Origin: Motilibacter rhizosphaerae
GTDB lineage: Bacteria; Actinomycetota; Actinomycetes; Motilibacterales; Motilibacteraceae
Direction of reading: 5' to 3'
Length of the DNA: 64,000 nucleotides
Assembly: GCF_004216915.1 (NCBI RefSeq)
Contig: NZ_SGXD01000005.1
Span: forward strand, 124,001 to 188,000
The notes under the pieces are model-generated. The model did not search any database and had not been told where the DNA came from. It was given only the letters and a program-made list of their open reading frames with translations. A program made the translations under genes and the position numbers. Of this stretch, positions 1 to 64,000 are shown one piece after another (positions within the stretch are counted from its first letter, which is position 1; the number at the start of each line of letters is the position of its first letter).

Positions 1-1
1 T

Positions 2-421
2 GGTGCGGACACGCGGACGGAGGCCGACGCGAGCAGCGGGCTGAACCTCGCGACGCTGGTCGTGCTGCTCGGCTACCTGCTGCTCAGCATCGCCAACCGC
101 ATGGTCGCGGCCACCGTGCAGCGGCGCCAGGAGGTCGCGCTGCTCCGCCTGGTGGGAGCAACCCCGGCGCAGGTGCGCGCGGTGCTGCGCGGGGAGAGCG
201 CGCTGGTCGCGGCCGCCGCGGTGGGAGCCGGGCTGCTGCTCAGCGCGGTGCCGCTGGGGCTGCTCGGGGTCGCGTTCCTCGGCCGTCCGTGGGCGGCCGG
301 CCCGCTCTGGCTGCTGCCCGCCGTGGTGGTCGGGGTGGCGGCGGTGGCCCTGGGGACGACCGAGCTGCCGCTGCGGCGGATGCTGCGCGCCCCGGCCTCC
401 GCTGCCCTCGCCCGTGAGTGA
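2..421 (+). CDS. FtsX-like ABC transporter permease, C-terminal fragment
   Basis: The gene begins before the window; 139 codons remain, open from base 2 to a TGA at 419-421. The visible part has three hydrophobic stretches (about residues 15-35, 70-95 and 100-120) around a cytoplasmic segment with RRQEVALLRLVGATPAQV. That resembles the R-E-ALLR-GAT motif that follows the penultimate helix in FtsX/MacB-type permeases. Such proteins couple an ABC ATPase to lipoprotein release, peptide efflux or envelope signalling; which of these applies cannot be read from a fragment. The next gene encodes a lipoprotein, but nothing links the two functionally. Confidence 0.8.
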   Translation, partial: GADTRTEADASSGLNLATLVVLLGYLLLSIANRMVAATVQRRQEVALLRLVGATPAQVRAVLRGESALVAAAAVGAGLLLSAVPLGLLGVAFLGRPWAAGPLWLLPAVVVGVAAVALGTTELPLRRMLRAPASAALARE

Positions 422-450
422 GTCCGGCCGACGGAGGCACGCCCGCTCGC

Positions 451-456
451 TACCGT
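451..456 (+). promoter_or_regulatory. probable -10 box of the GH3 lipoprotein gene
   Basis: TACCGT fits the TANNNT actinobacterial -10 pattern and lies 39 bases before the ATG at 496, giving a leader of about 30 nt. No convincing -35 is visible. Confidence 0.4.
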
Positions 457-495
457 GGCGGGCGTCGCCCACCGCCTCGCGTCAGGACCGCCCGC

Positions 496-1728
496 ATGCC
501 CCTGCTGACCCGCCGAGCCCTCGTGCCGGCCGCCGCGGCGGCCGCCCTGCTGGCGGCGTGCACATCGGCCCCGGCCACGAGCACGGCACCCGCGAGCTCC
601 CACGCTGCGCCGGCGGCTGCGCCCCCCGGCGGCCTGGACGACGCGCACCTCGTGGGTCAGCTGCTCGTCGCGCTGGTCTACGGCAGCGGCCCGACCACGG
701 TGACCCCTGCGCAGCGGGCGGCGAACCTCGCGCTCTACCGGGAGCCGACGCCCGCGGCCGTGGTCCGGCGCTGGCACCTCGGCGGCGTCATCCTCCTGCA
801 GCGCAACGCGCTCGACGCCGCACGCCTCGGCCTCGCCACGGGCAACCTGCGCAGCGCCGCCCAGCTGCGCCGGCTCACCGCCGGGCTCCAGGCGGCCGCC
901 CGCGCCGACTCGGGCCAGCCGCTGCTCATCGGCACCGACCAGGAGGGCGGCCGGGTCCAGCGGATCCCGTTCGTCGCGCGCCGCCCGTCGCAGCTCTCCC
1001 TCGCCCACCTGTCGCCCGGGACGCTCACCTGCTCGTACGCCCGGCTGGGCCGCGAGCTCCGCGCCCTCGGCGTCAACCAGGACTACGCCCCCGACGCGGA
1101 CGTCGTCCGCAGCACGAGGGGCGTCATCGGCGACCGCAGCTTCGGGCCCGGGGCGGCGCTCGACGCCCGCGACGTCGTCGCCGCGACGAAGGGGCTGCAG
1201 TCCGCGGGGGTGCTCGCGACGCTGAAGCACTGGCCGGGCCACGGCGCGACGGAGGTCGACTCGCACGTCGCCCTGCCGACGCTGCGCCAGACGGTCGCGC
1301 AGTGGACCGCGGTCGACCGGGTGCCCTTCGCCGCGGCGGCACGGACCGCCGGCGCCGTCATGGTCGGGCACCTCGCCTTCCCGGCGCTCGACCCGAGCGG
1401 TCGTCCCGCCTCCCTGTCCCCGCAGCTGGTCGCCGGGGCGCTGCGCCGGGACCTCGGCTTCCGCGGTGTCACCGTCACCGACTCGCTCTGGATGGAGCCG
1501 GTGCGCGCGGCCGGCACCAGCGCGCAGGTCGCCCTGCGGGCGGTCGCGGCGGGGGAGGACCTCCTGCTCGAGCCGCCGGACGTCCCCGCCGTGTCGGCCG
1601 CCCTCCTGCACGCCGTCAGGACCGACCCACGGGTGCGGACGGCGGTGCAGCAGGCCGTGCGCCGGATCCTCGCCGCCAAGCGGCTCGTGGCGAGCCCGGC
1701 GGAGGGCGCCCGAGCCGTAGGGTGCTGA
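496..1728 (+). CDS. glycoside hydrolase family 3 lipoprotein (beta-N-acetylglucosaminidase type)
   Basis: The 410-residue product starts at the ATG that opens a lipoprotein signal peptide, with twin arginines at 6-7, an Ala-rich core and lipobox LAAC ending at Cys22. It is therefore exported, possibly by Tat, and lipid-anchored outside the membrane. GH3 signatures are clear: GTDQEGGRVQRI in the substrate site, KHWPGHG followed by DSH (the His/Asp dyad typical of NagZ-like enzymes), and GVTVTDS carrying the probable nucleophile Asp. Family members remove N-acetylglucosamine from muropeptides or other glycans. An upstream GTG in frame at 418 would bury the signal peptide, so it was rejected. 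Confidence 0.87.
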   Translation: MPLLTRRALVPAAAAAALLAACTSAPATSTAPASSHAAPAAAPPGGLDDAHLVGQLLVALVYGSGPTTVTPAQRAANLALYREPTPAAVVRRWHLGGVILLQRNALDAARLGLATGNLRSAAQLRRLTAGLQAAARADSGQPLLIGTDQEGGRVQRIPFVARRPSQLSLAHLSPGTLTCSYARLGRELRALGVNQDYAPDADVVRSTRGVIGDRSFGPGAALDARDVVAATKGLQSAGVLATLKHWPGHGATEVDSHVALPTLRQTVAQWTAVDRVPFAAAARTAGAVMVGHLAFPALDPSGRPASLSPQLVAGALRRDLGFRGVTVTDSLWMEPVRAAGTSAQVALRAVAAGEDLLLEPPDVPAVSAALLHAVRTDPRVRTAVQQAVRRILAAKRLVASPAEGARAVGC

Positions 1729-1762
1729 CCGCCTGCACGCCCCCACGCCCTCCGGAGGTCCC

Positions 1763-2242
1763 GTGACGTACGTCGTCGACTTCACCACCGTCTCGACCAC
1801 GGGGCTCGAGTCCTCGCCGGTCGCGGACGCGCTGGCGGGTCTGCGGGCCAACGAGGCCCGCTACTACAAGAACAAGTTCGACCACGACTTCGCCGTCGAG
1901 CCGGCCGCCGACGCGGCCGACGTCGTGGCCTGGGTGCACGGCATCCTCGCCAGCGAGCGCGACCTCGTCATCTCCTCGACCCCGCTGGAGGCCACGGCCT
2001 TCGAGGTGGACGGCACGCGGATGGCGTACGTGTTCTACGAGTCCGGTCTCTCGATCAACGTGATGTACACCCTAGAGGACAGCGGCAAGCGCGCCGTCGG
2101 GTTCAAGCTGTCGGACGGGATGGAGGTGCCCGGGGAGCTGGCCGACCGGTTCAAGTTCGCGCGGCAGAAGTCCAAGCTGGCAGGGACGATCCGCGGCTCG
2201 TACTTCGTCATCAAGGGCTCGCACTGGCCGCCCGCGGCCTGA
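1763..2242 (+). CDS. conserved actinobacterial protein of unknown function
   Basis: The GTG at 1763 follows GGAGGT at 1754-1759 by a short spacer, which fixes the start. The 159-residue product is soluble, with no signal peptide, membrane span or metal motif. It looks like a small alpha/beta protein, with a middle rich in charged residues (RANEARYYKNKFDHDF) and a Lys/Arg-rich C-terminus (FKFARQKSKLAGTIRG). I recognise the sequence style as a widely conserved actinobacterial hypothetical but cannot name a domain. It is followed by a strong bidirectional hairpin and a tRNA on the other strand, so it is probably transcribed alone or with the GH3 gene 34 bases upstream. Confidence 0.75.
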   Translation: MTYVVDFTTVSTTGLESSPVADALAGLRANEARYYKNKFDHDFAVEPAADAADVVAWVHGILASERDLVISSTPLEATAFEVDGTRMAYVFYESGLSINVMYTLEDSGKRAVGFKLSDGMEVPGELADRFKFARQKSKLAGTIRGSYFVIKGSHWPPAA

Positions 2243-2269
2243 GCTCGCCCCGAGCCCGCGAAGAACGAC

Positions 2270-2304
2270 GCAGGGCCCGGCGACCGGAGTCGCACGGGCC
2301 CTGC
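2270..2304. terminator. bidirectional terminator-like hairpin
   Basis: GCAGGGCCC (2270-2278) pairs perfectly with GGGCCCTGC (2296-2304) around a 17-nt loop. It sits between the 3' end of the plus-strand gene at 2242 and the 3' end of the minus-strand tRNA, so it can serve both. There is no U-tract, as is common in actinobacteria. Confidence 0.6.
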
Positions 2305-2309
2305 TGGTG

Positions 2310-2394
2310 TGTCCGAGGGGGGACTTGAACCCCCACGCCCGTTAAAGGGCACTAGCACCTCAAGCTAGCGCGTCTGCCATTCCGCCACCCGGAC
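2310..2394 (-). tRNA. tRNA-Leu (anticodon GAG)
   Basis: On the minus strand the acceptor arm GTCCGGG (2394-2388) pairs with CTCGGAC (2317-2311), including one G-U. The T arm reads GGGGGTTCAAGTCCCCC (2334-2318). The anticodon loop TTGAGGT, closed by CTAGC/GCTAG, presents GAG, which reads CUC/CUU leucine codons. A long variable arm (TGCCC-TTTAA-CGGGC) marks a class II tRNA. The 3' flank reads ACACCA rather than a discriminator followed directly by CCA, so CCA is probably added after transcription. Confidence 0.93.
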
Positions 2395-2481
2395 AAGGTG
2401 GACCACGGACGAGCGCCTCGCAGCGCCCGCGTGCCCGCGGCGAGAAGGAACGATACCAGCAGCATGCGGCAGGATGACGCC

Positions 2482-3825
2482 ATGGATGCCGTGACGCCCG
2501 CGACCGCCGACGCCGCCCGCCCGACCGTCGACCCCGCCGACGAGGTGGTCGCGCTCTGCAGCGAGCTCATCCGCATCGACACCAGCAACTACGGCGACGG
2601 CTCGGGCCCGGGGGAGCGCAAGGCCGCCGAGCGGGTCGCCGAGCTGCTCGCCGAGGTGGGGCTCGACCCGCAGATCGTCGAGAGCGACCCGGGCCGCGCG
2701 AGCGTCGTCGCCCGTGTCGAGGGGACCGACCCCGGCCGGACCGACGCGCTGCTCGTCCACGGCCACCTCGACGTCGTGCCGGCGCAGGCCGACGACTGGC
2801 AGGTGCACCCGTTCTCCGGCGAGGTGCAGGACGGCTGCGTGTGGGGCCGCGGCGCGGTCGACATGAAGGACATGGACGCGATGGTGCTGGCGGTCGTCCG
2901 CGACCGGCTGCGCCGCAACGACCGGCCCGCCCGCCCGCTGGTGCTGGCCTTCCTCGCCGACGAGGAGGCCAGCGGCGTACGCGGTGCGCACTTCCTCGCC
3001 GACCACCACCCCGAGCTGTTCGAGGGGTGCACGGAGGCCATCAGCGAGGTCGGCGGCTTCTCGATGACGCTGGGGGACAAGCGCTTCTACGCCGTCGAGA
3101 CCGCGGAGAAGGGACTCGCCTGGATGCGGCTGCGCGTCCAGGGGCGCGCCGGGCACGGCTCGATGATCGCGACCGACAACGCCGTCACCGAGCTGTGCAA
3201 GGCGGTCGCCCGGCTCGGCGAGCACCAGTGGCCGATCCGCATGACGAAGACCGTGCGGACCTTCCTCGAGATCCTCAGCGAGGAGACCGGGCTGCCCTTC
3301 GACCCCGAGCACCCCGAGCAGGTGCTGCCGCACCTCGGCGAGCTCGCCCGCATCGTGGGGGCCACGCTGCGCAACACGACGAACCCCACCGTGCTCCAGG
3401 CGGGATACAAGGCCAACGTCATCCCGCAGGAGGCCGTGGCGCAGGTCGACGGCCGCTTCCTCCCGGGCTACGAGGACGAGTTCTTCGCCACCGTCGACGA
3501 GCTGCTCGGGCCGGGCGTCACGCGCGAGTCCGTCGCCCACGACATCGCGGTGGAGTCCGAGCCCAGCGGCCCGCTGTGGGAGCGGATGGAGGCGGCGCTG
3601 CTCGCCGAGGACCCCGGCGCGCGGGTGCTGCCGTACTGCCTGTCGGGCGGCACGGACGCCAAGTCCTTCGCCCCGCTGGGGATCGCCTGCTACGGCTTCG
3701 CGCCGCTGCGCCTGCCGGCGGACCTGGACTTCTCCGGGATGTTCCACGGCATCGACGAGCGGGTGCCGGTCGACGGCCTGCAGTTCGGCGTCCGGGTGCT
3801 GGACCGCTTCCTCGGGAGCCTCTGA
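2482..3825 (+). CDS. M20 family metallopeptidase (dipeptidase/deacylase type)
   Basis: AGGA at 2471-2474, seven bases before this ATG, favours it over the in-frame ATG at 2464. The 447-residue product has the M20 di-zinc signatures in order: LLVHGHLDVVP (His ligand and Asp), GRGAVDMKDMDA (bridging Asp), LADEEASG (general-base Glu and Glu ligand), a lid domain with GRAGHGSM, and C-terminal GGTDAKSF plus FHGIDERVPV (last His ligand). M20 enzymes cleave amide bonds in dipeptides, acyl-amino acids or carbamoylated substrates; the exact substrate is unknown. No signal peptide is present, so it is cytoplasmic. It converges with the DUF5703 gene. Confidence 0.87.
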   Translation: MDAVTPATADAARPTVDPADEVVALCSELIRIDTSNYGDGSGPGERKAAERVAELLAEVGLDPQIVESDPGRASVVARVEGTDPGRTDALLVHGHLDVVPAQADDWQVHPFSGEVQDGCVWGRGAVDMKDMDAMVLAVVRDRLRRNDRPARPLVLAFLADEEASGVRGAHFLADHHPELFEGCTEAISEVGGFSMTLGDKRFYAVETAEKGLAWMRLRVQGRAGHGSMIATDNAVTELCKAVARLGEHQWPIRMTKTVRTFLEILSEETGLPFDPEHPEQVLPHLGELARIVGATLRNTTNPTVLQAGYKANVIPQEAVAQVDGRFLPGYEDEFFATVDELLGPGVTRESVAHDIAVESEPSGPLWERMEAALLAEDPGARVLPYCLSGGTDAKSFAPLGIACYGFAPLRLPADLDFSGMFHGIDERVPVDGLQFGVRVLDRFLGSL

Positions 3826-3836
3826 GCGCGGCTCAG
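3822..3836. terminator. short hairpin containing both convergent stop codons
   Basis: CTGAGC (3822-3827) and GCTCAG (3831-3836) flank a 3-nt loop. The M20 stop TGA (3823-3825) and the opposing gene's stop (3833-3835, read on the minus strand) both lie inside the stem, so termination signal and coding ends are merged. Confidence 0.45.
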
Positions 3837-4018
3837 GCGGTGCGCACGGCCTTGATCACGCGGCGGCGCAGCTCGATCTTTCGCCGGCCGTCGGCGTAGA
3901 GCCGCAGCCGGCGCAGCTCCCAGTGGCCGAGCTCAGCCTGCTCGACCAGGAAGGCCCGAGCCTCGTTGCGGCTCGTGCCCCTGGGCAGGTGGACGGTCCG
4001 GGTCTCCCACTCACGCAC
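3833..4018 (-). CDS. DUF5703 family protein
   Basis: The 61-residue basic protein begins with a GTG at 4018-4016. A GGAGG lies only one or two bases upstream, so the ribosome site is unusually tight, but no other in-frame start gives a plausible protein. The sequence VHLPRGTSRNEARAFLVEQA, followed by ELGHWELRRLRLYADG and an Arg-rich tail, matches my recollection of the actinobacterial DUF5703 family, whose function is unknown. It is convergent with the M20 gene and divergent from the acidic-protein gene at 4095. The small size and basic surface suggest nucleic-acid binding, but that is only inference. Confidence 0.75.
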   Translation of the reverse strand: MREWETRTVHLPRGTSRNEARAFLVEQAELGHWELRRLRLYADGRRKIELRRRVIKAVRTA

Positions 4019-4081
4019 CCCTCCACGATAACGAGGGACGACGAGCGGGCGACCGCTGAGCACCAGCGCGGCCTGAACGGG

Positions 4082-4087
4082 TAGCGT
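4082..4087 (+). promoter_or_regulatory. -10 box implying a leaderless transcript (acidic protein gene)
   Basis: TAGCGT ends seven bases before the GTG at 4095, so transcription would start at or next to the start codon. No Shine-Dalgarno sequence is present. Confidence 0.5.
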
Positions 4088-4094
4088 GCGCACC

Positions 4095-4433
4095 GTGTCC
4101 GCACCCGTGCCTCCCCGCCGGCCGACCCACCCCCGACCCCCCGCGGAGGCCGTCCGCGGCACCGCACGCGCGTTCGTCGCCGCGATCGAGCGCCACCTGC
4201 TCGTCGTGGAGCACCGCAGCGGCGAGGCCGACCCCAAGGTCGCCGCCGCCTTCAACGACCTGCGCACGGCCTTCCTCGACTACGAGGACGCGGTCTACGA
4301 GGCCTACGACGAGGTGCTCCCCTTCGAGGTCCTCGAGGACGAGGACGACATCGACCTGGACGACGACGACGAGGACGACGAGCTCGACGACGACGAGCTC
4401 GAGGAGATCGACGACGAGGACGACGAGGACTAG
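4095..4433 (+). CDS. small protein with a strongly acidic C-terminal tail, unknown function
   Basis: The 112-residue product starts at a GTG with a -10 box directly upstream. Residues 1-20 are Pro/Arg-rich. Residues 20-75 are a likely helical segment (AFVAAIERHLLVVEHRSG, then NDLRTAFLDYEDAVYEAYDE). The last 35 residues are almost only Asp and Glu (DDDDEDDELDDDELEEID). Such tails mimic nucleic acid or bind basic partners, but I know no function for this family. Its stop codon TAG abuts the stop codon of the opposing gene with no gap. The DNA of the tail is a low-complexity GAC/GAG run and could vary in length. Confidence 0.7.
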   Translation: MSAPVPPRRPTHPRPPAEAVRGTARAFVAAIERHLLVVEHRSGEADPKVAAAFNDLRTAFLDYEDAVYEAYDEVLPFEVLEDEDDIDLDDDDEDDELDDDELEEIDDEDDED

Positions 4434-5390
4434 CTAGCCCTCGCGCAGCAGCGCCGCCAGCCGCGTACGCCGGGGCCGGGCCGCCCGCGCCGCCACCGCC
4501 CGGGGCAGCTCGGCGCCCAGCCCGGTCACGAGCGAGACGTGCACCCGGGGGACCGCGAGGGCGGTGACGAGCAGCTCGCGGGTCGCGCTGCCGGCGGCCG
4601 AGGGCGGCAGCACCAGCACCAGCGCCTCGCTGCGGGCGCCCGCGAGCTCCCCGACCGTGCGCACGGGGACGCCCAGCTGCTCGTCCAGCGCCCGGGCGGT
4701 GCGCCGGCGCAGCGTCACGACGTCCGGGGCGCTGCCGAACGCCCTCGGCACCGAGACCGCCACCAGCTGCCCCGTCCGGTGCGCAGCCTCCTCGTCGGAC
4801 GAGACCGGCACGACGACGACGCTGCGCGCGTCGTCGGCGAGCTCGGCCGGTGGGGGGAGCGCGCCGCGGCGCACACCGGCGCGCAGCCGGTCGAGCGCGC
4901 TGGCGAGCGGCAGCTCCACCTGCTCCACCTCGACCGCGCCCGAGGCGACGAGGTCGCGGAGGACCTGCCCGGGGCCGGCGGGGAGCGCGGCCGGGTCGCC
5001 GCGCAGGTCCAGCTCGCCGCCGTCGTCGACCTGCTCGAGCGTCGCCGCCGCGTCCACGAGCCCCAGCCGGTGGGCGTCGCCGGCAGGGTCGACCACGACG
5101 CGCAGCCGCCCCTCGGTGACCAGCAGCCGCTCGACCTGCTCGGCGGCCTCCTCCTCGGCGAGCGCCACCTCCGGCAGCGCGAGGACGCCGTCGTCCACCA
5201 GGGCGGCGTCGTCCTGCTCGAGCGCGGCGCGCAGGGCCGCCGCCGGGTCGGCGACGTCCAGCGCCGCCAGCGCGCTCAGCGCCACGGGAGCGGGCATCCA
5301 GGTGGAGCCCGCGACCGCCTCCCGCTCGAGCAGCCAGCGCACGAGCAGGCGGCCCCGGTCCGGGCCGGGGGGTGGCAGCGGTCCGGGCAC
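4434..5390 (-). CDS. RecD2-like protein lacking a helicase core (HHH-family relative)
   Basis: The 318-residue product begins with GTG at 5390, three bases after the upstream aldo/keto reductase stop, so the two are probably translationally coupled. The C-terminal third (VPVSSDEEAAHRTGQLVAVS, then VPRAFG, and a final RRTRLAALLREG) resembles what I remember of actinobacterial helix-hairpin-helix/RecD2-type proteins encoded beside the same reductase in Streptomyces. No Walker A P-loop is visible, and the N-terminal HHH repeats are absent or shortened. It is therefore unlikely to be an active helicase. The family assignment rests on recalled similarity and gene order. Confidence 0.6.
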   Translation of the reverse strand: MPGPLPPPGPDRGRLLVRWLLEREAVAGSTWMPAPVALSALAALDVADPAAALRAALEQDDAALVDDGVLALPEVALAEEEAAEQVERLLVTEGRLRVVVDPAGDAHRLGLVDAAATLEQVDDGGELDLRGDPAALPAGPGQVLRDLVASGAVEVEQVELPLASALDRLRAGVRRGALPPPAELADDARSVVVVPVSSDEEAAHRTGQLVAVSVPRAFGSAPDVVTLRRRTARALDEQLGVPVRTVGELAGARSEALVLVLPPSAAGSATRELLVTALAVPRVHVSLVTGLGAELPRAVAARAARPRRTRLAALLREG

Positions 5391-5393
5391 GGG

Positions 5394-6317
5394 CTAGGGC
5401 GCCGAGACGTCGTCGAGCGCCGCCACGATCGCGCCCGGCAGGGGGGCCGCGGCGTCCGCGGCCAGGACGGCGCGCAGCTGCTGCGGCGTACGCGGCCCGA
5501 CGACCGCGCTCGCGAGCTCCGGGCGCGACCAGAGCCAGCCGAGGGCGGCGGTGAGCGGCGGGACGCCGAGGCCCTCCGCGGCCGTCGCGAGCGCGTCGAC
5601 GACGGAGCGGGGGCGCCCGCGGAGCAGCGGCTCCACGCGCTCGGCGAGGTGGGTCGAGGCCGCCCGCGAGTCCGAGGGCACGCCGTGGCGGTACTTGCCG
5701 GTGAGCACCCCGCCACCGAGCGCTGCGCCGCCCAGCACGCCGAGGCCGAGCTCCGCGCTGGCGGGGACGACGTCCTGCTCGGCCTCCCGCTCGGCGAGGG
5801 ACCAGGGGACGGCGGCCGCCACGAGCGGCGCGCGGCGCAGCGCCTCCTGCCAGGTCACCGAGCGGGCCACCTGCCAGCCCGTGCAGCCGGCCAGCCCGAC
5901 GTACGCCGCCCGGCCGCTGGCGACGGCGGCGTCCGCCGCGGCGAGCGCCTCGTCGAGCGGGACCCGGCTGTCCCAGCCGTCGAGGAGCAGGAGGTCGACG
6001 TCCGGGGTGCCGAGCCGCTGCAGGGAGGCGTCGAGCGAGGCGAGCAGGCCGCGCCGGGAGCGGTCCGCCCCGCCGGCGCGCGTGACGAGCAGCACGTCGT
6101 CGCGGGGGACGCGGCCCGCGAGCAGCGCGCCGAGCACCGCCTCGGCGGCCCCTTCGCCGTACGCGGGGGAGGTCTCGACGAGCGTGCCGCCCGCGTCGAG
6201 GAACGCGCGCGCGAGGTCCGCGGCGTCGAGCTCGTCGGTGTCGCGACCCCAGGTCAGCGTCCCGAGCCCGAGCCGCGAGACCCGCAGCCCGCTGCGGCCG
6301 ACCTGGCGCTGCTCCAC
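5394..6317 (-). CDS. aldo/keto reductase family protein with a degenerate catalytic tetrad
   Basis: The 307-residue product starts at GTG 6317 with VEQRQVGRSGLRVSRLGLGT, a typical AKR N-terminus, and keeps the TIM-barrel length and the C-terminal WSRPELASAVVGPRTPQQL cofactor region. AKRs use Asp, Tyr, Lys and His to reduce carbonyls with NADPH. By alignment to the usual motifs those positions are Glu48, Tyr53, Arg80 and Asp113 here, so three of four are changed. It is likely catalytically altered or dead and may have become a binding or partner protein. It is followed after three bases by the RecD2-like gene, with which it probably forms an operon. Confidence 0.8.
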   Translation of the reverse strand: MEQRQVGRSGLRVSRLGLGTLTWGRDTDELDAADLARAFLDAGGTLVETSPAYGEGAAEAVLGALLAGRVPRDDVLLVTRAGGADRSRRGLLASLDASLQRLGTPDVDLLLLDGWDSRVPLDEALAAADAAVASGRAAYVGLAGCTGWQVARSVTWQEALRRAPLVAAAVPWSLAEREAEQDVVPASAELGLGVLGGAALGGGVLTGKYRHGVPSDSRAASTHLAERVEPLLRGRPRSVVDALATAAEGLGVPPLTAALGWLWSRPELASAVVGPRTPQQLRAVLAADAAAPLPGAIVAALDDVSAP

Positions 6318-6325
6318 GGGCCCGG

Positions 6326-6331
6326 AGCCTA
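6326..6331 (-). promoter_or_regulatory. -10 box implying a leaderless transcript (AKR gene)
   Basis: On the minus strand TAGGCT lies eight bases before the GTG at 6317. The divergent uppP gene uses a Shine-Dalgarno start instead. Confidence 0.45.
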
Positions 6332-6375
6332 GTCGGTACGCTGCGCCGCGAGCCGTCCCCGACACGAGGAGCCCT

Positions 6376-7209
6376 GTGTCCGCCACGCTGTCCTGGATCG
6401 ACTCGGCCGTGCTCGGGGTGGTGGAGGGGCTCACGGAGTTCCTGCCCGTCTCGTCCACCGGCCACCTCACCGTCGCCGAGAGCATCCTCGGGCTGAAGGT
6501 CGACGACGACGCCATCACGGCCTTCACCGCGGTCATCCAGGTGGGCGCGATCCTCGCGGTGGTGCTCTTCTTCCGCAAGGACATCGTCCGCATGGTGCTC
6601 GCCTTCCTGCGCGGCCTGCGCGACCCCTCGGCGCGGACGGACCCCGACTGGCGGCTCGCGGTCTACGTCATCGCCGGCACGATCCCGGCGGGCGTGCTCG
6701 GGCTCGCGGCCAAGCCGCTGGTCGAGGGCCCGCTGCGCAGCCTGTGGGTCGTGGGGATCTCGCTCATCGTCTGGTCCGGCGCCATGTGGTGGGCGGAGCG
6801 GGTCGGCCGGCAGGACCGCGGGGAGCAGCAGCTGACGCTGCGCGACGGGGTCGTCGTCGGGGTCTCCCAGCTGCTGGCCGTGCTCTTCCCGGGCGTCTCG
6901 CGCTCGGGCGCGACGATCAGCACCGCGCTCTACCTCGGCCTCGACCGGGTGGCCGCCACCCGCCTGTCGTTCTTCCTCGCGATCCCGCTGCTGCTCGCGG
7001 CCGGCGGCCTCGAGCTGCCCAAGGCGACCGACGTCGGCGCCGGCAAGCTGCTGCTCGGCACCGTCGTCTCCTTCGTCGTCGCGTACGCCGCGGTGGCCTG
7101 GCTGCTCCGCTTCGTCGCGAGCAACTCGATCGCGAAGTTCGTGCCCTACCGCGTGGTCGTCGGCGTCATCGTCCTCGTCTCGCTCGCGGCCGGCTGGCTG
7201 GACGCCTGA
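6376..7209 (+). CDS. uppP: undecaprenyl-diphosphate phosphatase
   Basis: The enzyme dephosphorylates undecaprenyl pyrophosphate so the lipid carrier can be reused in peptidoglycan synthesis. The GTG at 6376 follows GAGGA at 6366-6370. The 277-residue product is a polytopic membrane protein with both UppP/BacA signatures: EGLTEFLPVSSTGHL near the N-terminus and PGVSRSGATISTALYLGL in the second half, which form the paired re-entrant active site. The length is normal for the family. The stop overlaps the next gene's ATG (TGATG), so the phosphatase-like gene downstream is co-translated. Overexpression of this family gives bacitracin tolerance. Confidence 0.96.
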   Translation: MSATLSWIDSAVLGVVEGLTEFLPVSSTGHLTVAESILGLKVDDDAITAFTAVIQVGAILAVVLFFRKDIVRMVLAFLRGLRDPSARTDPDWRLAVYVIAGTIPAGVLGLAAKPLVEGPLRSLWVVGISLIVWSGAMWWAERVGRQDRGEQQLTLRDGVVVGVSQLLAVLFPGVSRSGATISTALYLGLDRVAATRLSFFLAIPLLLAAGGLELPKATDVGAGKLLLGTVVSFVVAYAAVAWLLRFVASNSIAKFVPYRVVVGVIVLVSLAAGWLDA

Positions 7210-7880
7210 TGGCGCTGCTCGTCCTCGTGCGCCACGGGCGCACGACCGCGAACGCGTCGGGCACCCTCGCGGGCTGGACGGAGGGCGTCGGCCTCGACGA
7301 CACCGGCCGGGAGCAGGCCGCGCGCACGGCCGCCCGGCTGGCCGGGACCCCGCTCGCCGCGGTCGTCTCCAGCCCGCTGCAGCGCACCCGCGAGACCGCC
7401 GCGGCCATCCTCGAGGGGCGCGAGCTCGAGGCGCGGCTCGACGACCGGCTGGGGGAGTGCCACTACGGCGAGTGGACGGGGCGCCCGCTGGCCGAGCTGG
7501 CGAAGGACCCGCTGTGGCCCGTCGTGCAGCAGCAGCCGAGCGCGGTCCGCTTCCCCGGCGGGGAGTCCCTGCGCGAGGTGCAGCACCGCGCGGTGGCCGC
7601 CGTGCGGGAGCTCGACGAGGAGCTCGGCGAGCAGGCCGTCTGGGTCGCGGTCTCTCACGGCGACGTCATCAAGGCCGTGCTCGCCGACGCGCTGGGGATG
7701 CACCTCGACGCCTTCCAGCGCATCGCGGTCGATCCGGCGTCGGTGTCCGTCGTCCGCTACACCAAGGAGCGGCCCTACGTGCTGCGCGTCAACGACAGCG
7801 GGGACGACCTGTCCTGGCTCGGCCGCACCGACCCGGCGCCGACCTCGGCCCCCGTGGGCGGCGGCGCCGGGACGGCCTGA
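7209..7880 (+). CDS. histidine phosphatase superfamily protein, MSMEG_4193 type
   Basis: The ATG at 7209 overlaps the uppP stop. The 223-residue product has the phosphohistidine motif LVRHGRT at the N-terminus, the SSPLQRTRETA loop and VSHGDVIKAVLAD with the second catalytic His. These mark a phosphoglycerate-mutase-fold phosphatase or phosphomutase. The order uppP/phosphomutase - DUF3090 - SCO1664-like - mshC matches the neighbourhood known for the MSMEG_4193 family, which travels with mycothiol biosynthesis; the substrate is not established. The C-terminal 30 residues are Pro/Gly-rich and probably disordered. Confidence 0.88.
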   Translation: MALLVLVRHGRTTANASGTLAGWTEGVGLDDTGREQAARTAARLAGTPLAAVVSSPLQRTRETAAAILEGRELEARLDDRLGECHYGEWTGRPLAELAKDPLWPVVQQQPSAVRFPGGESLREVQHRAVAAVRELDEELGEQAVWVAVSHGDVIKAVLADALGMHLDAFQRIAVDPASVSVVRYTKERPYVLRVNDSGDDLSWLGRTDPAPTSAPVGGGAGTA

Positions 7881-7893
7881 GCGCTCCGCGCTA

Positions 7894-7899
7894 TAGGCT
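7894..7899 (+). promoter_or_regulatory. -10 box implying a leaderless transcript (DUF3090 gene)
   Basis: TAGGCT, within CTATAGGCT, lies eight bases before the GTG at 7908. No Shine-Dalgarno sequence is present. Confidence 0.5.
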
Positions 7900-7907
7900 C
7901 CACTGCC

Positions 7908-8459
7908 GTGCCCCGCCGACTGTTCGAGTACGACCCGCCCGAGCGCTTCGTCGCCGGGACCATCGGCGAGCCGGGCTCGCGGGAGTTCTACCTCCAGGCG
8001 AGCGGGTTCGGCCGCGTGACCACCGTCGGGTTGGAGAAGCAGCAGGTCGCCGCCCTCGCCGAGCGCGTCGACGAGCTGCTCGACGAGGTGCTGCGGCGCA
8101 CGGGCGGCACCGCCGCCGTGCCGGCGGTCGCCCCCGCGGAGCTCGAGGACGACGAGCCGCTCGAGCTCCCCGTCGACGAGGAGTTCCGCGTCGGGACCAT
8201 GGCGCTGGCCTGGGACGCCGACACCGACCAGGTGGTCGTGGAGGCGCAGGAGGTGGGCGCCGACGACGACGAGGAGCCCGCCGACGAGGAGGACGGCCCG
8301 TCGCTGCTGCGCGTGCGCATGTCCGGAGGCGCGGCGCGCGCCTTCGCCAAGCGGGCGGCCGCGCTCGTGGCCTCCGGCCGCCCGCCGTGCCCCTTCTGCG
8401 GGCTCCCGCTCGACCCCGCCGGGCACGTCTGTCCGCGCGCCAACGGCTACCGTCGCTGA
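7908..8459 (+). CDS. DUF3090 family protein with a C-terminal zinc ribbon
   Basis: The 183-residue product starts PRRLFEYDPPERFVAGTIG and ends with CPFCGLPLDPAGHVCPR, a likely zinc knuckle. This is the architecture of the DUF3090 (TIGR03847) family found beside mshC across actinobacteria. A middle acidic stretch (DDDEEPADEED) may be a flexible insert. The function is unknown; conserved linkage to the next gene and mshC suggests a shared process. The start is a GTG just downstream of a -10 box. The gene ends 10 bases before the next ATG. Confidence 0.9.
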   Translation: MPRRLFEYDPPERFVAGTIGEPGSREFYLQASGFGRVTTVGLEKQQVAALAERVDELLDEVLRRTGGTAAVPAVAPAELEDDEPLELPVDEEFRVGTMALAWDADTDQVVVEAQEVGADDDEEPADEEDGPSLLRVRMSGGAARAFAKRAAALVASGRPPCPFCGLPLDPAGHVCPRANGYRR

Positions 8460-8469
8460 CACTGGCTGC

Positions 8470-9276
8470 ATGACCGCTCTCGACCTGGACAGCGCGCTCA
8501 CCCTCCTGCGCACGGGGGAGATCGAGGTGCAAGGGCGGATGGTCGACGCCTCCAACGCCACGCTGTACGGCGCGATCACCGCCGACGGCGTCGAGGCCCA
8601 CTGCGTCTACAAGCCGGTGGCGGGGGAGCGGCCGCTCTGGGACTTCCCCGACGGCACCCTCGCCGGGCGCGAGGTCTCGGCGTTCCTCGTCTCGCAGGCC
8701 GGCGGGTGGGGGGTCGTCCCGCCCACCGTCCACCGCGACGGCCCCTTCGGGCCCGGCATGGTCCAGCTGTGGATCGAGGCGGACGCCACCGTCGAGCTCG
8801 TCGACGTGGTGCGCCGCGGTGCGCTGCCGCGGGGGTGGCGCGCGGTCCTCGACGCCCGTGACGCCGGCGGCGAGGCCGTGCTGCTCGCCCACGCCGACGA
8901 CGAGCGGCTCCGCTCGATGGCGGTCTTCGACGCCGTCGTCAACAACGCCGACCGCAAGGGCGGCCACATCCTGCCCACCGGCTCCGGACCGGCGGACCCC
9001 GTGCACGGCGTCGACCACGGCATCTGCTTCAACGCCGACGAGAAGCTCCGCACGGTCCTGTGGGGCTGGGCCGGGCAGCGGCTGCGCGAGGAGGACCGGG
9101 AGGCGCTGGTCCGCGTGCAGGAGGCGCTCGACGGCCCGCTCGGGGAGGCGCTCGCCGGCCACCTGACCCGTACCGAGGTCGCGGTGACGGGACGGCGGGT
9201 CCGCCGCCTGCTCCGGGAGGGCGTCATGCCGATGGCGTCGGAGTCCTGGCCCGCCATCCCGTGGCCGGCCTTCTGA
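8470..9276 (+). CDS. SCO1664 family protein (PI3/4-kinase-like fold)
   Basis: The 268-residue product matches the TIGR03843-type family encoded next to mshC. Recognisable pieces are CVYKPVAGERPLWDFPDGTL at residues 40-60 (nucleotide-binding Lys and adjacent loop), FDAVVNNADRKGGHIL (catalytic-loop-like NNADRKGGH) and VHGVDHGICFN (metal-binding Asp and Asn). These resemble phosphatidylinositol 3/4-kinase and HipA-like kinases, so a phosphotransferase acting on a small molecule or protein is plausible. The real substrate is not known. It is co-directional with DUF3090 (10-base gap), while mshC has its own promoter 24 bases downstream. Confidence 0.88.
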   Translation: MTALDLDSALTLLRTGEIEVQGRMVDASNATLYGAITADGVEAHCVYKPVAGERPLWDFPDGTLAGREVSAFLVSQAGGWGVVPPTVHRDGPFGPGMVQLWIEADATVELVDVVRRGALPRGWRAVLDARDAGGEAVLLAHADDERLRSMAVFDAVVNNADRKGGHILPTGSGPADPVHGVDHGICFNADEKLRTVLWGWAGQRLREEDREALVRVQEALDGPLGEALAGHLTRTEVAVTGRRVRRLLREGVMPMASESWPAIPWPAF

Positions 9277-9287
9277 GCGTGCCGGGC

Positions 9288-9293
9288 TAGCAT
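9288..9293 (+). promoter_or_regulatory. -10 box implying a leaderless mshC transcript
   Basis: TAGCAT lies six bases before the GTG at 9300, and there is no ribosome-binding sequence between them. Confidence 0.55.
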
Positions 9294-9299
9294 CTCCCG

Positions 9300-10523
9300 G
9301 TGCACCCCTGGCCGGCTCCTGCCGTTCCCGCCCTGCCCGGACGCGGCTCGCAGCTGGTCCTCCACGACTCGGCCACCGGGACCCGGACCGCCGTCGGCGG
9401 AGGCGAGCGCTCACGGCTCTACGTCTGCGGGATCACGCCGTACGACGCCACCCACCTCGGGCACGCCGCGACCTACGTCGCCTTCGACCTGGTCCAGCGG
9501 GTGTGGCGCGACGCCGGCTCGACGGTGTCCTACGTGCAGAACGTCACCGACGTCGACGACCCGCTGCTCGAGCGCGCCGCCGCGACCGGCGTCGACTGGC
9601 GCGACCTCGCGGCGCGCGAGACGGCGCTGTTCTGCGAGGACATGGCCGCGCTCGGCGTGCTGCCGCCGGACCGCTACGTCGCCGTGACCGAGGTCGTGCC
9701 GCAGATCGCCGAGGCCGTCGCCCGCATGCTCGAGGGCGGGAGCGCCTACCGGCTCGACGAGGACGTCTACTTCGCCGTCGACTCCGACCCGGCGTACGGC
9801 GGGGTCGCCCACCTCGACGACGCGACCGCGCGGGCCCTCTCCGCCGAGCGCGGCGGCGACCCCGACCGCCCGGGCAAGCGCGGGCCCCTCGACCCGCTGC
9901 TGTGGCGCGGCGAGCGGCCGGGCGAGCCCGCGTGGGACTCGCCGGTCGGCCGCGGCCGCCCCGGCTGGCACGTCGAGTGCACGGTGATCGCGCTGTCCTG
10001 CCTCGGCGGCGGGTTCGAGGTGCAGGGCGGCGGGCGCGACCTGGTCTTCCCGCACCACGAGATGAGCGCCTCGCACTCCCACGCGCTGGGCGAGGAGTTC
10101 GCGCAGGTCTACGCCCACGCCGGGCTGGTGGCCTACGAGGGCGAGAAGATCTCCAAGTCGCGCGGCAACCTCGTCCTCGTGTCGCGGCTGCGGGCGCAGG
10201 GCGTCGACCCCGCCGCGGTCCGCCTGGCGATCCTCGCCCACCACTACCGCAGCGAGTGGGAGTGGACCGACGAGGTGCTGGCCGAGGCCGTCGCGCGGCT
10301 CGGCCGCTGGCAGGCGGCGCTCGGCCGCAACGAGGGGCCCGACCCGGAGCCGGTGCTCGCCGGCGTGCGCGCGGCCATGGCCGACGACCTCGACGCGCCC
10401 GCCGCGCTCGCGCTCGTCGACGACTGGGCCGCCCGGGCGGTCGCGGGCGAGGGGGAGCAGGTCCCCGGCGCGCCGGGGCTGGTGGCCCGGACGGTCGACG
10501 CGCTGCTCGGGGTCCGGCTCTAG
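9300..10523 (+). CDS. mshC: L-cysteine:1D-myo-inosityl 2-amino-2-deoxy-alpha-D-glucopyranoside ligase
   Basis: MshC joins cysteine to GlcN-inositol with ATP, the third enzymatic stage of mycothiol synthesis. The 407-residue product is a cysteinyl-tRNA-synthetase paralogue: [15 protein letters not shown] (zinc Cys and HIGH-like signature), [10 protein letters not shown] (second Cys), [11 protein letters not shown] (His ligands) and [10 protein letters not shown] (KMSKS-like loop). It is much shorter than CysS because the C-terminal anticodon-binding region is missing, and the neighbouring DUF3090/SCO1664-like genes support the mycothiol assignment over tRNA charging. The start is a leaderless-type GTG. 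It converges on the hybrid kinase gene with a 7-base gap. Confidence 0.95.
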
Positions 10524-10530
10524 CCCCCGC

Positions 10531-13326
10531 TCACCACCCGGCGCTGGCGCCCTGCTCCTCGGCGGCGGCGTCCTCCGGCAGCGACGCGACGAGCGCCTCG
10601 ACCGCGCCGACCGCCTCGGCGGCGAGCGCGAGCACCTCGCCGACGACGACGGCCGGCTCCGCGGTGCCGACCAGGGCCTCGGCGGCGGCGCACGCGACGG
10701 CGAGCCGCGCCGCCCCGAACGACCCGCTGCTGCCTCTGAGCTTGTGCAGCGCCGGCGCGAGCCCCTCGGGGTCGCCGTCGGCCAGGCCGCGCAGCCGCTC
10801 GGCCGCCGTGGCGAGGTTGCGGCCGAACCCCTCGTAGAGCTGGCGCATCTCCCCGGTGCCCAGCGCGGTCATCTCGCCGACCGTGCGGGGGTCCAGCACC
10901 CCGGCGTACGCCGCCTCCGGCTCCCAGCGCCACTCCGCGGTGGTCCCGTCCGGCTCCGCGCCCTGCTGCGCGGCGCCGCGGGTGTCGGCGATGCGGGAGA
11001 GCGCGGCCGCCAGCACCTCGAGGCGCAGCGGCTTGGCGAGGAAGGAGTCCGCACCGGCGCGCAGGAACGCCTCGCGGTCGGTCGCGAACGCGCTCGCGGT
11101 GACCGCCACGACGTGCGGCTGCCGCCCGCCGAGCCGCCGGATCTCGGCGGTGGCCTCCAGCCCGTCGAGCACGGGCATCTGGCCGTCCATGAGCACGACG
11201 TCGTAGTCGCGGGTGCGCACCGCCTCCACCGCGGCGGCGCCGTCGTCGACGAGGTCGGCGTCGTGCCCGAGGCGCGCGAGGTACGCCCGCATGAGCTCCT
11301 GGTTGACCGGGTTGTCCTCGGCGACCAGGACGCGCAGGGGCTCGTCGGCCCGGCCGAGCCCGGCGCCCGCCCCGCTGCCCGTGCCCGCGTCGACGGTGTT
11401 CGCGATCGTGCGCCGCAGCTTGAGCGGGCGCACCGGCTTCTGCAGGCGCGCCGCGAACAGCGGTCGGTCCAGCGGGCGCACGGCGGCGGGGCTGCTGAGC
11501 AGCAGGCACACCGGCCGCGTGCCCTCCGGCCGGCGGGCGAGCTCGCGCGCCACCTCGATGCCGTCCATGCCGGGCATGTCGGAGTCGAGCAGGACCGCGT
11601 CGATGCGTCGGCCGGCGGCGGTCTCCGCGGCGTACGCGGCGAGGCCGCCCGGGCCGTCCTCGGCCGTCAGCACGACGGCGTCGGCGGCCTCGAGCTGCGT
11701 GCGCAGGATCTGCAGGTTGGTCTCGTTGTCGTCGACCACGAGCAGCCGCAGGCCCGCCACCGAGGTGCCGTCCGCGCTGCGCCAGCGGCTGGGCGCCGCC
11801 GGGATGGGCAGCCGCACCATGAAGCACGAGCCCGCCCCGGGCTCGCTCGCCACACGGATCGCGCCGCCCATGGCGGTGACGATCCGCGAGGTGATCGCCA
11901 GCCCCAGCCCGGTCCCGCCGAACAGCCGCGTCGTCGACGCGTCCGCCTGGCGGAAGGGCTCGAAGAGCACGTCGATGCGGTCGGCGGGGATGCCGATGCC
12001 GGTGTCGCGGACCGCGACCTCGACGGTGCCGTCGCGAGCCTCGACCAGCGCCACCACGACCTGGCCGCAGCTGGTGAACTTGAGCGCGTTGCCGACGAGG
12101 TTGACCAGCACCTGGCGCAGGCGGCCCTCGTCGCCGACGACCCAGACCTCGTCGTAGGCCCCCAGGTCGACGAGCAGGTCGAGCCCGCGCTCGGCCGCCT
12201 GCACGGCGAACAGCTCGGCGACCGTGAGCAGCGTCCCCGCGACGTCGAACGGCACCGACTCGAGCTCGAGCTCGCCGGACTCGATCTTGGAGAAGTCGAG
12301 GATGTCGTTGATGAGCGTGAGCAGGCTGTCCCCGCTGGTGGCGATCGTGCGGAGGTGGCGGCGCTGCTCCTCGGAGGCCTCGCCGGCCAGCAGCAGGTCG
12401 GTGAGCCCGAGGACCGCGTTGAGCGGCGTACGGATCTCGTGGCTCATCGTCGCGAGGAACGCGGCCTTCGCCTGGCCGGCGCGCTCGGCGTCCTCGCGGG
12501 CGCTGATGAGGGCGTTCTCCCGGGCGTGGACCAGGCCGCGCTCGACCTGCAGCGCGACCGCCAGGGCGTTGACGTCGCGGCCGATGTCCTGGACCTCGAG
12601 CGGTCCGGCCAGGGGGACGCGGGCAGCGAGGTCGCCCTCGGTGAGCGCGGCGAGCCCGTGGCGCAGGTCCTGGACGGGCGGCAGCACCTCCCGGCGCAAC
12701 CGCCGGCCGGAGCGCACGACGAACAGCCCGGCGAGCAGCGCCACGACGAGCTCCGCCGCAGCGGCGACGGCGACGGCCGTCCGCTCGTCGCGGAGCGCGC
12801 CCTCCCGGCGCTGGAGCGCCGTCGTCCGGACCGCGGTCTCCGTGGTGCGGTAGCCGTCGAACAGGTGCTTGCCCTGCAGCAGCAGCGAGGTCAGCGCCGT
12901 ACGGTCGGTGAGGTCCGGCTGCGCGCGGAGCACGGGGTCGGACCAGCCCGCGTGCCAGGCCGCGCGTGCGGTGCGCATGGCCTGCACCTCGCCGCTGGTG
13001 CGCCGCTGGCCCGCGACGAGCCGGCCGAGCTGCGCGTCCAGCGCCGCTTCCCGGGCGCGCCCCGAGGCGTAGGGCTCGAGGAACTGCGGGTCCCGGGTGA
13101 GGAGGTAGGCCCGCAGGCCGGTCTCCTGGTCGACCATCGCGGTGTGGCCGTCCTGGAGGACCTGGACGACCTCGTCCTGCCGGTCGACGGCGGGGGCGAT
13201 GCGGAGGAGCACGACGGCGGCGGCGCTGGTCCCGATGAGGACGGCCGCGACGAGGGCGGCGACCCCCACGTGCAGGGGCCGGGCGAGCAGGTCGCGCAGG
13301 GGGCGCGCTGGTCGCCGGTCGGTCAC
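10531..13326 (-). CDS. hybrid sensor histidine kinase (CHASE3-HAMP-HisKA-HATPase-REC-REC-HPt)
   Basis: The 931-residue membrane kinase has TM1 at about 18-42, a CHASE3-like sensor with VDQETGLRAYLLTRDP at 65-80, TM2 at about 184-204 and a HAMP linker. HisKA follows with phospho-acceptor His296 in MSHEIRTPLNA, then an HATPase domain (NALKF, DTGIGIP, GGTGLGL). Next come two receiver domains (LLDSDMPGMDG and VLMDGQMPVLDG) and a C-terminal HPt with HKLRGSSGSFGA. A complete His-Asp-His phosphorelay is thus on one chain, yet no partner output regulator is encoded nearby. The GTG start at 13326 is six bases after the PAC2 gene's stop, so both are likely co-transcribed. The signal sensed is unknown. 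Confidence 0.93.
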   Translation of the reverse strand: MTDRRPARPLRDLLARPLHVGVAALVAAVLIGTSAAAVVLLRIAPAVDRQDEVVQVLQDGHTAMVDQETGLRAYLLTRDPQFLEPYASGRAREAALDAQLGRLVAGQRRTSGEVQAMRTARAAWHAGWSDPVLRAQPDLTDRTALTSLLLQGKHLFDGYRTTETAVRTTALQRREGALRDERTAVAVAAAAELVVALLAGLFVVRSGRRLRREVLPPVQDLRHGLAALTEGDLAARVPLAGPLEVQDIGRDVNALAVALQVERGLVHARENALISAREDAERAGQAKAAFLATMSHEIRTPLNAVLGLTDLLLAGEASEEQRRHLRTIATSGDSLLTLINDILDFSKIESGELELESVPFDVAGTLLTVAELFAVQAAERGLDLLVDLGAYDEVWVVGDEGRLRQVLVNLVGNALKFTSCGQVVVALVEARDGTVEVAVRDTGIGIPADRIDVLFEPFRQADASTTRLFGGTGLGLAITSRIVTAMGGAIRVASEPGAGSCFMVRLPIPAAPSRWRSADGTSVAGLRLLVVDDNETNLQILRTQLEAADAVVLTAEDGPGGLAAYAAETAAGRRIDAVLLDSDMPGMDGIEVARELARRPEGTRPVCLLLSSPAAVRPLDRPLFAARLQKPVRPLKLRRTIANTVDAGTGSGAGAGLGRADEPLRVLVAEDNPVNQELMRAYLARLGHDADLVDDGAAAVEAVRTRDYDVVLMDGQMPVLDGLEATAEIRRLGGRQPHVVAVTASAFATDREAFLRAGADSFLAKPLRLEVLAAALSRIADTRGAAQQGAEPDGTTAEWRWEPEAAYAGVLDPRTVGEMTALGTGEMRQLYEGFGRNLATAAERLRGLADGDPEGLAPALHKLRGSSGSFGAARLAVACAAAEALVGTAEPAVVVGEVLALAAEAVGAVEALVASLPEDAAAEEQGASAGW

Positions 13327-13332
13327 GCCGCC

Positions 13333-14205
13333 CTATCGGCCGGGGTCGCGGGGACCTGAGGCGCCGGGGCCGCGGCGGCGCAGGTAGCGCTCGAACTCCC
13401 GCGCGATGGCCTCGCCGCTCGCCTCCGGCAGCTCGGCGGTGTCCTTCGCCTCCTCGAGGGTGCGGACGTAGTCGGCGACCTCGCTGTCCTCGGCGGCGAG
13501 CTCGTCGACGCCGTGCTCCCAGGCGCGGGCGTCCTCGGGCAGCTCCCCCAGCTCGACGCTGAGGTCGAGCAGGTCCTCGACCCCGCGCAGCAGGGCGAGC
13601 GTGGCCTTCGGCGAGGGCGGCTGCGCGACGTAGTGCGGCACCGCGGCCCACAGCGAGACCGAGGGCATGCCCACGCGCCCGGCGCGCTCCTGCAGCACGC
13701 CGACGATCCCGGTCGGCCCCTCGTAGCGCGAGACCTCGAGGTCGAGCTGCCGGGCGAGGCCCTGGTCGGTGGCGGTGCCCGTGACGGGGATGGGCCGGGT
13801 GTGGGGGGCGTCGGCGAGCAGGGCGCCGAGCGTCACGACCATCTCGACGCCGAGGTCGGCGGCGACGGCGAGGATCTCGTCGGTGAACGCGCGCCAGCGC
13901 ATGTTGGGCTCGATGCCGCGCAGCAGCACGACGTCGCGCCCACTGCCGGGCAGCCGCGCCCAGGAGAAGCGGCTGGTCGGCCAGGTGACCGTCCGCTCGC
14001 CCTCGGCGTCGACCGAGACCATGGGGCGGTTGACCTGGAAGTCGTAGTAGTCGTCCGGGTCGATGGCCCCGAGCGGCACCGCCTGCCACACCTGCTCGAG
14101 GTGCTCCACCGCGCCGGTGGCCGCCTCGCCGGCGTCGTTCCAGCCCTCGAAGGCGGCGATGAGCACGGGGTCCACCAGCTCGGGGACGCTCTCGAGCTCG
14201 ATCAC
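13333..14205 (-). CDS. PAC2 family protein
   Basis: The 290-residue product carries the PAC2 fold features: VIAAFEGWNDAGEAA reads here as VLIAAFEGWNDAG, followed by DYYDFQVNRP, RGIEPNMRW, GALLADAPHTRP and SLWAAVPHYVAQPPSPKATL. The C-terminus EASGEAIAREFERYLRRR is typical of the actinobacterial version. PAC2 proteins are relatives of eukaryotic proteasome-assembly chaperones and of archaeal homologues, but the bacterial role is unproven. I chose the GTG at 14205 because GGAGGAG sits six bases before it and the family N-terminus aligns there; a GTG at 14220 is possible. It is divergent from metH. Confidence 0.86.
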   Translation of the reverse strand: MIELESVPELVDPVLIAAFEGWNDAGEAATGAVEHLEQVWQAVPLGAIDPDDYYDFQVNRPMVSVDAEGERTVTWPTSRFSWARLPGSGRDVVLLRGIEPNMRWRAFTDEILAVAADLGVEMVVTLGALLADAPHTRPIPVTGTATDQGLARQLDLEVSRYEGPTGIVGVLQERAGRVGMPSVSLWAAVPHYVAQPPSPKATLALLRGVEDLLDLSVELGELPEDARAWEHGVDELAAEDSEVADYVRTLEEAKDTAELPEASGEAIAREFERYLRRRGPGASGPRDPGR

Positions 14206-14275
14206 GCGCGACTCCTCCACCGGCTGCCAGGAGGCTCCAGCCTACGCGCGTGCGCGCCGCCGGGGTGCCCCCGCG

Positions 14276-14281
14276 TACCCT
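14276..14281 (+). promoter_or_regulatory. probable -10 box of metH
   Basis: TACCCT lies 34 bases before the metH GTG, giving a leader of about 27 nt with GGAGG near its end. The 109-base gap to the divergent PAC2 gene has no room for a cobalamin riboswitch. Confidence 0.35.
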
Positions 14282-14314
14282 GGGGTGTCGTCCTCGAGGA
14301 GCCTGGAGGCCCGC

Positions 14315-17785
<3,471 letters not shown>

Positions 17786-17815
17786 CCCCCGAGACTCCCC
17801 GTGATCATGCAGATC

Positions 17816-17832
17816 CTGGGGGACGTCCCCAG
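17816..17832 (+). terminator. small hairpin downstream of metH
   Basis: CTGGGG (17816-17821) pairs with CCCCAG (17827-17832) around a 5-nt loop, 31 bases after the metH stop and before the HAD ribosome site. Weak terminator or attenuator; no U-tract. Confidence 0.4.
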
Positions 17833-17868
17833 CCCGAGCAGCGCCGCTCACCACTTGGAAGGACCCGC

Positions 17869-18522
17869 GTGAGCGACCTGCAGGCCGTCTTCTTCGACAT
17901 GGACGGCACCCTCGTGCACACCGAGAGCACCTGGCTCGACGCCGAGATCGCCGTCGCCGAGCAGCTCGGCGGGACGTGGACGCCGGAGGACCAGGCGGCG
18001 CACGTCGGCGGGCCGCTGCCCAAGGTGGGCGCGTCGATCCTGCGCAGCGCGGGGCGCGACGACCTCACCCCCGACGAGGTGGGTGAGCTGCTCAACGCCG
18101 AGGTCGAGCGGCTGCTGCGCACGGGCCCCGTCCACTGGATGCCCGGCGCCAAGGAGCTCCTCGACGAGGTGCTCGCCGCGGGCGTGCCGGTCGCGCTCGT
18201 GTCCGCGTCGTACCGCCGGCTGGTCGACGCGGTCCTCGCGGCCGTGGGCGACGCGTTCACCACGACGGTCGCCGGGGACGAGGTGGCGGAGCTGAAGCCC
18301 GCGCCGCACGCGTACCTCGAGGCGGCGCGGCGCCTCGGTGTCGAGCCCGCCCGATGCGTGGTGCTCGAGGACTCCCCGACCGGCGTACGCGCCGGCGAGG
18401 CCGCCGGCTGCCCGGTCGTCGCCGTCCCGTCGGTCGCCCCGGTGGAGCCGGCACCCGGCCGCACGGTCGTCACCTCGCTCGAGCAGGTCGACCTCGACCG
18501 GCTGCGCAGGCTCGTGCGCTGA
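17869..18522 (+). CDS. HAD family hydrolase (beta-phosphoglucomutase/phosphatase-like)
   Basis: GGAAGGA at 17857-17863 precedes the GTG at 17869. The 217-residue product has HAD motif I FFDMDGTLV near the N-terminus, motif II ALVSAS, the Lys of motif III in ELKPAPHAYL, and motif IV VLEDSPTGVRAGEAAG. An alpha-helical cap between motifs I and II (residues 20-85) marks subclass I, as in phosphoglycolate phosphatase and beta-phosphoglucomutase. Substrate unknown. It lies 83 bases after metH and may share its transcript. Its last codons and stop are part of the 19-bp inverted repeat that follows. Confidence 0.88.
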   Translation: MSDLQAVFFDMDGTLVHTESTWLDAEIAVAEQLGGTWTPEDQAAHVGGPLPKVGASILRSAGRDDLTPDEVGELLNAEVERLLRTGPVHWMPGAKELLDEVLAAGVPVALVSASYRRLVDAVLAAVGDAFTTTVAGDEVAELKPAPHAYLEAARRLGVEPARCVVLEDSPTGVRAGEAAGCPVVAVPSVAPVEPAPGRTVVTSLEQVDLDRLRRLVR

Positions 18523-18553
18523 CCCGCCCCCCGCGGCGGGTCAGCGCACGAGC
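18510..18553. terminator. perfect 19-bp inverted repeat, bidirectional terminator
   Basis: Bases 18510-18528 (GCTCGTGCGCTGACCCGCC) are the exact reverse complement of 18535-18553, with a 6-nt loop CCCCGC. The left arm includes the last three codons and the stop of the HAD gene. The minus-strand ABC permease ends at 18570, so the hairpin can stop transcripts from both sides. Confidence 0.8.
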
Positions 18554-18569
18554 ACGACCGGGACGGCGC

Positions 18570-21128
18570 TCAGTCGGCCGCGATCGCCCGCAGGACGTCG
18601 AGGCGCGAGGCGCGCCGCGCGGGCCAGACCGCGGCGAGCACGCCGACGACCGCGGCCAGCACGAGGAACACCACGATCTGCACGCCCGGGACCCGCGTCG
18701 CCGAGAGCCCGCTGCTGCGCACCATCTGCAGCAGCACCAGGCCGAGCACGAGGCCCAGCACGATCCCGAGCACGGCGCCGAAGACCGAGATGACGACGGA
18801 CTCGTAGCGCACCATGCGGCGCAGCTGGCGCCGGCTCATCCCGACCGCCCGGAGCAGGCCGATCTCCCGCGTGCGCTCCACCACCGACAGCGCCAGCGTG
18901 TTGATGATGCCGAGCACGGCGATGACGATGGCCAGCCCCAGCAGGCCGTAGATCAGCGCGAGCAGTTGGTCGACGGACTTGCGCTGGGCGTCGCCGAACT
19001 GCTTCTGGTCCTGCAGCTGGAGGTTCGGGTACTGCCCCATGACCCTGTCGAGCTCCGGCCGCACCGTGGCGTCCTTGGCGCCGGAGGCCAGCGAGACGTA
19101 GAGGAACTGGTCGTGCTGGGCCCCGCCCAGCGTGTCCCACGTGCTCAGCGGGATCGTCCAGGACTGCAGTGCGGCGTTCGCCTTGACGACCGCGCCGACC
19201 GCGATGGTGGTGGACTGCCCGCTCGGGAACGTGATGCGCAGCGGGCTGCCGACACCGACGTGGTGCGACTTCGCGGTGTCGGTGAGGACGATCGCCTTGC
19301 CCTGCGAGAGCGCGTCGGCGGAGCCGGACACGACCTGCAGGTGCACCGCGTCGGTGAAGCCCGCCGCGTCGTCGGCCGCCACCGACGCGCCCTTGCCGTT
19401 GATCTGGGCGCTGCCGAACCGCTCCCGGACGACGCCGGACACCCCGGGGACCTTGGCCAGCTGGTTGCCGACGTCGGTGCTGAAGGGCGCGAACGACGGG
19501 TCGGAGACGACGTACTGCGACCCCAGGGCGTCGGCGACCAGCTTGCCGACCGAGGCGTTGGCCGACGAGGCGATGACACCGATGCCCGTCACGAGCGCGA
19601 GCCCGATCATCAGCGCGGAGGCCGTCGCCGCCGTGCGCCGCGGGTTGCGCTGGGCGTTGCGCGAGGACAGTGTGCCCACGGAACCGCGCAGGCGGGCGAA
19701 GGGCGCGCCGAGCACGCGCACCACCGGGACCCCGATGACGGGGCTGAGCACGATGACGCCCACGAGCAGGCCCACGGCGCCGGCGGCGAGCAGCCAGCCC
19801 GAGGTGCTGCCGTCGGTCGCGAGCGCCCCTGCGAGGCCGGCGGCACCCAGCACGGTGATGACGGCGCCGATCGTGCTGCGGCGCCGCAGGCTCTCCGAGC
19901 CCATCGCCTGGTCGTCGCGCAGGGCGGCGACGGGCGCGACCTTCGCCGCGCGCCGGGCCGGGGCCCAGGAGGCGAGGACGGTGACGACCACGCCGACGAG
20001 CAGCCCGACGACGACCGTACGCGGGGCGAGCACGAGCCCTCCCGTGCCGAAGTCGATGCCGAGGGCCTTGAACAGCGCCCGCAGTCCGACGGCGAGGCCC
20101 ATCCCGAGCGCGACCCCGATGATGCTGCCGACGAGGCCGACGACGAGCGCCTCGAGCAGCACCGAGCGCGTCACCTGGCGGCGCGAGGCGCCGAGGGCCC
20201 GCAGCAGCGCGAGCTCCCGCGTCCGCTGCGCCACGATCATCGAGAACGTGTTGAGGATGATGAACGAGCCGACGAACAGCGCGACGCCGGCGAAGACCAG
20301 CAGGAACGTCGTGATGAAGCTGAGCCCCGTCTGGATGTCGCTGGACTGCTGGTCCGCGGCTTCCTGGTGGGTCAGCACCTCGAGCTTCTGCGTGCCGGTG
20401 TCCGCGCCCTGGAGCGCCGCGCTGACGGCCGACTTCAGCTGCGCGTCGCTCGTGCCGTCCTCGCGCCACACGGAGAACGAGCTGTAGACGTCGCCCTTGC
20501 CGAGCAGGGCCTGCGCGGTCGCCGGGTCGAAGGCCGTGATGGTGGCGCCGGCCAGGCTTCCGCTGCTGCCGAACTTCATCAGCCCCACGACGGTCGCCTG
20601 CTGGCGCGGCCCCTGCGGCATGAGCAGGGTGACCCGCTGCCCGACGGCGATGTGCCCGTCCTTCGCCGCCGTGGTGTCGATGGCCACCTCGCCGGTGTGC
20701 TGCGGCACCCGCCCGGTGACGAGCTTGAGCGGCGAGTGGGCGCCGCCGCTCCAGTCGGTCCCGATCCCGGGTGCCTGGGCGTTGCCGACGGTCTTGCCCT
20801 CGCCGTCGAGCACGCGCACGCCGTCGAGGTTGACGTCGCCGTTCACCTCCGCCACACCCGGGACGGCCCGGAGGCGGGGGAGCAGGGCGGCCGGCAGGGT
20901 GAGGTCGGGCTGCTGGCCCCCGCCGAACGTGTCGGTCTCGAAGGCGGCCTTCGGCTGGACCACGACGTCGGCGGTGGCCTGGTCGAAGATGCCGTCGAAG
21001 GTCTTGCGGAGAGTGTCGGTGAAGACGAAGGACCCGGCGACGAACGCGACGCCGAGCACGACGGCGATGGCGCTCAGCGCGAGTCTGAGCTTGTGGGCCA
21101 GCAGGCCCTTGACGGTGGCGTTCAGCAC
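18570..21128 (-). CDS. ABC transporter permease, FtsX/MacB family with two FtsX domains
   Basis: The 852-residue membrane protein has an N-terminal helix, an extracytoplasmic MacB-like domain (about 45-245), three helices of FtsX domain 1 (about 265-390), further helices, a second extracytoplasmic domain (about 500-700) and a final FtsX domain (about 720-845). RTRELALLRALGASRRQV and RTREIGLLRAVGMSRRQL are the paired FtsX motifs. It should form an export or mechanotransmission unit with the ATPase encoded just upstream; the GTG start lies three bases after that gene's stop. The two-component genes beyond it suggest control of this pump, as in antimicrobial-peptide detoxification modules, but that is inference. 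Confidence 0.93.
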   Translation of the reverse strand: MLNATVKGLLAHKLRLALSAIAVVLGVAFVAGSFVFTDTLRKTFDGIFDQATADVVVQPKAAFETDTFGGGQQPDLTLPAALLPRLRAVPGVAEVNGDVNLDGVRVLDGEGKTVGNAQAPGIGTDWSGGAHSPLKLVTGRVPQHTGEVAIDTTAAKDGHIAVGQRVTLLMPQGPRQQATVVGLMKFGSSGSLAGATITAFDPATAQALLGKGDVYSSFSVWREDGTSDAQLKSAVSAALQGADTGTQKLEVLTHQEAADQQSSDIQTGLSFITTFLLVFAGVALFVGSFIILNTFSMIVAQRTRELALLRALGASRRQVTRSVLLEALVVGLVGSIIGVALGMGLAVGLRALFKALGIDFGTGGLVLAPRTVVVGLLVGVVVTVLASWAPARRAAKVAPVAALRDDQAMGSESLRRRSTIGAVITVLGAAGLAGALATDGSTSGWLLAAGAVGLLVGVIVLSPVIGVPVVRVLGAPFARLRGSVGTLSSRNAQRNPRRTAATASALMIGLALVTGIGVIASSANASVGKLVADALGSQYVVSDPSFAPFSTDVGNQLAKVPGVSGVVRERFGSAQINGKGASVAADDAAGFTDAVHLQVVSGSADALSQGKAIVLTDTAKSHHVGVGSPLRITFPSGQSTTIAVGAVVKANAALQSWTIPLSTWDTLGGAQHDQFLYVSLASGAKDATVRPELDRVMGQYPNLQLQDQKQFGDAQRKSVDQLLALIYGLLGLAIVIAVLGIINTLALSVVERTREIGLLRAVGMSRRQLRRMVRYESVVISVFGAVLGIVLGLVLGLVLLQMVRSSGLSATRVPGVQIVVFLVLAAVVGVLAAVWPARRASRLDVLRAIAAD

Positions 21129-21131
21129 GGC

Positions 21132-21896
21132 TCAGGACCTCCGGCCGTGCGCGTCGAACTGCTTCATCCGCTCGAGCACGAGGTCCGCCGTCGGCTGGTG
21201 CATCTCGTCGACCACACGGCCGTCGGCGAGGAACAGCACGCGGTCGGCGTACGCGGCGGCGACCGGGTCGTGGGTCACCATGACGATCGTCTGCCCCATC
21301 TCGCGCACGCTGCGCCGCAGGAAGCCGAGGACCTCGGCACCGGCGCGCGAGTCGAGGTTGCCGGTCGGCTCGTCGGCGAAGATGATCTCCGGGCGGCTGG
21401 CGAGCGCGCGGGCGCACGCCACGCGCTGCTGCTGGCCGCCGGAGAGCTGGGTCGGCTTGTGACCCAGGCGGTCGCGCAGCCCGACGGTGTCGACGACGAC
21501 GTCGAGCCACTCCTTGTCGACCTTGCGGCCGGCGATGTCCAGGGGGAGCGTGATGTTCTCGACCGCGGTCAGCGTCGGCAGCAGGTTGAACGACTGGAAG
21601 ATGAACCCGATCTTGTCGCGGCGCAGCCGCGTCAGCCGCTTGTCGTCGAGGCTCGTCAGGTCGACGTCCCCGATGACGATGCTGCCGCCGGTCGCGGTGT
21701 CGAGGCCGGCCACGCAGTGCATGAGGGTGGACTTGCCGGACCCGGACGGGCCCATGATCGCGGTGAACTGGCCGCGGCCGAAGTCGACGGAGACGTCGTC
21801 GAGCGCGACGACCCGGGTGTCCCCGGTGCCGTAGACCTTGCTGAGGTGCACGGCCCGCGCGGCCGTGCCGGTGCGGTCGATGGTCGAGGTGCTCAT
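21132..21896 (-). CDS. ABC transporter ATP-binding protein, MacB/LolD type
   Basis: The 254-residue ATPase has Walker A GPSGSGKST, Q-loop FIFQSFNLLP, signature LSGGQQQRVACARAL, Walker B EIIFADEPTGNLDS and the H-loop VTHDP. The PTGNLDS sequence is typical of the MacB/LolD/FtsE subgroup that partners FtsX-type permeases. It powers the two-domain permease encoded immediately downstream. The start is an ATG preceded by GGCAGGACGGGC. Confidence 0.95.
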   Translation of the reverse strand: MSTSTIDRTGTAARAVHLSKVYGTGDTRVVALDDVSVDFGRGQFTAIMGPSGSGKSTLMHCVAGLDTATGGSIVIGDVDLTSLDDKRLTRLRRDKIGFIFQSFNLLPTLTAVENITLPLDIAGRKVDKEWLDVVVDTVGLRDRLGHKPTQLSGGQQQRVACARALASRPEIIFADEPTGNLDSRAGAEVLGFLRRSVREMGQTIVMVTHDPVAAAYADRVLFLADGRVVDEMHQPTADLVLERMKQFDAHGRRS

Positions 21897-21952
21897 GCCC
21901 GTCCTGCCTGTCCCGTGGCGCCGCCACGTCGGGGTCCTGCGATGGTGCTCGA

Positions 21953-21958
21953 ACGCTA
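21953..21958 (-). promoter_or_regulatory. probable -10 box of the ABC operon
   Basis: TAGCGT on the minus strand lies about 57 bases before the ATPase ATG, with a purine-rich ribosome site nearer the start. It would give the ABC pair a promoter separate from the two-component genes. Confidence 0.35.
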
Positions 21959-21984
21959 GGCGCGGGCGCCCACCGCGTCGTCGT

Positions 21985-22016
21985 CCTGGAGGCGGCTCTT
22001 GCCCTCCTCCTCCAGG
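21985..22016 (-). terminator. terminator-like hairpin after the two-component operon
   Basis: CCTGGAGG (21985-21992) pairs with CCTCCAGG (22009-22016) around a 16-nt loop. It lies 52 bases past the response-regulator stop and upstream of the ABC promoter. Confidence 0.4.
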
Positions 22017-22067
22017 CGGAGAGGAGCCGGCCCGGGGTCCGGGTCGCGGCTCGGGGGTGGGCCGCGG

Positions 22068-22745
22068 TCAGCCGGCCCCGGGGCGGACGAGCCCGCTCTC
22101 GTAGGCGAACACGCACGCCTGCACCCGGTCGCGCAGGCCGAGCTTGGTCAGCACGTGGCCGACGTGGGTCTTCACGGTGGTCTCGGAGACGAACAGCTCG
22201 GTCGCGATCTCGCCGTTGGACAGCCCGCGCGCCACGAGGCGCAGCACCTCGAGCTCGCGCTCGGTGAGCCGGGCGGCGGCCTCCGGCAGCGCGGGCGCGC
22301 TCGAGGAGGGCAGCGACTCGGCGAACATGTCGAGCAGCCGGCGCGTGACCCGCGGTGCGACGACGGCGTCACCGGCGTCGACGATGCGGATCGCGTCGAC
22401 GAGGTCGGCGGCCGGCACGTCCTTCAGCAGGAACGCGCTCGCGCCGGCGCGCAGGGCCTCCACGACGTACTCGTCGAGGTCGAAGGTCGTCAGCACCAGC
22501 ACGCGCGAGGGCAGGCTCGCGTCGCCGACGATGCGCCGGGTCGCCTCGACGCCGTCCATGCGCGGCATGCGGATGTCCATGAGCACGACGTCGGGGCGCA
22601 GCGCCCGCGCCCGCTCGACCGCCTCGACGCCGTCGCCGGCCTCGCCGACGATCTCCAGGTCGGGCTCGCTCTCGAGGATCATCCGGAAGCCGGTCCGGAG
22701 CAGCGGCTGGTCGTCCACCAGCAGCAGGCGGATCGGGGACGTCAT
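22068..22745 (-). CDS. NarL/LuxR family response regulator
   Basis: The 225-residue regulator has a receiver domain (LLLVDDQPLLRTGF with the acidic pair, VVLMDIRMPRMDG with the phosphorylated Asp, LTTFD and LLKDVPAADL) and a C-terminal LuxR helix-turn-helix (LTERELEVLRLVARGLSNGE, then VSETTVKTHV). Its ATG overlaps the stop of the sensor kinase gene (ATGA), so the pair is translated together. The ABC operon downstream in the same direction is a likely target. Confidence 0.95.
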   Translation of the reverse strand: MTSPIRLLLVDDQPLLRTGFRMILESEPDLEIVGEAGDGVEAVERARALRPDVVLMDIRMPRMDGVEATRRIVGDASLPSRVLVLTTFDLDEYVVEALRAGASAFLLKDVPAADLVDAIRIVDAGDAVVAPRVTRRLLDMFAESLPSSSAPALPEAAARLTERELEVLRLVARGLSNGEIATELFVSETTVKTHVGHVLTKLGLRDRVQACVFAYESGLVRPGAG

Positions 22746-24001
22746 CGCGGCGCTTCCTCCTGGTGGTGGACGGCCCGGGTCGGGCCGCCGACGTCGACGG
22801 GGATCCGGGCCGAGACGGAGTAGCCCCCGCCGGGCCGCGGACCCACGCGCAGGGAGCCACCGTAGAGGGCCACGCGCTCCTGCATCCCGACCAGCCCGTG
22901 GCCGGAGCGCCCGGTGGGGCTGGAGAACGCCGCGGCCCCGCGGCCGGAGTCCTCGACCTCGACGTCGACCGAGGAGTCCCAGCAGCTCACGCGCACGCAG
23001 GCGGAGGTGGGGCCGGCGTGCTTGAGGGTGTTGGTCAGCGCCTCCTGCACGATCCGGTAGACCGTGAGGTCCACGCCGGCGGGCAGCCGCGCGGGCGCCC
23101 CGGCGAGGTCCATCTCGACCTCGAGGCCGGCCTCGCGGACCTTGCCGATGAGCTCCGGCAGGTCGGCCAGCCCCGGCTGCGGCGCGAGGCGCGCGGGCGC
23201 AGCGTGGTCGGTGTCCTGCTCGCGCAGCACGCCGACGATGCGGCGCATCTCCACCAGCGCGGCCCGGCCGGTGGACTCGACCGCGGCCATCGCCTCCTTC
23301 GAGCGCTCGAGGTCGCGGTCCGCGGTGCGCTGCGCCGCCGCGGCCTGCACCGTCATGACCGACAGGCTGTGCGCGACGACGTCGTGCAGCTCGCGGGCGA
23401 TCCGGGCGCGCTCCTCGACGAGCGTCGCCCGCAGCTGGACGTCGCGGTCGGCCTGCAGCCGCTCCGCCCGCGCCTCGAGCTCACGGGTGTAGGCCCGCCG
23501 GTAGCGGATGGTCCGCCCGAGCGCCCACGCCGCGACGTAGATGCCGCCGTTGACGACCCCGCCGATGAAGGTGTCGTCGTACGGGTCGAGCAGCGAGACC
23601 GCGACGTACGCCGCCGCGCCCGCCCCGAGCGCGACGAGCGCCGGGGTGCGCTCGAGCAGCACGCCCACGGAGTAGAGCAGGACCAGCCCGCTGACCCCGG
23701 CGATGCCGGCGGGGTAGTGCGCGGCCGCGGCGACGGTGGCCGAGACGAGGACCACGGCGTACGAGCCGAGCGGCGAGCGCCGGCGCGTCGCCACGGGCAG
23801 CGTGCTCCCGAGCATGAGCAGGACCGCCAGCCCGTCGGGGCCGTGCAGCCGGTGCCCGGCCGTCGGGTCCGTGGCCGCGTCGTGCACCTCGTCGGGCAGG
23901 CTCAGCCCGCCGAGCAGGACGATGACGGCCGCGAGCAGCAGGTCGAGCAGGGCGGGGTGGGCGCGCCACCAGGCCCGGACGGCCTCGCCCCACCGATTCA
24001 T
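22742..24001 (-). CDS. sensor histidine kinase, NarL/DesK-type (HisKA_3)
   Basis: The 419-residue kinase has four or five N-terminal membrane helices (about residues 15-165), a coiled linker (RELEARAERLQADRDVQLR), the HisKA_3 dimerisation motif ERARIARELHDVVAHSLSVM with the phospho-acceptor His, and a C-terminal HATPase (QEALTNTLKHAG, DSGRG, GHGLVGMQERV). There is no large extracellular loop, so it probably senses envelope or membrane cues. The ATG at 24001 was chosen over upstream in-frame codons because a -10 box sits six bases before it. It is divergent from the M50 protease gene. Confidence 0.93.
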   Translation of the reverse strand: MNRWGEAVRAWWRAHPALLDLLLAAVIVLLGGLSLPDEVHDAATDPTAGHRLHGPDGLAVLLMLGSTLPVATRRRSPLGSYAVVLVSATVAAAAHYPAGIAGVSGLVLLYSVGVLLERTPALVALGAGAAAYVAVSLLDPYDDTFIGGVVNGGIYVAAWALGRTIRYRRAYTRELEARAERLQADRDVQLRATLVEERARIARELHDVVAHSLSVMTVQAAAAQRTADRDLERSKEAMAAVESTGRAALVEMRRIVGVLREQDTDHAAPARLAPQPGLADLPELIGKVREAGLEVEMDLAGAPARLPAGVDLTVYRIVQEALTNTLKHAGPTSACVRVSCWDSSVDVEVEDSGRGAAAFSSPTGRSGHGLVGMQERVALYGGSLRVGPRPGGGYSVSARIPVDVGGPTRAVHHQEEAPR

Positions 24002-24007
24002 GCCCCC

Positions 24008-24013
24008 ACGGTA
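24008..24013 (-). promoter_or_regulatory. -10 box implying a leaderless kinase transcript
   Basis: On the minus strand TACCGT lies six bases (GGGGGC) before the ATG at 24001. Confidence 0.5.
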
Positions 24014-24087
24014 GGTGCAGGTGCAAGCGGCCACGTCCTGCTCCGGGACTGACCCGCTCGTCCTCAGGGAGGATCCGGCCCTCCGCC

Positions 24088-24093
24088 TACGAT
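24088..24093 (+). promoter_or_regulatory. -10 box implying a leaderless M50 protease transcript
   Basis: TACGAT lies six bases before the GTG at 24100; no ribosome site is present. Confidence 0.5.
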
Positions 24094-24099
24094 GCCGCG

Positions 24100-24903
24100 G
24101 TGGGTCGACGCGAGGTGCCGGGGCTGCGCGTGGCCAGGGTCGGCGGGGTGCCGGTCGTGCTGCGGGCGCCCGTCCTCGCCGGGGTCGTCGTCGTGGCCTG
24201 GGTGTTCGCCCCGCTCGCCGCCCGGCTCGGCGGGGTGCCGCGCGACGCGCGCTCCTACCTCGCCGGCGCGGCGTACGCCGTCCTCGTCCTGGCCTGCGTG
24301 CTCGCGCACGAGGCGGCCCACGCCTGCGCCGCGCGCCGGGCGGGGCTGCCCGTCGCCGCGGTCGAGGTCGGCGCCCTCCACGGGGGTACGCGGGTGCTGG
24401 GCGAGCCGGGCGACCCGCGCGGGGAGGCGCTGGTCGCGGCCGCCGGCCCGGCGGCGTCCCTGGTGCTCGCCGCCCTCGCGAGCGCTGCGCTGCTCCAGCC
24501 GCCGGGGCCGGGGCGGCTGCTGGCGGCCGAGCTCGTCCTCACCAACCTGCTGCTGGGCCTGGTCAACCTGCTGCCGGGGCTGCCGCTGGACGGCGGGCGG
24601 CTGCTCCTCGCGCTGCTCTGGTCGCGCGGGCGCAGCCGTGCCGACGCGGCGGCGCTGGCGGCGTGGTCGGGGATCGGGCTCGCCGGTGCCGCTGTCCTCG
24701 TCGCCCTCGCCGCCGCGGCGGCCCGGCGCGTCCCGCTCGCCGCGGCGGGGGCCGGAGCGCTGGCGGCCGCGCTGCTCGCGGCGGGCGCGGCCCGCTCGCT
24801 CGGTACGCTGCCTGCCGCCGTGCAGCGCGGCGCCCCTGCCGACGATCCCGACCAGCCCGACGAGCCAGACCAGCCCGACCAGCATCGGAGGACCAGCACG
24901 TGA
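24100..24903 (+). CDS. M50 family (site-2-protease-like) intramembrane metallopeptidase
   Basis: The 267-residue product has five or six hydrophobic segments. The zinc-binding motif HEAAH lies in the helix LACVLAHEAAHACAARRAGL, and the third-ligand region is NLLPGLPLDGGRLLLAL. This is the short site-2-protease form common beside trmI and the proteasome ATPase in actinobacteria. It cleaves within or near the membrane; the substrate is unknown. It ends in a run of DQPDEPDQPDQ repeats, low-complexity DNA that may vary. Its stop overlaps the trmI start (GTGA). Confidence 0.87.
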   Translation: MGRREVPGLRVARVGGVPVVLRAPVLAGVVVVAWVFAPLAARLGGVPRDARSYLAGAAYAVLVLACVLAHEAAHACAARRAGLPVAAVEVGALHGGTRVLGEPGDPRGEALVAAAGPAASLVLAALASAALLQPPGPGRLLAAELVLTNLLLGLVNLLPGLPLDGGRLLLALLWSRGRSRADAAALAAWSGIGLAGAAVLVALAAAAARRVPLAAAGAGALAAALLAAGAARSLGTLPAAVQRGAPADDPDQPDEPDQPDQHRRTST

Positions 24904-25826
24904 GCGACGCCCCAAGCCCGCAGACCGGCGCCGAGCCCACCGGCGCCGCCAGGCGGAGGGGTGCGTTCCGGCCGGGGGACCAGGTGCAGCTCACCGACAG
25001 CAAGGGCCGGCTGTCGACGATCACGCTCGAGGCGGGCAAGGACTACCACACCCACCGCGGGTCCTTCCCGCACGACGAGCTCATCGGGCGCCAGGAGGGG
25101 TGGGTGGTGCGGACCACCGGCGGCAACGAGTACCTCGCACTGCGCCCGCTGCTGGCCGACTTCGTGCTGTCGATGCCGCGCGGCGCGACCGTCGTCTACC
25201 CGAAGGACGCCGGCCAGATCGTCGGCATGGCCGACATCTACCCCGGCTCCCGCGTCCTCGAGGCCGGTGCCGGCTCCGGCGCGCTCAGCTGCTCGCTGCT
25301 GCGCGCGGTGGGCGACGGGGGCCGCGTCGTGTCCTACGAGCGGCGCGAGGAGTTCGCCGCCGTCGCCGCGCGCAACGTGGAGACCTTCTTCGGCTCCGCG
25401 CACCCCGCGTGGGACCTGCGCCTCGGCGACCTCGTCCAGGGCCTCGCGGAGGCGGACCCGGCCGAGCGCTACGACCGGGTCGTGCTCGACATGCTGGCGC
25501 CCTGGGAGTGCCTCGCCGCCGTCGCCGGGCGGCTCGAGGCCGGCGGCGTGCTCTGCTGCTACGTCGCGACGACCACCCAGCTGTCGCGCACGGCCGAGGC
25601 GGTGCGCGAGAGCGGGGTCTTCACCGAGCCCTCCGCCTTCGAGACCATGGTCCGCGGGTGGCACCTCGAGGGCCTCGCCGTGCGGCCGGAGCACCGGATG
25701 GTCGGCCACACCGGCTTCCTGCTCACCACCCGCCGGCTCGCCGACGGCGTGGCGCCGCCCGTCCGCCGCCGCCGGCCGAGCAAGGGGGCGGCCGCCCTCG
25801 CCGAGGTCGTGGCCGCGGAGGAGTGA
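24900..25826 (+). CDS. trmI: tRNA (adenine-58-N1)-methyltransferase
   Basis: TrmI methylates A58 in the T loop of tRNAs and stabilises them. The 308-residue product has the N-terminal beta-barrel region (RPGDQVQLTDSKGRLSTITL), the HTHRGSFPHDELIG segment seen in this family, the SAM-binding loop VLEAGAGSGALSCSLL, the acidic ribose contact VVSYERREEF, and the active-site strand VVLDMLAPWECL. GGAGGA before the GTG at 24900 fixes the start. Co-occurrence upstream of the proteasomal ATPase is standard in actinobacteria. Confidence 0.95.
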   Translation: MSDAPSPQTGAEPTGAARRRGAFRPGDQVQLTDSKGRLSTITLEAGKDYHTHRGSFPHDELIGRQEGWVVRTTGGNEYLALRPLLADFVLSMPRGATVVYPKDAGQIVGMADIYPGSRVLEAGAGSGALSCSLLRAVGDGGRVVSYERREEFAAVAARNVETFFGSAHPAWDLRLGDLVQGLAEADPAERYDRVVLDMLAPWECLAAVAGRLEAGGVLCCYVATTTQLSRTAEAVRESGVFTEPSAFETMVRGWHLEGLAVRPEHRMVGHTGFLLTTRRLADGVAPPVRRRRPSKGAAALAEVVAAEE

Positions 25827-25832
25827 TCCTCA

Positions 25833-25875
25833 GGTGCGCGTCCAGGCCCTCCGACACGAGTGGAGGACGCGCACC
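25833..25875 (+). terminator. terminator-like hairpin after trmI
   Basis: GGTGCGCGTCC (25833-25843) and GGACGCGCACC (25865-25875) form a perfect 11-bp stem with a 21-nt loop, beginning six bases after the trmI stop. It separates trmI from the arc promoter. Confidence 0.6.
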
Positions 25876-25907
25876 GAAGTCGCGGTGGCGCCGACACATC
25901 TCGCGGG

Positions 25908-25913
25908 TAGGGT
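25908..25913 (+). promoter_or_regulatory. probable -10 box of arc
   Basis: TAGGGT lies 62 bases before the arc start, giving a leader of about 55 nt that ends with GGAGGTGA. Confidence 0.4.
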
Positions 25914-25975
25914 CGGAGCCGTCGGGTCCTCGGCGTACCGCGTCGAGGAGCCCGGACCGACGGAGGTGAGTGCTC

Positions 25976-27646
25976 GTGACCAGTCCCTTCGAGCCGACGG
26001 GGTCCTACGACCCCGCAGCCCGGCGCGGCCCTGACGACGTCCACGCCCGCCTCGCGGCCGCCCAGGTGCAGAACGAGCGGCTGGTCTCCACCCTGCGCGA
26101 GGCGCGCAACCAGATCGTGGCCCTCAAGGAGGAGGTCGACCGGCTCGCGCAGCCGCCGGCCGGCTTCGGCACCTTCCTCGAGCGCGTCGAGGGCGAGGAG
26201 CCCGTCGTCGACATCATGAGCGGCGGCCGCAAGCTCCGCGTGACGGTGAGCCCCGGGGTCGAGGTCGAGGCGCTCCGCCGCGGCCAGGAGGTCCTGCTCA
26301 ACGAGGCGATGAACGTCGTCGCCGCCCTCGGCTTCGAGTCGGTCGGCGAGATCGTCCTGCTCAAGGAGGTCCTCGCCGACGGCGACCGCGCGCTCGTGCT
26401 GAGCCGCACCGACGAGGAGCGCGTGGTCCGCCTCGCCGAGCCGCTCAAGGACGGCCCGCTGCGCGCCGGCGACTCGCTGCTCATGGAGCCGCGCTCCGGC
26501 TACGTCTACGAGCGGGTGCCCAAGTCGGAGGTCGAGGAGCTCGTCCTCGAGGAGGTCCCCGACATCGAGTACTCCGCGATCGGTGGCCTGCGCGCGCAGA
26601 TCGAGCAGATCCGCGACGCCGTCGAGCTGCCCTACCTCCACGCCGACCTGTTCCGCGAGCACCGGCTGCGCCCGCCGAAGGGCGTGCTGCTCTACGGCCC
26701 CCCGGGGTGCGGCAAGACGCTCATCGCCAAGGCGGTCGCGAACTCCCTCGCCAAGAAGGTCGCCGAGGTCACCGGACGCCCGCAGGGCAAGAGCTTCTTC
26801 CTCAACATCAAGGGCCCGGAGCTGCTCAACAAGTACGTCGGCGAGACCGAGCGGCACATCCGCCTGGTCTTCCAGCGCGCCCGCGAGAAGGCCTCCGAGG
26901 GCGTGCCCGTCATCGTCTTCTTCGACGAGATGGATTCGCTGTTCCGCACCCGCGGCTCGGGCGTGAGCTCCGACGTCGAGAACACCATCGTCCCGCAGCT
27001 GCTCAGCGAGATCGACGGCGTCGAGGGCCTGCAGAACGTCATCGTCATCGGGGCGTCCAACCGCGAGGACATGATCGACCCCGCGATCCTGCGGCCCGGC
27101 CGGCTGGACGTGAAGATCAAGATCGAGCGCCCGGACGCCGAGTCCGCGCGCGACATCTTCGCGAAGTACGTCACCCCGGACCTGCCGCTGCACGCCGAGG
27201 ACCTCGCCGAGTTCGGCGGCAACCGCGAGGCCGCGGTGCAGGGGATGATCCAGCGCACCGTCGAGCGGATGTACGACGAGGTCGAGGAGAACCGCTACCT
27301 CGAGGTCACCTACGCCAACGGTGACAAGGAGGTCCTCTACTTCAAGGACTTCAACTCGGGCGCGATGATCCAGAACGTCGTCGACCGCGCGAAGAAGATG
27401 GCCATCAAGGACTTCCTCGAGAGCGGGCAGAAGGGCCTGCGGATGTCCCACCTGCTCGTCGCGATCACCGACGAGTTCAAGGAGAACGAGGACCTCCCCA
27501 ACACCACCAACCCCGACGACTGGGCCCGGATCTCCGGCAAGAAGGGCGAGCGGATCGTCTACATCCGCACGCTCGTCACCGGCAAGCAGGGCTCGGAGGC
27601 CGGCCGCTCCATCGACACCGTCGCCAACACGGGGCAGTACCTCTAG
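25976..27646 (+). CDS. arc: proteasome-associated ATPase ARC (Mpa)
   Basis: ARC is the hexameric AAA+ unfoldase that recognises Pup and threads tagged proteins into the 20S core. The 556-residue product has an N-terminal coiled coil (about 20-60) that binds Pup, two OB folds (about 65-200), and an AAA domain with Walker A GPPGCGKT, Walker [13 protein letters not shown] and arginine-finger region [10 protein letters not shown]. It ends in TGQYL, the extreme C-terminal motif that docks into the alpha ring. GGAGGTGA at 25962-25969 is six bases before the GTG at 25976; the GTG at 25970 would leave no spacer. Seven genes separate it from dop. Confidence 0.97.
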
Positions 27647-27683
27647 GCAGCGTCAAGCGGTCAGCAGTCAGCGGTTAGCGCCT

Positions 27684-27708
27684 GGCGGGCCCCGGGAAGG
27701 GGCCCGCC
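27684..27708 (+). terminator. perfect hairpin abutting the VOC start codon
   Basis: GGCGGGCCCC (27684-27693) pairs with GGGGCCCGCC (27699-27708) around GGGAA. The stem ends exactly at the ATG at 27709 and contains the only purine-rich ribosome-site candidate (GGGAAGGGG). It may terminate arc and also hide the VOC ribosome site. Confidence 0.6.
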
Positions 27709-28140
27709 ATGGCGCTCTCGGTCTACTCCACGGTGCTCAACACCCGCGACCTGCAGCGGTCGTACGCGTTCTGGAGCGAGCTGCTCGGCGCTCGTCCGCG
27801 CGACGCCGACCAGGGCCTGGACGACTTCGTCGCGAACCAGTGGGTGACGCTGGTGCTCCCGGGCGGCGGTCGCCTCGCGCTGCAGGGCGGCACCGTCGAG
27901 CACGTGGAGCGCGACCAGCCGATCCACCTCGACCTCGTCGCGGACGACCGCGACACCGAGGTCGCCCGCGCGACCTCGCTCGGCGCCGAGCTGGTCGCCG
28001 ACTGGCCCTACCCCGACGACGCGGACTACACGGTGCTGCGCGACCTCGACGGCCACCTGTTCTGCATCGTCGACGCGGAGCTGCCCGACGTCGCGGCCGG
28101 GGAGCTCGGAGCGGTCGACGTGGTGGTGTCCTCCGCCTGA
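27709..28140 (+). CDS. VOC family (glyoxalase/bleomycin-resistance fold) protein
   Basis: The 143-residue product has two beta-alpha-beta-beta-beta repeats. The first begins VYSTVLNTRDLQRSYAFWSE LLG and the second is PIHLDLVADDRDTEVARATS followed by DPDGH-like LRDLDGHLFCIVD. Members bind metals and act as lyases, dioxygenases or drug-binding proteins. The usual first metal ligand His/Glu is not obvious in the first strand, so metal use is uncertain. The start codon is adjacent to a strong hairpin. The last 115 bases overlap, antisense, the 3' end of the CPBP protease gene. Confidence 0.85.
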   Translation: MALSVYSTVLNTRDLQRSYAFWSELLGARPRDADQGLDDFVANQWVTLVLPGGGRLALQGGTVEHVERDQPIHLDLVADDRDTEVARATSLGAELVADWPYPDDADYTVLRDLDGHLFCIVDAELPDVAAGELGAVDVVVSSA

Positions 28141-28895
28141 GGGCGCCGCCGGCGCACGAGCCGCAGCGTGCCGCGGCCGAGGGCCAGGACCAGCACGGCG
28201 AGGACGAGCAGCTCGAAGACCGCCCGCACCAGCAGCGACCAGTGCGCGCCGAGGCTCAGCAGGTCCCAGGCGCTGTGCGCGACGACCAGGGGAAGCACCC
28301 GGCCCGTGCGCCAGACCAGCACGAACGCCGTGACCGCCCACGGCAGCAGCCCGAGGACGGGCAGCCCGTAGTACACGTGGAACGAGAGCCGCACCAGCAC
28401 GAGGACGAGGCCCGCCCGCCACGGCGGCTCCCCGGCCCGGCGGAGGAGCAGCGCCGGCAGCGCGAGCAGCGCCAGCTCCTCGGTGGGCCCGGCGAGCGCG
28501 GAGGAGACGAGGGTCGGCAGCGCGTACCACGCCCCGCCGTACGGGTAGCCGCTCGAGCCGGCGAGCCCCATGAGGACGCCGCCGAGGAGCAGCGCCGTGA
28601 GGTACGCGAGGGCGCAGTCCAGGTCGCGCACCCGCCGACCGCGCGGCGCCGGCGCGAGGCCGAGCTCCGCGAGCCCCAGCCCGGAGAGCCGGGCGAGGCA
28701 GCCGACCAGCGCGAGCACCGCGGCCCCCGTCGCGAGCAGCTGGACCGCCCCGAGGGCGGCCGCCGCCGGGCCGATCGTCCCGCGCTCGCGGGCGTGCGCC
28801 GCGACCAGCAGGGCGGAGACGAGCCCCGGCCCCCAGCCCACGAGGTAGAGCAGGCCGAGCACGGCGTACGCGGTCCGGCGCGAGGGGGCGGTCAC
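28026..28895 (-). CDS. CPBP family intramembrane metalloprotease (CAAX protease/bacteriocin-processing)
   Basis: The 289-residue product is polytopic. It carries the family motifs GPTEELALLALPALLLRR (EE motif and distal Arg), LVRLSFHVYYG (His in the second motif) and LVVAHSAWDLL (HxxxD-like third motif). CPBP enzymes cleave prenylated or secreted peptides, or act as immunity proteins. The hydrophilic C-terminal 35 residues are read entirely through DNA antisense to the VOC gene, and no earlier stop exists. Upstream of the GTG start lies a tandem octamer repeat. A GTG start with a weak AGGA site was accepted. Confidence 0.82.
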   Translation of the reverse strand: MTAPSRRTAYAVLGLLYLVGWGPGLVSALLVAAHARERGTIGPAAAALGAVQLLATGAAVLALVGCLARLSGLGLAELGLAPAPRGRRVRDLDCALAYLTALLLGGVLMGLAGSSGYPYGGAWYALPTLVSSALAGPTEELALLALPALLLRRAGEPPWRAGLVLVLVRLSFHVYYGLPVLGLLPWAVTAFVLVWRTGRVLPLVVAHSAWDLLSLGAHWSLLVRAVFELLVLAVLVLALGRGTLRLVRRRRPQAEDTTTSTAPSSPAATSGSSASTMQNRWPSRSRSTV

Positions 28896-28904
28896 AGGAG
28901 GATC

Positions 28905-28945
28905 CTGCCGCTCTTGCCGCTCTGCCGCTCTGCCGGTCTGCCGCT
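28905..28945. repeat. tandem octamer repeat in a divergent promoter region
   Basis: Five copies of CTGCCGCT: exact at 28905-28912, 28922-28929 and 28938-28945; one with an inserted T at 28913-28921; one with G for C at 28930-28937. The array fills the leader of the CPBP gene (read on the minus strand as AGCGGCAG) and lies just upstream of the DUF2277 promoter. Confidence 0.8.
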
Positions 28946-28969
28946 CTGGCGCCGAGCGCGGGTCGGGCC

Positions 28970-28975
28970 TACGGT
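28970..28975 (+). promoter_or_regulatory. -10 box implying a leaderless DUF2277 transcript
   Basis: TACGGT lies six bases before the GTG at 28982, without a ribosome site. Confidence 0.5.
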
Positions 28976-28981
28976 GCCCTC

Positions 28982-29194
28982 GTGTGCCGGAGCATCAAGA
29001 CCCTGCGCGAGCCGTTCACCTCCGACGTGACCGAGGAGGAGGTGCACGCGGCGGCCCTGCAGTACGTCCGCAAGGTCAGTGGCTTCCGCGCCCCCGCCAA
29101 GCACAACCAGGAGGCCTTCGACGAGGCTGTCGAGGCGGTGACGGCCGCGACCCGCGAGCTGCTCGGCTCGCTGGTCGTCCGCGGCGCCGGCTGA
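28982..29194 (+). CDS. DUF2277 family protein
   Basis: The 70-residue product reads MCRSIKTLREPF at the start and ALQYVRKVSGFRAPAKHNQE in the middle, which is the signature of DUF2277. These are small cytoplasmic proteins of unknown function. The family usually carries the N-terminal CRSIK motif seen here. It starts at a leaderless-type GTG, and the next gene begins four bases after its stop, so both probably share a transcript. Confidence 0.9.
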   Translation: MCRSIKTLREPFTSDVTEEEVHAAALQYVRKVSGFRAPAKHNQEAFDEAVEAVTAATRELLGSLVVRGAG

Positions 29195-29198
29195 CCCC

Positions 29199-29687
29199 GT
29201 GGCCGGGACCGTCCTGCTCATGGGGGCCGGCCTCGTCTTCTTCGCCGTGCTCGCGGTCGTCGCGGTGACCGTGGCGGCACGCGTCGAGTCGGGGCGGCGC
29301 CGCGGGTGGGAGCTCACCGCGGCGGAGTGGGGGATGAGCTACCAGGTGGGCGACCCGCTGCGGCTGCGCGCCCGGCTCGGGCTCGACGTGGACCGCACCA
29401 TGTGGGGCCGCGTGGACGGCGTCGACGTCGCTGTGGTCGTCGTCGAGCGGACGGCGGTCGACCGCGCGCTGCTCGAGCCGGTCGCCGTCGCCGTGGCGCG
29501 GCTGGCCGACCCCGCGGCGGCGGCGGCCCGCGTCCCCGGGCTGCGCGTCGACCAGCGCCACGACCTCGTCGTCGCGCAGCCGGCCGGGCGGCCGCTGCGC
29601 CCGGTGGGCACGACGCCCTCGCCCGCGGAGGGCGTCGACCTGCTCACCGGCCTGCTGGTGCTGCTGGGGCGCTCGCCCGCTGAGTAG
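29199..29687 (+). CDS. small membrane-anchored protein of unknown function
   Basis: The 162-residue product has one N-terminal transmembrane helix (about 3-26), a basic stop-transfer (RVESGRRRGWEL) and a cytoplasmic domain. That domain contains a WGMSYQVGDPLRLRARLG segment and a hydrophobic beta-rich core (VDGVDVAVVVVERTAVD). I do not recognise the family. The GTG start at 29199 has no good ribosome site but follows the DUF2277 stop by four bases, suggesting translational coupling. Its stop codon overlaps the -10 box of the next gene. Confidence 0.7.
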   Translation: MAGTVLLMGAGLVFFAVLAVVAVTVAARVESGRRRGWELTAAEWGMSYQVGDPLRLRARLGLDVDRTMWGRVDGVDVAVVVVERTAVDRALLEPVAVAVARLADPAAAAARVPGLRVDQRHDLVVAQPAGRPLRPVGTTPSPAEGVDLLTGLLVLLGRSPAE

Positions 29688-29690
29688 GGT
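29685..29690 (+). promoter_or_regulatory. -10 box overlapping a stop codon, leaderless type
   Basis: TAGGGT includes the TAG stop of the upstream gene and lies five bases before the GTG at 29696. The spacer is one base shorter than in the other cases. Confidence 0.4.
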
Positions 29691-29695
29691 GCGGC

Positions 29696-30808
29696 GTGCG
29701 CTGGATCTGGTCGGAGCAGGTGCGCGACAGCCGCCTGCCCGGACGCTGGGAGCAGCGCCTCGAGTCGCGCGCGGGTTGGAGGCTGCGGCGCTGGGCCTCG
29801 CCGGTGCAGCCGCTCGCCTGGCTCGCCACCGGCACGCCCCCGAGCCGCCAGGGGTACGCGCCCGGCCCGCTCACGGCGCTGCGCACCGCGCACCACCGCC
29901 GGCTCGACCGCGCGTACCGGCTCTGCCTGCTCGAGGGGCCGTCGACCGGCCCGCGCTTCAGCCCGGTCACGGCGTACTGGGTCAACGAGCGCAGCCGCGT
30001 GGTGCGCGCCGAGGTCGACGGCGACCCGGCGGAGGCCGACCTCGTCTGGGTGCACGCGCAGGACCCGCTGGCACCGGCGGCCCGTGCCTGGGTCGAACGC
30101 GCGCTGGAGCGGGTGCGCCCGGGCACGCCCGTCGTGAACCCGCCCTCGGCGTACGACTCGTACCACCTGCCGGGCACCTTCGAGCGGCTGCGCGCCGCCG
30201 GCGTCCGCGTCCCCGACCCCGAGCCGCGCGTGGGGGAGCTCGCGGTGGTGAAGGGCCCCGGGCAGGCGAGCCGCAAGGAGCTGCGCCGCTTCGACGGCGT
30301 GCTCGGGCCCGGGGAGCGGGCCTTCGCGTACGTCGACGCGCGCAGCCGGGACGGGCTGCACCGGCGCTGGCGGGCGTTCAGCTGGCTCGGCACCGTGCAC
30401 GCGGGTGACGTGCTCGCGAGCCGGCACTGGGAGGTCGGGCTCGGCTCGCTGGAGGTGCACGAGCCGGTCTTCGCCCTGAGCGCGGACGACGAGGAGCAGG
30501 TGCGCCGCGTGGGGGAGGTGCTGGGGCTGGGGTGGTTCTGCGTCGACCTCGTCCGCGGCCCCGACGGGCTCGCCGTGGTCACCGACGTCAACGTCTACCC
30601 GACCCCGGTCATCGCCGCGTTCGTCGACCGGCGGCTCGACTGCCGGGGCCGTTGGCACTTCCTCGACACACCCGCGAGGATGGGCCTCGCCGAGCCGCAG
30701 GGCCGCTTCTGGGCGCGCTTCGACGACGCGGTCGTGCGCCTGCTGCGCCCTCGGCTCAGTCCCGCCCCTCCGCTGCCGACAGGAGCGCCGTGCCCCTCGT
30801 CACCGTGA
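29696..30808 (+). CDS. putative ATP-grasp-like enzyme, unknown substrate
   Basis: The 370-residue soluble product has a basic N-terminal third, then ADLVWVHAQDPLAP. A segment typical of ATP-grasp folds follows: GTPVVNPPSAYDSYHLPGTF, then a variable domain with LAVVKGPGQASRKELRRFDG (candidate nucleotide-contacting Lys). Near the end GLGWFCVDLVRGPDG is followed by VVTDVNVYPTPVI, resembling the metal-binding D/E-x-N and following Pro of RimK-like ligases. The assignment is by motif style only. The gene overlaps the glycosyltransferase start by 19 bases, so the two probably act in one pathway, perhaps modifying a cell-surface or small-molecule product. Confidence 0.55.
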   Translation: MRWIWSEQVRDSRLPGRWEQRLESRAGWRLRRWASPVQPLAWLATGTPPSRQGYAPGPLTALRTAHHRRLDRAYRLCLLEGPSTGPRFSPVTAYWVNERSRVVRAEVDGDPAEADLVWVHAQDPLAPAARAWVERALERVRPGTPVVNPPSAYDSYHLPGTFERLRAAGVRVPDPEPRVGELAVVKGPGQASRKELRRFDGVLGPGERAFAYVDARSRDGLHRRWRAFSWLGTVHAGDVLASRHWEVGLGSLEVHEPVFALSADDEEQVRRVGEVLGLGWFCVDLVRGPDGLAVVTDVNVYPTPVIAAFVDRRLDCRGRWHFLDTPARMGLAEPQGRFWARFDDAVVRLLRPRLSPAPPLPTGAPCPSSP

Positions 30809-31545
30809 TCACCCCGACGCGCAACCGGCTCGCGGTCCTCCCGCGCGCGGTCGCGAGCGTGCTCGGGCAGACCATGCCCGACCTCCAGCTGGTCGTGGTG
30901 GACGACGGGTCGAGCGACGGGACGGCCGAGTTCCTCGACAGCGTCGCCGACTCCCGGCTCACCGTGCTCCGCCAGGAGCACAGCGGCGTGTCCGTCGCCC
31001 GCAACGCGGGGCTGGCGGTGGCGCAGGGCGAGCTGGTCGCGTACCTCGACAGCGACAACACCTGGTCGCCGGAGTTCCTCGAGGTGATGACCGGCGAGCT
31101 GCGGGAGACCGACGTGCTCGCCTACTGCAACCGGCACCTGTTCCTGCTCGACGGCCCGCTCGACGACGCGCGCGTCGTGGCCCGCAAGACGCACGCGCCG
31201 TCGTACAACCCCGCGGCGCTGCTGCGGCACAACTCCATCGACACCAACGTCATGCTGCACCGCCGCTCGGTCATCGACGAGGTCGGCGGCTTCGACGAGG
31301 ACCTGCACCGGCTCGTCGACTGGGACCTCGTCGTGCGGATCGTGCTGCGGCACCCGTTCGCCGTCCGCCACGTCGACCAGGTGCTCTGCGACTACCACTA
31401 CTACCGGGCGGCGCAGCTGCCCAGCATCACCAACGGCCACTTCAGCGACGCCCACCTGGAGTCGCTGTTCGGCATCGGGCCGCGCGACCCGGTGGACGCG
31501 CAGGTGCTCGCGAAGATCGAGGCGGTCAGGGCCGCCGGGCGGTGA
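30790..31545 (+). CDS. family 2 glycosyltransferase
   Basis: The 251-residue product is a GT-A fold enzyme: VTVITPTRNRLAVLPRAVAS, then VVVDDGSSDGTAEFL (nucleotide-sugar Asp residues), SVARNAGLAVAQGE, AYLDSDNTWSPEFL (DXD-like metal site), and DEDLHRLVDWDLVVRI as the acceptor-side catalytic region (ED/WD). AGGAG precedes the GTG at 30790, which lies inside the preceding ATP-grasp-like gene. It lacks membrane helices. The donor and acceptor are unknown. Its last 20 bases overlap, tail to tail, the methyltransferase gene. Confidence 0.9.
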   Translation: MPLVTVITPTRNRLAVLPRAVASVLGQTMPDLQLVVVDDGSSDGTAEFLDSVADSRLTVLRQEHSGVSVARNAGLAVAQGELVAYLDSDNTWSPEFLEVMTGELRETDVLAYCNRHLFLLDGPLDDARVVARKTHAPSYNPAALLRHNSIDTNVMLHRRSVIDEVGGFDEDLHRLVDWDLVVRIVLRHPFAVRHVDQVLCDYHYYRAAQLPSITNGHFSDAHLESLFGIGPRDPVDAQVLAKIEAVRAAGR

Positions 31546-32179
31546 GGTAGCGGTCGCGTCCCTCCGCGTCGCGGTGGTCGGCGACGTCGAGCCAGCGGGG
31601 CGTGAAGACGGCCGGTGCCGTGCGCCCCTGCCGGTCGGAGTGCTCGACGACGAGCGAGCCGCCCGGGCGCAGCAGCCGCCACGCCGTCTGCTCGACCTCG
31701 CGGATGACGGCCAGGCCGTCGTCGCCGGCGAGCATCGCGCTGTGCGGGTTCCGCGCCTCCACCTCGGTCAGCCGGTCGAGCTCGGAGTCCGCGACGTACG
31801 GCGGGTTGCTGACGACGAGGTCGTAGCCCGACTCGCCCGGCAGCGCGTCGAGCGCGCGGGCGTGCTCGAGCCGGACGGGCAGGCCGAGCCGCTCGCCGTT
31901 GCGCCGCGTCCACACGAGCGCGTCGGCGGAGGCCTCGACCGCGACGACCTCGGCGTCGGGGCGGGCGGCGGCCACGGCGTACGCGATGGTGCCGGAGCCG
32001 GTGCAGAGGTCGACGACGCGCGGGCGGCGCACGTCGCGGAGCAGCTCGAGCACGGCGGCGACGACGCTCTCGGTCTCGGGCGCCGGGGTGAACACGCCCG
32101 GCCCGACGAGCAGCTCGACGCCGGCGATCCGCACGGTGCGGGCGACGGGCAGGGAGTCGGACGGCGCGAGGGAGGTCAC
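31526..32179 (-). CDS. HemK/PrmC-like N5-glutamine methyltransferase family protein
   Basis: The 217-residue product has the class I methyltransferase SAM loop [16 protein letters not shown], the acidic ribose contact [11 protein letters not shown] and the NPPY motif in [13 protein letters not shown], which in HemK/PrmC binds a glutamine or adenine amide. The N-terminal helical domain of true PrmC is missing, since the protein begins just before [10 protein letters not shown]. This may therefore be a paralogue with another target rather than the release-factor enzyme. AAGGA lies a few bases before the GTG at 32179. Divergent from dop. Confidence 0.85.
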
Positions 32180-32260
32180 GCACGGTCCTTGCCCCGGCGC
32201 CGCGCCGGTGAAGCCCGCAGAGCGCCCCGTCCGGTCCCTGCGGATCGCGACCTGCGCGCA

Positions 32261-32266
32261 TAGGCT
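32261..32266 (+). promoter_or_regulatory. -10 box implying a leaderless dop transcript
   Basis: TAGGCT lies seven bases before the ATG at 32274, and no ribosome site is present. Confidence 0.5.
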
Positions 32267-32273
32267 CTTGCCC

Positions 32274-33794
32274 ATGACCACGCGCCGCGTGATGGGCACC
32301 GAGACCGAGTTCGGCATCAGCCTGCCCGGTGTCCCCGGGGCCAACGCGACGCTGCTGTCCTCCCAGGTCGTGAACTCCTACGCCGCGTGGGTGTCCTCGG
32401 GCCGCGCCCGACGGGCGCGCTGGGACTTCGAGGAGGAGAGCCCGCTGCGCGACGCGCGCGGCTACGACCACTCGCGCGAGCTCGCGGACCCCTCGCAGCT
32501 CACCGACGAGGACGCGGGGCTCGCCAACGTCATCCTCCCGAACGGCGCCCGCCTCTACGTCGACCACGCGCACCCCGAGTTCTCCACGCCGGAGGTCACC
32601 TCGGCCCGCGCCGCTGCGGTGTTCGACAAGGCGGGGGAGCGGATCGCCGCCCGCGGCGCGCAGCTGGCCGGGCAGGTCCCCGGCGGCGCCGCCCTCTCGA
32701 TCTACAAGAACAACACCGACGGCAAGGGCGCGTCCTACGGCGCGCACGAGAACTACCTGATGCCGCGGGAGACGCCGTTCGGCGACATCGTGCGGCACCT
32801 GACGCCGTTCTTCGTCTCCCGGCAGGTCGTGTGCGGGGCGGGCCGCGTCGGGATCGGCACCGACAGCCGCACCGCCGGCTTCCAGATCAGCCAGCGCGCG
32901 GACTTCTTCGAGGTCGAGGTCGGGCTCGAGACGACGCTGAAGCGCCCGATCATCAACACGCGCGACGAGCCGCACGCCGTGGCGGAGAAGTACCGCCGGC
33001 TGCACGTGATCCTCGGTGACGCCAACCTCTCGGAGATCTCGACCTACCTCAAGGTGGGCACGACCTCGCTGGTGCTCAGCATGATCGAGCAGGGCTGGCT
33101 CGAGGGGCTCGACCTCGTGGTCGCGCACCCGGTCGCCGACCTGCGGGCGGTGAGCCACGACCCCTCCCTGCGCCACCTCGTGACGCTGCGCAACGGGCGC
33201 ACGCTGACGGCCGTGCAGCTGCAGCTGGAGTACCTCGAGCAGGCCCGCAAGTTCGTGGAGGACCGCTACGGCGCCGACGCGGACGCGGAGACGCGCGACG
33301 TGCTGGAGCGCTGGGAGTCCGTGCTGACCCGGCTCGAGGCCGACCCCATGTCGCTGTCGCGCGAGCTGGACTGGGTCGCGAAGCTCGCGGTGCTCGAGGG
33401 CTACCGCTCCCGCGACGGGCTCTCCTGGTCCTCGCCGCGCCTCGGCGCCGTCGACCTGCAGTACGCCGACCTGCGCGCGGACAAGGGGATCTACAACGTC
33501 CTCGTCGCGAAGGGCCGGTTCGACCGGTTGCTCGGCGAGGAGGAGGTGCAGCGCGCGGTGCACGAGCCGCCGGAGGACACCCGTGCGTACTTCCGCGGGC
33601 GCTGCCTGGACAAGTACGCCGAGAACGTCAGCGCCGCGTCCTGGGACTCGGTCGTGTTCGACCTGCCCGGGCGTGCGTCGCTCCAGCGCGTCCCGACCGT
33701 CGAGCCGCTGCGCGGCACGAAGGCGCACGTGGGCGCGCTGCTCGACCGGTGCGCGACCGCCGAGGAGCTGGTGGCGGCGATCACCGGCGGCTAG
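32274..33794 (+). CDS. dop: Pup deamidase/depupylase
   Basis: Dop removes Pup from substrates and, where Pup ends in Gln, deamidates it. The 506-residue product is a carboxylate-amine-ligase fold relative of glutamine synthetase: [10 protein letters not shown] (Mg-ATP glutamates), the Dop-loop region around [15 protein letters not shown] that separates Dop from Paf[15 protein letters not shown] with the nucleophilic Asp, [17 protein letters not shown], and [12 protein letters not shown]. Because the local Pup ends in Glu, depupylation is probably its main task here. The ATG at 32274 is leaderless-type. pup follows after 43 bases. Confidence 0.96.
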
Positions 33795-33803
33795 GGCCGT
33801 GGA

Positions 33804-33809
33804 TAGGGT
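33804..33809 (+). promoter_or_regulatory. probable -10 box of pup-prcB-prcA
   Basis: TAGGGT lies 28 bases before the pup ATG. The short leader ends with GAGGGAGG, so unlike dop this operon has a normal ribosome site. Confidence 0.45.
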
Positions 33810-33837
33810 GCACAGGCGAGGCGAGAGGGAGGCCACG

Positions 33838-34047
33838 ATGGCGAGCAAGGACACCGGCGGGCAGCAGCGCGAGACCCGGCGCACCGACGACGAGGAGCTC
33901 GTCGACGAGGCTCCGGCGAGCGACCTCGAGGACCGCAAGGCCAAGCTCGACGACGACATCGACGCCATCCTCGACGAGATCGACGAGGTCGTGGAGTCCA
34001 ACGCCGAGGACTTCGTGCGCGGCTTCGTGCAGAAGGGCGGGGAGTGA
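33838..34047 (+). CDS. pup: prokaryotic ubiquitin-like protein Pup, C-terminal Glu form
   Basis: Pup is the 69-residue disordered tag that PafA links to lysines of proteins destined for the proteasome. The N-terminus is polar (ASKDTGGQQRETRRTDDEE). The centre forms the helix that binds ARC (LEDRKAKLDDDIDAILDEID), and the end is NAEDFVRGFVQKGGE. The last codon is GAG (Glu), not the Gln codon found in mycobacteria, so the translated form is already ready for conjugation. A strong GAGGGAGG precedes the ATG. prcB begins on the base after its stop. Confidence 0.97.
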   Translation: MASKDTGGQQRETRRTDDEELVDEAPASDLEDRKAKLDDDIDAILDEIDEVVESNAEDFVRGFVQKGGE

Positions 34048-34875
34048 GTGGACGCCGGTCTGCCCGCCGCGTACCTCGTCCCGGGGAGCTCGTCGTTCAC
34101 GGAGTTCCTGGCCTCCCACGCCCCTGAGCACCTGCCGGGGCGGCGCGCCCTGCCCGGCGCGACGGTGACCACCGAGGCGCCGCACGGCACGACGATCGTC
34201 GCGGTCACCTTCGAGGGCGGCGTCCTGCTGGCGGGCGACCGGCGCGCCACGATGGGCAACCTCATCGCCTCCCGCGACATCGAGAAGGTCTTCCACGCCG
34301 ACGAGTTCTCCGCCGTCGGCATCGCCGGCGCGGCCGGCATCGCGGTCGAGATGGTGCGGCTGTTCCAGGTCGAGCTCGAGCACTACGAGAAGATCGAGGG
34401 CACCACGCTCTCCTTCGACGGCAAGGCCAACCGGCTCGCGACGATGATCCGGTCGAACCTGGCGCTGGCGATGCAGGGCCTCGCGGTCGTGCCGCTGTTC
34501 GCGGGCTACGACCTCGAGGCCGAGCAGGGTCGCATCTTCTCCTTCGACGTGACCGGCGGGCGCTACGAGGAGCACCGGTTCCACTCGGTGGGCTCGGGGT
34601 CGCTGTTCGCGCGCGGTGCGCTGAAGAAGCTGTTCCGCGACGGGCTGAGCGCTGACGACGCCGTGCTCTGCGCCGTCCAGGCGCTCTACGACGCGGCCGA
34701 CGACGACAGCGCCACGGGCGGCCCGGACGTGACCCGGCGGATCTTCCCGGTGGTCGCGCTCGTCACCGCCGACGGCTACCGCCGGCTGTCCGACGACGAG
34801 GTCGGCACGTACGTCGACGCCGTCATCTCCGGGCGGATGGAGAACCCCGGCGGCCCGCAGGCCCCGCTCTCCTAG
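34048..34875 (+). CDS. prcB: 20S proteasome beta subunit
   Basis: PrcB forms the two inner heptameric rings with the threonine protease sites. The 275-residue product has a propeptide of 47 residues, including [18 protein letters not shown], that should be removed at HG|TTIVAV to expose Thr48. [20 protein letters not shown] carries the active-site Asp and Lys equivalents. The body shows the Ntn-hydrolase fold. Its GTG start directly follows the pup stop with no spacer, so translation is probably coupled. C-terminal [12 protein letters not shown] is a short disordered tail. Confidence 0.96.
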
Positions 34876-34917
34876 CCGCACCCACCCGCCAACCCCAGCA
34901 AGGAGGCCCGAGCCCCG

Positions 34918-35724
34918 GTGAGCATGCCGTTCTACGTCTCGCCCGAGCAGGTCATGAAGGACAAGGCGGACTACGCCCGCAAGGGCATCGCCCGCGGTCG
35001 CAGCGTGCTCGTGCTGGCGTACGCCGACGGCATCCTCTTCGTCGCCGAGAACCCCTCCCGCGCCCTGCACAAGATCTCGGAGATCTACGACCGGATCGCG
35101 TTCGCCGCGGTCGGGAAGTACAACGAGTTCGAGAACCTCCGGGTCGCGGGCGTGCGGATCGCCGACTTCCGCGGCTACGCGTACGACCGGCGTGACGTCA
35201 CCGGGCGCGGGCTCGCCAACGTCTACGCGCAGACCCTCGGCACGATCTTCACCGAGACCTCGAAGCCGTACGAGGTGGAGCTCGCCGTCGCCGAGGTCGG
35301 GGAGTCCGCGGACGAGGACCAGATCTACCGGCTCACCTACGACGGCTCGGTCGCCGACGAGCGCGGGTTTGTCGCGATGGGCGGCCAGGCCGAGGCCATC
35401 AGCGCCGTGCTGCAGGAGCGCTACCGCGACGGCCTGCCGCTGGCCGAGGCCCTCCAGCTGGCCGTGGAGCTGCTGGGCCGCTTCGGCGGCGGCGGCGAGG
35501 GCCGCGTGCTCGAGCCCGCCCAGCTGGAGGTCGCCGTGCTCGACCGGGGCCGGCCGCGGCGCAAGTTCCGCCGCATCGCCGGTGCCGCGCTGTCGGCGCT
35601 GCTCGGCCGCGAGGTGCAGGACGTCGCGCTGGCCCCCGACGACCCCGCGCTGCGCGAGGTGCCCGGCCCGACGAAGCTCGCCGGCGGCGCCGTCGAGCCG
35701 CCCGGGCCCGCGCCTGAGGCCTAG
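34918..35724 (+). CDS. prcA: 20S proteasome alpha subunit
   Basis: PrcA builds the outer gating rings that receive ARC. The 268-residue product starts [20 protein letters not shown], the gating N-terminus. It then has [55 protein letters not shown] and NRPRR-like [12 protein letters not shown] near the end. It lacks a catalytic Thr, as expected. AAGGAGG lies 11 bases before the GTG at 34918; an ATG at 34924 is the alternative and would shorten the gate by two residues. The C-terminal 40 residues are Pro/Ala-rich. Confidence 0.96.
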
Positions 35725-35776
35725 GCGCTCGCGAGGCGGGGCATGATCCCGGCGACCGACAGCCGGGAGGTCTGCC

Positions 35777-36187
35777 ATGCCGGGACGCCAGGAGCTCCCC
35801 TCCACCCTCGAGCGCTCGCCAGAGAAGGCGCAGGACACGTGGGTCGCCGCCCACGACTCCGCGGTGGAGACCTACGGCGAGGGCGAGCGGGCTCACCGCA
35901 CCGCCTTCGCCGCCGTGAAGCACGGGTTCGAGAAGGTGGGCGACCACTGGGAGCCCAAGGAGGAGAAGGGCCCGAGCGACGCGCAGGCGGCCCGCGACCC
36001 GAGTGCGGGGTCGCGCCGCTCCACGGGCGGCACCGCCGGTGGCGTCGACGCCAACGCGTCCAAGGAGCACCTGCTGGGGATCGCGAAGCGGCTCGGCGTG
36101 AAGGGCCGGTCGCGCATGCGCAAGGCCGAGCTGGTCGAGGCGATCCAGCGGGCCAACGACCGGGAGACGGCCAAGGCGCGGCGCTGA
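35777..36187 (+). CDS. ChaB and Rho N-terminal domain protein
   Basis: The 136-residue basic protein combines an N-terminal ChaB-like region (MPGRQELPSTLERSPEKAQD, then AHRTAFAAVKHGFEKVGDHW) with a C-terminal SAP-like Rho_N domain (SKEHLLGIAKRLGVKGRSRM followed by RKAELVEAI). A Gly/Ser-rich linker lies between. Such proteins are small and probably bind nucleic acid, but their role is undefined. GGGAGG lies a few bases before the ATG. It sits between prcA and the DNA-repair-like gene. Confidence 0.82.
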   Translation: MPGRQELPSTLERSPEKAQDTWVAAHDSAVETYGEGERAHRTAFAAVKHGFEKVGDHWEPKEEKGPSDAQAARDPSAGSRRSTGGTAGGVDANASKEHLLGIAKRLGVKGRSRMRKAELVEAIQRANDRETAKARR

Positions 36188-36192
36188 CCGCT

Positions 36193-36215
36193 CTGTCAGT
36201 GGCCCGCGGCATGCT
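36193..36215 (+). promoter_or_regulatory. PafBC-type (RecA-NDp-like) promoter
   Basis: CTGTCAGTG (36193-36201), eight bases, then CATGCT (36210-36215). The known PafBC-dependent promoter is TTGTCRGTG-N8-TANNNT. The upstream element matches at 8 of 9 positions, the spacing is exact, and the -10 keeps A2 and T6. The ATG at 36222 is six bases further on, so the transcript would be leaderless. pafB and pafC lie 5.6 kb away. Confidence 0.6.
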
Positions 36216-36221
36216 GCGGGC

Positions 36222-37106
36222 ATGATCGTCCTGCCGGCCTCCGGGCCGTTCTCGCTCGCCGCTGCCGCTGCGTTCTGGTCGGGCTTCCCCGCCGGGTCCG
36301 GCGACGGCCGGGGCGCCGTGCTCGAGCTCGCGTTCCCGGCGCCGCCCGGGTGGGGGACCGTCGCGGTGCGGCTCGTCGAGGATGCGGCCGGCGTCGGCGT
36401 GGACGTGCTCGAGGACGGCGGGCTGGGCGAGGGCGAGGTCGCCCGGCAGGTGGCCCAGGTGCTCTGCCTGGACGTCGACGGGTCCGGGTTCGGCGCGCTC
36501 GGGGAGCGCGACCCGGTCGTGGCCGACCTGCAGCGGGGCGCGCCGGGACTGCGCCCGGTGCTCTTCGCCACGCCGTACGAAGCGGCGGCGTGGACGGTGA
36601 TCGGCAACCGCGTCCGGCAGGCGCAGGCGTCGGCGCTGCGCCGGAGGATGGCCGAGCAGCTCGGCGTCCGCGTGACGGCGTCGTCGGTGCCGGCCTTCCC
36701 GCCTCCGGCCGTGCTGGCCGGGCTGGACGGCTTCCCTGGCCTGCCCGACCCGAAGCCCGAGCGGCTGCGGGCGCTGGGCCGGGCCGCGCTCGACGGGGTG
36801 CTCGACCGCGACCGGCTGCGGGCCCTCGGGCGCGAGGAGGCCGTGGCCGAGCTGCTCCGGCTGCCCGGCATCGGGCCGTTCTCCGCCGAGCTCGTGTGGG
36901 TGCGCGGCGTCGGCGACCCCGACGCCCTCCCCACCAGCGAGCCGCGCCTGCAGGCGGCGGTGCGCGCCGCGTACGGGCTGGGGGAGGGCGCGGGGCCCGA
37001 CGAGCTGCAGCGGGTCGCGGAGTCCTGGCGGCCCTACCGCTCCTGGGTGGCGCTGCTGCTGCGTGCCCGGGCCGGGGCTCAGACCTCCGGGGGCCGCGCC
37101 TCGTGA
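36222..37106 (+). CDS. AlkA-like DNA glycosylase (HhH-GPD family) lacking the usual catalytic Asp
   Basis: The 294-residue product resembles DNA-3-methyladenine glycosylase II. It has an N-terminal beta domain, then [20 protein letters not shown] (helix entering the HhH domain), and [19 protein letters not shown], the helix-hairpin-helix. In AlkA the following LPDD holds the catalytic Asp; here the same place reads [10 protein letters not shown], with no Asp. It may use another residue, remove only weakly bound bases, or merely bind lesions. A PafBC-like promoter directly upstream supports a DNA-damage role. Its 3' end overlaps the opposing small gene by 28 bases. Confidence 0.8.
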
Positions 37107-37531
37107 CCCGGGAGGCCGTGCGTGCGCCGGTCCTCCTTCAGCTCGGCCTCGTAGACGTGGCGCTTGCCGTCGGTGAGCTCGTCGCGCACGGTCCGCTCGA
37201 GCTCGCGCACGGTCGACCAGTAGCCGTCGTCGTAGTCCTCGACGATCTGGAACGTCCAGCGGCCCTTCAGCACGTTGCGGCCGGTGAGCTCGGTGTCGAT
37301 GCGGTCGGCCAGCTCCGTGTGGCCGGCCTCGCGCAGCTGGCGAGCGGCGTCCTCGATCTTGAAGTCGGCCTCGCCGGTGAGCTGGTGGAAGTCGAACAGC
37401 CGGCCGCGGGCCCGCTCCACGGTCTCGAGGGCTTCGGTGAGGCGGCCGACCGCGGCGACGGTGGCGTCGTCGAGGCCGGAGGGGCGGCGGTGGTCGTCGA
37501 GCATGCGTTCGGTGTCGGGCGCGTCGGTCAT
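37079..37531 (-). CDS. conserved actinobacterial protein of unknown function
   Basis: The 150-residue product is charged and mostly helical: [40 protein letters not shown], then [20 protein letters not shown] and a C-terminal [20 protein letters not shown]. No domain is recognised, though the sequence looks like a conserved actinobacterial hypothetical. The ATG at 37531 is divergent from pafA with a 78-base shared promoter region that contains an inverted repeat. A near-match -10 (TAGCAC) seven bases upstream suggests a leaderless start. Its 3' end overlaps the glycosylase gene by 28 bases. Confidence 0.75.
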
Positions 37532-37549
37532 GGCTCGGGTGCTACCCCT

Positions 37550-37572
37550 CCTGCAGAGGCATACGCTGCAGG
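37550..37572. promoter_or_regulatory. inverted repeat over the pafA -10 box, operator candidate
   Basis: CCTGCAG (37550-37556) and CTGCAGG (37566-37572) are exact reverse complements with a 9-base spacer. The right half-site shares two bases with the pafA -10 box TACGCT (37562-37567). A dimeric repressor bound here would block pafA and possibly the divergent gene. Confidence 0.45.
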
Positions 37573-37609
37573 TCAGGAACACCGGGCACGCGGGAAGGGG
37601 GCGCTCGTG

Positions 37610-38971
37610 ATGGACCGGCGCATCTTCGGCATCGAGAACGAGTACGGCGTCACCTGCACGTTCCGCGGACAGCGCAGGCTGTCGCCCGACGAGGTGGCGC
37701 GCTACCTGTTCCGCCGGGTGGTGTCCTGGGGTCGGTCGAGCAACGTGTTCCTCGCCAACGGCGCCCGGCTCTACCTCGACGTGGGCTCGCACCCCGAGTA
37801 CGCCACGCCCGAGTGCGACGACGTCGTCGACCTCGTCGTCCACGACAAGGCCGGCGAGCGGACCCTCGAGGGCCTGCTCATCGACGCCGAGCGGCGGCTG
37901 CGGGAGGAGGGGATCGCCGGCGACGTCTACCTGTTCAAGAACAACACCGACTCCGCCGGCAACTCCTACGGCTGCCACGAGAACTACCTCGTGGGGCGCG
38001 CGGGGGAGTTCTCCCGCCTGGCGGACGTGCTCATCCCGTTCCTCGTCACCCGCCAGATCGTCTGCGGCGCCGGGAAGATCCTGCAGACGCCGCGCGGAGC
38101 CGTCTTCAGCGTGTCGCAGCGGGCCGAGCACATCTGGGAGGGCGTCTCCTCGGCGACGACGCGCTCGCGGCCCATCATCAACACCCGCGACGAGCCGCAC
38201 GCCGACGCCGAGCGCTACCGGCGCCTCCACGTCATCGTCGGCGACGCCAACATGGCCGAGCCCACGACGCTGCTCAAGGTCGGCAGCACCGACCTCGTGC
38301 TGCGGATGATCGAGGCCGGCGGGGTCATGCGCGACCTCACGCTGGAGAACCCCATCCGGGCCATCCGCGAGATCAGCCACGACGTCACCGGCCGGCGCAA
38401 GGTGCGCCTCGCCAACGGGCGCGAGGCGTCGGCGCTGGAGATCCAGGAGGAGTACCTCACCCGGGCCCGCGACTTCGTCGCCCGCCGCGAGCTCTCCGAC
38501 CCCACCGTGGACCGCGTGCTCGACCTCTGGGAGCGCGCCCTGCGCGCCGTCAGCACCGGCGACCTCGACCTCGTGGGCCGCGAGATCGACTGGGTGATCA
38601 AGTACAAGCTCATCGAGCGCTACCGCGCCAAGCACGGCATGGAGCTCTCCGACGCGCGGATCGCCCACCTCGACCTGGCCTACCACGACATCCGCCGCGG
38701 CCGCGGCCTCTACTACCTGCTCGAGGCCCAGGGCGTCGTCGACCGCGTAGCCAACGACCTGCGCATCTTCGAGGCCAAGTCCGTGCCCCCGCAGACGACC
38801 CGGGCCCGCCTGCGCGGCGAGTTCATCAAGCGGGCGCAGGAGAAGCGGCGCGACTTCACCGTCGACTGGGTGCACCTCAAGCTGAACGACCAGGCGCAGC
38901 GCACGGTGCTCTGCAAGGACCCGTTCCGCTCCGTGGACGAGCGCGTGGAGAAGCTGATCGCGTCGATGTAG
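37610..38971 (+). CDS. pafA: Pup-protein ligase
   Basis: PafA uses ATP to phosphorylate the C-terminal Glu of Pup and joins it to substrate lysines. The 453-residue product is a glutamine-synthetase-like ligase: [14 protein letters not shown] (Mg-binding Glu residues), [20 protein letters not shown] with the catalytic Asp, [31 protein letters not shown] and [20 protein letters not shown]. It lacks the long Dop loop. GGGAAGGGGG precedes the ATG at 37610; a GTG three bases earlier is less likely. Twenty-two bases after its stop begins the left arm of the inverted-repeat unit. Confidence 0.97.
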
Positions 38972-38993
38972 CCGCTCGCTCGGCCGCTCGCGC

Positions 38994-39081
38994 GGCTGTG
39001 AAGTTGATCAGGTTGCCCGATCATCATCACGGCCTGCAGCACGAACTGGTCGCCGGCAGCACGAGGTTCGGTCCGCTCGGG
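38994..39081 (+). repeat. left inverted-repeat arm
   Basis: Left arm of the unit at 38994-40288. The outer 35 bases are nearly identical to the right arm and the inner 53 have diverged. The inner part contains two copies of GCAGCACGA (39037-39045 and 39056-39064) and ends before CCGCAC/GTGCGG, a small hairpin. Confidence 0.75.
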
Positions 39082-39215
39082 CCGCACCTGGTGCGGTCGG
39101 GCTCGAGCGCCGCTGTCGTGGTCCCGGCGGCCGCCGCTCCGGTGGCCCTGTGGACGACCGCGCTGCCTGTGGATGACGGCGTACGCCCTGGCGCGATCCG
39201 CAGCACACTCCCCGC

Positions 39216-40178
39216 ATGGACGCGCACCCGCCCCGCCAGCTCCCCACGGGGATGCCCTTCACCCGCGCCGCCGCGCTCGCCGCCGGTTGGACGCAGGGGG
39301 AGATCAACCGCAAGGTCCGCAGCGGCGAGTGGGCGCGGCTCCGGCACGGGGTCTTCCTCGAGGCTGTGGTGCACCGCAGCCTGCCGCCGCTCGGCCAGTA
39401 CTCCATGCTCGTCCGCGCGCACCTGCTCAAGATCGGCGCGGCGACGGTGAGCCACGGGGCAGCCGCGGCACTGCTCGGGCTGCCGGTGCCGTGGCCGCTG
39501 TCCGGCGTCGAGCTCACGAGCGAGCGCAACGAGACCCGCACGCGCGACGGGCTGAAGGTGTGGCGCGCGCCGCTTCCGCCGGGGCACGTCGTCGCGGTCG
39601 AGCCCGACCTGCTGGTCACGGCGCCGGCGCGCACGATCGTCGACTGCGCGCGCACCCGTGGGTTCCGCGACGCGCTCGTCGTGGCGGACGCCGCGCTGCG
39701 TACCGAGCTCACGACGCCCGAGGAGCTGCGCGAGGTCCTCGAGGTCGTCCGCACCTGGCGCGGCTCCCCGCTCGCGGCCCGGGTGCTGACCTCGGCCGAC
39801 GGTCGCTCCGAGTCGCCGGGGGAGACGCTGCTGCGGGTCGACACCCGCGGACTGGGGTACGCGCCGGTGCCCCAGCTGCTCGTCGAGGGCCTGTCGGGCC
39901 GTTGGTACCGCGCCGACCTCGGGCTCGAGGAGCTGGGTGTCCTGCTCGAGTTCGACGGGGCGGTGAAGTACCGCGCTGACGACCACCGCGTACTGCTCGC
40001 CGAGAAGGACCGCGAGGACGACCTGCGCGCCGCCGGCTGGGGCTTCGTGCGGGTGCGGTGGTCCGAGCTCGGGCAGCCCGAACGACTCCGGGCCCGCATC
40101 GAGGCCGCCGCGGCGACCAGCCGACGACCGCGGACCGCGGGCACCGTGCTCGAGCTGCCGAGGCGACGCGGGCGCTGA
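39216..40178 (+). CDS. AbiEi-domain protein with a C-terminal DUF559/Vsr-like nuclease fold
   Basis: The 320-residue product starts with a winged-helix AbiEi-type region (FTRAAALAAGWTQGEINRKV, then WARLRHGVFL, residues 14-50). The middle domain has GAATVSHGAAAALLGLPV. The C-terminal region is like a very-short-patch-repair or DUF559 endonuclease: SPGETLLRV with Glu203, YRADLGL with Asp234, and LLEFDGAVKYR with Glu245, Asp247 and Lys251, followed by AEKDREDDLRAAGW. These residues could form a PD-(D/E)XK site. No paired AbiEii-type toxin is adjacent. It is the only gene inside the inverted repeats, so it may be the cargo or the driver of the unit. Confidence 0.8.
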   Translation: MDAHPPRQLPTGMPFTRAAALAAGWTQGEINRKVRSGEWARLRHGVFLEAVVHRSLPPLGQYSMLVRAHLLKIGAATVSHGAAAALLGLPVPWPLSGVELTSERNETRTRDGLKVWRAPLPPGHVVAVEPDLLVTAPARTIVDCARTRGFRDALVVADAALRTELTTPEELREVLEVVRTWRGSPLAARVLTSADGRSESPGETLLRVDTRGLGYAPVPQLLVEGLSGRWYRADLGLEELGVLLEFDGAVKYRADDHRVLLAEKDREDDLRAAGWGFVRVRWSELGQPERLRARIEAAAATSRRPRTAGTVLELPRRRGR

Positions 40179-40200
40179 GCCCGACCCGTACGAGATGTAC

Positions 40201-40288
40201 GCCGACCGGACGGGATCTCGTGCTGCCCGAGCACATCTCGTCCGGTCGGTCGAGATGATGATCGGGCCACCTGATCAACTTCACAGCC
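40201..40288 (-). repeat. right inverted-repeat arm with a long hairpin
   Basis: Right arm of the unit. It contains its own hairpin: CCGACCGGACG (40202-40212) pairs exactly with CGTCCGGTCGG (40239-40249). The stem continues through GGAT/ATCT with one G-T, a 3-base bulge and GTGCT/AGCAC, closing a GCCCG loop. This could terminate the nuclease gene, which ends at 40178. Confidence 0.75.
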
Positions 40289-41390
40289 CGCCGGCGGCGA
40301 CGAGGCGCGCGGCGTGGACGCCGGCGACCGCGCTGGCGAGGAAGCAGGGCGGGTCGGCGGCGTACCCGCGGCCCATCGACGACAGCGGCACGGGCGTCGC
40401 GGCGAGCGCCTGCTCCAGCCCGTCGACCGGCACCTCGACGAGGCGGTGGCGCTCGCCGCACAGCGCGGCGGCCTCCTCGCGCAGCCGCGCGCCGAACGCC
40501 CCCGGTAGCACCGGCACCGGGACGTCGGCCGGGGCCAGCGCCACCCGCCCGTACGCCGTGGTGCTGTGGTGCGACACCCCGCGGTGGCGCTCCCGCGGGT
40601 CCGCATCCGAGACCCGGAGGGCCGCGACGGGCCGGCCGCCGAGGACGGCTGCGGCGTTGACGGCCTCGCCGCACGCGACGCCGGAGAAGCCCCAGCGGGT
40701 GCCGGTGCCGAGGTTGCCCGGCCCCTGCGCGACGACGGCGAGGTCGGCGCCGAGCACCAGCCGGGCGGCGAGCAGCCCGGTGTGCAGGGTGACGGCCTCG
40801 AGCGCGCCGCCGAACGCCTGCCCGACCGTCACCGTCGCGGCGAGCCAGCCCGCCGCGTCGAGCCCGGCCACCGTGCGGGAGAGCGAGAGCGGCAGCGCGC
40901 CGCCGTCGGTCATGACGTAGACGACCCGCAGCCCGGGGTCGACCGTCCGCGCGCCGGCGAGCACCGCGGGCAGGGCCGAGTGCAGGTCCGCGGTGACGAC
41001 GGGCAGGCCGTCGACCGAGTCCGCCTCCGCGAGCGCGGCGTGCCACGGGCTGTCCTGCTCGTCGGCGCCGAGGACGACCGGCTGCAGCGGGGTGTACCGC
41101 GCCTTCACGAGGTGGCCCGGCCCCGCGGGCGGGGCGGGCGCGACGGGGTCGGGAGGCAGCCGGTCGGGCAGCGCGACGACGAGGGCGTACCCGCCCGTCC
41201 CGAGCCCCAGCGCGAGAGCGGTGACGTTGAGCAGCACCCGGTCCCCGGGCTCGGGCACGCCCACGAGCCCGGTGTGCGCGAGCCCGCGCAGCCGCGCGCC
41301 GTCCACCTCGACCGCCACCTCGCGGGCGCCGGCCCACTCGCGGAGCACCTCGACCACGCGCCCCGAGCGCCACTGGATCACGCGGGTCAC
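40281..41390 (-). CDS. DUF3866 family protein
   Basis: The 369-residue product begins MTRVIQWRSGRVVEVLREWA and contains GLGTGGYALVVALP, HLVKARYTPLQPVVLGADEQ, VTADLHSALPAVLAG, AQGPGNLGTGTRWGFSGVACGE and ERHRGVSHHSTTAYG, all familiar from DUF3866. Members are conserved near pafBC and repair genes in actinobacteria, and the biochemical role is unknown. The His-rich GVSHHSTTA and the Gly-rich loops suggest an enzyme. The gene is divergent from the FKBP gene. Its final codons and stop form the outer edge of the right inverted-repeat arm, so the insertion left it intact or donated those bases. Confidence 0.88.
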   Translation of the reverse strand: MTRVIQWRSGRVVEVLREWAGAREVAVEVDGARLRGLAHTGLVGVPEPGDRVLLNVTALALGLGTGGYALVVALPDRLPPDPVAPAPPAGPGHLVKARYTPLQPVVLGADEQDSPWHAALAEADSVDGLPVVTADLHSALPAVLAGARTVDPGLRVVYVMTDGGALPLSLSRTVAGLDAAGWLAATVTVGQAFGGALEAVTLHTGLLAARLVLGADLAVVAQGPGNLGTGTRWGFSGVACGEAVNAAAVLGGRPVAALRVSDADPRERHRGVSHHSTTAYGRVALAPADVPVPVLPGAFGARLREEAAALCGERHRLVEVPVDGLEQALAATPVPLSSMGRGYAADPPCFLASAVAGVHAARLVAAGGL

Positions 41391-41418
41391 CCTACGGAGG
41401 CAGGAGCGGACCGTCGGC

Positions 41419-41424
41419 TAGGGT
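41419..41424 (+). promoter_or_regulatory. probable -10 box of the FKBP-pafBC run
   Basis: TAGGGT lies 39 bases before the FKBP ATG. No RecA-NDp-like element is attached, so this promoter is probably not PafBC-controlled. Confidence 0.4.
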
Positions 41425-41463
41425 TCCGGAGTCCAGCACCAGGTCGTCCCGCAGGAGCGCGCC

Positions 41464-41835
41464 ATGGCCGAGAAGCCCGAGATCGACTTCCCCGTCGGGG
41501 AGCCGCCGGCCGACCTCGTCGTCGAGGACATCACCGTGGGCGAGGGCGAGGAGGCGAAGGCCGGCCAGACCGTCACCGTCCACTACGTCGGCGTCACGTT
41601 CTCGGGCGGCGAGGAGTTCGACGCCTCCTGGAACCGCAACGAGCCCCTCGTCTTCCCGCTGGGCCGCGGCCGCGTCATCGCCGGCTGGGACCAGGGCGTG
41701 GCCGGCATGAAGGTGGGCGGCCGCCGCCGGCTCACGATCCCCGCGCACCTCGCCTACGGCCAGCGCGGCGCCGGCGGCGTCATCGGCCCCGGCGAGACGC
41801 TGATCTTCGTCGTCGACCTGCTGGGCGTCCGCTAG
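41464..41835 (+). CDS. FKBP-type peptidyl-prolyl cis-trans isomerase
   Basis: The 123-residue cytoplasmic isomerase has the FKBP landmarks VTVHYVGVTFSGGEEFDASW, the substrate loop VIAGWDQGVAGMKVGGRRRL and IPAHLAYGQRGAGG, ending GETLIFVVDLL. Its job is to speed proline isomerisation during folding. AGGAG lies close before the ATG. pafB begins 24 bases after its stop in the same direction, so it is probably the first gene of the pafB-pafC transcript, an arrangement common in actinobacteria. Confidence 0.95.
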   Translation: MAEKPEIDFPVGEPPADLVVEDITVGEGEEAKAGQTVTVHYVGVTFSGGEEFDASWNRNEPLVFPLGRGRVIAGWDQGVAGMKVGGRRRLTIPAHLAYGQRGAGGVIGPGETLIFVVDLLGVR

Positions 41836-41859
41836 CCCGACCGGAAGGGGGTCGGCCGC

Positions 41860-42840
41860 GTGGCGTCCGCCAGCCCGTCGCGCGGCAAGACCGAGCGGCT
41901 GCTCAACCTGCTGCTCGCGCTGCTCGCGACCCGGCGTCCGCTGACCAAGCAGGAGCTGCGCCGGCTCGTCCCGGGCTACCCGGACTCCGACGAGGCCTTC
42001 GACCGCAGCTTCGAGCGCGACAAGGACGAGCTGCGCGAGCTCGGCGTGCCCGTCGAGACGGGCAGCGTGAGCGGGACCGACCTGTTCGCCGACGAGGTCG
42101 GCTACCGCGTGCGCCGCGAGGCGTACGCGCTGCCGGAGGTCGCGTTCACCCCCGAGGAGCTCACCGTGCTCGCGCTCGCCGCCCGCGCGTGGCAGTCGGC
42201 GGCGCTGTCCGGGCCGGCGAGCCGGGCGCTGCTCAAGCTCCAGGCCAGCGGGGCCGGCGTGGACGACGCCGCGGTCGCGGGCATCGAGCCGCGCGTCTCC
42301 TCGAGCGAGCCGGCCCTCCTGCCGCTGTGGCAGGCGCTGCGCGACCGGCGGCCGGTGCGCTTCGCGTACCGCCGGGGCTCCGCGGGCGAGGCCACGACCC
42401 GCACCGTCGAGCCGTGGGGCGTCGTCGCGCGCGCCGGGCGCTGGTACCTCGTCGGCCACGACCGCGACCGCTCCGCTCCGCGCGTCTTCCGGCTGAGCCG
42501 CATCACCGGCGCGGTCCGCCCGCTCGGGCGCCCCGGCGAGGTCGAGGTCCCCGCCGACGTGGACCTGCAGGCCGCGGTCGCGGCCGTCTCGCCGCAGGCG
42601 GGGGCGGGCACGGCGCACGTCCGGTTGTCACCCGGCAGCGGCGGCTGGCTGCGCCGCTCGAGCACGGCGACGGCGGATCCGGACGTCGTCGCCGTCGGCT
42701 ACTCCGACCCCGACCTGCTCGCCGCCGAGCTCGTCGCCCTCGGTCCGGCCGCCGTGGTCCTCGACCCGCCGGAGGTCCGCGAGGCCGTCGCCCGCCGGCT
42801 CGCCGCGGTCGCTGCCGCGCACGCAGGAGCCGCGACGTGA
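41860..42840 (+). CDS. pafB: WYL-domain transcriptional regulator PafB
   Basis: PafB, with PafC, activates the LexA-independent DNA-damage response of actinobacteria. The 326-residue product has an N-terminal winged helix (KTERLLNLLLALLATRRPLT, then FDRSFERDKDELRELGVPVE), the WYL domain (WQALRDRRPVRFAYRRG, then WGVVARAGRWYLVGHDRDR, FRLSRITGAVR) and a C-terminal WCX domain. The GTG start follows GGAAGGGGG. Its stop overlaps the pafC start (GTGA). Despite the name it is not part of the proteasome. Confidence 0.95.
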   Translation: MASASPSRGKTERLLNLLLALLATRRPLTKQELRRLVPGYPDSDEAFDRSFERDKDELRELGVPVETGSVSGTDLFADEVGYRVRREAYALPEVAFTPEELTVLALAARAWQSAALSGPASRALLKLQASGAGVDDAAVAGIEPRVSSSEPALLPLWQALRDRRPVRFAYRRGSAGEATTRTVEPWGVVARAGRWYLVGHDRDRSAPRVFRLSRITGAVRPLGRPGEVEVPADVDLQAAVAAVSPQAGAGTAHVRLSPGSGGWLRRSSTATADPDVVAVGYSDPDLLAAELVALGPAAVVLDPPEVREAVARRLAAVAAAHAGAAT

Positions 42841-43808
42841 GCGGCCAGGCCGCGGGCGAGCGGCTGGCGCGCCTGCTCGCCCTCGTGCCGTACCTCCTCG
42901 CCCGGCCGGGCGCCCGGGTGGAGGACGTCGCGGCGGCCTTCGGCATCGACGAGGAGCGGCTCGTCGACGACCTCCAGCTGCTGTTCGTCTGCGGCCTGCC
43001 CGGGCACCTGCCCGACGACCTCATCGAGGCGAGCTTCGAGGGCGGGGTCATCCACGTCGGCAACGCCGACGCCATCGCCCGGCCGCTCCGCCTCGGCGCC
43101 GACGAGGCGCTCGCGCTGCTCGTCGGGCTGCGCGCGCTCGCCACCGTCCCCGACGTCGTGCCGGGCGGGATCGGGCGCGACGCCCTCGACTCGGCCCAGG
43201 CGAAGCTCGAGCGGGCGGCGGGGGACGCCGCCTCCGCCGCGGCCGGGATCGACGTCACGGGGGTGCGCCCGGCGCCCGAGCCCGCGCTCGCGACCGTGCG
43301 CAGCGCCCTCGAGGAGCGCCGCCGGCTGCGGCTGCGCTACTACGTCCCCTCGCGTGACGAGACCACCGAGCGCGACGTCGACCCCATGCGCCTGCTCGTC
43401 GTCGAGGGGCGGGCCTACCTCGAGGGCTGGTGCCGCCGCGTCGAGGACGTGCGGCTCTTCCGCGTCGACCGCATCGAGCGCGCGGAGGTGCTCGACGTCG
43501 CCGCGGAGGTGCCGTCGACGGCGCAGCCGCGCGACGTCGACGCGGGCCTGTTCGCGCCCGCGGAGTCCGACCTCAGCGTCGTGCTCGAGCTCGCCCCCGA
43601 GGGCCGTTGGGTCGCGGAGTACTACCCCTGCGAGAGCGAGGAGGAGCTGCCCGGCGGCGGGCTGCGCGTCGTGCTGCGCACCTCGCAGACGGCCTGGGTC
43701 GTCCGGCTCGCCCTGCGCCTCGGCGGTGCCGGCCGCGTCGTCGACCCGCCCGAGGTGGCGGCCGACGTGCTCCGGGCGGCGCGCGAGGCGCTGGCCGCCT
43801 ACGGCTGA
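42837..43808 (+). CDS. pafC: WYL-domain transcriptional regulator PafC
   Basis: PafC is the obligate partner of PafB. The 323-residue product has a winged helix ([39 protein letters not shown]), the WYL core ([20 protein letters not shown], then [34 protein letters not shown]) and a WCX domain ending [19 protein letters not shown]. The aromatic and Arg residues of the WYL pocket are present, consistent with sensing single-stranded DNA or another ligand. The first codon is a GTG inside the pafB stop. A 102-base gap follows. Confidence 0.95.
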
Positions 43809-43910
43809 TCGGGTGGTCGGTGTCCCGTTTCCGGTCAAGGAGGGGCGCCTTCCGGCCGAAGCGTCTGTCATCGCACCGACGAGGCGTCGGACGGACGGAG
43901 GAACACAGTC

Positions 43911-44231
43911 ATGACGACGATCAAGGCTTCGTGCCCGGTCTGCGGGGACGTCGAGCTCAAGCCGGCTCAGCTCCGCCTGGTGGTCTGCTCGCAGGCCGAC
44001 TGGTCCTACTACGCCTTCGGGTGCCCCCGCTGCCGCGACGAGGTCCGCAAGCCGGCCGACGAGGAGATCGTCGCCCTGCTGGTCTCCGGCGGCGTCGCGG
44101 CCGAGCGCTGGCACGTGCCGGCCGAGGCGCTCGAGGCCAAGAACGGGCACCGCATCACCTACGACGACGTCCTCGACTTCGTGCTCAACATGGACCGGCT
44201 CGACGCGGAGATCTCCTCCCTGCTCGGCTGA
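43911..44231 (+). CDS. small Cys4 zinc-finger-like protein, unknown function
   Basis: The 106-residue product has two cysteine pairs, [10 protein letters not shown] at residues 7-16 and [10 protein letters not shown] near 36-45, likely to bind one zinc. A helical C-terminal half follows ([20 protein letters not shown]). The family sits between pafC and tatA in many actinobacteria; no function is known. GGACGGAGG before the ATG is a good ribosome site. The strong hairpin after its stop separates it from tatA. Confidence 0.82.
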
Positions 44232-44262
44232 CCCCGGCACGCACCAGCCGCACCGCAGTCCC

Positions 44263-44305
44263 GGAGGCCCGGGCGACGCTCCCGCCGAGCGCCGCCCGGG
44301 CCTCC
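44263..44305 (+). terminator. terminator hairpin before tatA
   Basis: GGAGGCCCGGGCG (44263-44275) pairs perfectly with CGCCCGGGCCTCC (44293-44305). Inside it CGCTC and GAGCG form a second stem. It lies 31 bases after the Cys4 gene's stop. Confidence 0.7.
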
Positions 44306-44397
44306 CGGCGTACGCGCCGGCCGCGGGGAGGGGAAGTGTTATGCATCCGTTCTCCCGTCGCACCACCGGAAGCGTCGCCGGCCTCCGGACGAGCGCG

Positions 44398-44403
44398 TAG
44401 CAT
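44398..44403 (+). promoter_or_regulatory. probable -10 box of tatA-tatC
   Basis: TAGCAT overlaps no gene and lies 40 bases before the tatA ATG. The leader contains AGTAGGA as ribosome site. Confidence 0.45.
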
Positions 44404-44443
44404 CGGCGGTGTCCGCGTCAACGCCGAGCGAGTAGGACCCCTG

Positions 44444-44725
44444 ATGCGCAACGCCCTCGAGCCCTGGCACCTGATCATCCTGCTGCTCATCGTCGTGATC
44501 CTGTTCGGCGCCAAGCGCCTCCCCGACACCGCGCGCGGCCTCGGCCGCTCGCTGCGGATCTTCAAGGCGGAGACCAAGGGCCTCATCGGCGACGACAAGG
44601 ACGAGGAGACCTCGACCGCGACGAGCACCGCCGCGCCCGTCGTCGCCCCGCGCGCCATCGAGCCGACCGTGGTCGCCCCCGCTCCCCAGCAGGCCGTGAA
44701 GCACGACGGCGTCGTCGAGCGCTGA
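44444..44725 (+). CDS. tatA: Sec-independent protein translocase TatA
   Basis: TatA forms the pore of the twin-arginine pathway that exports folded proteins. The 93-residue product has an N-terminal helix [20 protein letters not shown], an [16 protein letters not shown] amphipathic helix and a charged, disordered tail (Thr/Ala/Pro-rich). The FGAKRLPD hinge is diagnostic. AGTAGGA before the ATG at 44444 sets the start. tatC lies 52 bases downstream. The Tat signal on the GH3 lipoprotein in this window is a possible local substrate. Confidence 0.95.
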
Positions 44726-44777
44726 GCCCGGTCCTCGCGACCACCGCCCAGCGCCGGCCTCCAGGCACCTGCCGCCG

Positions 44778-45719
44778 ATGACCTCCGTCCACGACGCGCC
44801 GCCCCAGCAGCGCCGCCGGGCCCGCGTCCCGCTGCCGCCCCTGCGGCGCAAGCGGGAGCGCAACCCCGGCGGCCAGATGGCGCTGATCGACCACCTGCGC
44901 GAGCTGCGCCGTCGCATCGTCCTCTCGATGATCGCCGCGGTGCCCGGCGCGGTCATCGGCCTGGTCTTCTACCAGCCGATCTCGCACCAGCTGGTGCAGC
45001 CGATGTGCAACGCGCACATCCACTCCATCGCCGGCAAGCAGTGCCTCGTGCAGAACGGCATCACCCAGCCGTTCAACACCGCGCTCGCCATCGCCGTCGT
45101 GACGGGCATCCTGCTCGCCACCCCGGTGTGGCTCTACCAGCTCTGGGCGTTCGTGACCCCGGGGCTGCACGCCAACGAGCGCCGGTGGAGCATCGCGTTC
45201 CTCGCGACCTCGATCCCGTTGTTCTTCTCCGGTGCGGCGCTGGCCTACTGGCTGCTGCCCAAGGCCATCGACATGCTGCTGAGCTTCACGATCAGCGACG
45301 CGGCCAACCTCGTCGAGCTCAGCGACTACCTCAGCCTGCTGCTGCGGATGATCCTCGTGTTCGGCCTGGCGTTCGAGATGCCGGTCTTCATCGCGATGCT
45401 CAACGCCGCCGGGATCCTGCCCGGCCGGACGCTGATCAAGGCCTGGCGCTACGTCATCTTCGCGATCTTCGTCTTCGCCGCGGTCGCGACGCCCACCGGT
45501 GACCCGTTCACGATGCTCACGCTCGCGCTGCCGATGTGCGTGCTGTTCCTCGTGTCCTACGCCTTCTGCGTGTGGAACGACCGCCGTCGCGCCCGCCGCG
45601 CCGGCGAGTGGGGCTCGCTCGACGACGACGAGGCCTCGCCGCTCGACGAGACGCCCTCGGCGCTGGACGAGACCCGGTCCCCGCTCGACGACACCCCGTC
45701 GCGCCTCGACTGGTCCTGA
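44778..45719 (+). CDS. tatC: Sec-independent protein translocase TatC
   Basis: TatC is the receptor for twin-arginine signals. The 313-residue product has six membrane helices after a basic N-terminus (RRRARVPLPPLRRKRERNPG) and the conserved MALIDHLRELRRRI that contacts the signal peptide. It also has YQLWAFVTPGLHANERRW and FGLAFEMPVFIAML with the functional Glu. The cytoplasmic C-terminus ends in degenerate repeats, SPLDETP-SALDETR-SPLDDTP-SRLD, absent from the usual TatC core. The start ATG has a weak ribosome site. Confidence 0.96.
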   Translation: MTSVHDAPPQQRRRARVPLPPLRRKRERNPGGQMALIDHLRELRRRIVLSMIAAVPGAVIGLVFYQPISHQLVQPMCNAHIHSIAGKQCLVQNGITQPFNTALAIAVVTGILLATPVWLYQLWAFVTPGLHANERRWSIAFLATSIPLFFSGAALAYWLLPKAIDMLLSFTISDAANLVELSDYLSLLLRMILVFGLAFEMPVFIAMLNAAGILPGRTLIKAWRYVIFAIFVFAAVATPTGDPFTMLTLALPMCVLFLVSYAFCVWNDRRRARRAGEWGSLDDDEASPLDETPSALDETRSPLDDTPSRLDWS

Positions 45720-45743
45720 GCGCCGGGTCCGCGCGGGCGGACG

Positions 45744-45749
45744 TACGCT
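45744..45749 (+). promoter_or_regulatory. -10 box implying a leaderless helicase transcript
   Basis: TACGCT lies six bases before the ATG at 45756, and no ribosome site is visible. Confidence 0.5.
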
Positions 45750-45755
45750 GGCGCC

Positions 45756-48470
45756 ATGACCTCCGCGGCCGAGCGGTACGCCGCCGCCCGGCGCAGGGCG
45801 GCTGAGGCGCGCACCGAGTTGGGCCGGTTCTCCCAGGACTACCCCTTCGGGCTCGACGAGTTCCAGCTCGAGGCCTGCCGGGCGCTCGAGGCCGGGCGGG
45901 GCGTGCTCGTCGCGGCGCCGACGGGTGCCGGCAAGACCGTCGTCGGCGAGTTCGCGGTGCACCTCGCGCTCGCCGAGGGGCACAAGTGCTTCTACACCAC
46001 GCCGATCAAGGCGCTGTCGAACCAGAAGTTCCACGACCTCGTCGAGCGCTACGGCCCGGAGCGCGTCGGCCTGCTCACCGGCGACAACGTCGTCAACGGC
46101 GAGGCGCCGATCGTCGTCATGACGACCGAGGTGCTGCGCAACATGCTCTACTCCGGCAGCGCCACGCTCGCCGGGCTCGCCTACGTCGTCATGGACGAGG
46201 TGCACTACCTCGCCGACCGCTTCCGCGGGGCGGTGTGGGAGGAGGTGATCATCCACCTCCCGGAGTCCGTGCGGCTCGTCTCGCTGAGCGCGACGGTGAG
46301 CAACGCCGAGGAGTTCGGCGACTGGCTGGTGACCGTGCGCGGTGACACCGCCGTCGTGCTGGAGGAGCACCGGCCGGTCCCGCTGTGGCAGCACATCCTC
46401 GTCGGCGGCCGGCTGCACGACATGTTCACCGACGCCGACCAGAGGACCGTCAACCCCGAGGTCGCCCGGCTCGCCCGCGAGCAGTCGCAGCGGATGCTCG
46501 ACTACAGCCGGCGCGGGCCGAAGGGCCGGCCCAACGTGCGGGGCGGGTTCCGCCCGCCGTCGCGGGTCGAGGTCATCGAGGGGCTGCGCGCCGAAGGGCT
46601 GCTGCCCGCCATCACCTTCATCTTCAGCCGCGCCGGCTGCGACGCCGCGGTGCAGCAGTGCCTCGCCGCCGGGCTGCGGCTCAACACACCGAGCGAGGCG
46701 CTGGAGGTGCGCGGGATCGTCGACGCCCGCACGGCGCAGATCCCCGACGAGGACCTGCACGTGCTCGGCTTCGACGACTTCGCCGAGGCGCTCGAGCGGG
46801 GGGTCGCGGCGCACCACGCCGGGCTGCTGCCGACGTTCAAGGAGATCGTCGAGGAGCTGTTCGTCCGCGGGCTGGTCAAGGCCGTCTTCGCGACGGAGAC
46901 GCTGGCGCTCGGCATCAACATGCCGGCCCGCTCGGTGGTGCTGGAGAAGCTCAGCAAGTGGAACGGCGAGACCCACGCCGACGTGACCCCGGGGGAGTAC
47001 ACCCAGCTCACCGGCCGCGCCGGCCGGCGCGGCATCGACGTCGAGGGCCACGCGGTCGTGCTCTTCACGCCGGGGATGGACCCGCAGGCGGTGGTGGGGC
47101 TGGCGAGCACCCGGACGTACCCGCTGCGGAGCAGCTTCCGCCCCTCCTACAACATGGCCGTCAACCTCGTCCGGCAGTACGGCCGCACCCGCTCGCGCGA
47201 GCTGCTCGAGACGAGCTTCGCGCAGTTCCAGGCCGACCGGTCCGTCGTCGGCATCGCCCGCCAGGTGCAGCGCGGGCAGGAGGCGCTCGAGGGCTACCGC
47301 GAGGCGATGCGCTGCGAGCTCGGCGACTTCAGCGAGTACGCCGCGCTGCGCCGCGCGCTGTCCGACCGCGAGGCCGAGCTGTCCCGGCAGAGCGCCGCCA
47401 ACCGGCGGGCGCAGGCCGCCCAGTCGTTGGAGCGGCTCAAGCCCGGCGACGTCATCGAGGTGCCGAGCGGGCGCCGCGCCGGGCTCGCCGTCGTGCTGGA
47501 CCCGGGGCTCGCCGGGTCCTTCGACGGGCCGCGCCCCACCGTGCTCACGGCGGACCGGCAGGTCCGCAAGCTCACCGTGCACGACTTCCCCGTGCCGGTG
47601 AAGGCGCTCGACACCGTGCGCATCCCGCGCGGGTTCAACCCGCGCAACCCGCAGATGCGCCGCGACCTCGCCTCGAGCCTGCGCAACACCGGGGCCGAGG
47701 GCGGCAAGCCGAAGCGCGCGCGCTCCGGCGCGGCGGACGACCCCGAGATCGCGCGGCTGCGCCAGGCGGTGCGCGACCACCCGTGCCACCGCTGCCCCGA
47801 CCGCGAGGACCACGCGCGCTGGGCGGAGCGCGCGATCCGGCTGGAGCGGGAGACGGCGGCGCTCGAGCGGCGGGTGGCCGCGCGTACCGGCACGATCTCG
47901 CGCACCTTCGACCGCGTGACCGCGCTGCTCGAGCAGCTCGGCTACCTCGAGGGCGACCGCGTGACGCCCGCGGGGGAGCGGCTGTCCCGGCTCTACACCG
48001 AGCTCGACCTGCTCGCCGCGGAGTGCCTGCGCGAGGGCGTGTGGGAGCAGCTCGACCCCGCCGAGCTCGCGGCGTGCGCCTCCGCGCTGGTCTACGAGGC
48101 GCGGCAGAGCGACGACGCCGCGACCCCGCGCCTGCCGCCGGGCCGCACCGCCGAGGCCCTCGACCGCACGCTGCGCCTGTGGGGCGAGGTCGCCGGGCTG
48201 GAGTCCGAGCACCGGCTGGAGTTCACCTCGCGGCCCGACCTCGGCTTCGCCTGGCCCGTCCACCGCTGGGCCGGCGGCGCGCGCCTCGACGTCGTGCTGC
48301 GCGAGAGCGGCCTGGCGGCCGGGGACTTCGTGCGCTGGTGCAAGCAGGTCATGGACCTGCTCGGCCAGCTCGCCGACGCCGCGCCCGAGGGCTCGCGCGT
48401 CCGTGGCACCGCGCTGCAGGCGATCGCCCGCGTCAAGCGCGGGGTCGTGGCCTACTCCAGCGTGTCCTAG
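45756..48470 (+). CDS. helY: Ski2/Mtr4-like DEAD/DEAH-box helicase (HelY type)
   Basis: The 904-residue helicase has a Q-like region FGLDEFQLEACRALE, motif I APTGAGKT, TTPIKALSNQKF, motif II DEVHY, motif III SLSATVSN, motif V ATETLALGINMPAR and motif VI QLTGRAGRRGID. The C-terminal half resembles the ratchet and DSHCT-like region of Ski2/Mtr4 proteins and includes HPCHRCPDREDHARWAERA, a metal-site-like segment. Mycobacterial HelY lies beside tatAC in the same way. A role in RNA processing or decay is inferred from eukaryotic relatives. Its stop codon shares the CTAG tetranucleotide with the opposing exonuclease gene. Confidence 0.94.
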   Translation: MTSAAERYAAARRRAAEARTELGRFSQDYPFGLDEFQLEACRALEAGRGVLVAAPTGAGKTVVGEFAVHLALAEGHKCFYTTPIKALSNQKFHDLVERYGPERVGLLTGDNVVNGEAPIVVMTTEVLRNMLYSGSATLAGLAYVVMDEVHYLADRFRGAVWEEVIIHLPESVRLVSLSATVSNAEEFGDWLVTVRGDTAVVLEEHRPVPLWQHILVGGRLHDMFTDADQRTVNPEVARLAREQSQRMLDYSRRGPKGRPNVRGGFRPPSRVEVIEGLRAEGLLPAITFIFSRAGCDAAVQQCLAAGLRLNTPSEALEVRGIVDARTAQIPDEDLHVLGFDDFAEALERGVAAHHAGLLPTFKEIVEELFVRGLVKAVFATETLALGINMPARSVVLEKLSKWNGETHADVTPGEYTQLTGRAGRRGIDVEGHAVVLFTPGMDPQAVVGLASTRTYPLRSSFRPSYNMAVNLVRQYGRTRSRELLETSFAQFQADRSVVGIARQVQRGQEALEGYREAMRCELGDFSEYAALRRALSDREAELSRQSAANRRAQAAQSLERLKPGDVIEVPSGRRAGLAVVLDPGLAGSFDGPRPTVLTADRQVRKLTVHDFPVPVKALDTVRIPRGFNPRNPQMRRDLASSLRNTGAEGGKPKRARSGAADDPEIARLRQAVRDHPCHRCPDREDHARWAERAIRLERETAALERRVAARTGTISRTFDRVTALLEQLGYLEGDRVTPAGERLSRLYTELDLLAAECLREGVWEQLDPAELAACASALVYEARQSDDAATPRLPPGRTAEALDRTLRLWGEVAGLESEHRLEFTSRPDLGFAWPVHRWAGGARLDVVLRESGLAAGDFVRWCKQVMDLLGQLADAAPEGSRVRGTALQAIARVKRGVVAYSSVS

Positions 48471-49387
48471 CGGGCCGCGGACAGCGCCGCCGTCACCCGG
48501 TCCGCGGCGCCACCGAGCCCCCAGCGCTCGACGAGCTCCTGCCAGCGCGCGGTGTCGCGCGGCTCGCGGGGGAGGCGGTCGTCGTGCTCCGGTACGGGGG
48601 CGTCGCGCGCGACCCGCACGACGACCGGCGCCGCGTCGAGGTACGCCGACGCCGCCCGCAGCCTCTGCAGCTGCGGGGCGCTGAGGCCCTTGTCGCCGGC
48701 GTCGACCGCGGCGCGCAGCCCGGCGAGCGTGCCGTAGCGGGCGAGCAGGGCGGCGGCGGTCTTCTCCCCGACACCCGGGACGCCCGGCAGGCCGTCGGAG
48801 GGGTCGCCGCGCAGCAGCGCGAACTCCGCGTACGCCTCACCGGAGGCCACGGCGTACTTCTCGCGCAGCCGGGCCTCGTCGTAGACCTCGGCGGCGCCGA
48901 CGCCCTTGGCGGCGACGTAGAGGACCCGCACCTTGCGCGCGTCGTCGACGAGCTGGAAGAGGTCGCGGTCGCCGGTGACCACCTCGGTGGGGACGCGGGA
49001 GGCGGTCGCGAGCGTGCCGAGGACGTCGTCGGCCTCGTAGCCCGGCACCCCGAACCAGCACAGCCCGAGCGCGTCGAGGCAGTCCTGGATGACGGCGACC
49101 TGGGGCACGATCGCGTCGGGCACGACCTCGCCGTCGCCGGCGGGAGCGACCCGGTGCGCCTTGTAGGACGGCAGCGCCGCGACCCGGAAGGCCGGCCGCC
49201 AGTCGGCGTCCATCGCGGCCACCAGCCGGGTCGGCTGCCGGTCGGTGACGAGGCGGGCGACGAAGTCGAGGAAGCCGCGGACGGCGTTGACCGGCGTCCC
49301 GTCGGGCGCGCGGACGGTGTCCGGCACGCCGAAGAACGCCCGGAAGTAGAGCGAGGGGGCGTCCAGCAGGAGGAGTCGGTCTGCCAC
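48467..49387 (-). CDS. 5'-3' exonuclease, FEN/PolI N-terminal-domain type
   Basis: The 306-residue product is a stand-alone flap nuclease: RLLLLDAPSLYFRAFFGVPD, VAAMDADWRPAFR, PSYKAHR with the catalytic Lys/Arg, GYEADDVLGTLA with the paired metal-binding Asp residues, VTGDRDLFQLVDD and the H3TH motif GDPSDGLPGVPGVGEKTAAALL. It would remove RNA primers or flaps. The GTG at 49387 places VADRLLLLDAP at the start; an extension to 49444 would overlap the M24 promoter and was rejected. Its start codon lies within a sequence resembling the core of the inverted repeat near 39 kb. Confidence 0.92.
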   Translation of the reverse strand: MADRLLLLDAPSLYFRAFFGVPDTVRAPDGTPVNAVRGFLDFVARLVTDRQPTRLVAAMDADWRPAFRVAALPSYKAHRVAPAGDGEVVPDAIVPQVAVIQDCLDALGLCWFGVPGYEADDVLGTLATASRVPTEVVTGDRDLFQLVDDARKVRVLYVAAKGVGAAEVYDEARLREKYAVASGEAYAEFALLRGDPSDGLPGVPGVGEKTAAALLARYGTLAGLRAAVDAGDKGLSAPQLQRLRAASAYLDAAPVVVRVARDAPVPEHDDRLPREPRDTARWQELVERWGLGGAADRVTAALSAAR

Positions 49388-49412
49388 TTGATCAGGCTGC
49401 CACACCACCCGA

Positions 49413-49418
49413 TAGGGT
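49413..49418 (+). promoter_or_regulatory. -10 box implying a leaderless M24 peptidase transcript
   Basis: TAGGGT lies six bases before the GTG at 49425, in a 37-base divergent gap. Confidence 0.55.
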
Positions 49419-49424
49419 GCCTGC

Positions 49425-50543
49425 GTGATCGCCGGCCCCGACATCGCGGCGCTGCGCGCACGGCTCTCGGCCGCCGCGGCGGCCGCCGGGCGGGCGTCGG
49501 TGGACGCCCTGCTGGTCTCCCCGGGGCCGGACCTGCGCTACCTCACCGGCTACGACGCGATCGCCCTCGAGCGGCTCACCTGCCTCGTGCTGCCCGCTGA
49601 CGGCGACCCCCGCGTGGTCGTCCCGCGGCTCGAGCGGCCCGCCGCCCTCGCCTCGCCCGTCGGCGCGCTCGGGCTCGAGGTCGTGGCGTGGGACGAGACC
49701 GACGACCCGTACGCCCTGGTGGCCTCACTGCTCCCCGGCGCGGGCTCGGTCGCGGTCGACGACCGCATGTGGGCGGTCAAGGCGCTGGCGCTGCAGGGGG
49801 CGCTCCCGCAGGCGCGGCAGAGCGCCGCAGGCGTGGTCCTGCGCGAGCTGCGCATGCGCAAGGACGCCGCCGAGGTCGAGGCGCTGCGACGCGCGGGCGA
49901 GGCCATCGACCGCGTGCACGCACGGGTGCCCGAGTGGCTGCGCCCCGGCCGCACCGAGCGTGAGGTCGGGCGCGACATCGCCGACGCGATCCTCGCTGAG
50001 GGCCACGCGACCGTCGACTTCGTCATCGTCGCCTCGGGGCCCAACGGCGCCTCGCCGCACCACGAGCTGTCCGACCGGGTGGTCCAGGACGGCGACGTCG
50101 TCGTCGTCGACATCGGCGGCGCCATGCCCGACGGCTACTGCTCCGACAGCACCCGGACCTACGCCGTGGGAGGGGTCCCGGCGGAGTTCGGCTGGGCGTA
50201 CGACGCGCTGCAGGCCGCCCAGGAGGCCGCGTGCGCAGCCGCCCGCCCCGGCGTGACGTGCGCGGAGGTGGACGCCGCGGCGCGCCGGGTGCTGGAGGAC
50301 GCCGGCCTCGGTGACCGGTTCGTGCACCGCACCGGCCACGGCATCGGGCTGGAGACGCACGAGGAGCCGTACATCGTGGCGGGCAACGACCTGCCGCTGG
50401 AGCCCGGCATGGCCTTCTCCGTCGAGCCCGGGATCTACGACGAGGGCGTCGGCGGCGCCCGCATCGAGGACATCGTCGTCTGCACGGACGACGGAGCAGA
50501 ACGGCTCAACCGGAGACCCCGGGAGCTGGTCGTCATCGGCTGA
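49425..50543 (+). CDS. M24 family Xaa-Pro aminopeptidase-like metallopeptidase
   Basis: The 372-residue product has the creatinase-like N-domain (LLVSPGPDLRYLTGYDAIAL) and the pita-bread C-domain. That contains SGPNGASPHHELSDR (His), VVVVDIGGAMPDGYCSDSTR (Asp pair), HRTGHGIGLETHEEPYIVAG (His ligand and substrate His), FSVEPGIY (Glu ligand) and GGARIEDIVV (Glu ligand). All five metal ligands are present, so it should be active on X-Pro peptides. No signal peptide. The structured leader of the CAP gene follows. Confidence 0.95.
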   Translation: MIAGPDIAALRARLSAAAAAAGRASVDALLVSPGPDLRYLTGYDAIALERLTCLVLPADGDPRVVVPRLERPAALASPVGALGLEVVAWDETDDPYALVASLLPGAGSVAVDDRMWAVKALALQGALPQARQSAAGVVLRELRMRKDAAEVEALRRAGEAIDRVHARVPEWLRPGRTEREVGRDIADAILAEGHATVDFVIVASGPNGASPHHELSDRVVQDGDVVVVDIGGAMPDGYCSDSTRTYAVGGVPAEFGWAYDALQAAQEAACAAARPGVTCAEVDAAARRVLEDAGLGDRFVHRTGHGIGLETHEEPYIVAGNDLPLEPGMAFSVEPGIYDEGVGGARIEDIVVCTDDGAERLNRRPRELVVIG

Positions 50544-50661
50544 TCCCGTCACCCGGACGCGGCATCCCGCCCCGTCCGGTTCAAGCGGTCGCTCCCCGGT
50601 CCCGATCCGGAGAAGGACCGCAGGACAGCGCGCCACCGGCGCCGCGCCCGTCCTCCGCCCC

Positions 50662-50701
50662 CGGACCACCGGTCCGCTCGCCGGTCCGCGCCTGCGGACC
50701 G
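50662..50701 (+). other. structured leader with two adjacent hairpins upstream of the CAP gene
   Basis: CGGACC-ACC-GGTCCG (50662-50676) and CGGTCCGC-GCCT-GCGGACCG (50682-50701) are two perfect hairpins 18 bases before the ATG at 50720. Their arms share GGTCCG/CGGACC, so alternative pairings between the two are possible. It may be a terminator for the M24 gene or a regulatory leader; no known riboswitch consensus was recognised. Confidence 0.5.
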
Positions 50702-50719
50702 TCCACGGAAGGACTCGCC

Positions 50720-51271
50720 ATGCGTCCCGAGAGCTCCCGCCCGTCCCGCCGCCTGCTCGCCGGCATGGTCGGCATGGTCGGCATGGTCGCCCTGCTGCCG
50801 CTCGGCCAGGCCCTGCCCGCGCACGCCGCCACCTCGCCCGCCGCCGCGGCGCTGGGCACCGCGAGCGCCGCCACCCCCGCCGTCACGTCGAGCACGACCT
50901 CCCGCGCCTCTGCCCGGGCCTCCGCCGTGCGAACCCTGCTCGTGCAGATCAACCGCGAGCGCGCCGCGCACCACCTGCGCCCCCTGCGCCTCAGCCGCGA
51001 CCTCACCGTCTACGCCGGCCGCCACTCGGTCGACATGGCCGTCCCGCGCCGGCTCGTCCACTCCACGGGCCTCTCGACGCTGTGCTGCTGGACGCGGATC
51101 GGCGAGAACGTCGCCTACGCCGTCACTCCCCAGATCGCGGGCGCGACGCTGCTCGCCTCGCCGCCGCACCGCGCCAACATCCTCACCCCGCAGTTCACCG
51201 AGATCGGGATCGGCGTCGCCCGCAGCGGCGGCAGGATCTGGGTCACCGAGGTCTTCCGCGCCCGCCGCTAG
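50720..51271 (+). CDS. secreted CAP (SCP/PR-1) domain protein
   Basis: The 183-residue product has a signal peptide (RRLLAGMVGMVGMVALLPLG, cleavage near AHA-ATS at about 37), a Ser/Thr/Ala linker and a CAP domain: LLVQINRERAAHHLRPLRLS, YAGRHSVDMAVPRRLVHSTG, RIGENVAYA, ASPPHRANILTPQFTEIGIG. The His and Glu of the usual cavity are present. CAP proteins act outside the cell; bacterial functions are mostly unknown. The signal core is encoded by three tandem copies of GGCATGGTC. GGAAGGA precedes the ATG. Confidence 0.93.
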   Translation: MRPESSRPSRRLLAGMVGMVGMVALLPLGQALPAHAATSPAAAALGTASAATPAVTSSTTSRASARASAVRTLLVQINRERAAHHLRPLRLSRDLTVYAGRHSVDMAVPRRLVHSTGLSTLCCWTRIGENVAYAVTPQIAGATLLASPPHRANILTPQFTEIGIGVARSGGRIWVTEVFRARR

Positions 51272-51294
51272 TCCTCCGTCCGGCGGGCGCCGGG

Positions 51295-51300
51295 TAGGGT
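51295..51300 (+). promoter_or_regulatory. -10 box implying a leaderless amidohydrolase transcript
   Basis: TAGGGT lies seven bases before the GTG at 51308. Confidence 0.5.
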
Positions 51301-51307
51301 CCGCCGG

Positions 51308-52918
51308 GTGAGCGAGCCCGGCGACCCGACCCGTCCCCTGCTCTTGCGCGGCGGTGTCGTGCACAGCCCCGCGGACCCCTTCGCGACCGCGCTGCTCGTG
51401 GTCGACGGGACGGTGGCCTGGGTGGGCTCGGACGCGGCAGCGGCGGCCAGCGCTCCTCCCGGCGCCGAGGTCGTCGAGCTCGACGGCGCCCTCGTGACCG
51501 CGGCCTTCGTCGACGCCCACGTCCACCTCACCGCCACCGGCCTGCGGCTCCCCGGTCCCCACGCCGTGCTCGACCTGGGCCCGGCGACCAGCGCCCGGGA
51601 CCTGCTCGCGGCCCTCACCGCCGCCGCCGCCGCCCTGCCCGAGGGCGAGCTGCTCCTGGCCGAGGGCTTCGACGAGTCCTCCTGGGCCGACCCGCGGCTC
51701 CCCGGGCTGGCCGAGCTCGACGCCGCGGTCGGGCCGCGCCCGGCCCTCGTCGGCCGCGTGGACGCGCACTCCTCGCTCGCCTCGACGGCCCTGCGCCGGC
51801 AGCTGGGCCTGCCCCTCGACGACGCGCCGCTCGCGGGGGCGGCGCACACGACCGCCAGCGCCGCCGCCCTCGCCAGCCTCTCCCCGCAGCGGCGCGAGGC
51901 CGCGCAGCTCGCCGCCCTGCGCGCCGCCGCTGCGCTCGGCATCGGCGTCGTCCACGAGATGGGCGGTCCGGGGTTCGGCGGCCCCGACGACCTCGCCGCG
52001 CTGCTGCAGCCCCGCCCCGGGCTGCCGCGGGTCGCCGGCTACTGGGGAGAGCTCGGCGCCACCGCACGGGCGGCCGAGCTCGGCGCGCTCGGCCCGGCAG
52101 GTGACGTGCTCGCCGACGGGTCGCTCGGCTCCCGCACGGCGGCGCTGCGCTCCGCGTACGCCGACCGGCCCGGGCACCTCGGCAGCGCGTACGTCTCGGC
52201 GGGGGAGGTCCGCGACGCCGTCCTCGCCTGCGTCGCGGCCGGGACGCAGCCGGGCTTCCACGTCATCGGCGACGGCGCCCTCGACGTCGTGCTGGCGGGG
52301 CTGCGGGAGGCGGCGGGTGTCGTGGGCGAGCTCGCCGTGCGCGCCGCCCGCCCCCGCCTCGAGCACGTGCTCATGCCCGACGCCGACGCGGTCGCCGAGC
52401 TCGCCCGGCTCGGGGTCGTCGCCTCGGTGCAGCCGGCCTTCGCCGCCACCTGGGGCGCAGCGGGCGGGATGTACGAGCACCGGCTCGGGCGCGAGCGCGC
52501 CCGAGCGCTCCACCCCCTCGCCGCGCTCGCCGCCGCCGGGGTGGCGCTGGCGCTCGGCAGCGACGCGCCCGTCACGCCGCTCGCCCCCTGGGAGGGCGTG
52601 CGCGCCGCGGCCTTCGGCGTCCCCGACGGGGCCGCGCTGTCCGTGCGAGCCGCCTTCGCCGCCGCCACCCGCGGCGGGTGGCGCGCGGAGGGGCGCGACG
52701 AGGGCGGGGTCCTCGCTCCGGGCGCGCCGGCCACGCTCGCCGTGTGGGAGCCCACCGACCTCGTCGTGCAGACCCCCGACCCGCGGGTGTCGGCCTGGTC
52801 GACCGACCCGCGCTCCGGGGTCCCCGGCCTCCCGGACCTCACCCCGGGGACCCCCGCGCCGCGCTGCCTGCGCACGGTCGTCGACGGCGTGACGGTGCAC
52901 GCCGCCGACGCCGGCTAG
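51308..52918 (+). CDS. YtcJ-like amidohydrolase
   Basis: The 536-residue product is a metal-dependent hydrolase with a TIM barrel: FVDAHVHLTATGLRLPGP (HxH metal site), GEGFDES-like LLAEGFDESSWADPRLPG, DAHSSLAS, ADGSLGSRTAAL (the SLGS segment of this group), FHVIGDGALDVVLAG, RLEHVLMPDADAV, and ALGSDAPVTPLAPWEGVRAA with the catalytic Asp. Members cleave amide or carbamate bonds of unknown substrates. The leaderless-type GTG is used. It ends seven bases before the opposing secreted-protein gene. Confidence 0.9.
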   Translation: MSEPGDPTRPLLLRGGVVHSPADPFATALLVVDGTVAWVGSDAAAAASAPPGAEVVELDGALVTAAFVDAHVHLTATGLRLPGPHAVLDLGPATSARDLLAALTAAAAALPEGELLLAEGFDESSWADPRLPGLAELDAAVGPRPALVGRVDAHSSLASTALRRQLGLPLDDAPLAGAAHTTASAAALASLSPQRREAAQLAALRAAAALGIGVVHEMGGPGFGGPDDLAALLQPRPGLPRVAGYWGELGATARAAELGALGPAGDVLADGSLGSRTAALRSAYADRPGHLGSAYVSAGEVRDAVLACVAAGTQPGFHVIGDGALDVVLAGLREAAGVVGELAVRAARPRLEHVLMPDADAVAELARLGVVASVQPAFAATWGAAGGMYEHRLGRERARALHPLAALAAAGVALALGSDAPVTPLAPWEGVRAAAFGVPDGAALSVRAAFAAATRGGWRAEGRDEGGVLAPGAPATLAVWEPTDLVVQTPDPRVSAWSTDPRSGVPGLPDLTPGTPAPRCLRTVVDGVTVHAADAG

Positions 52919-52925
52919 GACGGGG

Positions 52926-55496
52926 TCACGGCGAGTCGAGCTCCGGCGACGCGGCGACCGCACCCACCGGCCCCACGAGCCCGGCGGCGGAGGTGCCCGC
53001 GGACTGCGTCGAGGTGCCCGGGAGCGCCGGCACGCCGGACGCCGGCTGCAGCCCCGCCACCTTCGGCAGCGGCGCGTACGTCGCGGTGTCCTTCGTGTCG
53101 ACCGGCATCCACGCGTCGATGTAGACGGCGAGCAGCGCCATGCTGGTCATCGCCGCGGCGTACTCCTCGCGGCCCGGGTAGGTGTCCTCGCCCGGCTCGT
53201 AGGTCTGCCCGGTGCCCTGCCGCGCCTGCAGCGCCAGCTCGCCGTCGAGGTGCTGGCCGAGGTACGTCCACGCCTGGTCGCGCTGCAGCGGGTCGCGGGT
53301 GGTCAGCAGGCGGAAGGCGTCGAGCGAGGCGAACTGCGCGCGGCGCAGCGTCCCCCAGCGCGTGCCCTCCGGGAAGAACACGCTCCCGTCCGGCTGGTAG
53401 ACGGTCGTCGGCGAGGACGTGCCGTCGGGCAGCGTGCGCGGGAACTGGTAGGTCGTCATGACGTCCCACTGGCGCTGCGCGCCGTAGGTCGCCGCCTCGG
53501 GCGCCGCCTTGCCCGCCAGTCGGGCGAACGCCGCGGCCCACCAGTCCTGCTGCACGGTCTCGAAGTAGTCCGGGTTGTGCACGCCCTGGTTGATGACGAC
53601 CCCGTCGGCGTCGGCGTTGGTGCCGCGCAGCCGCTGCGAGAGCGCCAGGCCGTTGACGACCTGCCCGGACGCCGCGTCACCGGGGGTCGCGAACGACGCG
53701 AGCTCGTAGTCGACGGCCTTGCGCCGCCACAGCCCCGCGCGCGGGTGCTGCGGCATCATCGCGACCGCCAGCTCCAGCTCGGCGGCGTTCCACGAGTCCT
53801 CCTCGGCCTTGGTGTCGCCGGGAGCGAGGTCCTGGCCCGCGAGGTCGAACTGGTAGGGCACGTCGAGGGTGAGCTGGTGGTCCGCCTCGGCGACGACCAT
53901 GGTGGCGGCGTACTCGCGCTCCTGCGGCGCGAGCTGGTCCCAGTCGAGCCAGGCGGCGAGCCCGGCGTACATCGCCCAGTGCGCCGTCTGCCAGCCGTAG
54001 CCCCAGCCGCCGGGCGTGAAGGCCGCGTGCTCGCAGGACAGCGTGCGGACGAGCCAGTCGACGTACTCCCGGCCGCGCTGCGGGTCGACGCCGAGCGCCG
54101 CGGTGTCCCACGTCTGCGTGGAGAGCCCGACGGCCAGCGAGGCGGCGCGCATGGCGGGAAGGCGGATGGCGTACTCGGTCTGCAGCGGGCCCCAGTAGCC
54201 GAGCAGGTCGGGGTACGGCCGCCGGACGATCGCCTGCGAGGTGTAGCCCGCGCCGGTGAAGAAGCGCTCGGCGTTCCCGACCGCGGCGCGGGCCTTGCCC
54301 TCGACGTCCTCGTCGGTCATCGGCTGGTGGGTGCCCCGCGGCGGGACGACGTAGCCGGCGTTGGCGTCGTGGCGCGCGGCCACGGTGCGCGCAGCGACGA
54401 ACGGGCAGGACTGCCCGTCGCTGGTCGGCGCGCGCCAGGGCAGCGGGGCGTCGCCGGCCGAGCGGACGACGACGCGGGTGCGCGTGGGCGGTCCGGCCAG
54501 CAGGTCGTCGCGCAGCAGCCACGAAGAGCCGCGCACGACGCCCACGGTGTCCTTGCCGTCGCCGTCCCAGTCGCCGGCGACCGGGCTGTCGCCGGCCGTG
54601 CCGAACGCGAGGCGCGGCGTGCCGGCCGGGATGCCGGGGAGCGCGGGGTCGACCGGGGCGGGGCTGGGCGAGGCCGATGCGCCGGGCGACGGGGACGCGC
54701 TGCCGCGAGGCGAGGTCGGGGCGGAGGGGGAGGAGCTGCTCGCGAGGCGCGCCACCGCGGCCCTGCTCGCGCTCGCGGACGGGCGCGGCGAGGGGGTCCC
54801 GCTCGGGGAGGGCGTCACGACCGGAGCGGGCTGCAGCACCGCTGCCCTGCCGCGGAAGAAGAACTCGGCGCCGCGGCGGACCCCGAGGTCCGTACGCCCG
54901 TCGCCGTCCCAGTCGCCGACCACCGGTACGTCGCCGGCGACGCCGAAGGCGAGGCGCTGGGTCGGGCCGAGGGTGCCGCCGGGGCGCAGCGTGCGGAGGT
55001 AGAACGTGCCGGCGCGGAAGACCCCCAGGTCCGTACGACCGTCGCCGTCCCAGTCGCCCACCACCGGCACGTCGCCCGCTGCGCCGAAGCCGCCCACGGT
55101 CATGGCGGGGGAGGGCAGCTTGCCGATGAGGACGTTCCACAGCGTCCAGGTCCCGCCGGCGAACAGCCCCGGCGTCTGCGCGCCGTCGCCGTCCCAGTCG
55201 CCGTAGACCGCGGTGGAGCCCGCGGGCACGGGGACGTGGACCGTGACGTCCCAGTGGCTGCCCGCGCGGCTGCCCACCTGCGCGACGAGGCCCGTCGCCG
55301 AGGCGTAGCCCGGGACCGACTGGACCCGGCCGACCTCGGGCGCCGGGGCGACGAGGCCCGGTCGCGCGGTCGTCGCGGCGGAGGCGGCGGGCGAGCCACC
55401 GAGCCCGGCGGCCGCGGCGGCGATGCCCACGCCGAGCGCGGCGGCGCGCGTGGCGAGGGGGACGCGGCGGGTGGACGAGGAGGAGCGGTGGGGCAC
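52926..55496 (-). CDS. large secreted protein: FG-GAP-type repeats plus an alpha/alpha-barrel-like domain
   Basis: The 856-residue product has a signal peptide (about 1-41, ending ASA-ATT). Four GDWDGDG repeats lie at about residues 99-112, 147-161, 194-208 and 308-322, which look like calcium-binding FG-GAP/VCBS blades. Between the third and fourth is a Pro/Ser-rich linker (about 224-282). The C-terminal 450 residues form a Trp/Tyr-rich, mostly helical domain (GGWGYGWQTAHWAMYAGLAA, TWDTAALGVDPQRGREYVDW) resembling six-hairpin polysaccharide lyase or glycosidase folds. I cannot name the substrate. The GTG start has GGGAGAG upstream. Confidence 0.8.
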   Translation of the reverse strand: MPHRSSSSTRRVPLATRAAALGVGIAAAAAGLGGSPAASAATTARPGLVAPAPEVGRVQSVPGYASATGLVAQVGSRAGSHWDVTVHVPVPAGSTAVYGDWDGDGAQTPGLFAGGTWTLWNVLIGKLPSPAMTVGGFGAAGDVPVVGDWDGDGRTDLGVFRAGTFYLRTLRPGGTLGPTQRLAFGVAGDVPVVGDWDGDGRTDLGVRRGAEFFFRGRAAVLQPAPVVTPSPSGTPSPRPSASASRAAVARLASSSSPSAPTSPRGSASPSPGASASPSPAPVDPALPGIPAGTPRLAFGTAGDSPVAGDWDGDGKDTVGVVRGSSWLLRDDLLAGPPTRTRVVVRSAGDAPLPWRAPTSDGQSCPFVAARTVAARHDANAGYVVPPRGTHQPMTDEDVEGKARAAVGNAERFFTGAGYTSQAIVRRPYPDLLGYWGPLQTEYAIRLPAMRAASLAVGLSTQTWDTAALGVDPQRGREYVDWLVRTLSCEHAAFTPGGWGYGWQTAHWAMYAGLAAWLDWDQLAPQEREYAATMVVAEADHQLTLDVPYQFDLAGQDLAPGDTKAEEDSWNAAELELAVAMMPQHPRAGLWRRKAVDYELASFATPGDAASGQVVNGLALSQRLRGTNADADGVVINQGVHNPDYFETVQQDWWAAAFARLAGKAAPEAATYGAQRQWDVMTTYQFPRTLPDGTSSPTTVYQPDGSVFFPEGTRWGTLRRAQFASLDAFRLLTTRDPLQRDQAWTYLGQHLDGELALQARQGTGQTYEPGEDTYPGREEYAAAMTSMALLAVYIDAWMPVDTKDTATYAPLPKVAGLQPASGVPALPGTSTQSAGTSAAGLVGPVGAVAASPELDSP

Positions 55497-55684
55497 GGGG
55501 TCTCTCCCGGAACGGCAGCGGTCGGGCGGCAGGACGTCCGAAGGCTACGCGGCGTGTCAGCCGTGACACGCCGTCGGCACCGTGTCGCGCCGGTGCACGG
55601 CGGGTGGACCCGGTATGTCCAGCGCACCACCGGTGACCTGCGCGGACGCCGCTCCCCGGCGCATCTGTGCAGGTCAGGTGGCTA

Positions 55685-55715
55685 TTGACAGCCCTTCCAG
55701 CGGGGGGACTACGGT
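55685..55715 (+). promoter_or_regulatory. orphan TTGACA promoter
   Basis: TTGACA (55685-55690) is a perfect -35. TACGGT (55710-55715) fits the -10 pattern with a long 19-base spacer; GACTAC (55707-55712) would give 16. No open reading frame starts near the predicted transcript, so it may drive a non-coding RNA or a long lnt leader. Confidence 0.45.
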
Positions 55716-56030
55716 CTGTCCAGTCCACCGCGAGCACGGAGCAGCACGCACCGGACGTGACCACCCGGGCCAGGGCACGGCTCCAGCATCGGCCGCCCTT
55801 CCGCGCCAGGTCCGGGCGCCGCTGTCACGTCGGGGGTGCAGGCTCCGTCGGGGCGGGGGGCGGGAAGACCGGCACCCAGTAGACAACGGTCGTCGGGCTC
55901 GTCGCCAGCGAGCCCCCGACCGGTCCGAAGGCGCGTCCGGCCGACCCGCCCCCCGCCCCGCGCGGTGGCACGACGCGGCCCGTCGACCCACCTGAGCGCG
56001 CGGTCGTCCTGCACCCCGCACCCCTCCGGC

Positions 56031-56036
56031 TACGCT
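56031..56036 (+). promoter_or_regulatory. probable -10 box of lnt
   Basis: TACGCT lies 30 bases before the lnt GTG. The short leader includes CGGAGGGAGGG. Confidence 0.45.
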
Positions 56037-56066
56037 GGCGGGAACGCATCCGGCGGAGGGAGGGCA

Positions 56067-57644
56067 GTGGTCGCGACCGCGGCTCCTCCTGCCGCGCCCG
56101 CCCCCGCTGCGGCCCGCCGCTCGCCCGGCCTGGCCCCCCGCCTGCTGCTCGCGGTCCTCTCCGGCGTCGCCGGGATGCTGGCGTTCCCGCCGTACTCCCT
56201 CGAGGCGCTCGCCCCCGTCTCCGTCGCGCTGCTCGCGCTCGCCGTCCGCGGGCTCGGGCTGCGCCGCGCCGCCCTCGTCGGGCTCGTCGGCGGCGCGGCG
56301 TTCTTCGGCCCGCTGCTCCACTGGACCGGGATCTACGTCGGGCCGGTGCCCTGGCTCGCGCTCGCCGCCAGCCAGGCGGCCTGGTACGCCGGGCTCGGCG
56401 TCGCCCTCGCCCTCGTCGCGCGGCTGCCGTGGCCCCTGTGGGTGCTCGGGACGGCGACCTCGTGGACGCTGCAGGAGGCGCTGCGCGGCCGGCTGCCCTA
56501 CGGCGGCTTCCCCTGGGGGCGGCTCGGCTTCGCGCTCGCCGACACGCCGTACGCCCACCTCGCCCGCACCGGCGGCGTCCCGCTGGTCTCCGCGGCGGCG
56601 GCGCTGACCGGGGGAGGGCTCGCCGCGGTGGCCGTGCTGCTCGCGCGTCGCCCCCGCGCGGCCACCGCCGCGCTCCTCGCGGGGCTCGTCCCCGTCCTCG
56701 GCCCGCTCGCCGTGCCCTTCGCCCAGCCGCACGGCCGCACGGTCCAGGTGGCGCTGGTGCAGGGCGACGTGCCGCGGATGGGGCTCGACTTCAACGCCCA
56801 GCGGGCCGCGGTGCTCGACAACCACGCGCAGCGCACCCACGAGCTCGCCGCCCGCGTGCGCAGCGGCGCGGCACCGAAGCCCGACCTCGTGCTGTGGCCG
56901 GAGAACAGCTCCGACCTCGACCCCTTCAGCGACCCGCAGGCCTACGCCACGATCGCCGCAGCGGTGGACGACATCGGCGTGCCCGTGCTGGTCGGCGCGG
57001 TGGTCGACGGGCCGGGCCGCGACGTCTCCAACACGGGGATCGTCTGGCTGCCGGGCAGCGGCCCGGTGAGCGGGCCTCACGGGCAGTACGTCAAGCGCCA
57101 CCCCGTGCCGTTCGCCGAGTACATCCCGATGCGCCGCGTGGCCCGGTTGTTCTCCTCGGACGTCGACCGCGTCGCGCGCGACTTCGCGCACGGCAAGACC
57201 ATCGGAGCGCTCGACCTGCCCGTCGGGGGCGGCACGGTCCGCATCGGCGACGTCATCTGCTTCGAGATCGGCTACGACGGACTGGTCCGCGACGCGGTCC
57301 GGGCCGGGGGCTCCGTCGTCGTCACGCAGACCAACAACGCGACGTTCGGGCGAACGCCGCAGACGGTCCAGCAGCTGCAGATGTCGCGGTTGCGCGCGCA
57401 GGAGAGCGGGCGCGCGGCCCTCGTCGTCGCGACCTCCGGCGTCAGCGCGGTGATCGCGCCCGACGGCACGGTGGAGCAGCGCACGGCGTTGTTCACCCCG
57501 GACGTGCTCGAGGCGCGGGTGCGGCTGGCGAGGGCGGGTGAGCAGACTCTCGCGATCCGTTGGGGGGTCGCGCCGGAGGTGGCCCTTAGCCTCGTCGCGG
57601 CCGTCCTCGTCCTGGTCGGGGCGCGCCGGGAGGAGGAGCAGTGA
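56067..57644 (+). CDS. lnt: apolipoprotein N-acyltransferase
   Basis: Lnt adds the third acyl chain to the N-terminal Cys of lipoproteins on the outer face of the membrane. The 525-residue product has six or seven N-terminal membrane segments (to about residue 215), a nitrilase-like domain and a final helix. The catalytic triad is visible as Glu in LVLWPENSSDLDPF, Lys in QYVKRHPVPFAEYIPMR and Cys in GDVICFEIGYDGLV. The GH3 lipoprotein in this window is a possible substrate. CGGAGGGAGGG precedes the GTG. Its stop overlaps the ppm start. Confidence 0.94.
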   Translation: MVATAAPPAAPAPAAARRSPGLAPRLLLAVLSGVAGMLAFPPYSLEALAPVSVALLALAVRGLGLRRAALVGLVGGAAFFGPLLHWTGIYVGPVPWLALAASQAAWYAGLGVALALVARLPWPLWVLGTATSWTLQEALRGRLPYGGFPWGRLGFALADTPYAHLARTGGVPLVSAAAALTGGGLAAVAVLLARRPRAATAALLAGLVPVLGPLAVPFAQPHGRTVQVALVQGDVPRMGLDFNAQRAAVLDNHAQRTHELAARVRSGAAPKPDLVLWPENSSDLDPFSDPQAYATIAAAVDDIGVPVLVGAVVDGPGRDVSNTGIVWLPGSGPVSGPHGQYVKRHPVPFAEYIPMRRVARLFSSDVDRVARDFAHGKTIGALDLPVGGGTVRIGDVICFEIGYDGLVRDAVRAGGSVVVTQTNNATFGRTPQTVQQLQMSRLRAQESGRAALVVATSGVSAVIAPDGTVEQRTALFTPDVLEARVRLARAGEQTLAIRWGVAPEVALSLVAAVLVLVGARREEEQ

Positions 57645-58411
57645 CCCACGCGCTCGGACGCGTGCTGGTGGTGGTGCCGACCTACGACGAGGCCGAGAAC
57701 ATCGAGCCGGTGGTGAGCCGGCTGCTCGCCGCCGTGCCCGACGCCGAGGCCCTCGTGGTCGACGACGCCAGCCCCGACGGCACGGGGGAGATCGCCGACC
57801 GGATGGCCGCGGCGGACCCGCGGGTCTCGGTGCTGCACCGCACCGGCAAGGAGGGACTGGGGGCGGCGTACCTCGCCGGCTTCTCCTGGGCCCTCGAGCA
57901 CGGCTACGACGTCGTCGTCGAGATGGACGCCGACGGCAGCCACCCCCCGGAGCAGCTGCCGGACCTGCTGCAGGCCTTGGCCGATGCGGACCTCGTGCTG
58001 GGCTCGCGGTGGGTCCAGGGCGGCCGGGTCGTCAACTGGCCGCGGACCCGCGAGGTGCTCAGCCGCGGCGGCAACCTCTACACCCGGCTGGCGCTCGGCC
58101 TGCCGCTGCGCGACGCGACGGGCGGCTACCGGGCCTTCCGCGCCGGGACGCTGCGGACGCTCCACCTCGGCGAGGTCGCGTCGCAGGGCTACTGCTTCCA
58201 GGTCGACCTCGCCTGGCGCGCCGTGCGCGCCGGGCTGCGGGTCGCGGAGGTCCCCATCACGTTCACCGAGCGTGAGCGGGGCAGCTCGAAGATGAGCCGG
58301 TCGATCGTGCTCGAGGCGCTGTGGCGGGTCACGCTGTGGGGGGCCGCCGACCTCCCGCGGCGGCTGCTCCGCGCGGCCCGGCGCCCGCGGGCGGGACGGG
58401 CGACCGCCTGA
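57641..58411 (+). CDS. ppm: polyprenol monophosphomannose synthase
   Basis: The enzyme transfers mannose from GDP-mannose to polyprenyl phosphate, the donor for mannosylation outside the membrane. The 256-residue GT2 product has VVVPTYDEAENIEPVVSRLL, ALVVDDASPDGTGEIADRM, VVVEMDADGSHPPEQLPDLL (DAD metal site), VLGSRWVQGGRVVNWP, and FTERERGSSKMSRSI. Mycobacteria often have Ppm1 with an Lnt-like domain fused; here the two are separate genes joined by a GTGA overlap. No membrane helix is obvious, so it probably works with Lnt or a membrane partner. Confidence 0.93.
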   Translation: MTHALGRVLVVVPTYDEAENIEPVVSRLLAAVPDAEALVVDDASPDGTGEIADRMAAADPRVSVLHRTGKEGLGAAYLAGFSWALEHGYDVVVEMDADGSHPPEQLPDLLQALADADLVLGSRWVQGGRVVNWPRTREVLSRGGNLYTRLALGLPLRDATGGYRAFRAGTLRTLHLGEVASQGYCFQVDLAWRAVRAGLRVAEVPITFTERERGSSKMSRSIVLEALWRVTLWGAADLPRRLLRAARRPRAGRATA

Positions 58412-58932
58412 TGCCGCTGCTGCTGGTCGTCGTCTTCCTCGTCGTCCCGATCGCCGAGATCGCGGTCATCATCCGCGTCGGCGAGGCCATCGGCGGCTGG
58501 CAGACCTTCGGGCTGCTCGTGCTGGAGAGCCTGCTCGGCGGCTGGATCGTCAAGCGGGAGGGCCGCCGGGCGTGGCGCGAGCTGCGCGCCTCGCTGGCCC
58601 GCGGCGGGCTGCCCACCACGGAGCTGCTGGACGCGGCGCTCGTCCTCATCGGCGGGACGCTGCTGCTGACGCCGGGGTTCCTCACCGACGTCGTCGGGTT
58701 CTTCCTCGTGCTCCCGCCGACGCGGCCGCTCGCCCGGCGGCTGGCCATGCGCACGATCACGCGGCGAGTCGCGCGGCGCGCGGAGCGGACCGTGGCCGGC
58801 TGGGGACGGCCGGGCGCGCCGCGCGACGGGCGCGTCGTGCCGGGCGACGTCATCGAGGGGCAGGTCGTCGAGGGGCACGTGGTCGACGACTCCCGCGACG
58901 GGCGGGACGGCGGCCGGGGCCGGACGCGCTGA
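58411..58932 (+). CDS. FxsA family membrane protein
   Basis: The 173-residue product has an N-terminal helix (LLLVVVFLVVPIAEIAVIIR), GGWQTFGLLVLESLLGGWIV and a third helix with LLTPGFLTDVVGFFLVLPP, all standard for FxsA. The cytoplasmic tail is long and polar. E. coli FxsA suppresses phage T7 exclusion by F, but the native function is unknown. ATG overlaps the ppm stop (TGATG), so it is the last gene of lnt-ppm-fxsA, followed by a hairpin. Confidence 0.93.
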   Translation: MPLLLVVVFLVVPIAEIAVIIRVGEAIGGWQTFGLLVLESLLGGWIVKREGRRAWRELRASLARGGLPTTELLDAALVLIGGTLLLTPGFLTDVVGFFLVLPPTRPLARRLAMRTITRRVARRAERTVAGWGRPGAPRDGRVVPGDVIEGQVVEGHVVDDSRDGRDGGRGRTR

Positions 58933-58961
58933 GGCCCCCGGCAGCAGTGCTGCCAGGGGCC
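58933..58961. terminator. terminator hairpin after the lnt-ppm-fxsA operon
   Basis: GGCCCC (58933-58938) and GGGGCC (58956-58961) enclose GGCAG/CTGCC with a 5-nt loop and one mismatch each side. It begins directly after the fxsA stop and may also serve the convergent rbpA gene. Confidence 0.65.
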
Positions 58962-58992
58962 CCGTGTCCGTGCCGGTGCTCGCGTGCCCGCG

Positions 58993-59349
58993 CTAGGCGG
59001 ACTTGCGCGCCGTCTCCCCGCGCGAGGCGCGGAGGAGGGCGAGCCGCTCCTCCAGGAGCTCCTCGAGCTCCGGGATCGAGCGCCGCTCGAGCAGCATGTC
59101 CCAGTGGGTGCGCGGCGGCTTCGTCTTCTTCGGCTCGGGCCGCTCCGCGTCGGAGCGCAGCGCCTCCGCCCCGCACACCCGGCACTCCCACACGAGCGGG
59201 ACGTCGGCCTCGACCGACATCGGGACGGTGGTGCGGTGACCGTTGCTGCAGTCGTAGGAGATGTCCTGGCGGGGTGCCCGGTCGACACCCTCGTCCGTCT
59301 CGTAGCTCTGCGCCCCCAGTCGGGAGCCACGCAGTGCGCGCTCAGCCAT
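58993..59349 (-). CDS. rbpA: RNA polymerase-binding protein RbpA
   Basis: RbpA binds RNA polymerase and principal sigma factors and stabilises open promoter complexes. The 118-residue product has the N-terminal tail MAERALRGSRLGAQSYETDE, a zinc-binding core domain (YDCSNGHRTT, then VWECRVCGAEA with the Cys residues), a basic linker PKKTKPPRTHWDML and the sigma-interaction helix RRSIPELEELLEERLALLRA. GAAGGAGG precedes the ATG. A SigR-type promoter match lies upstream, as known for Streptomyces rbpA. Confidence 0.97.
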   Translation of the reverse strand: MAERALRGSRLGAQSYETDEGVDRAPRQDISYDCSNGHRTTVPMSVEADVPLVWECRVCGAEALRSDAERPEPKKTKPPRTHWDMLLERRSIPELEELLEERLALLRASRGETARKSA

Positions 59350-59375
59350 GAGAGCCTCCTTCCATCGTCATGCCC

Positions 59376-59401
59376 AACGCCCGGGACGCCGTACGGATTC
59401 C
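59376..59401 (-). promoter_or_regulatory. SigR-type promoter of rbpA
   Basis: Read on the minus strand: GGAAT (59401-59397), 18 bases, GTT (59378-59376), an exact match to the GGAAT-N18-GTT consensus of SigR/SigH-type stress sigma factors. The ATG of rbpA is 26 bases beyond the GTT. Confidence 0.7.
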
Positions 59402-59472
59402 CGGCGCCGGCGCGGAGGGAGCCCTCGCAGGATCCCCGGCCGGGGGCTCCCTCATGCGTCGTCCGGGGTTCG

Positions 59473-60654
59473 TCACCGGGGCAGGGCCGGACGGGTGCGG
59501 GGGAGCAGCGAGCCGCGCAGGGTGGCGGCGCGCAGCGGCCCGGGGAGCGCGGCGAGGGTCGCGCCCATGGCGGACACCACCCGCCACGGCGGGGCCAGCG
59601 GGTCGAGGTACGCGCGCCACAGCGGGTCGGGCAGGTCGAGGAACGCCGCGAAGAAGGCGTCGCAGCCCGCGCGGTCGAGCGGCAGCAGGACCTCGAGCCC
59701 GCGGTCGAGCAGGGCACCGGTGGCGCGGCGCGAGGGGGAGCGGACCGCGCGGGACGCGGCCGCGGCTCGGCGAGCGGCGAGGGGCGTCCCGAGCGCCCGC
59801 ACCACCGCGTCGGCGAGGCCGGGTGCCGCGCGCAGGGCGGTCGAGACGCTGTAGCCCGTCGCCGGGTGGACGAGCCCGGCAGCCGCGCCGAACGGGACCC
59901 CGGGCCCCTCCGACCAGGGCCGCGGCCCCAGCGGGATCGCCACGCGCTCGGGCTCGCCGCAGCGGACGGCCCCGGCGTCGCGCAGCAGCAGGGCGAGCTC
60001 CTCGGCCAGCACGCGCAGGTCGACGGGCGGGTCCGCGGCCAGCGAGGTGAGCTCCACGAGGGCCCGGCCGCCGCCCAGGTCGAGGGCGTACAGGAAGACC
60101 GGGGTGTCGCCGCGCGGCGACACCCAGTCCATGAACACCGCGCCTCCCGGCGGCACGAGCGCCTCCGCCCCCGACACGACCTCGCCCCAGGCGCGCTGCT
60201 GGGCGCGCCCGCGGCCGGTCGCCCCCGTCGCGACGACGACGGTGCCGGCGGGGACGCGCTCGGTCCGGCCGTCGCGGCGCACCACCGCGTACGCCGTGGT
60301 GCCCTCCGCCTCGACCCCCTCCAGCCGGCCCGGCTGGCGGGTCACGGCGGGCGGGGCGAGCGCGTCCTGCAGGCGGGCGTTGTCCAGCCGTGCGTACGCC
60401 GGGGCGAGCACCCGCGTGCCGCGCGCCCGGGTGCGCACGAGCGGGGCCGCGTAGCGCGTGGCGAGCGCCGCGGGGTCGGGAAGCCCGAGCCCGTGGGCGG
60501 CCTCGACCAGCTCGTCCCACCACAGGCAGTACGTCGGCCGCCACGGCGTCCCGTCGCTGAGGTGGAGCACCCGCAGTCCGCGCGAGGCGCACGCCGCGGC
60601 GGCGGCCGTGCCCGCGGGGCCGCCGCCGGCGACGACCACGTCCCACGCGCGCAT
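59473..60654 (-). CDS. lycopene cyclase-like FAD/NAD(P)-binding oxidoreductase
   Basis: The 393-residue product has an N-terminal Rossmann GGGPAGTAAAAACASRGLRV. YCLWWDELVEAAHGLGLP, ALVELTSLAADPPVDLRVLA and FGAAAGLVHPATGYSVSTAL are features of CrtY/CrtL-type lycopene beta-cyclases. The HPATGYSVS segment is characteristic. It would act on a carotenoid end group, but no other carotenoid genes are in the window, so related substrates such as menaquinone-like molecules are possible. I chose the ATG at 60654 opening the dinucleotide fold; upstream in-frame sequence is Arg/Pro-rich and unlikely to be coding. Confidence 0.8.
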   Translation of the reverse strand: MRAWDVVVAGGGPAGTAAAAACASRGLRVLHLSDGTPWRPTYCLWWDELVEAAHGLGLPDPAALATRYAAPLVRTRARGTRVLAPAYARLDNARLQDALAPPAVTRQPGRLEGVEAEGTTAYAVVRRDGRTERVPAGTVVVATGATGRGRAQQRAWGEVVSGAEALVPPGGAVFMDWVSPRGDTPVFLYALDLGGGRALVELTSLAADPPVDLRVLAEELALLLRDAGAVRCGEPERVAIPLGPRPWSEGPGVPFGAAAGLVHPATGYSVSTALRAAPGLADAVVRALGTPLAARRAAAASRAVRSPSRRATGALLDRGLEVLLPLDRAGCDAFFAAFLDLPDPLWRAYLDPLAPPWRVVSAMGATLAALPGPLRAATLRGSLLPRTRPALPR

Positions 60655-60795
60655 GCGGGCTAGCCGACCATGCCCGGTCGGCCGGCGCCACACCAGGGGG
60701 AGGAGGTGGGGCTGGTCCCGAGGAGATGTGCTGCTGCCCGCGAGCGGTTCGTGCGTCTGGTGTCGACTGCGCTTCCGGATCCCTCGTCCACGGGC

Positions 60796-60801
60796 TAGGT
60801 T
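60796..60801 (+). promoter_or_regulatory. probable -10 box of the dehydrogenase pair
   Basis: TAGGTT lies 40 bases before the GTG at 60836, and GGAAGG follows as ribosome site. Confidence 0.35.
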
Positions 60802-60835
60802 GCTGCTCGTCCCGTCGTCGTCGGAAGGTGCAGTC

Positions 60836-62053
60836 GTGCGGATCCTCGTGCTCGGGGCCGGAGGCGTGGGGACCGCGGTCGCCCGCACCCTGGCGCGCCG
60901 CGACTTCTACGACACCTGCGTCGTCGCCGACTACGACGCGGCGCGCGCAGGAGCCGCGGTCGACGGGCTCGGCGGGCGCTTCGTCGCGGCTCAGGTCGAC
61001 GCGTCGGACGCGGCCGCGGTCACCGCCCTCGCCCGCGCGCACGGGGCGACGCACGTCCTCAACGCCGTCGACCCCCGCTTCGTCATGCCGGTCTTCGAGG
61101 GGACGCTCGCGGCGGGCGCCGACTACCTCGACATGGCGATGAGCCTCTCTCGCCCGCACCCGGATCAGCCGTACGAGCTGCCGGGGGTGAAGCTCGGTGA
61201 CGAGCAGTTCGCCCAGGCCGAGCGCTGGGAGCGGGCCGGACGGCTCGCGCTCGTCGGCATGGGCGTCGAGCCGGGGCTCTCCGACGTGTTCGCGCGCTAC
61301 GCCGCCGACGAGCTGTTCAGCAGCATCGACGAGCTCGGCACGCGCGACGGCGCGAACCTCGTGGTGGACGGCTACGAGTTCGCCCCGTCGTTCTCGATCT
61401 GGACGACGATCGAGGAGTGCCTCAACCCGCCGGTCGTGTGGGAGCGGGGCACGGGCTGGACCACGACGCCGCCGTTCAGCGAGCCCGAGGTGTTCGACTT
61501 CCCCGAGGGCATCGGGCCGGTCGAGTGCGTCAACGTCGAGCACGAGGAGGTCCTCCTCATGCCGCGCTGGGTCGACGCGGAGCGCGTGACGTTCAAGTAC
61601 GGCCTCGGCAGCGAGTTCATCGACGTCCTGCGCACCCTGCACAAGCTCGGCCTGGACAGCACGACCCCGGTCCCGGTCCGCAGCGCCGGCGGCACCGCGC
61701 TCGTCTCCCCGCGCGACGTCGTCGCCGCCTGCCTGCCCGACCCCGCGACGCTGGGCGACCGCATGTCGGGCAAGACCTGCGCGGGGCTCTGGGTCACCGG
61801 CACAGGCAAGGACGGCCGGCCGCGCGAGGTCTACCTCTACCACGTGGTCGACAACGCCTGGTCGATGGCGGAGTACGCCAGCCAGTGCGTCGTCTGGCAG
61901 ACCGCGGTCAACCCCGTCGTCGCCCTCGAGCTGCTGGCGGAGGGCACCTGGGAGGGCAGTGGCGTCCTGGGGCCGGAGGCCTTCCCGCCGCTGCCGTTCC
62001 TCGAGCGGCTGGCGGGGTACGGCCCCTCGTGGCAGATGGAGGAGCGGGCATGA
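60836..62053 (+). CDS. saccharopine dehydrogenase family protein
   Basis: The 405-residue product has the Rossmann start RILVLGAGGVGTAVARTLAR, then THVLNAVDPRFVMPVFEGTL, GADYLDMAMS, and a C-terminal domain with VEPGLSDVFARYA and VVWQTAVNPVVALELLAEGT. The family covers saccharopine dehydrogenase, lysine 6-dehydrogenase and carboxynorspermidine dehydrogenase. The aldehyde dehydrogenase gene that overlaps its stop (ATGA) suggests that this enzyme makes a semialdehyde which the next one oxidises, as in lysine catabolism. That coupling is inference. GGAAGG precedes the GTG. Confidence 0.88.
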   Translation: MRILVLGAGGVGTAVARTLARRDFYDTCVVADYDAARAGAAVDGLGGRFVAAQVDASDAAAVTALARAHGATHVLNAVDPRFVMPVFEGTLAAGADYLDMAMSLSRPHPDQPYELPGVKLGDEQFAQAERWERAGRLALVGMGVEPGLSDVFARYAADELFSSIDELGTRDGANLVVDGYEFAPSFSIWTTIEECLNPPVVWERGTGWTTTPPFSEPEVFDFPEGIGPVECVNVEHEEVLLMPRWVDAERVTFKYGLGSEFIDVLRTLHKLGLDSTTPVPVRSAGGTALVSPRDVVAACLPDPATLGDRMSGKTCAGLWVTGTGKDGRPREVYLYHVVDNAWSMAEYASQCVVWQTAVNPVVALELLAEGTWEGSGVLGPEAFPPLPFLERLAGYGPSWQMEERA

Positions 62054-63519
62054 GCGAGCGCGAGCGCGAGCTGCTGCGGAGGGTCCCGACGCAGCTGTTC
62101 ATCGGCGGGCAGTGGCGGGACGCGGAGGGGGCCCGTACGGTCCCGGTCGACGACCCCGCCACGCAGGAGGTGCTCGTCGAGGTCGCCGACGCGAGCGTCG
62201 CGGACGGGCGCGCCGCGCTCGACGCCGCGGTCGCGGCTCAGGCGTCCTGGGCGGGCACGGCCCCCCGCGACCGCGCCGAGATCCTGCGCCGGGCCTTCGA
62301 GACCATCACGGCGCGCGCCGAGGAGCTGGCCCTCCTCATGACCCTGGAGATGGGCAAGCCCGTCAAGGAGTCGCTGGGCGAGATCACCTACGCTGCGGAG
62401 TTCTTCCGCTGGTTCTCCGAGGAGGCCGTGCGCGTGCACGGCCGCTGGTCGGCCAACCCGAACGGCCAGACCCGGCTGCTCACGATGAAGCAGCCGGTGG
62501 GTCCGTGCCTGTTCATCACGCCGTGGAACTTCCCGCTGGCGATGGGCACCCGCAAGATCGGCCCGGCGATCGCCGCGGGCTGCACGATGGTCGTCAAGCC
62601 CGCGACGCAGACGCCGCTCTCGATGCTGGCCCTGGCGCAGATCCTCGCCGAGGTCGGCCTGCCCGACGGCGTGCTCAACGTCGTCACGACGACGAGCACC
62701 GCCGAGGTCATGGAGCCGCTCATCCGCGACCCGCGGCTGCGCAAGCTCTCCTTCACCGGCTCCACGGCGGTCGGCAAGAAGCTCGTCGAGCAGTCCGCCG
62801 AGCAGCTGCTCCGCGTCTCGATGGAGCTCGGCGGCAACGCGCCGTTCCTCGTCTTCGGCGACGCCGACCTCGACGCGGCCGTCGAGGGCGCGATGCTGGC
62901 CAAGATGCGCAACATGGGCGAGGCCTGCACGGCGGCCAACCGCTTCCTCGTCCACGAGTCCGTCGCCGACGAGTTCGCCCGCCGGCTCTCCGAGCGGATG
63001 GGCGGGCTGCGCGTCGGGCGCGGCACCGAGGACGGCGTCGACGTCGGTCCGCTGGTCGACGAGAAGTCCCGCGACAAGGTCGAGCGGCTCGTCGACGACG
63101 CCGTCTCGGCCGGCGCCGACGTGCTGACCGGCGGGTCGCGCACGGGGGAGCGCGGGTGGTTCTACTCGCCGACCGTGCTCGCGGGCGTGCCGACGAGCGC
63201 GCAGCTCTTCCGCGAGGAGATCTTCGGGCCCGTCGCGCCCGTCATCCCGTTCGGCACGGACGACGAGGGCGTGGCGCTCGCCAACGACACCGAGTACGGC
63301 TTGGTCGCCTACGCGTTCACGAAGGACCTCGACCGCGCCCTCCGGGTGTCCGAGGCGCTGGAGAGCGGCATGGTCGGCCTCAACACCGGCATCGTCTCCA
63401 ACCCCGCCGCGCCGTTCGGCGGGGTGAAGCAGAGCGGGTTCGGGCGCGAGGGCGGCTTCGAGGGGATCGACGAGTACCTCGAGACGAAGTACGTCGCCAT
63501 CCCGCTCGCGCCCCGCTAG
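62050..63519 (+). CDS. NAD(P)-dependent aldehyde dehydrogenase, succinate-semialdehyde type
   Basis: The 489-residue product has LFIGGQWRDAEG, TLEMGKPVKESLGEI, PWNFPLAMGTRKIGPAIAAG, FTGSTAVGKKL, the general-base Glu in MELGGNAPFLVF and the catalytic Cys in MGEACTAANRFLV. It ends with FGGVKQSGFGREGGFEGIDE. These motifs best fit GabD-like succinate-semialdehyde dehydrogenases, although a lysine- or polyamine-derived semialdehyde is equally possible given the upstream gene. It is co-translated with that gene. Its stop shares CTAG with the opposing TetR gene. Confidence 0.92.
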   Translation: MSERERELLRRVPTQLFIGGQWRDAEGARTVPVDDPATQEVLVEVADASVADGRAALDAAVAAQASWAGTAPRDRAEILRRAFETITARAEELALLMTLEMGKPVKESLGEITYAAEFFRWFSEEAVRVHGRWSANPNGQTRLLTMKQPVGPCLFITPWNFPLAMGTRKIGPAIAAGCTMVVKPATQTPLSMLALAQILAEVGLPDGVLNVVTTTSTAEVMEPLIRDPRLRKLSFTGSTAVGKKLVEQSAEQLLRVSMELGGNAPFLVFGDADLDAAVEGAMLAKMRNMGEACTAANRFLVHESVADEFARRLSERMGGLRVGRGTEDGVDVGPLVDEKSRDKVERLVDDAVSAGADVLTGGSRTGERGWFYSPTVLAGVPTSAQLFREEIFGPVAPVIPFGTDDEGVALANDTEYGLVAYAFTKDLDRALRVSEALESGMVGLNTGIVSNPAAPFGGVKQSGFGREGGFEGIDEYLETKYVAIPLAPR

Positions 63520-64000
63520 TCCGCGCCGGTGGCGCCGATGAGCTCGGCGACGCCGTCGAGGATGCGACCCAGCCCGAACTCGTAGCTCGCCTCGGCGAAG
63601 TCGACCTCCTGCGGCTCGTCCTCGAGCGCGCCGCTGGCCTGCGCGGCCCACACGTGCGGATGGGACTCGGGGCTGACCAGGGCCCGCAGGTGCAGGACGT
63701 AGCGCAGCGCCGCCTCGGGGCTGTCGGCCGATTGCACCTGCAGGCCGAGCAGCGTCTGCCCGCGCGTGTAGACGTCGCCGAGCAGGATGGTGTCGAGCCG
63801 CTGCTGCTGGGTGAGCGGGGTGCGGGCGAGCGCGGCGAGGCCGGCCTCCATCCAGCCCAGCGCGTACGGCGTGAGCGGCGGCTCGGTCACCGGGATCTGC
63901 AGCACCCACGGGTGCCGGAGCAGGCCACGGCGCATCGCGCGGCACCACGCGGCGAGCGCGGCGCGCCAGTCGTCCGCGGGCTCGGCGGGGACGGGGCAGG
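63516..64000 (-). CDS. TetR/AcrR family regulator, C-terminal part (gene runs off the window)
   Basis: At least 160 residues are open to the window edge; the DNA-binding N-terminus lies beyond it. The visible part starts AEPADDWRAALAAWCRAMRR and continues RHPWVLQIPVTEPPLTPYAL, TQQQRLDTILLGDVYTRGQT and ASYEFGLGRILDGVAELIG. This is the ligand-binding TetR_C layout (DWR...RHPWV). It converges with the aldehyde dehydrogenase gene; the two stops share CTAG. A role in regulating the dehydrogenase pair is possible but unproven. Confidence 0.87.
   Translation of the reverse strand, partial: CPVPAEPADDWRAALAAWCRAMRRGLLRHPWVLQIPVTEPPLTPYALGWMEAGLAALARTPLTQQQRLDTILLGDVYTRGQTLLGLQVQSADSPEAALRYVLHLRALVSPESHPHVWAAQASGALEDEPQEVDFAEASYEFGLGRILDGVAELIGATGAD

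Follow-up and report, generated by a model that had tools for sequence, protein, structure and literature searches.

The intergenic region at 36193-36221 of the window (the whole 64,000-nucleotide stretch of Motilibacter rhizosphaerae DNA analyzed here) is, with high probability, a PafBC-dependent promoter of the RecA-NDp type that would be activated by PafBC and single-stranded DNA and would yield a leaderless mRNA of the AlkA-like gene at 36222, promoter and gene being located together in a lineage-specific insertion. The regulation itself is of an ordinary kind and concerns a glycosylase subfamily that is uncharacterised; outside mycobacteria, the predicted PafBC regulon gains a gene of the base-excision-repair type.

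Architecture of the promoter

The elements of the promoter and the genes on its two sides are as follows:

35777..36187, + strand: gene for a ChaB + Rho_N domain protein, the upstream neighbour (domain search)
36193..36201, + strand: -26 element CTGTCAGTG, the PafB contact element of PafBC-type promoters (from the sequence; rule in PMC5656591, PMC11804915)
36210..36215, + strand: -10 element CATGCT, with C at -12, A-11 and T-7 kept
36222..36222, + strand: transcription start predicted from the 6-nt spacing common to the regulon, at or adjoining the first base of the ATG, which would make the mRNA leaderless
36222..37106, + strand: AlkA-like gene of the HhH glycosylase family, 294 aa, with Glu240 at the position of AlkA Asp238

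TGTCRGTG is matched exactly at 36194-36201 and is followed by the spacer GCCCGCGG (36202-36209), which has the 8-nt length of PafBC-type promoters, by the -10 element, and by six nucleotides, GCGGGC (36216-36221), that lead to the ATG at 36222. Thus, the element, the 8-nt spacing and the six bases to the ATG are all as the first-pass annotation had described them when it placed a PafBC-like promoter directly before this gene. The site shares TGTCRGTG, the 8-nt spacer, A-11 and T-7, and the location before DNA-repair genes with the mycobacterial RecA-NDp/P1/PafBC promoters such as recA P1, and departs from their published consensus, tTGTCRgtg - 8 nt - TannnT (PMC5656591), at two positions, with C in place of the weakly conserved first t and C for T at -12; compared with TAnnnT, CATGCT keeps the A and the final T and has C at the first T position. 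A further difference from the mycobacterial promoters is that nearly all sites in the present genome lie 6-8 nt before a start codon and are predicted to be leaderless. The promoter fills the 34-nt gap 3' of the chaB/Rho_N gene, which ends at 36187.

When scored with a matrix derived from the genome's other sites, the site reaches 20.4 and is the top PafBC-type site in the window (the second-best, at 15.3, is without the last T of the -10); this score is partly circular, as a pattern search had served to find those other sites. One match to a looser form of the motif is present in the window vs 0.32 expected, which by count alone is weak evidence.

Other ways of starting or controlling the gene were considered and rejected. 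In this reading frame no start codon is available ahead of the ATG at 36222, which speaks against an alternative start, and the chosen start is backed by a GPF motif near the N-terminus of the protein that aligns with the orthologues. No ordinary sigma-70 promoter (-35/-10 pair) was found in 35600-37200, the lack of a good sigma-70 -35 being itself a feature of PafBC-dependent promoters, and no intrinsic terminator was found in the same region, hence none between chaB and the AlkA-like gene. LexA control was discarded given that there is no SOS-box-like match (≤2 mismatches) between these two genes; in the whole window, such matches with 2 mismatches number 55 vs 44 expected, which is near chance.

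The motif across the genome

The pattern TGTCRGTG-N8-YANNNT matches the genome 46 times vs 0 for the reversed pattern, and the sequence on either side of each of the 45 others was inspected in the corresponding genome stretches. At 30 of the 33 other CTGTC-type sites, a start codon (ATG/GTG) lies 5-8 nt after the -10, vs 9% of background positions, indicating that the predicted PafBC regulon is almost wholly leaderless, with a strikingly uniform layout. Ten of these sites belong to near-identical DUF222 copies, without which the proportion is 20/23. Unlike the matrix score, this test is not circular: the spacing rule was derived without the site studied here, which fits it and so obeys the genome's own rule. 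The C at -12 is recurrent in this regulon, all 7 other CTGTC-type sites with a CANNNT -10 having a start codon 6-7 nt downstream.

PafBC-type promoters precede some thirty other genes in this genome. The genes downstream of the sites include recA, uvrB, dnaX, sbcD, vsr and rmuC, an epsilon-like exonuclease with GIY-YIG, a SprT-like gene and DUF222/HNH genes; polA- and radA-like starts also follow sites, recognised by eye only.

The DUF222 (13E12-like) genes are a multicopy family that has spread together with its DNA-damage promoter: at least 10 near-identical genes (L039, L040, L043, L045, L055, L058, L068, L070, L082 and L083, all in the M. rhizosphaerae genome) each carry their own PafBC-type promoter, CTGTCRGTGGTGGCTTGTACGTT or close to it, ending exactly 6 nt before the ATG. 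Sites similar to the DUF222-type promoters occur in the sister species (G001). A protealysin-type M4 metalloprotease gene (L053:457-1494) is likewise preceded by a full PafBC-type site with a CAGGCT -10, 6 nt before the ATG.

The motif before orthologues

Among 90 scanned upstream regions (80 named orthologues of the AlkA-like gene and 10 from relatives), 17 contain the motif at a strict score of at least 12, vs 0.2 expected from shuffles, including orthologues in Amycolatopsis and Streptosporangiaceae. In ten Amycolatopsis loci, a near-perfect site lies 82-106 nt upstream of the first aligned residue and is followed by a longer leader, and in Acrocarpospora pleiomorpha, Sphaerisporangium melleum and three f17 genomes the site ends a few bases before the ATG (6-7 nt in the f17 genomes). 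Microbispora orthologues have weaker versions upstream, and the motif is absent from most orthologues (Nonomuraea, Streptomyces, Catenulispora, Rubrobacter). These comparisons suggest that PafBC-type control of the AlkA-like family is recurrent, not universal. Many Nonomuraea orthologues (among L095-L162) keep TACCAT, then six or seven bases and the ATG, with TGTC missing; apparently, these promoters have switched away from PafBC control or never gained it.

The locus and its lineage-specific segment

The genes of the window include arc, dop, pup, prcB, prcA, chaB, the AlkA-like gene, a convergent gene, pafA, pafB, pafC and tatC. The remaining features of interest are:

36188..37067, + strand: segment missing in G001, G002 and G004, comprising the promoter and nearly all of the AlkA-like gene (edges approximate)
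37610..38971, + strand: pafA, Pup ligase (start approximate)
41860..42840, + strand: pafB (WYL, WCX)
42837..43808, + strand: pafC (HTH_PafC, WYL, WCX; start approximate)

Both subunits of the putative activator are therefore encoded in the genome, and the WYL regulators lie 5.6-6.6 kb downstream (pafB at 41860, pafC at about 42837), in agreement with the 5.6 kb given in the first-pass annotation.

Four genomes of the same family (G001-G004) share this arrangement of prcBA, pafA and pafBC but have no AlkA-like gene there. In G001, from the same genus, chaB is followed by ~40 bp and then the convergent gene; the arrangement in G002 and G004 is like that in G001, with gaps of ~51 and ~115 bp, respectively, and G003 has neither the AlkA-like gene nor chaB. 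Thus, the AlkA-like gene and its promoter were either inserted between chaB and the convergent gene in one lineage or lost in the others. A gene for an AbiEi-like antitoxin-type protein lies between pafA and pafB (window 39216-40178); a relative is present in G001 and was not found in G002-G004.

Proposed mechanism and alternatives

In Mycobacterium smegmatis, PafBC bound to single-stranded DNA acts with sigma-A RNA polymerase; PafB recognizes the -26 motif, and PafC makes contact with sigma domain 4 (PMC11804915). By analogy with this system, we propose that DNA damage would expose single-stranded DNA and thereby activate PafBC, that active PafBC would associate with sigma-A RNA polymerase wherever a promoter carries the -26 element TGTCRGTG, standing in for the missing -35 contact, and that transcription would start at or beside the ATG at 36222, giving a damage-induced leaderless mRNA.

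The motif could be fortuitous, in which case expression of the AlkA-like gene would depend entirely on read-through from chaB or on some other promoter. By chance, 0.32 loose-pattern matches are expected per window, the -10 element has C at -12, and chaB is located on the same strand 34 nt upstream, with no terminator found between the two genes, all of which would fit this possibility. Nevertheless, we consider it improbable, given that the reversed control gives no full motif anywhere in the genome, that the site keeps the start-spacing rule of the regulon, that the motif recurs before orthologues in independent lineages, and that the motif just fits into the 34-nt gap. A real promoter might also be served by sigma-A with an activator other than PafBC, such as ClgR, for which recognition of this P1 motif has been reported in mycobacteria (work cited in PMC5656591). 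However, in vivo binding and reconstitution experiments published later attribute the motif to PafBC (PMC6789036, PMC11804915), and pafBC sits in the same locus as the promoter, making ClgR or a similar activator an improbable candidate.

The AlkA-like protein

The identity of the protein rests on NCBIfam, a PDB profile search and the fold; a Pfam search of the 294-aa sequence gave no match. The NCBIfam AlkA profile scores 38.6 bits, far under its 229-bit cut-off, and the PDB profile search matches AlkA at E 8e-26. The structure model (pLDDT 93) aligns over its whole length with Archaeoglobus fulgidus AlkA (Z 26.6) and with Escherichia coli AlkA (1mpg) at Z 25.0 (rmsd 3.3, 263 residues aligned, 24% identity). 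Judging from the model, the full AlkA fold with the HhH-GPD module is present, so that the expectation of a repair-type gene within the proteasome locus, amid prcBA, pafA and pafBC, holds as far as the fold is concerned.

The profile alignment places Glu240, which is also the consensus residue, at the position of AlkA Asp238, which we take to be the catalytic residue of AlkA, so the active site lacks the Asp. Across 80 orthologues (L084-L163), this position is occupied by Glu in 76, Asp in 2, Thr in 1 and Met in 1. Accordingly, the similarity to E. coli AlkA (3-methyladenine DNA glycosylase II; PDB 1mpg, 1diz) extends to the full-length three-domain fold and the helix-hairpin-helix PGIGPFSA, whereas the Glu and the low profile score set the protein apart; we assign it to the wider fold family and do not claim AlkA proper. 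The Ada-AlkA fusion encoded in the same genome has Asp at the Asp238 position, and no PafBC motif was found in the 4 kb inspected for it.

The comparison highlights a glycosylase subfamily in which the catalytic residue is altered and induction by damage is likely. It is conceivable, if still doubtful, that this is a widespread, uncharacterised actinobacterial Glu-for-Asp subfamily of the AlkA fold, damage-induced and under PafBC in several lineages, that may differ from AlkA in lesions or mechanism and exists beside an Ada-AlkA outside the PafBC regulon. In Mycobacterium tuberculosis, the alkA-ogt operon also includes an AlkA-type gene and is damage-induced, as is only predicted for the AlkA-like gene; however, its induction was reported not to depend on PafBC, being seen in a recA-deleted, pafBC-silenced strain, and a putative SOS box was described (PMC8151990).

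Linkage of pafBC and the proteasome genes

The first-pass annotation had further suggested that the regulatory link to the AlkA-like gene explains why pafBC stays in the proteasome locus. The promoter and pafBC are indeed only 5.6 kb apart, but the four family relatives retain the linkage without the AlkA-like gene, which therefore does not explain it. Within 3 kb of the AlkA-like orthologues, prc or true pafBC occurs in 0 of the 80 named ones; WYL matches at two Acrocarpospora loci are 29-34% identical and represent generic WYL regulators, not pafBC. Moreover, PafBC control needs no physical linkage, and at least 30 further sites carrying this motif are located elsewhere in the genome. Hence this explanation is extremely unlikely, and one proposed reason for the pafBC-proteasome linkage is removed; the literature instead proposes that the proteasome removes PafBC-induced repair proteins after damage (PMC6789036, PMC8223512).
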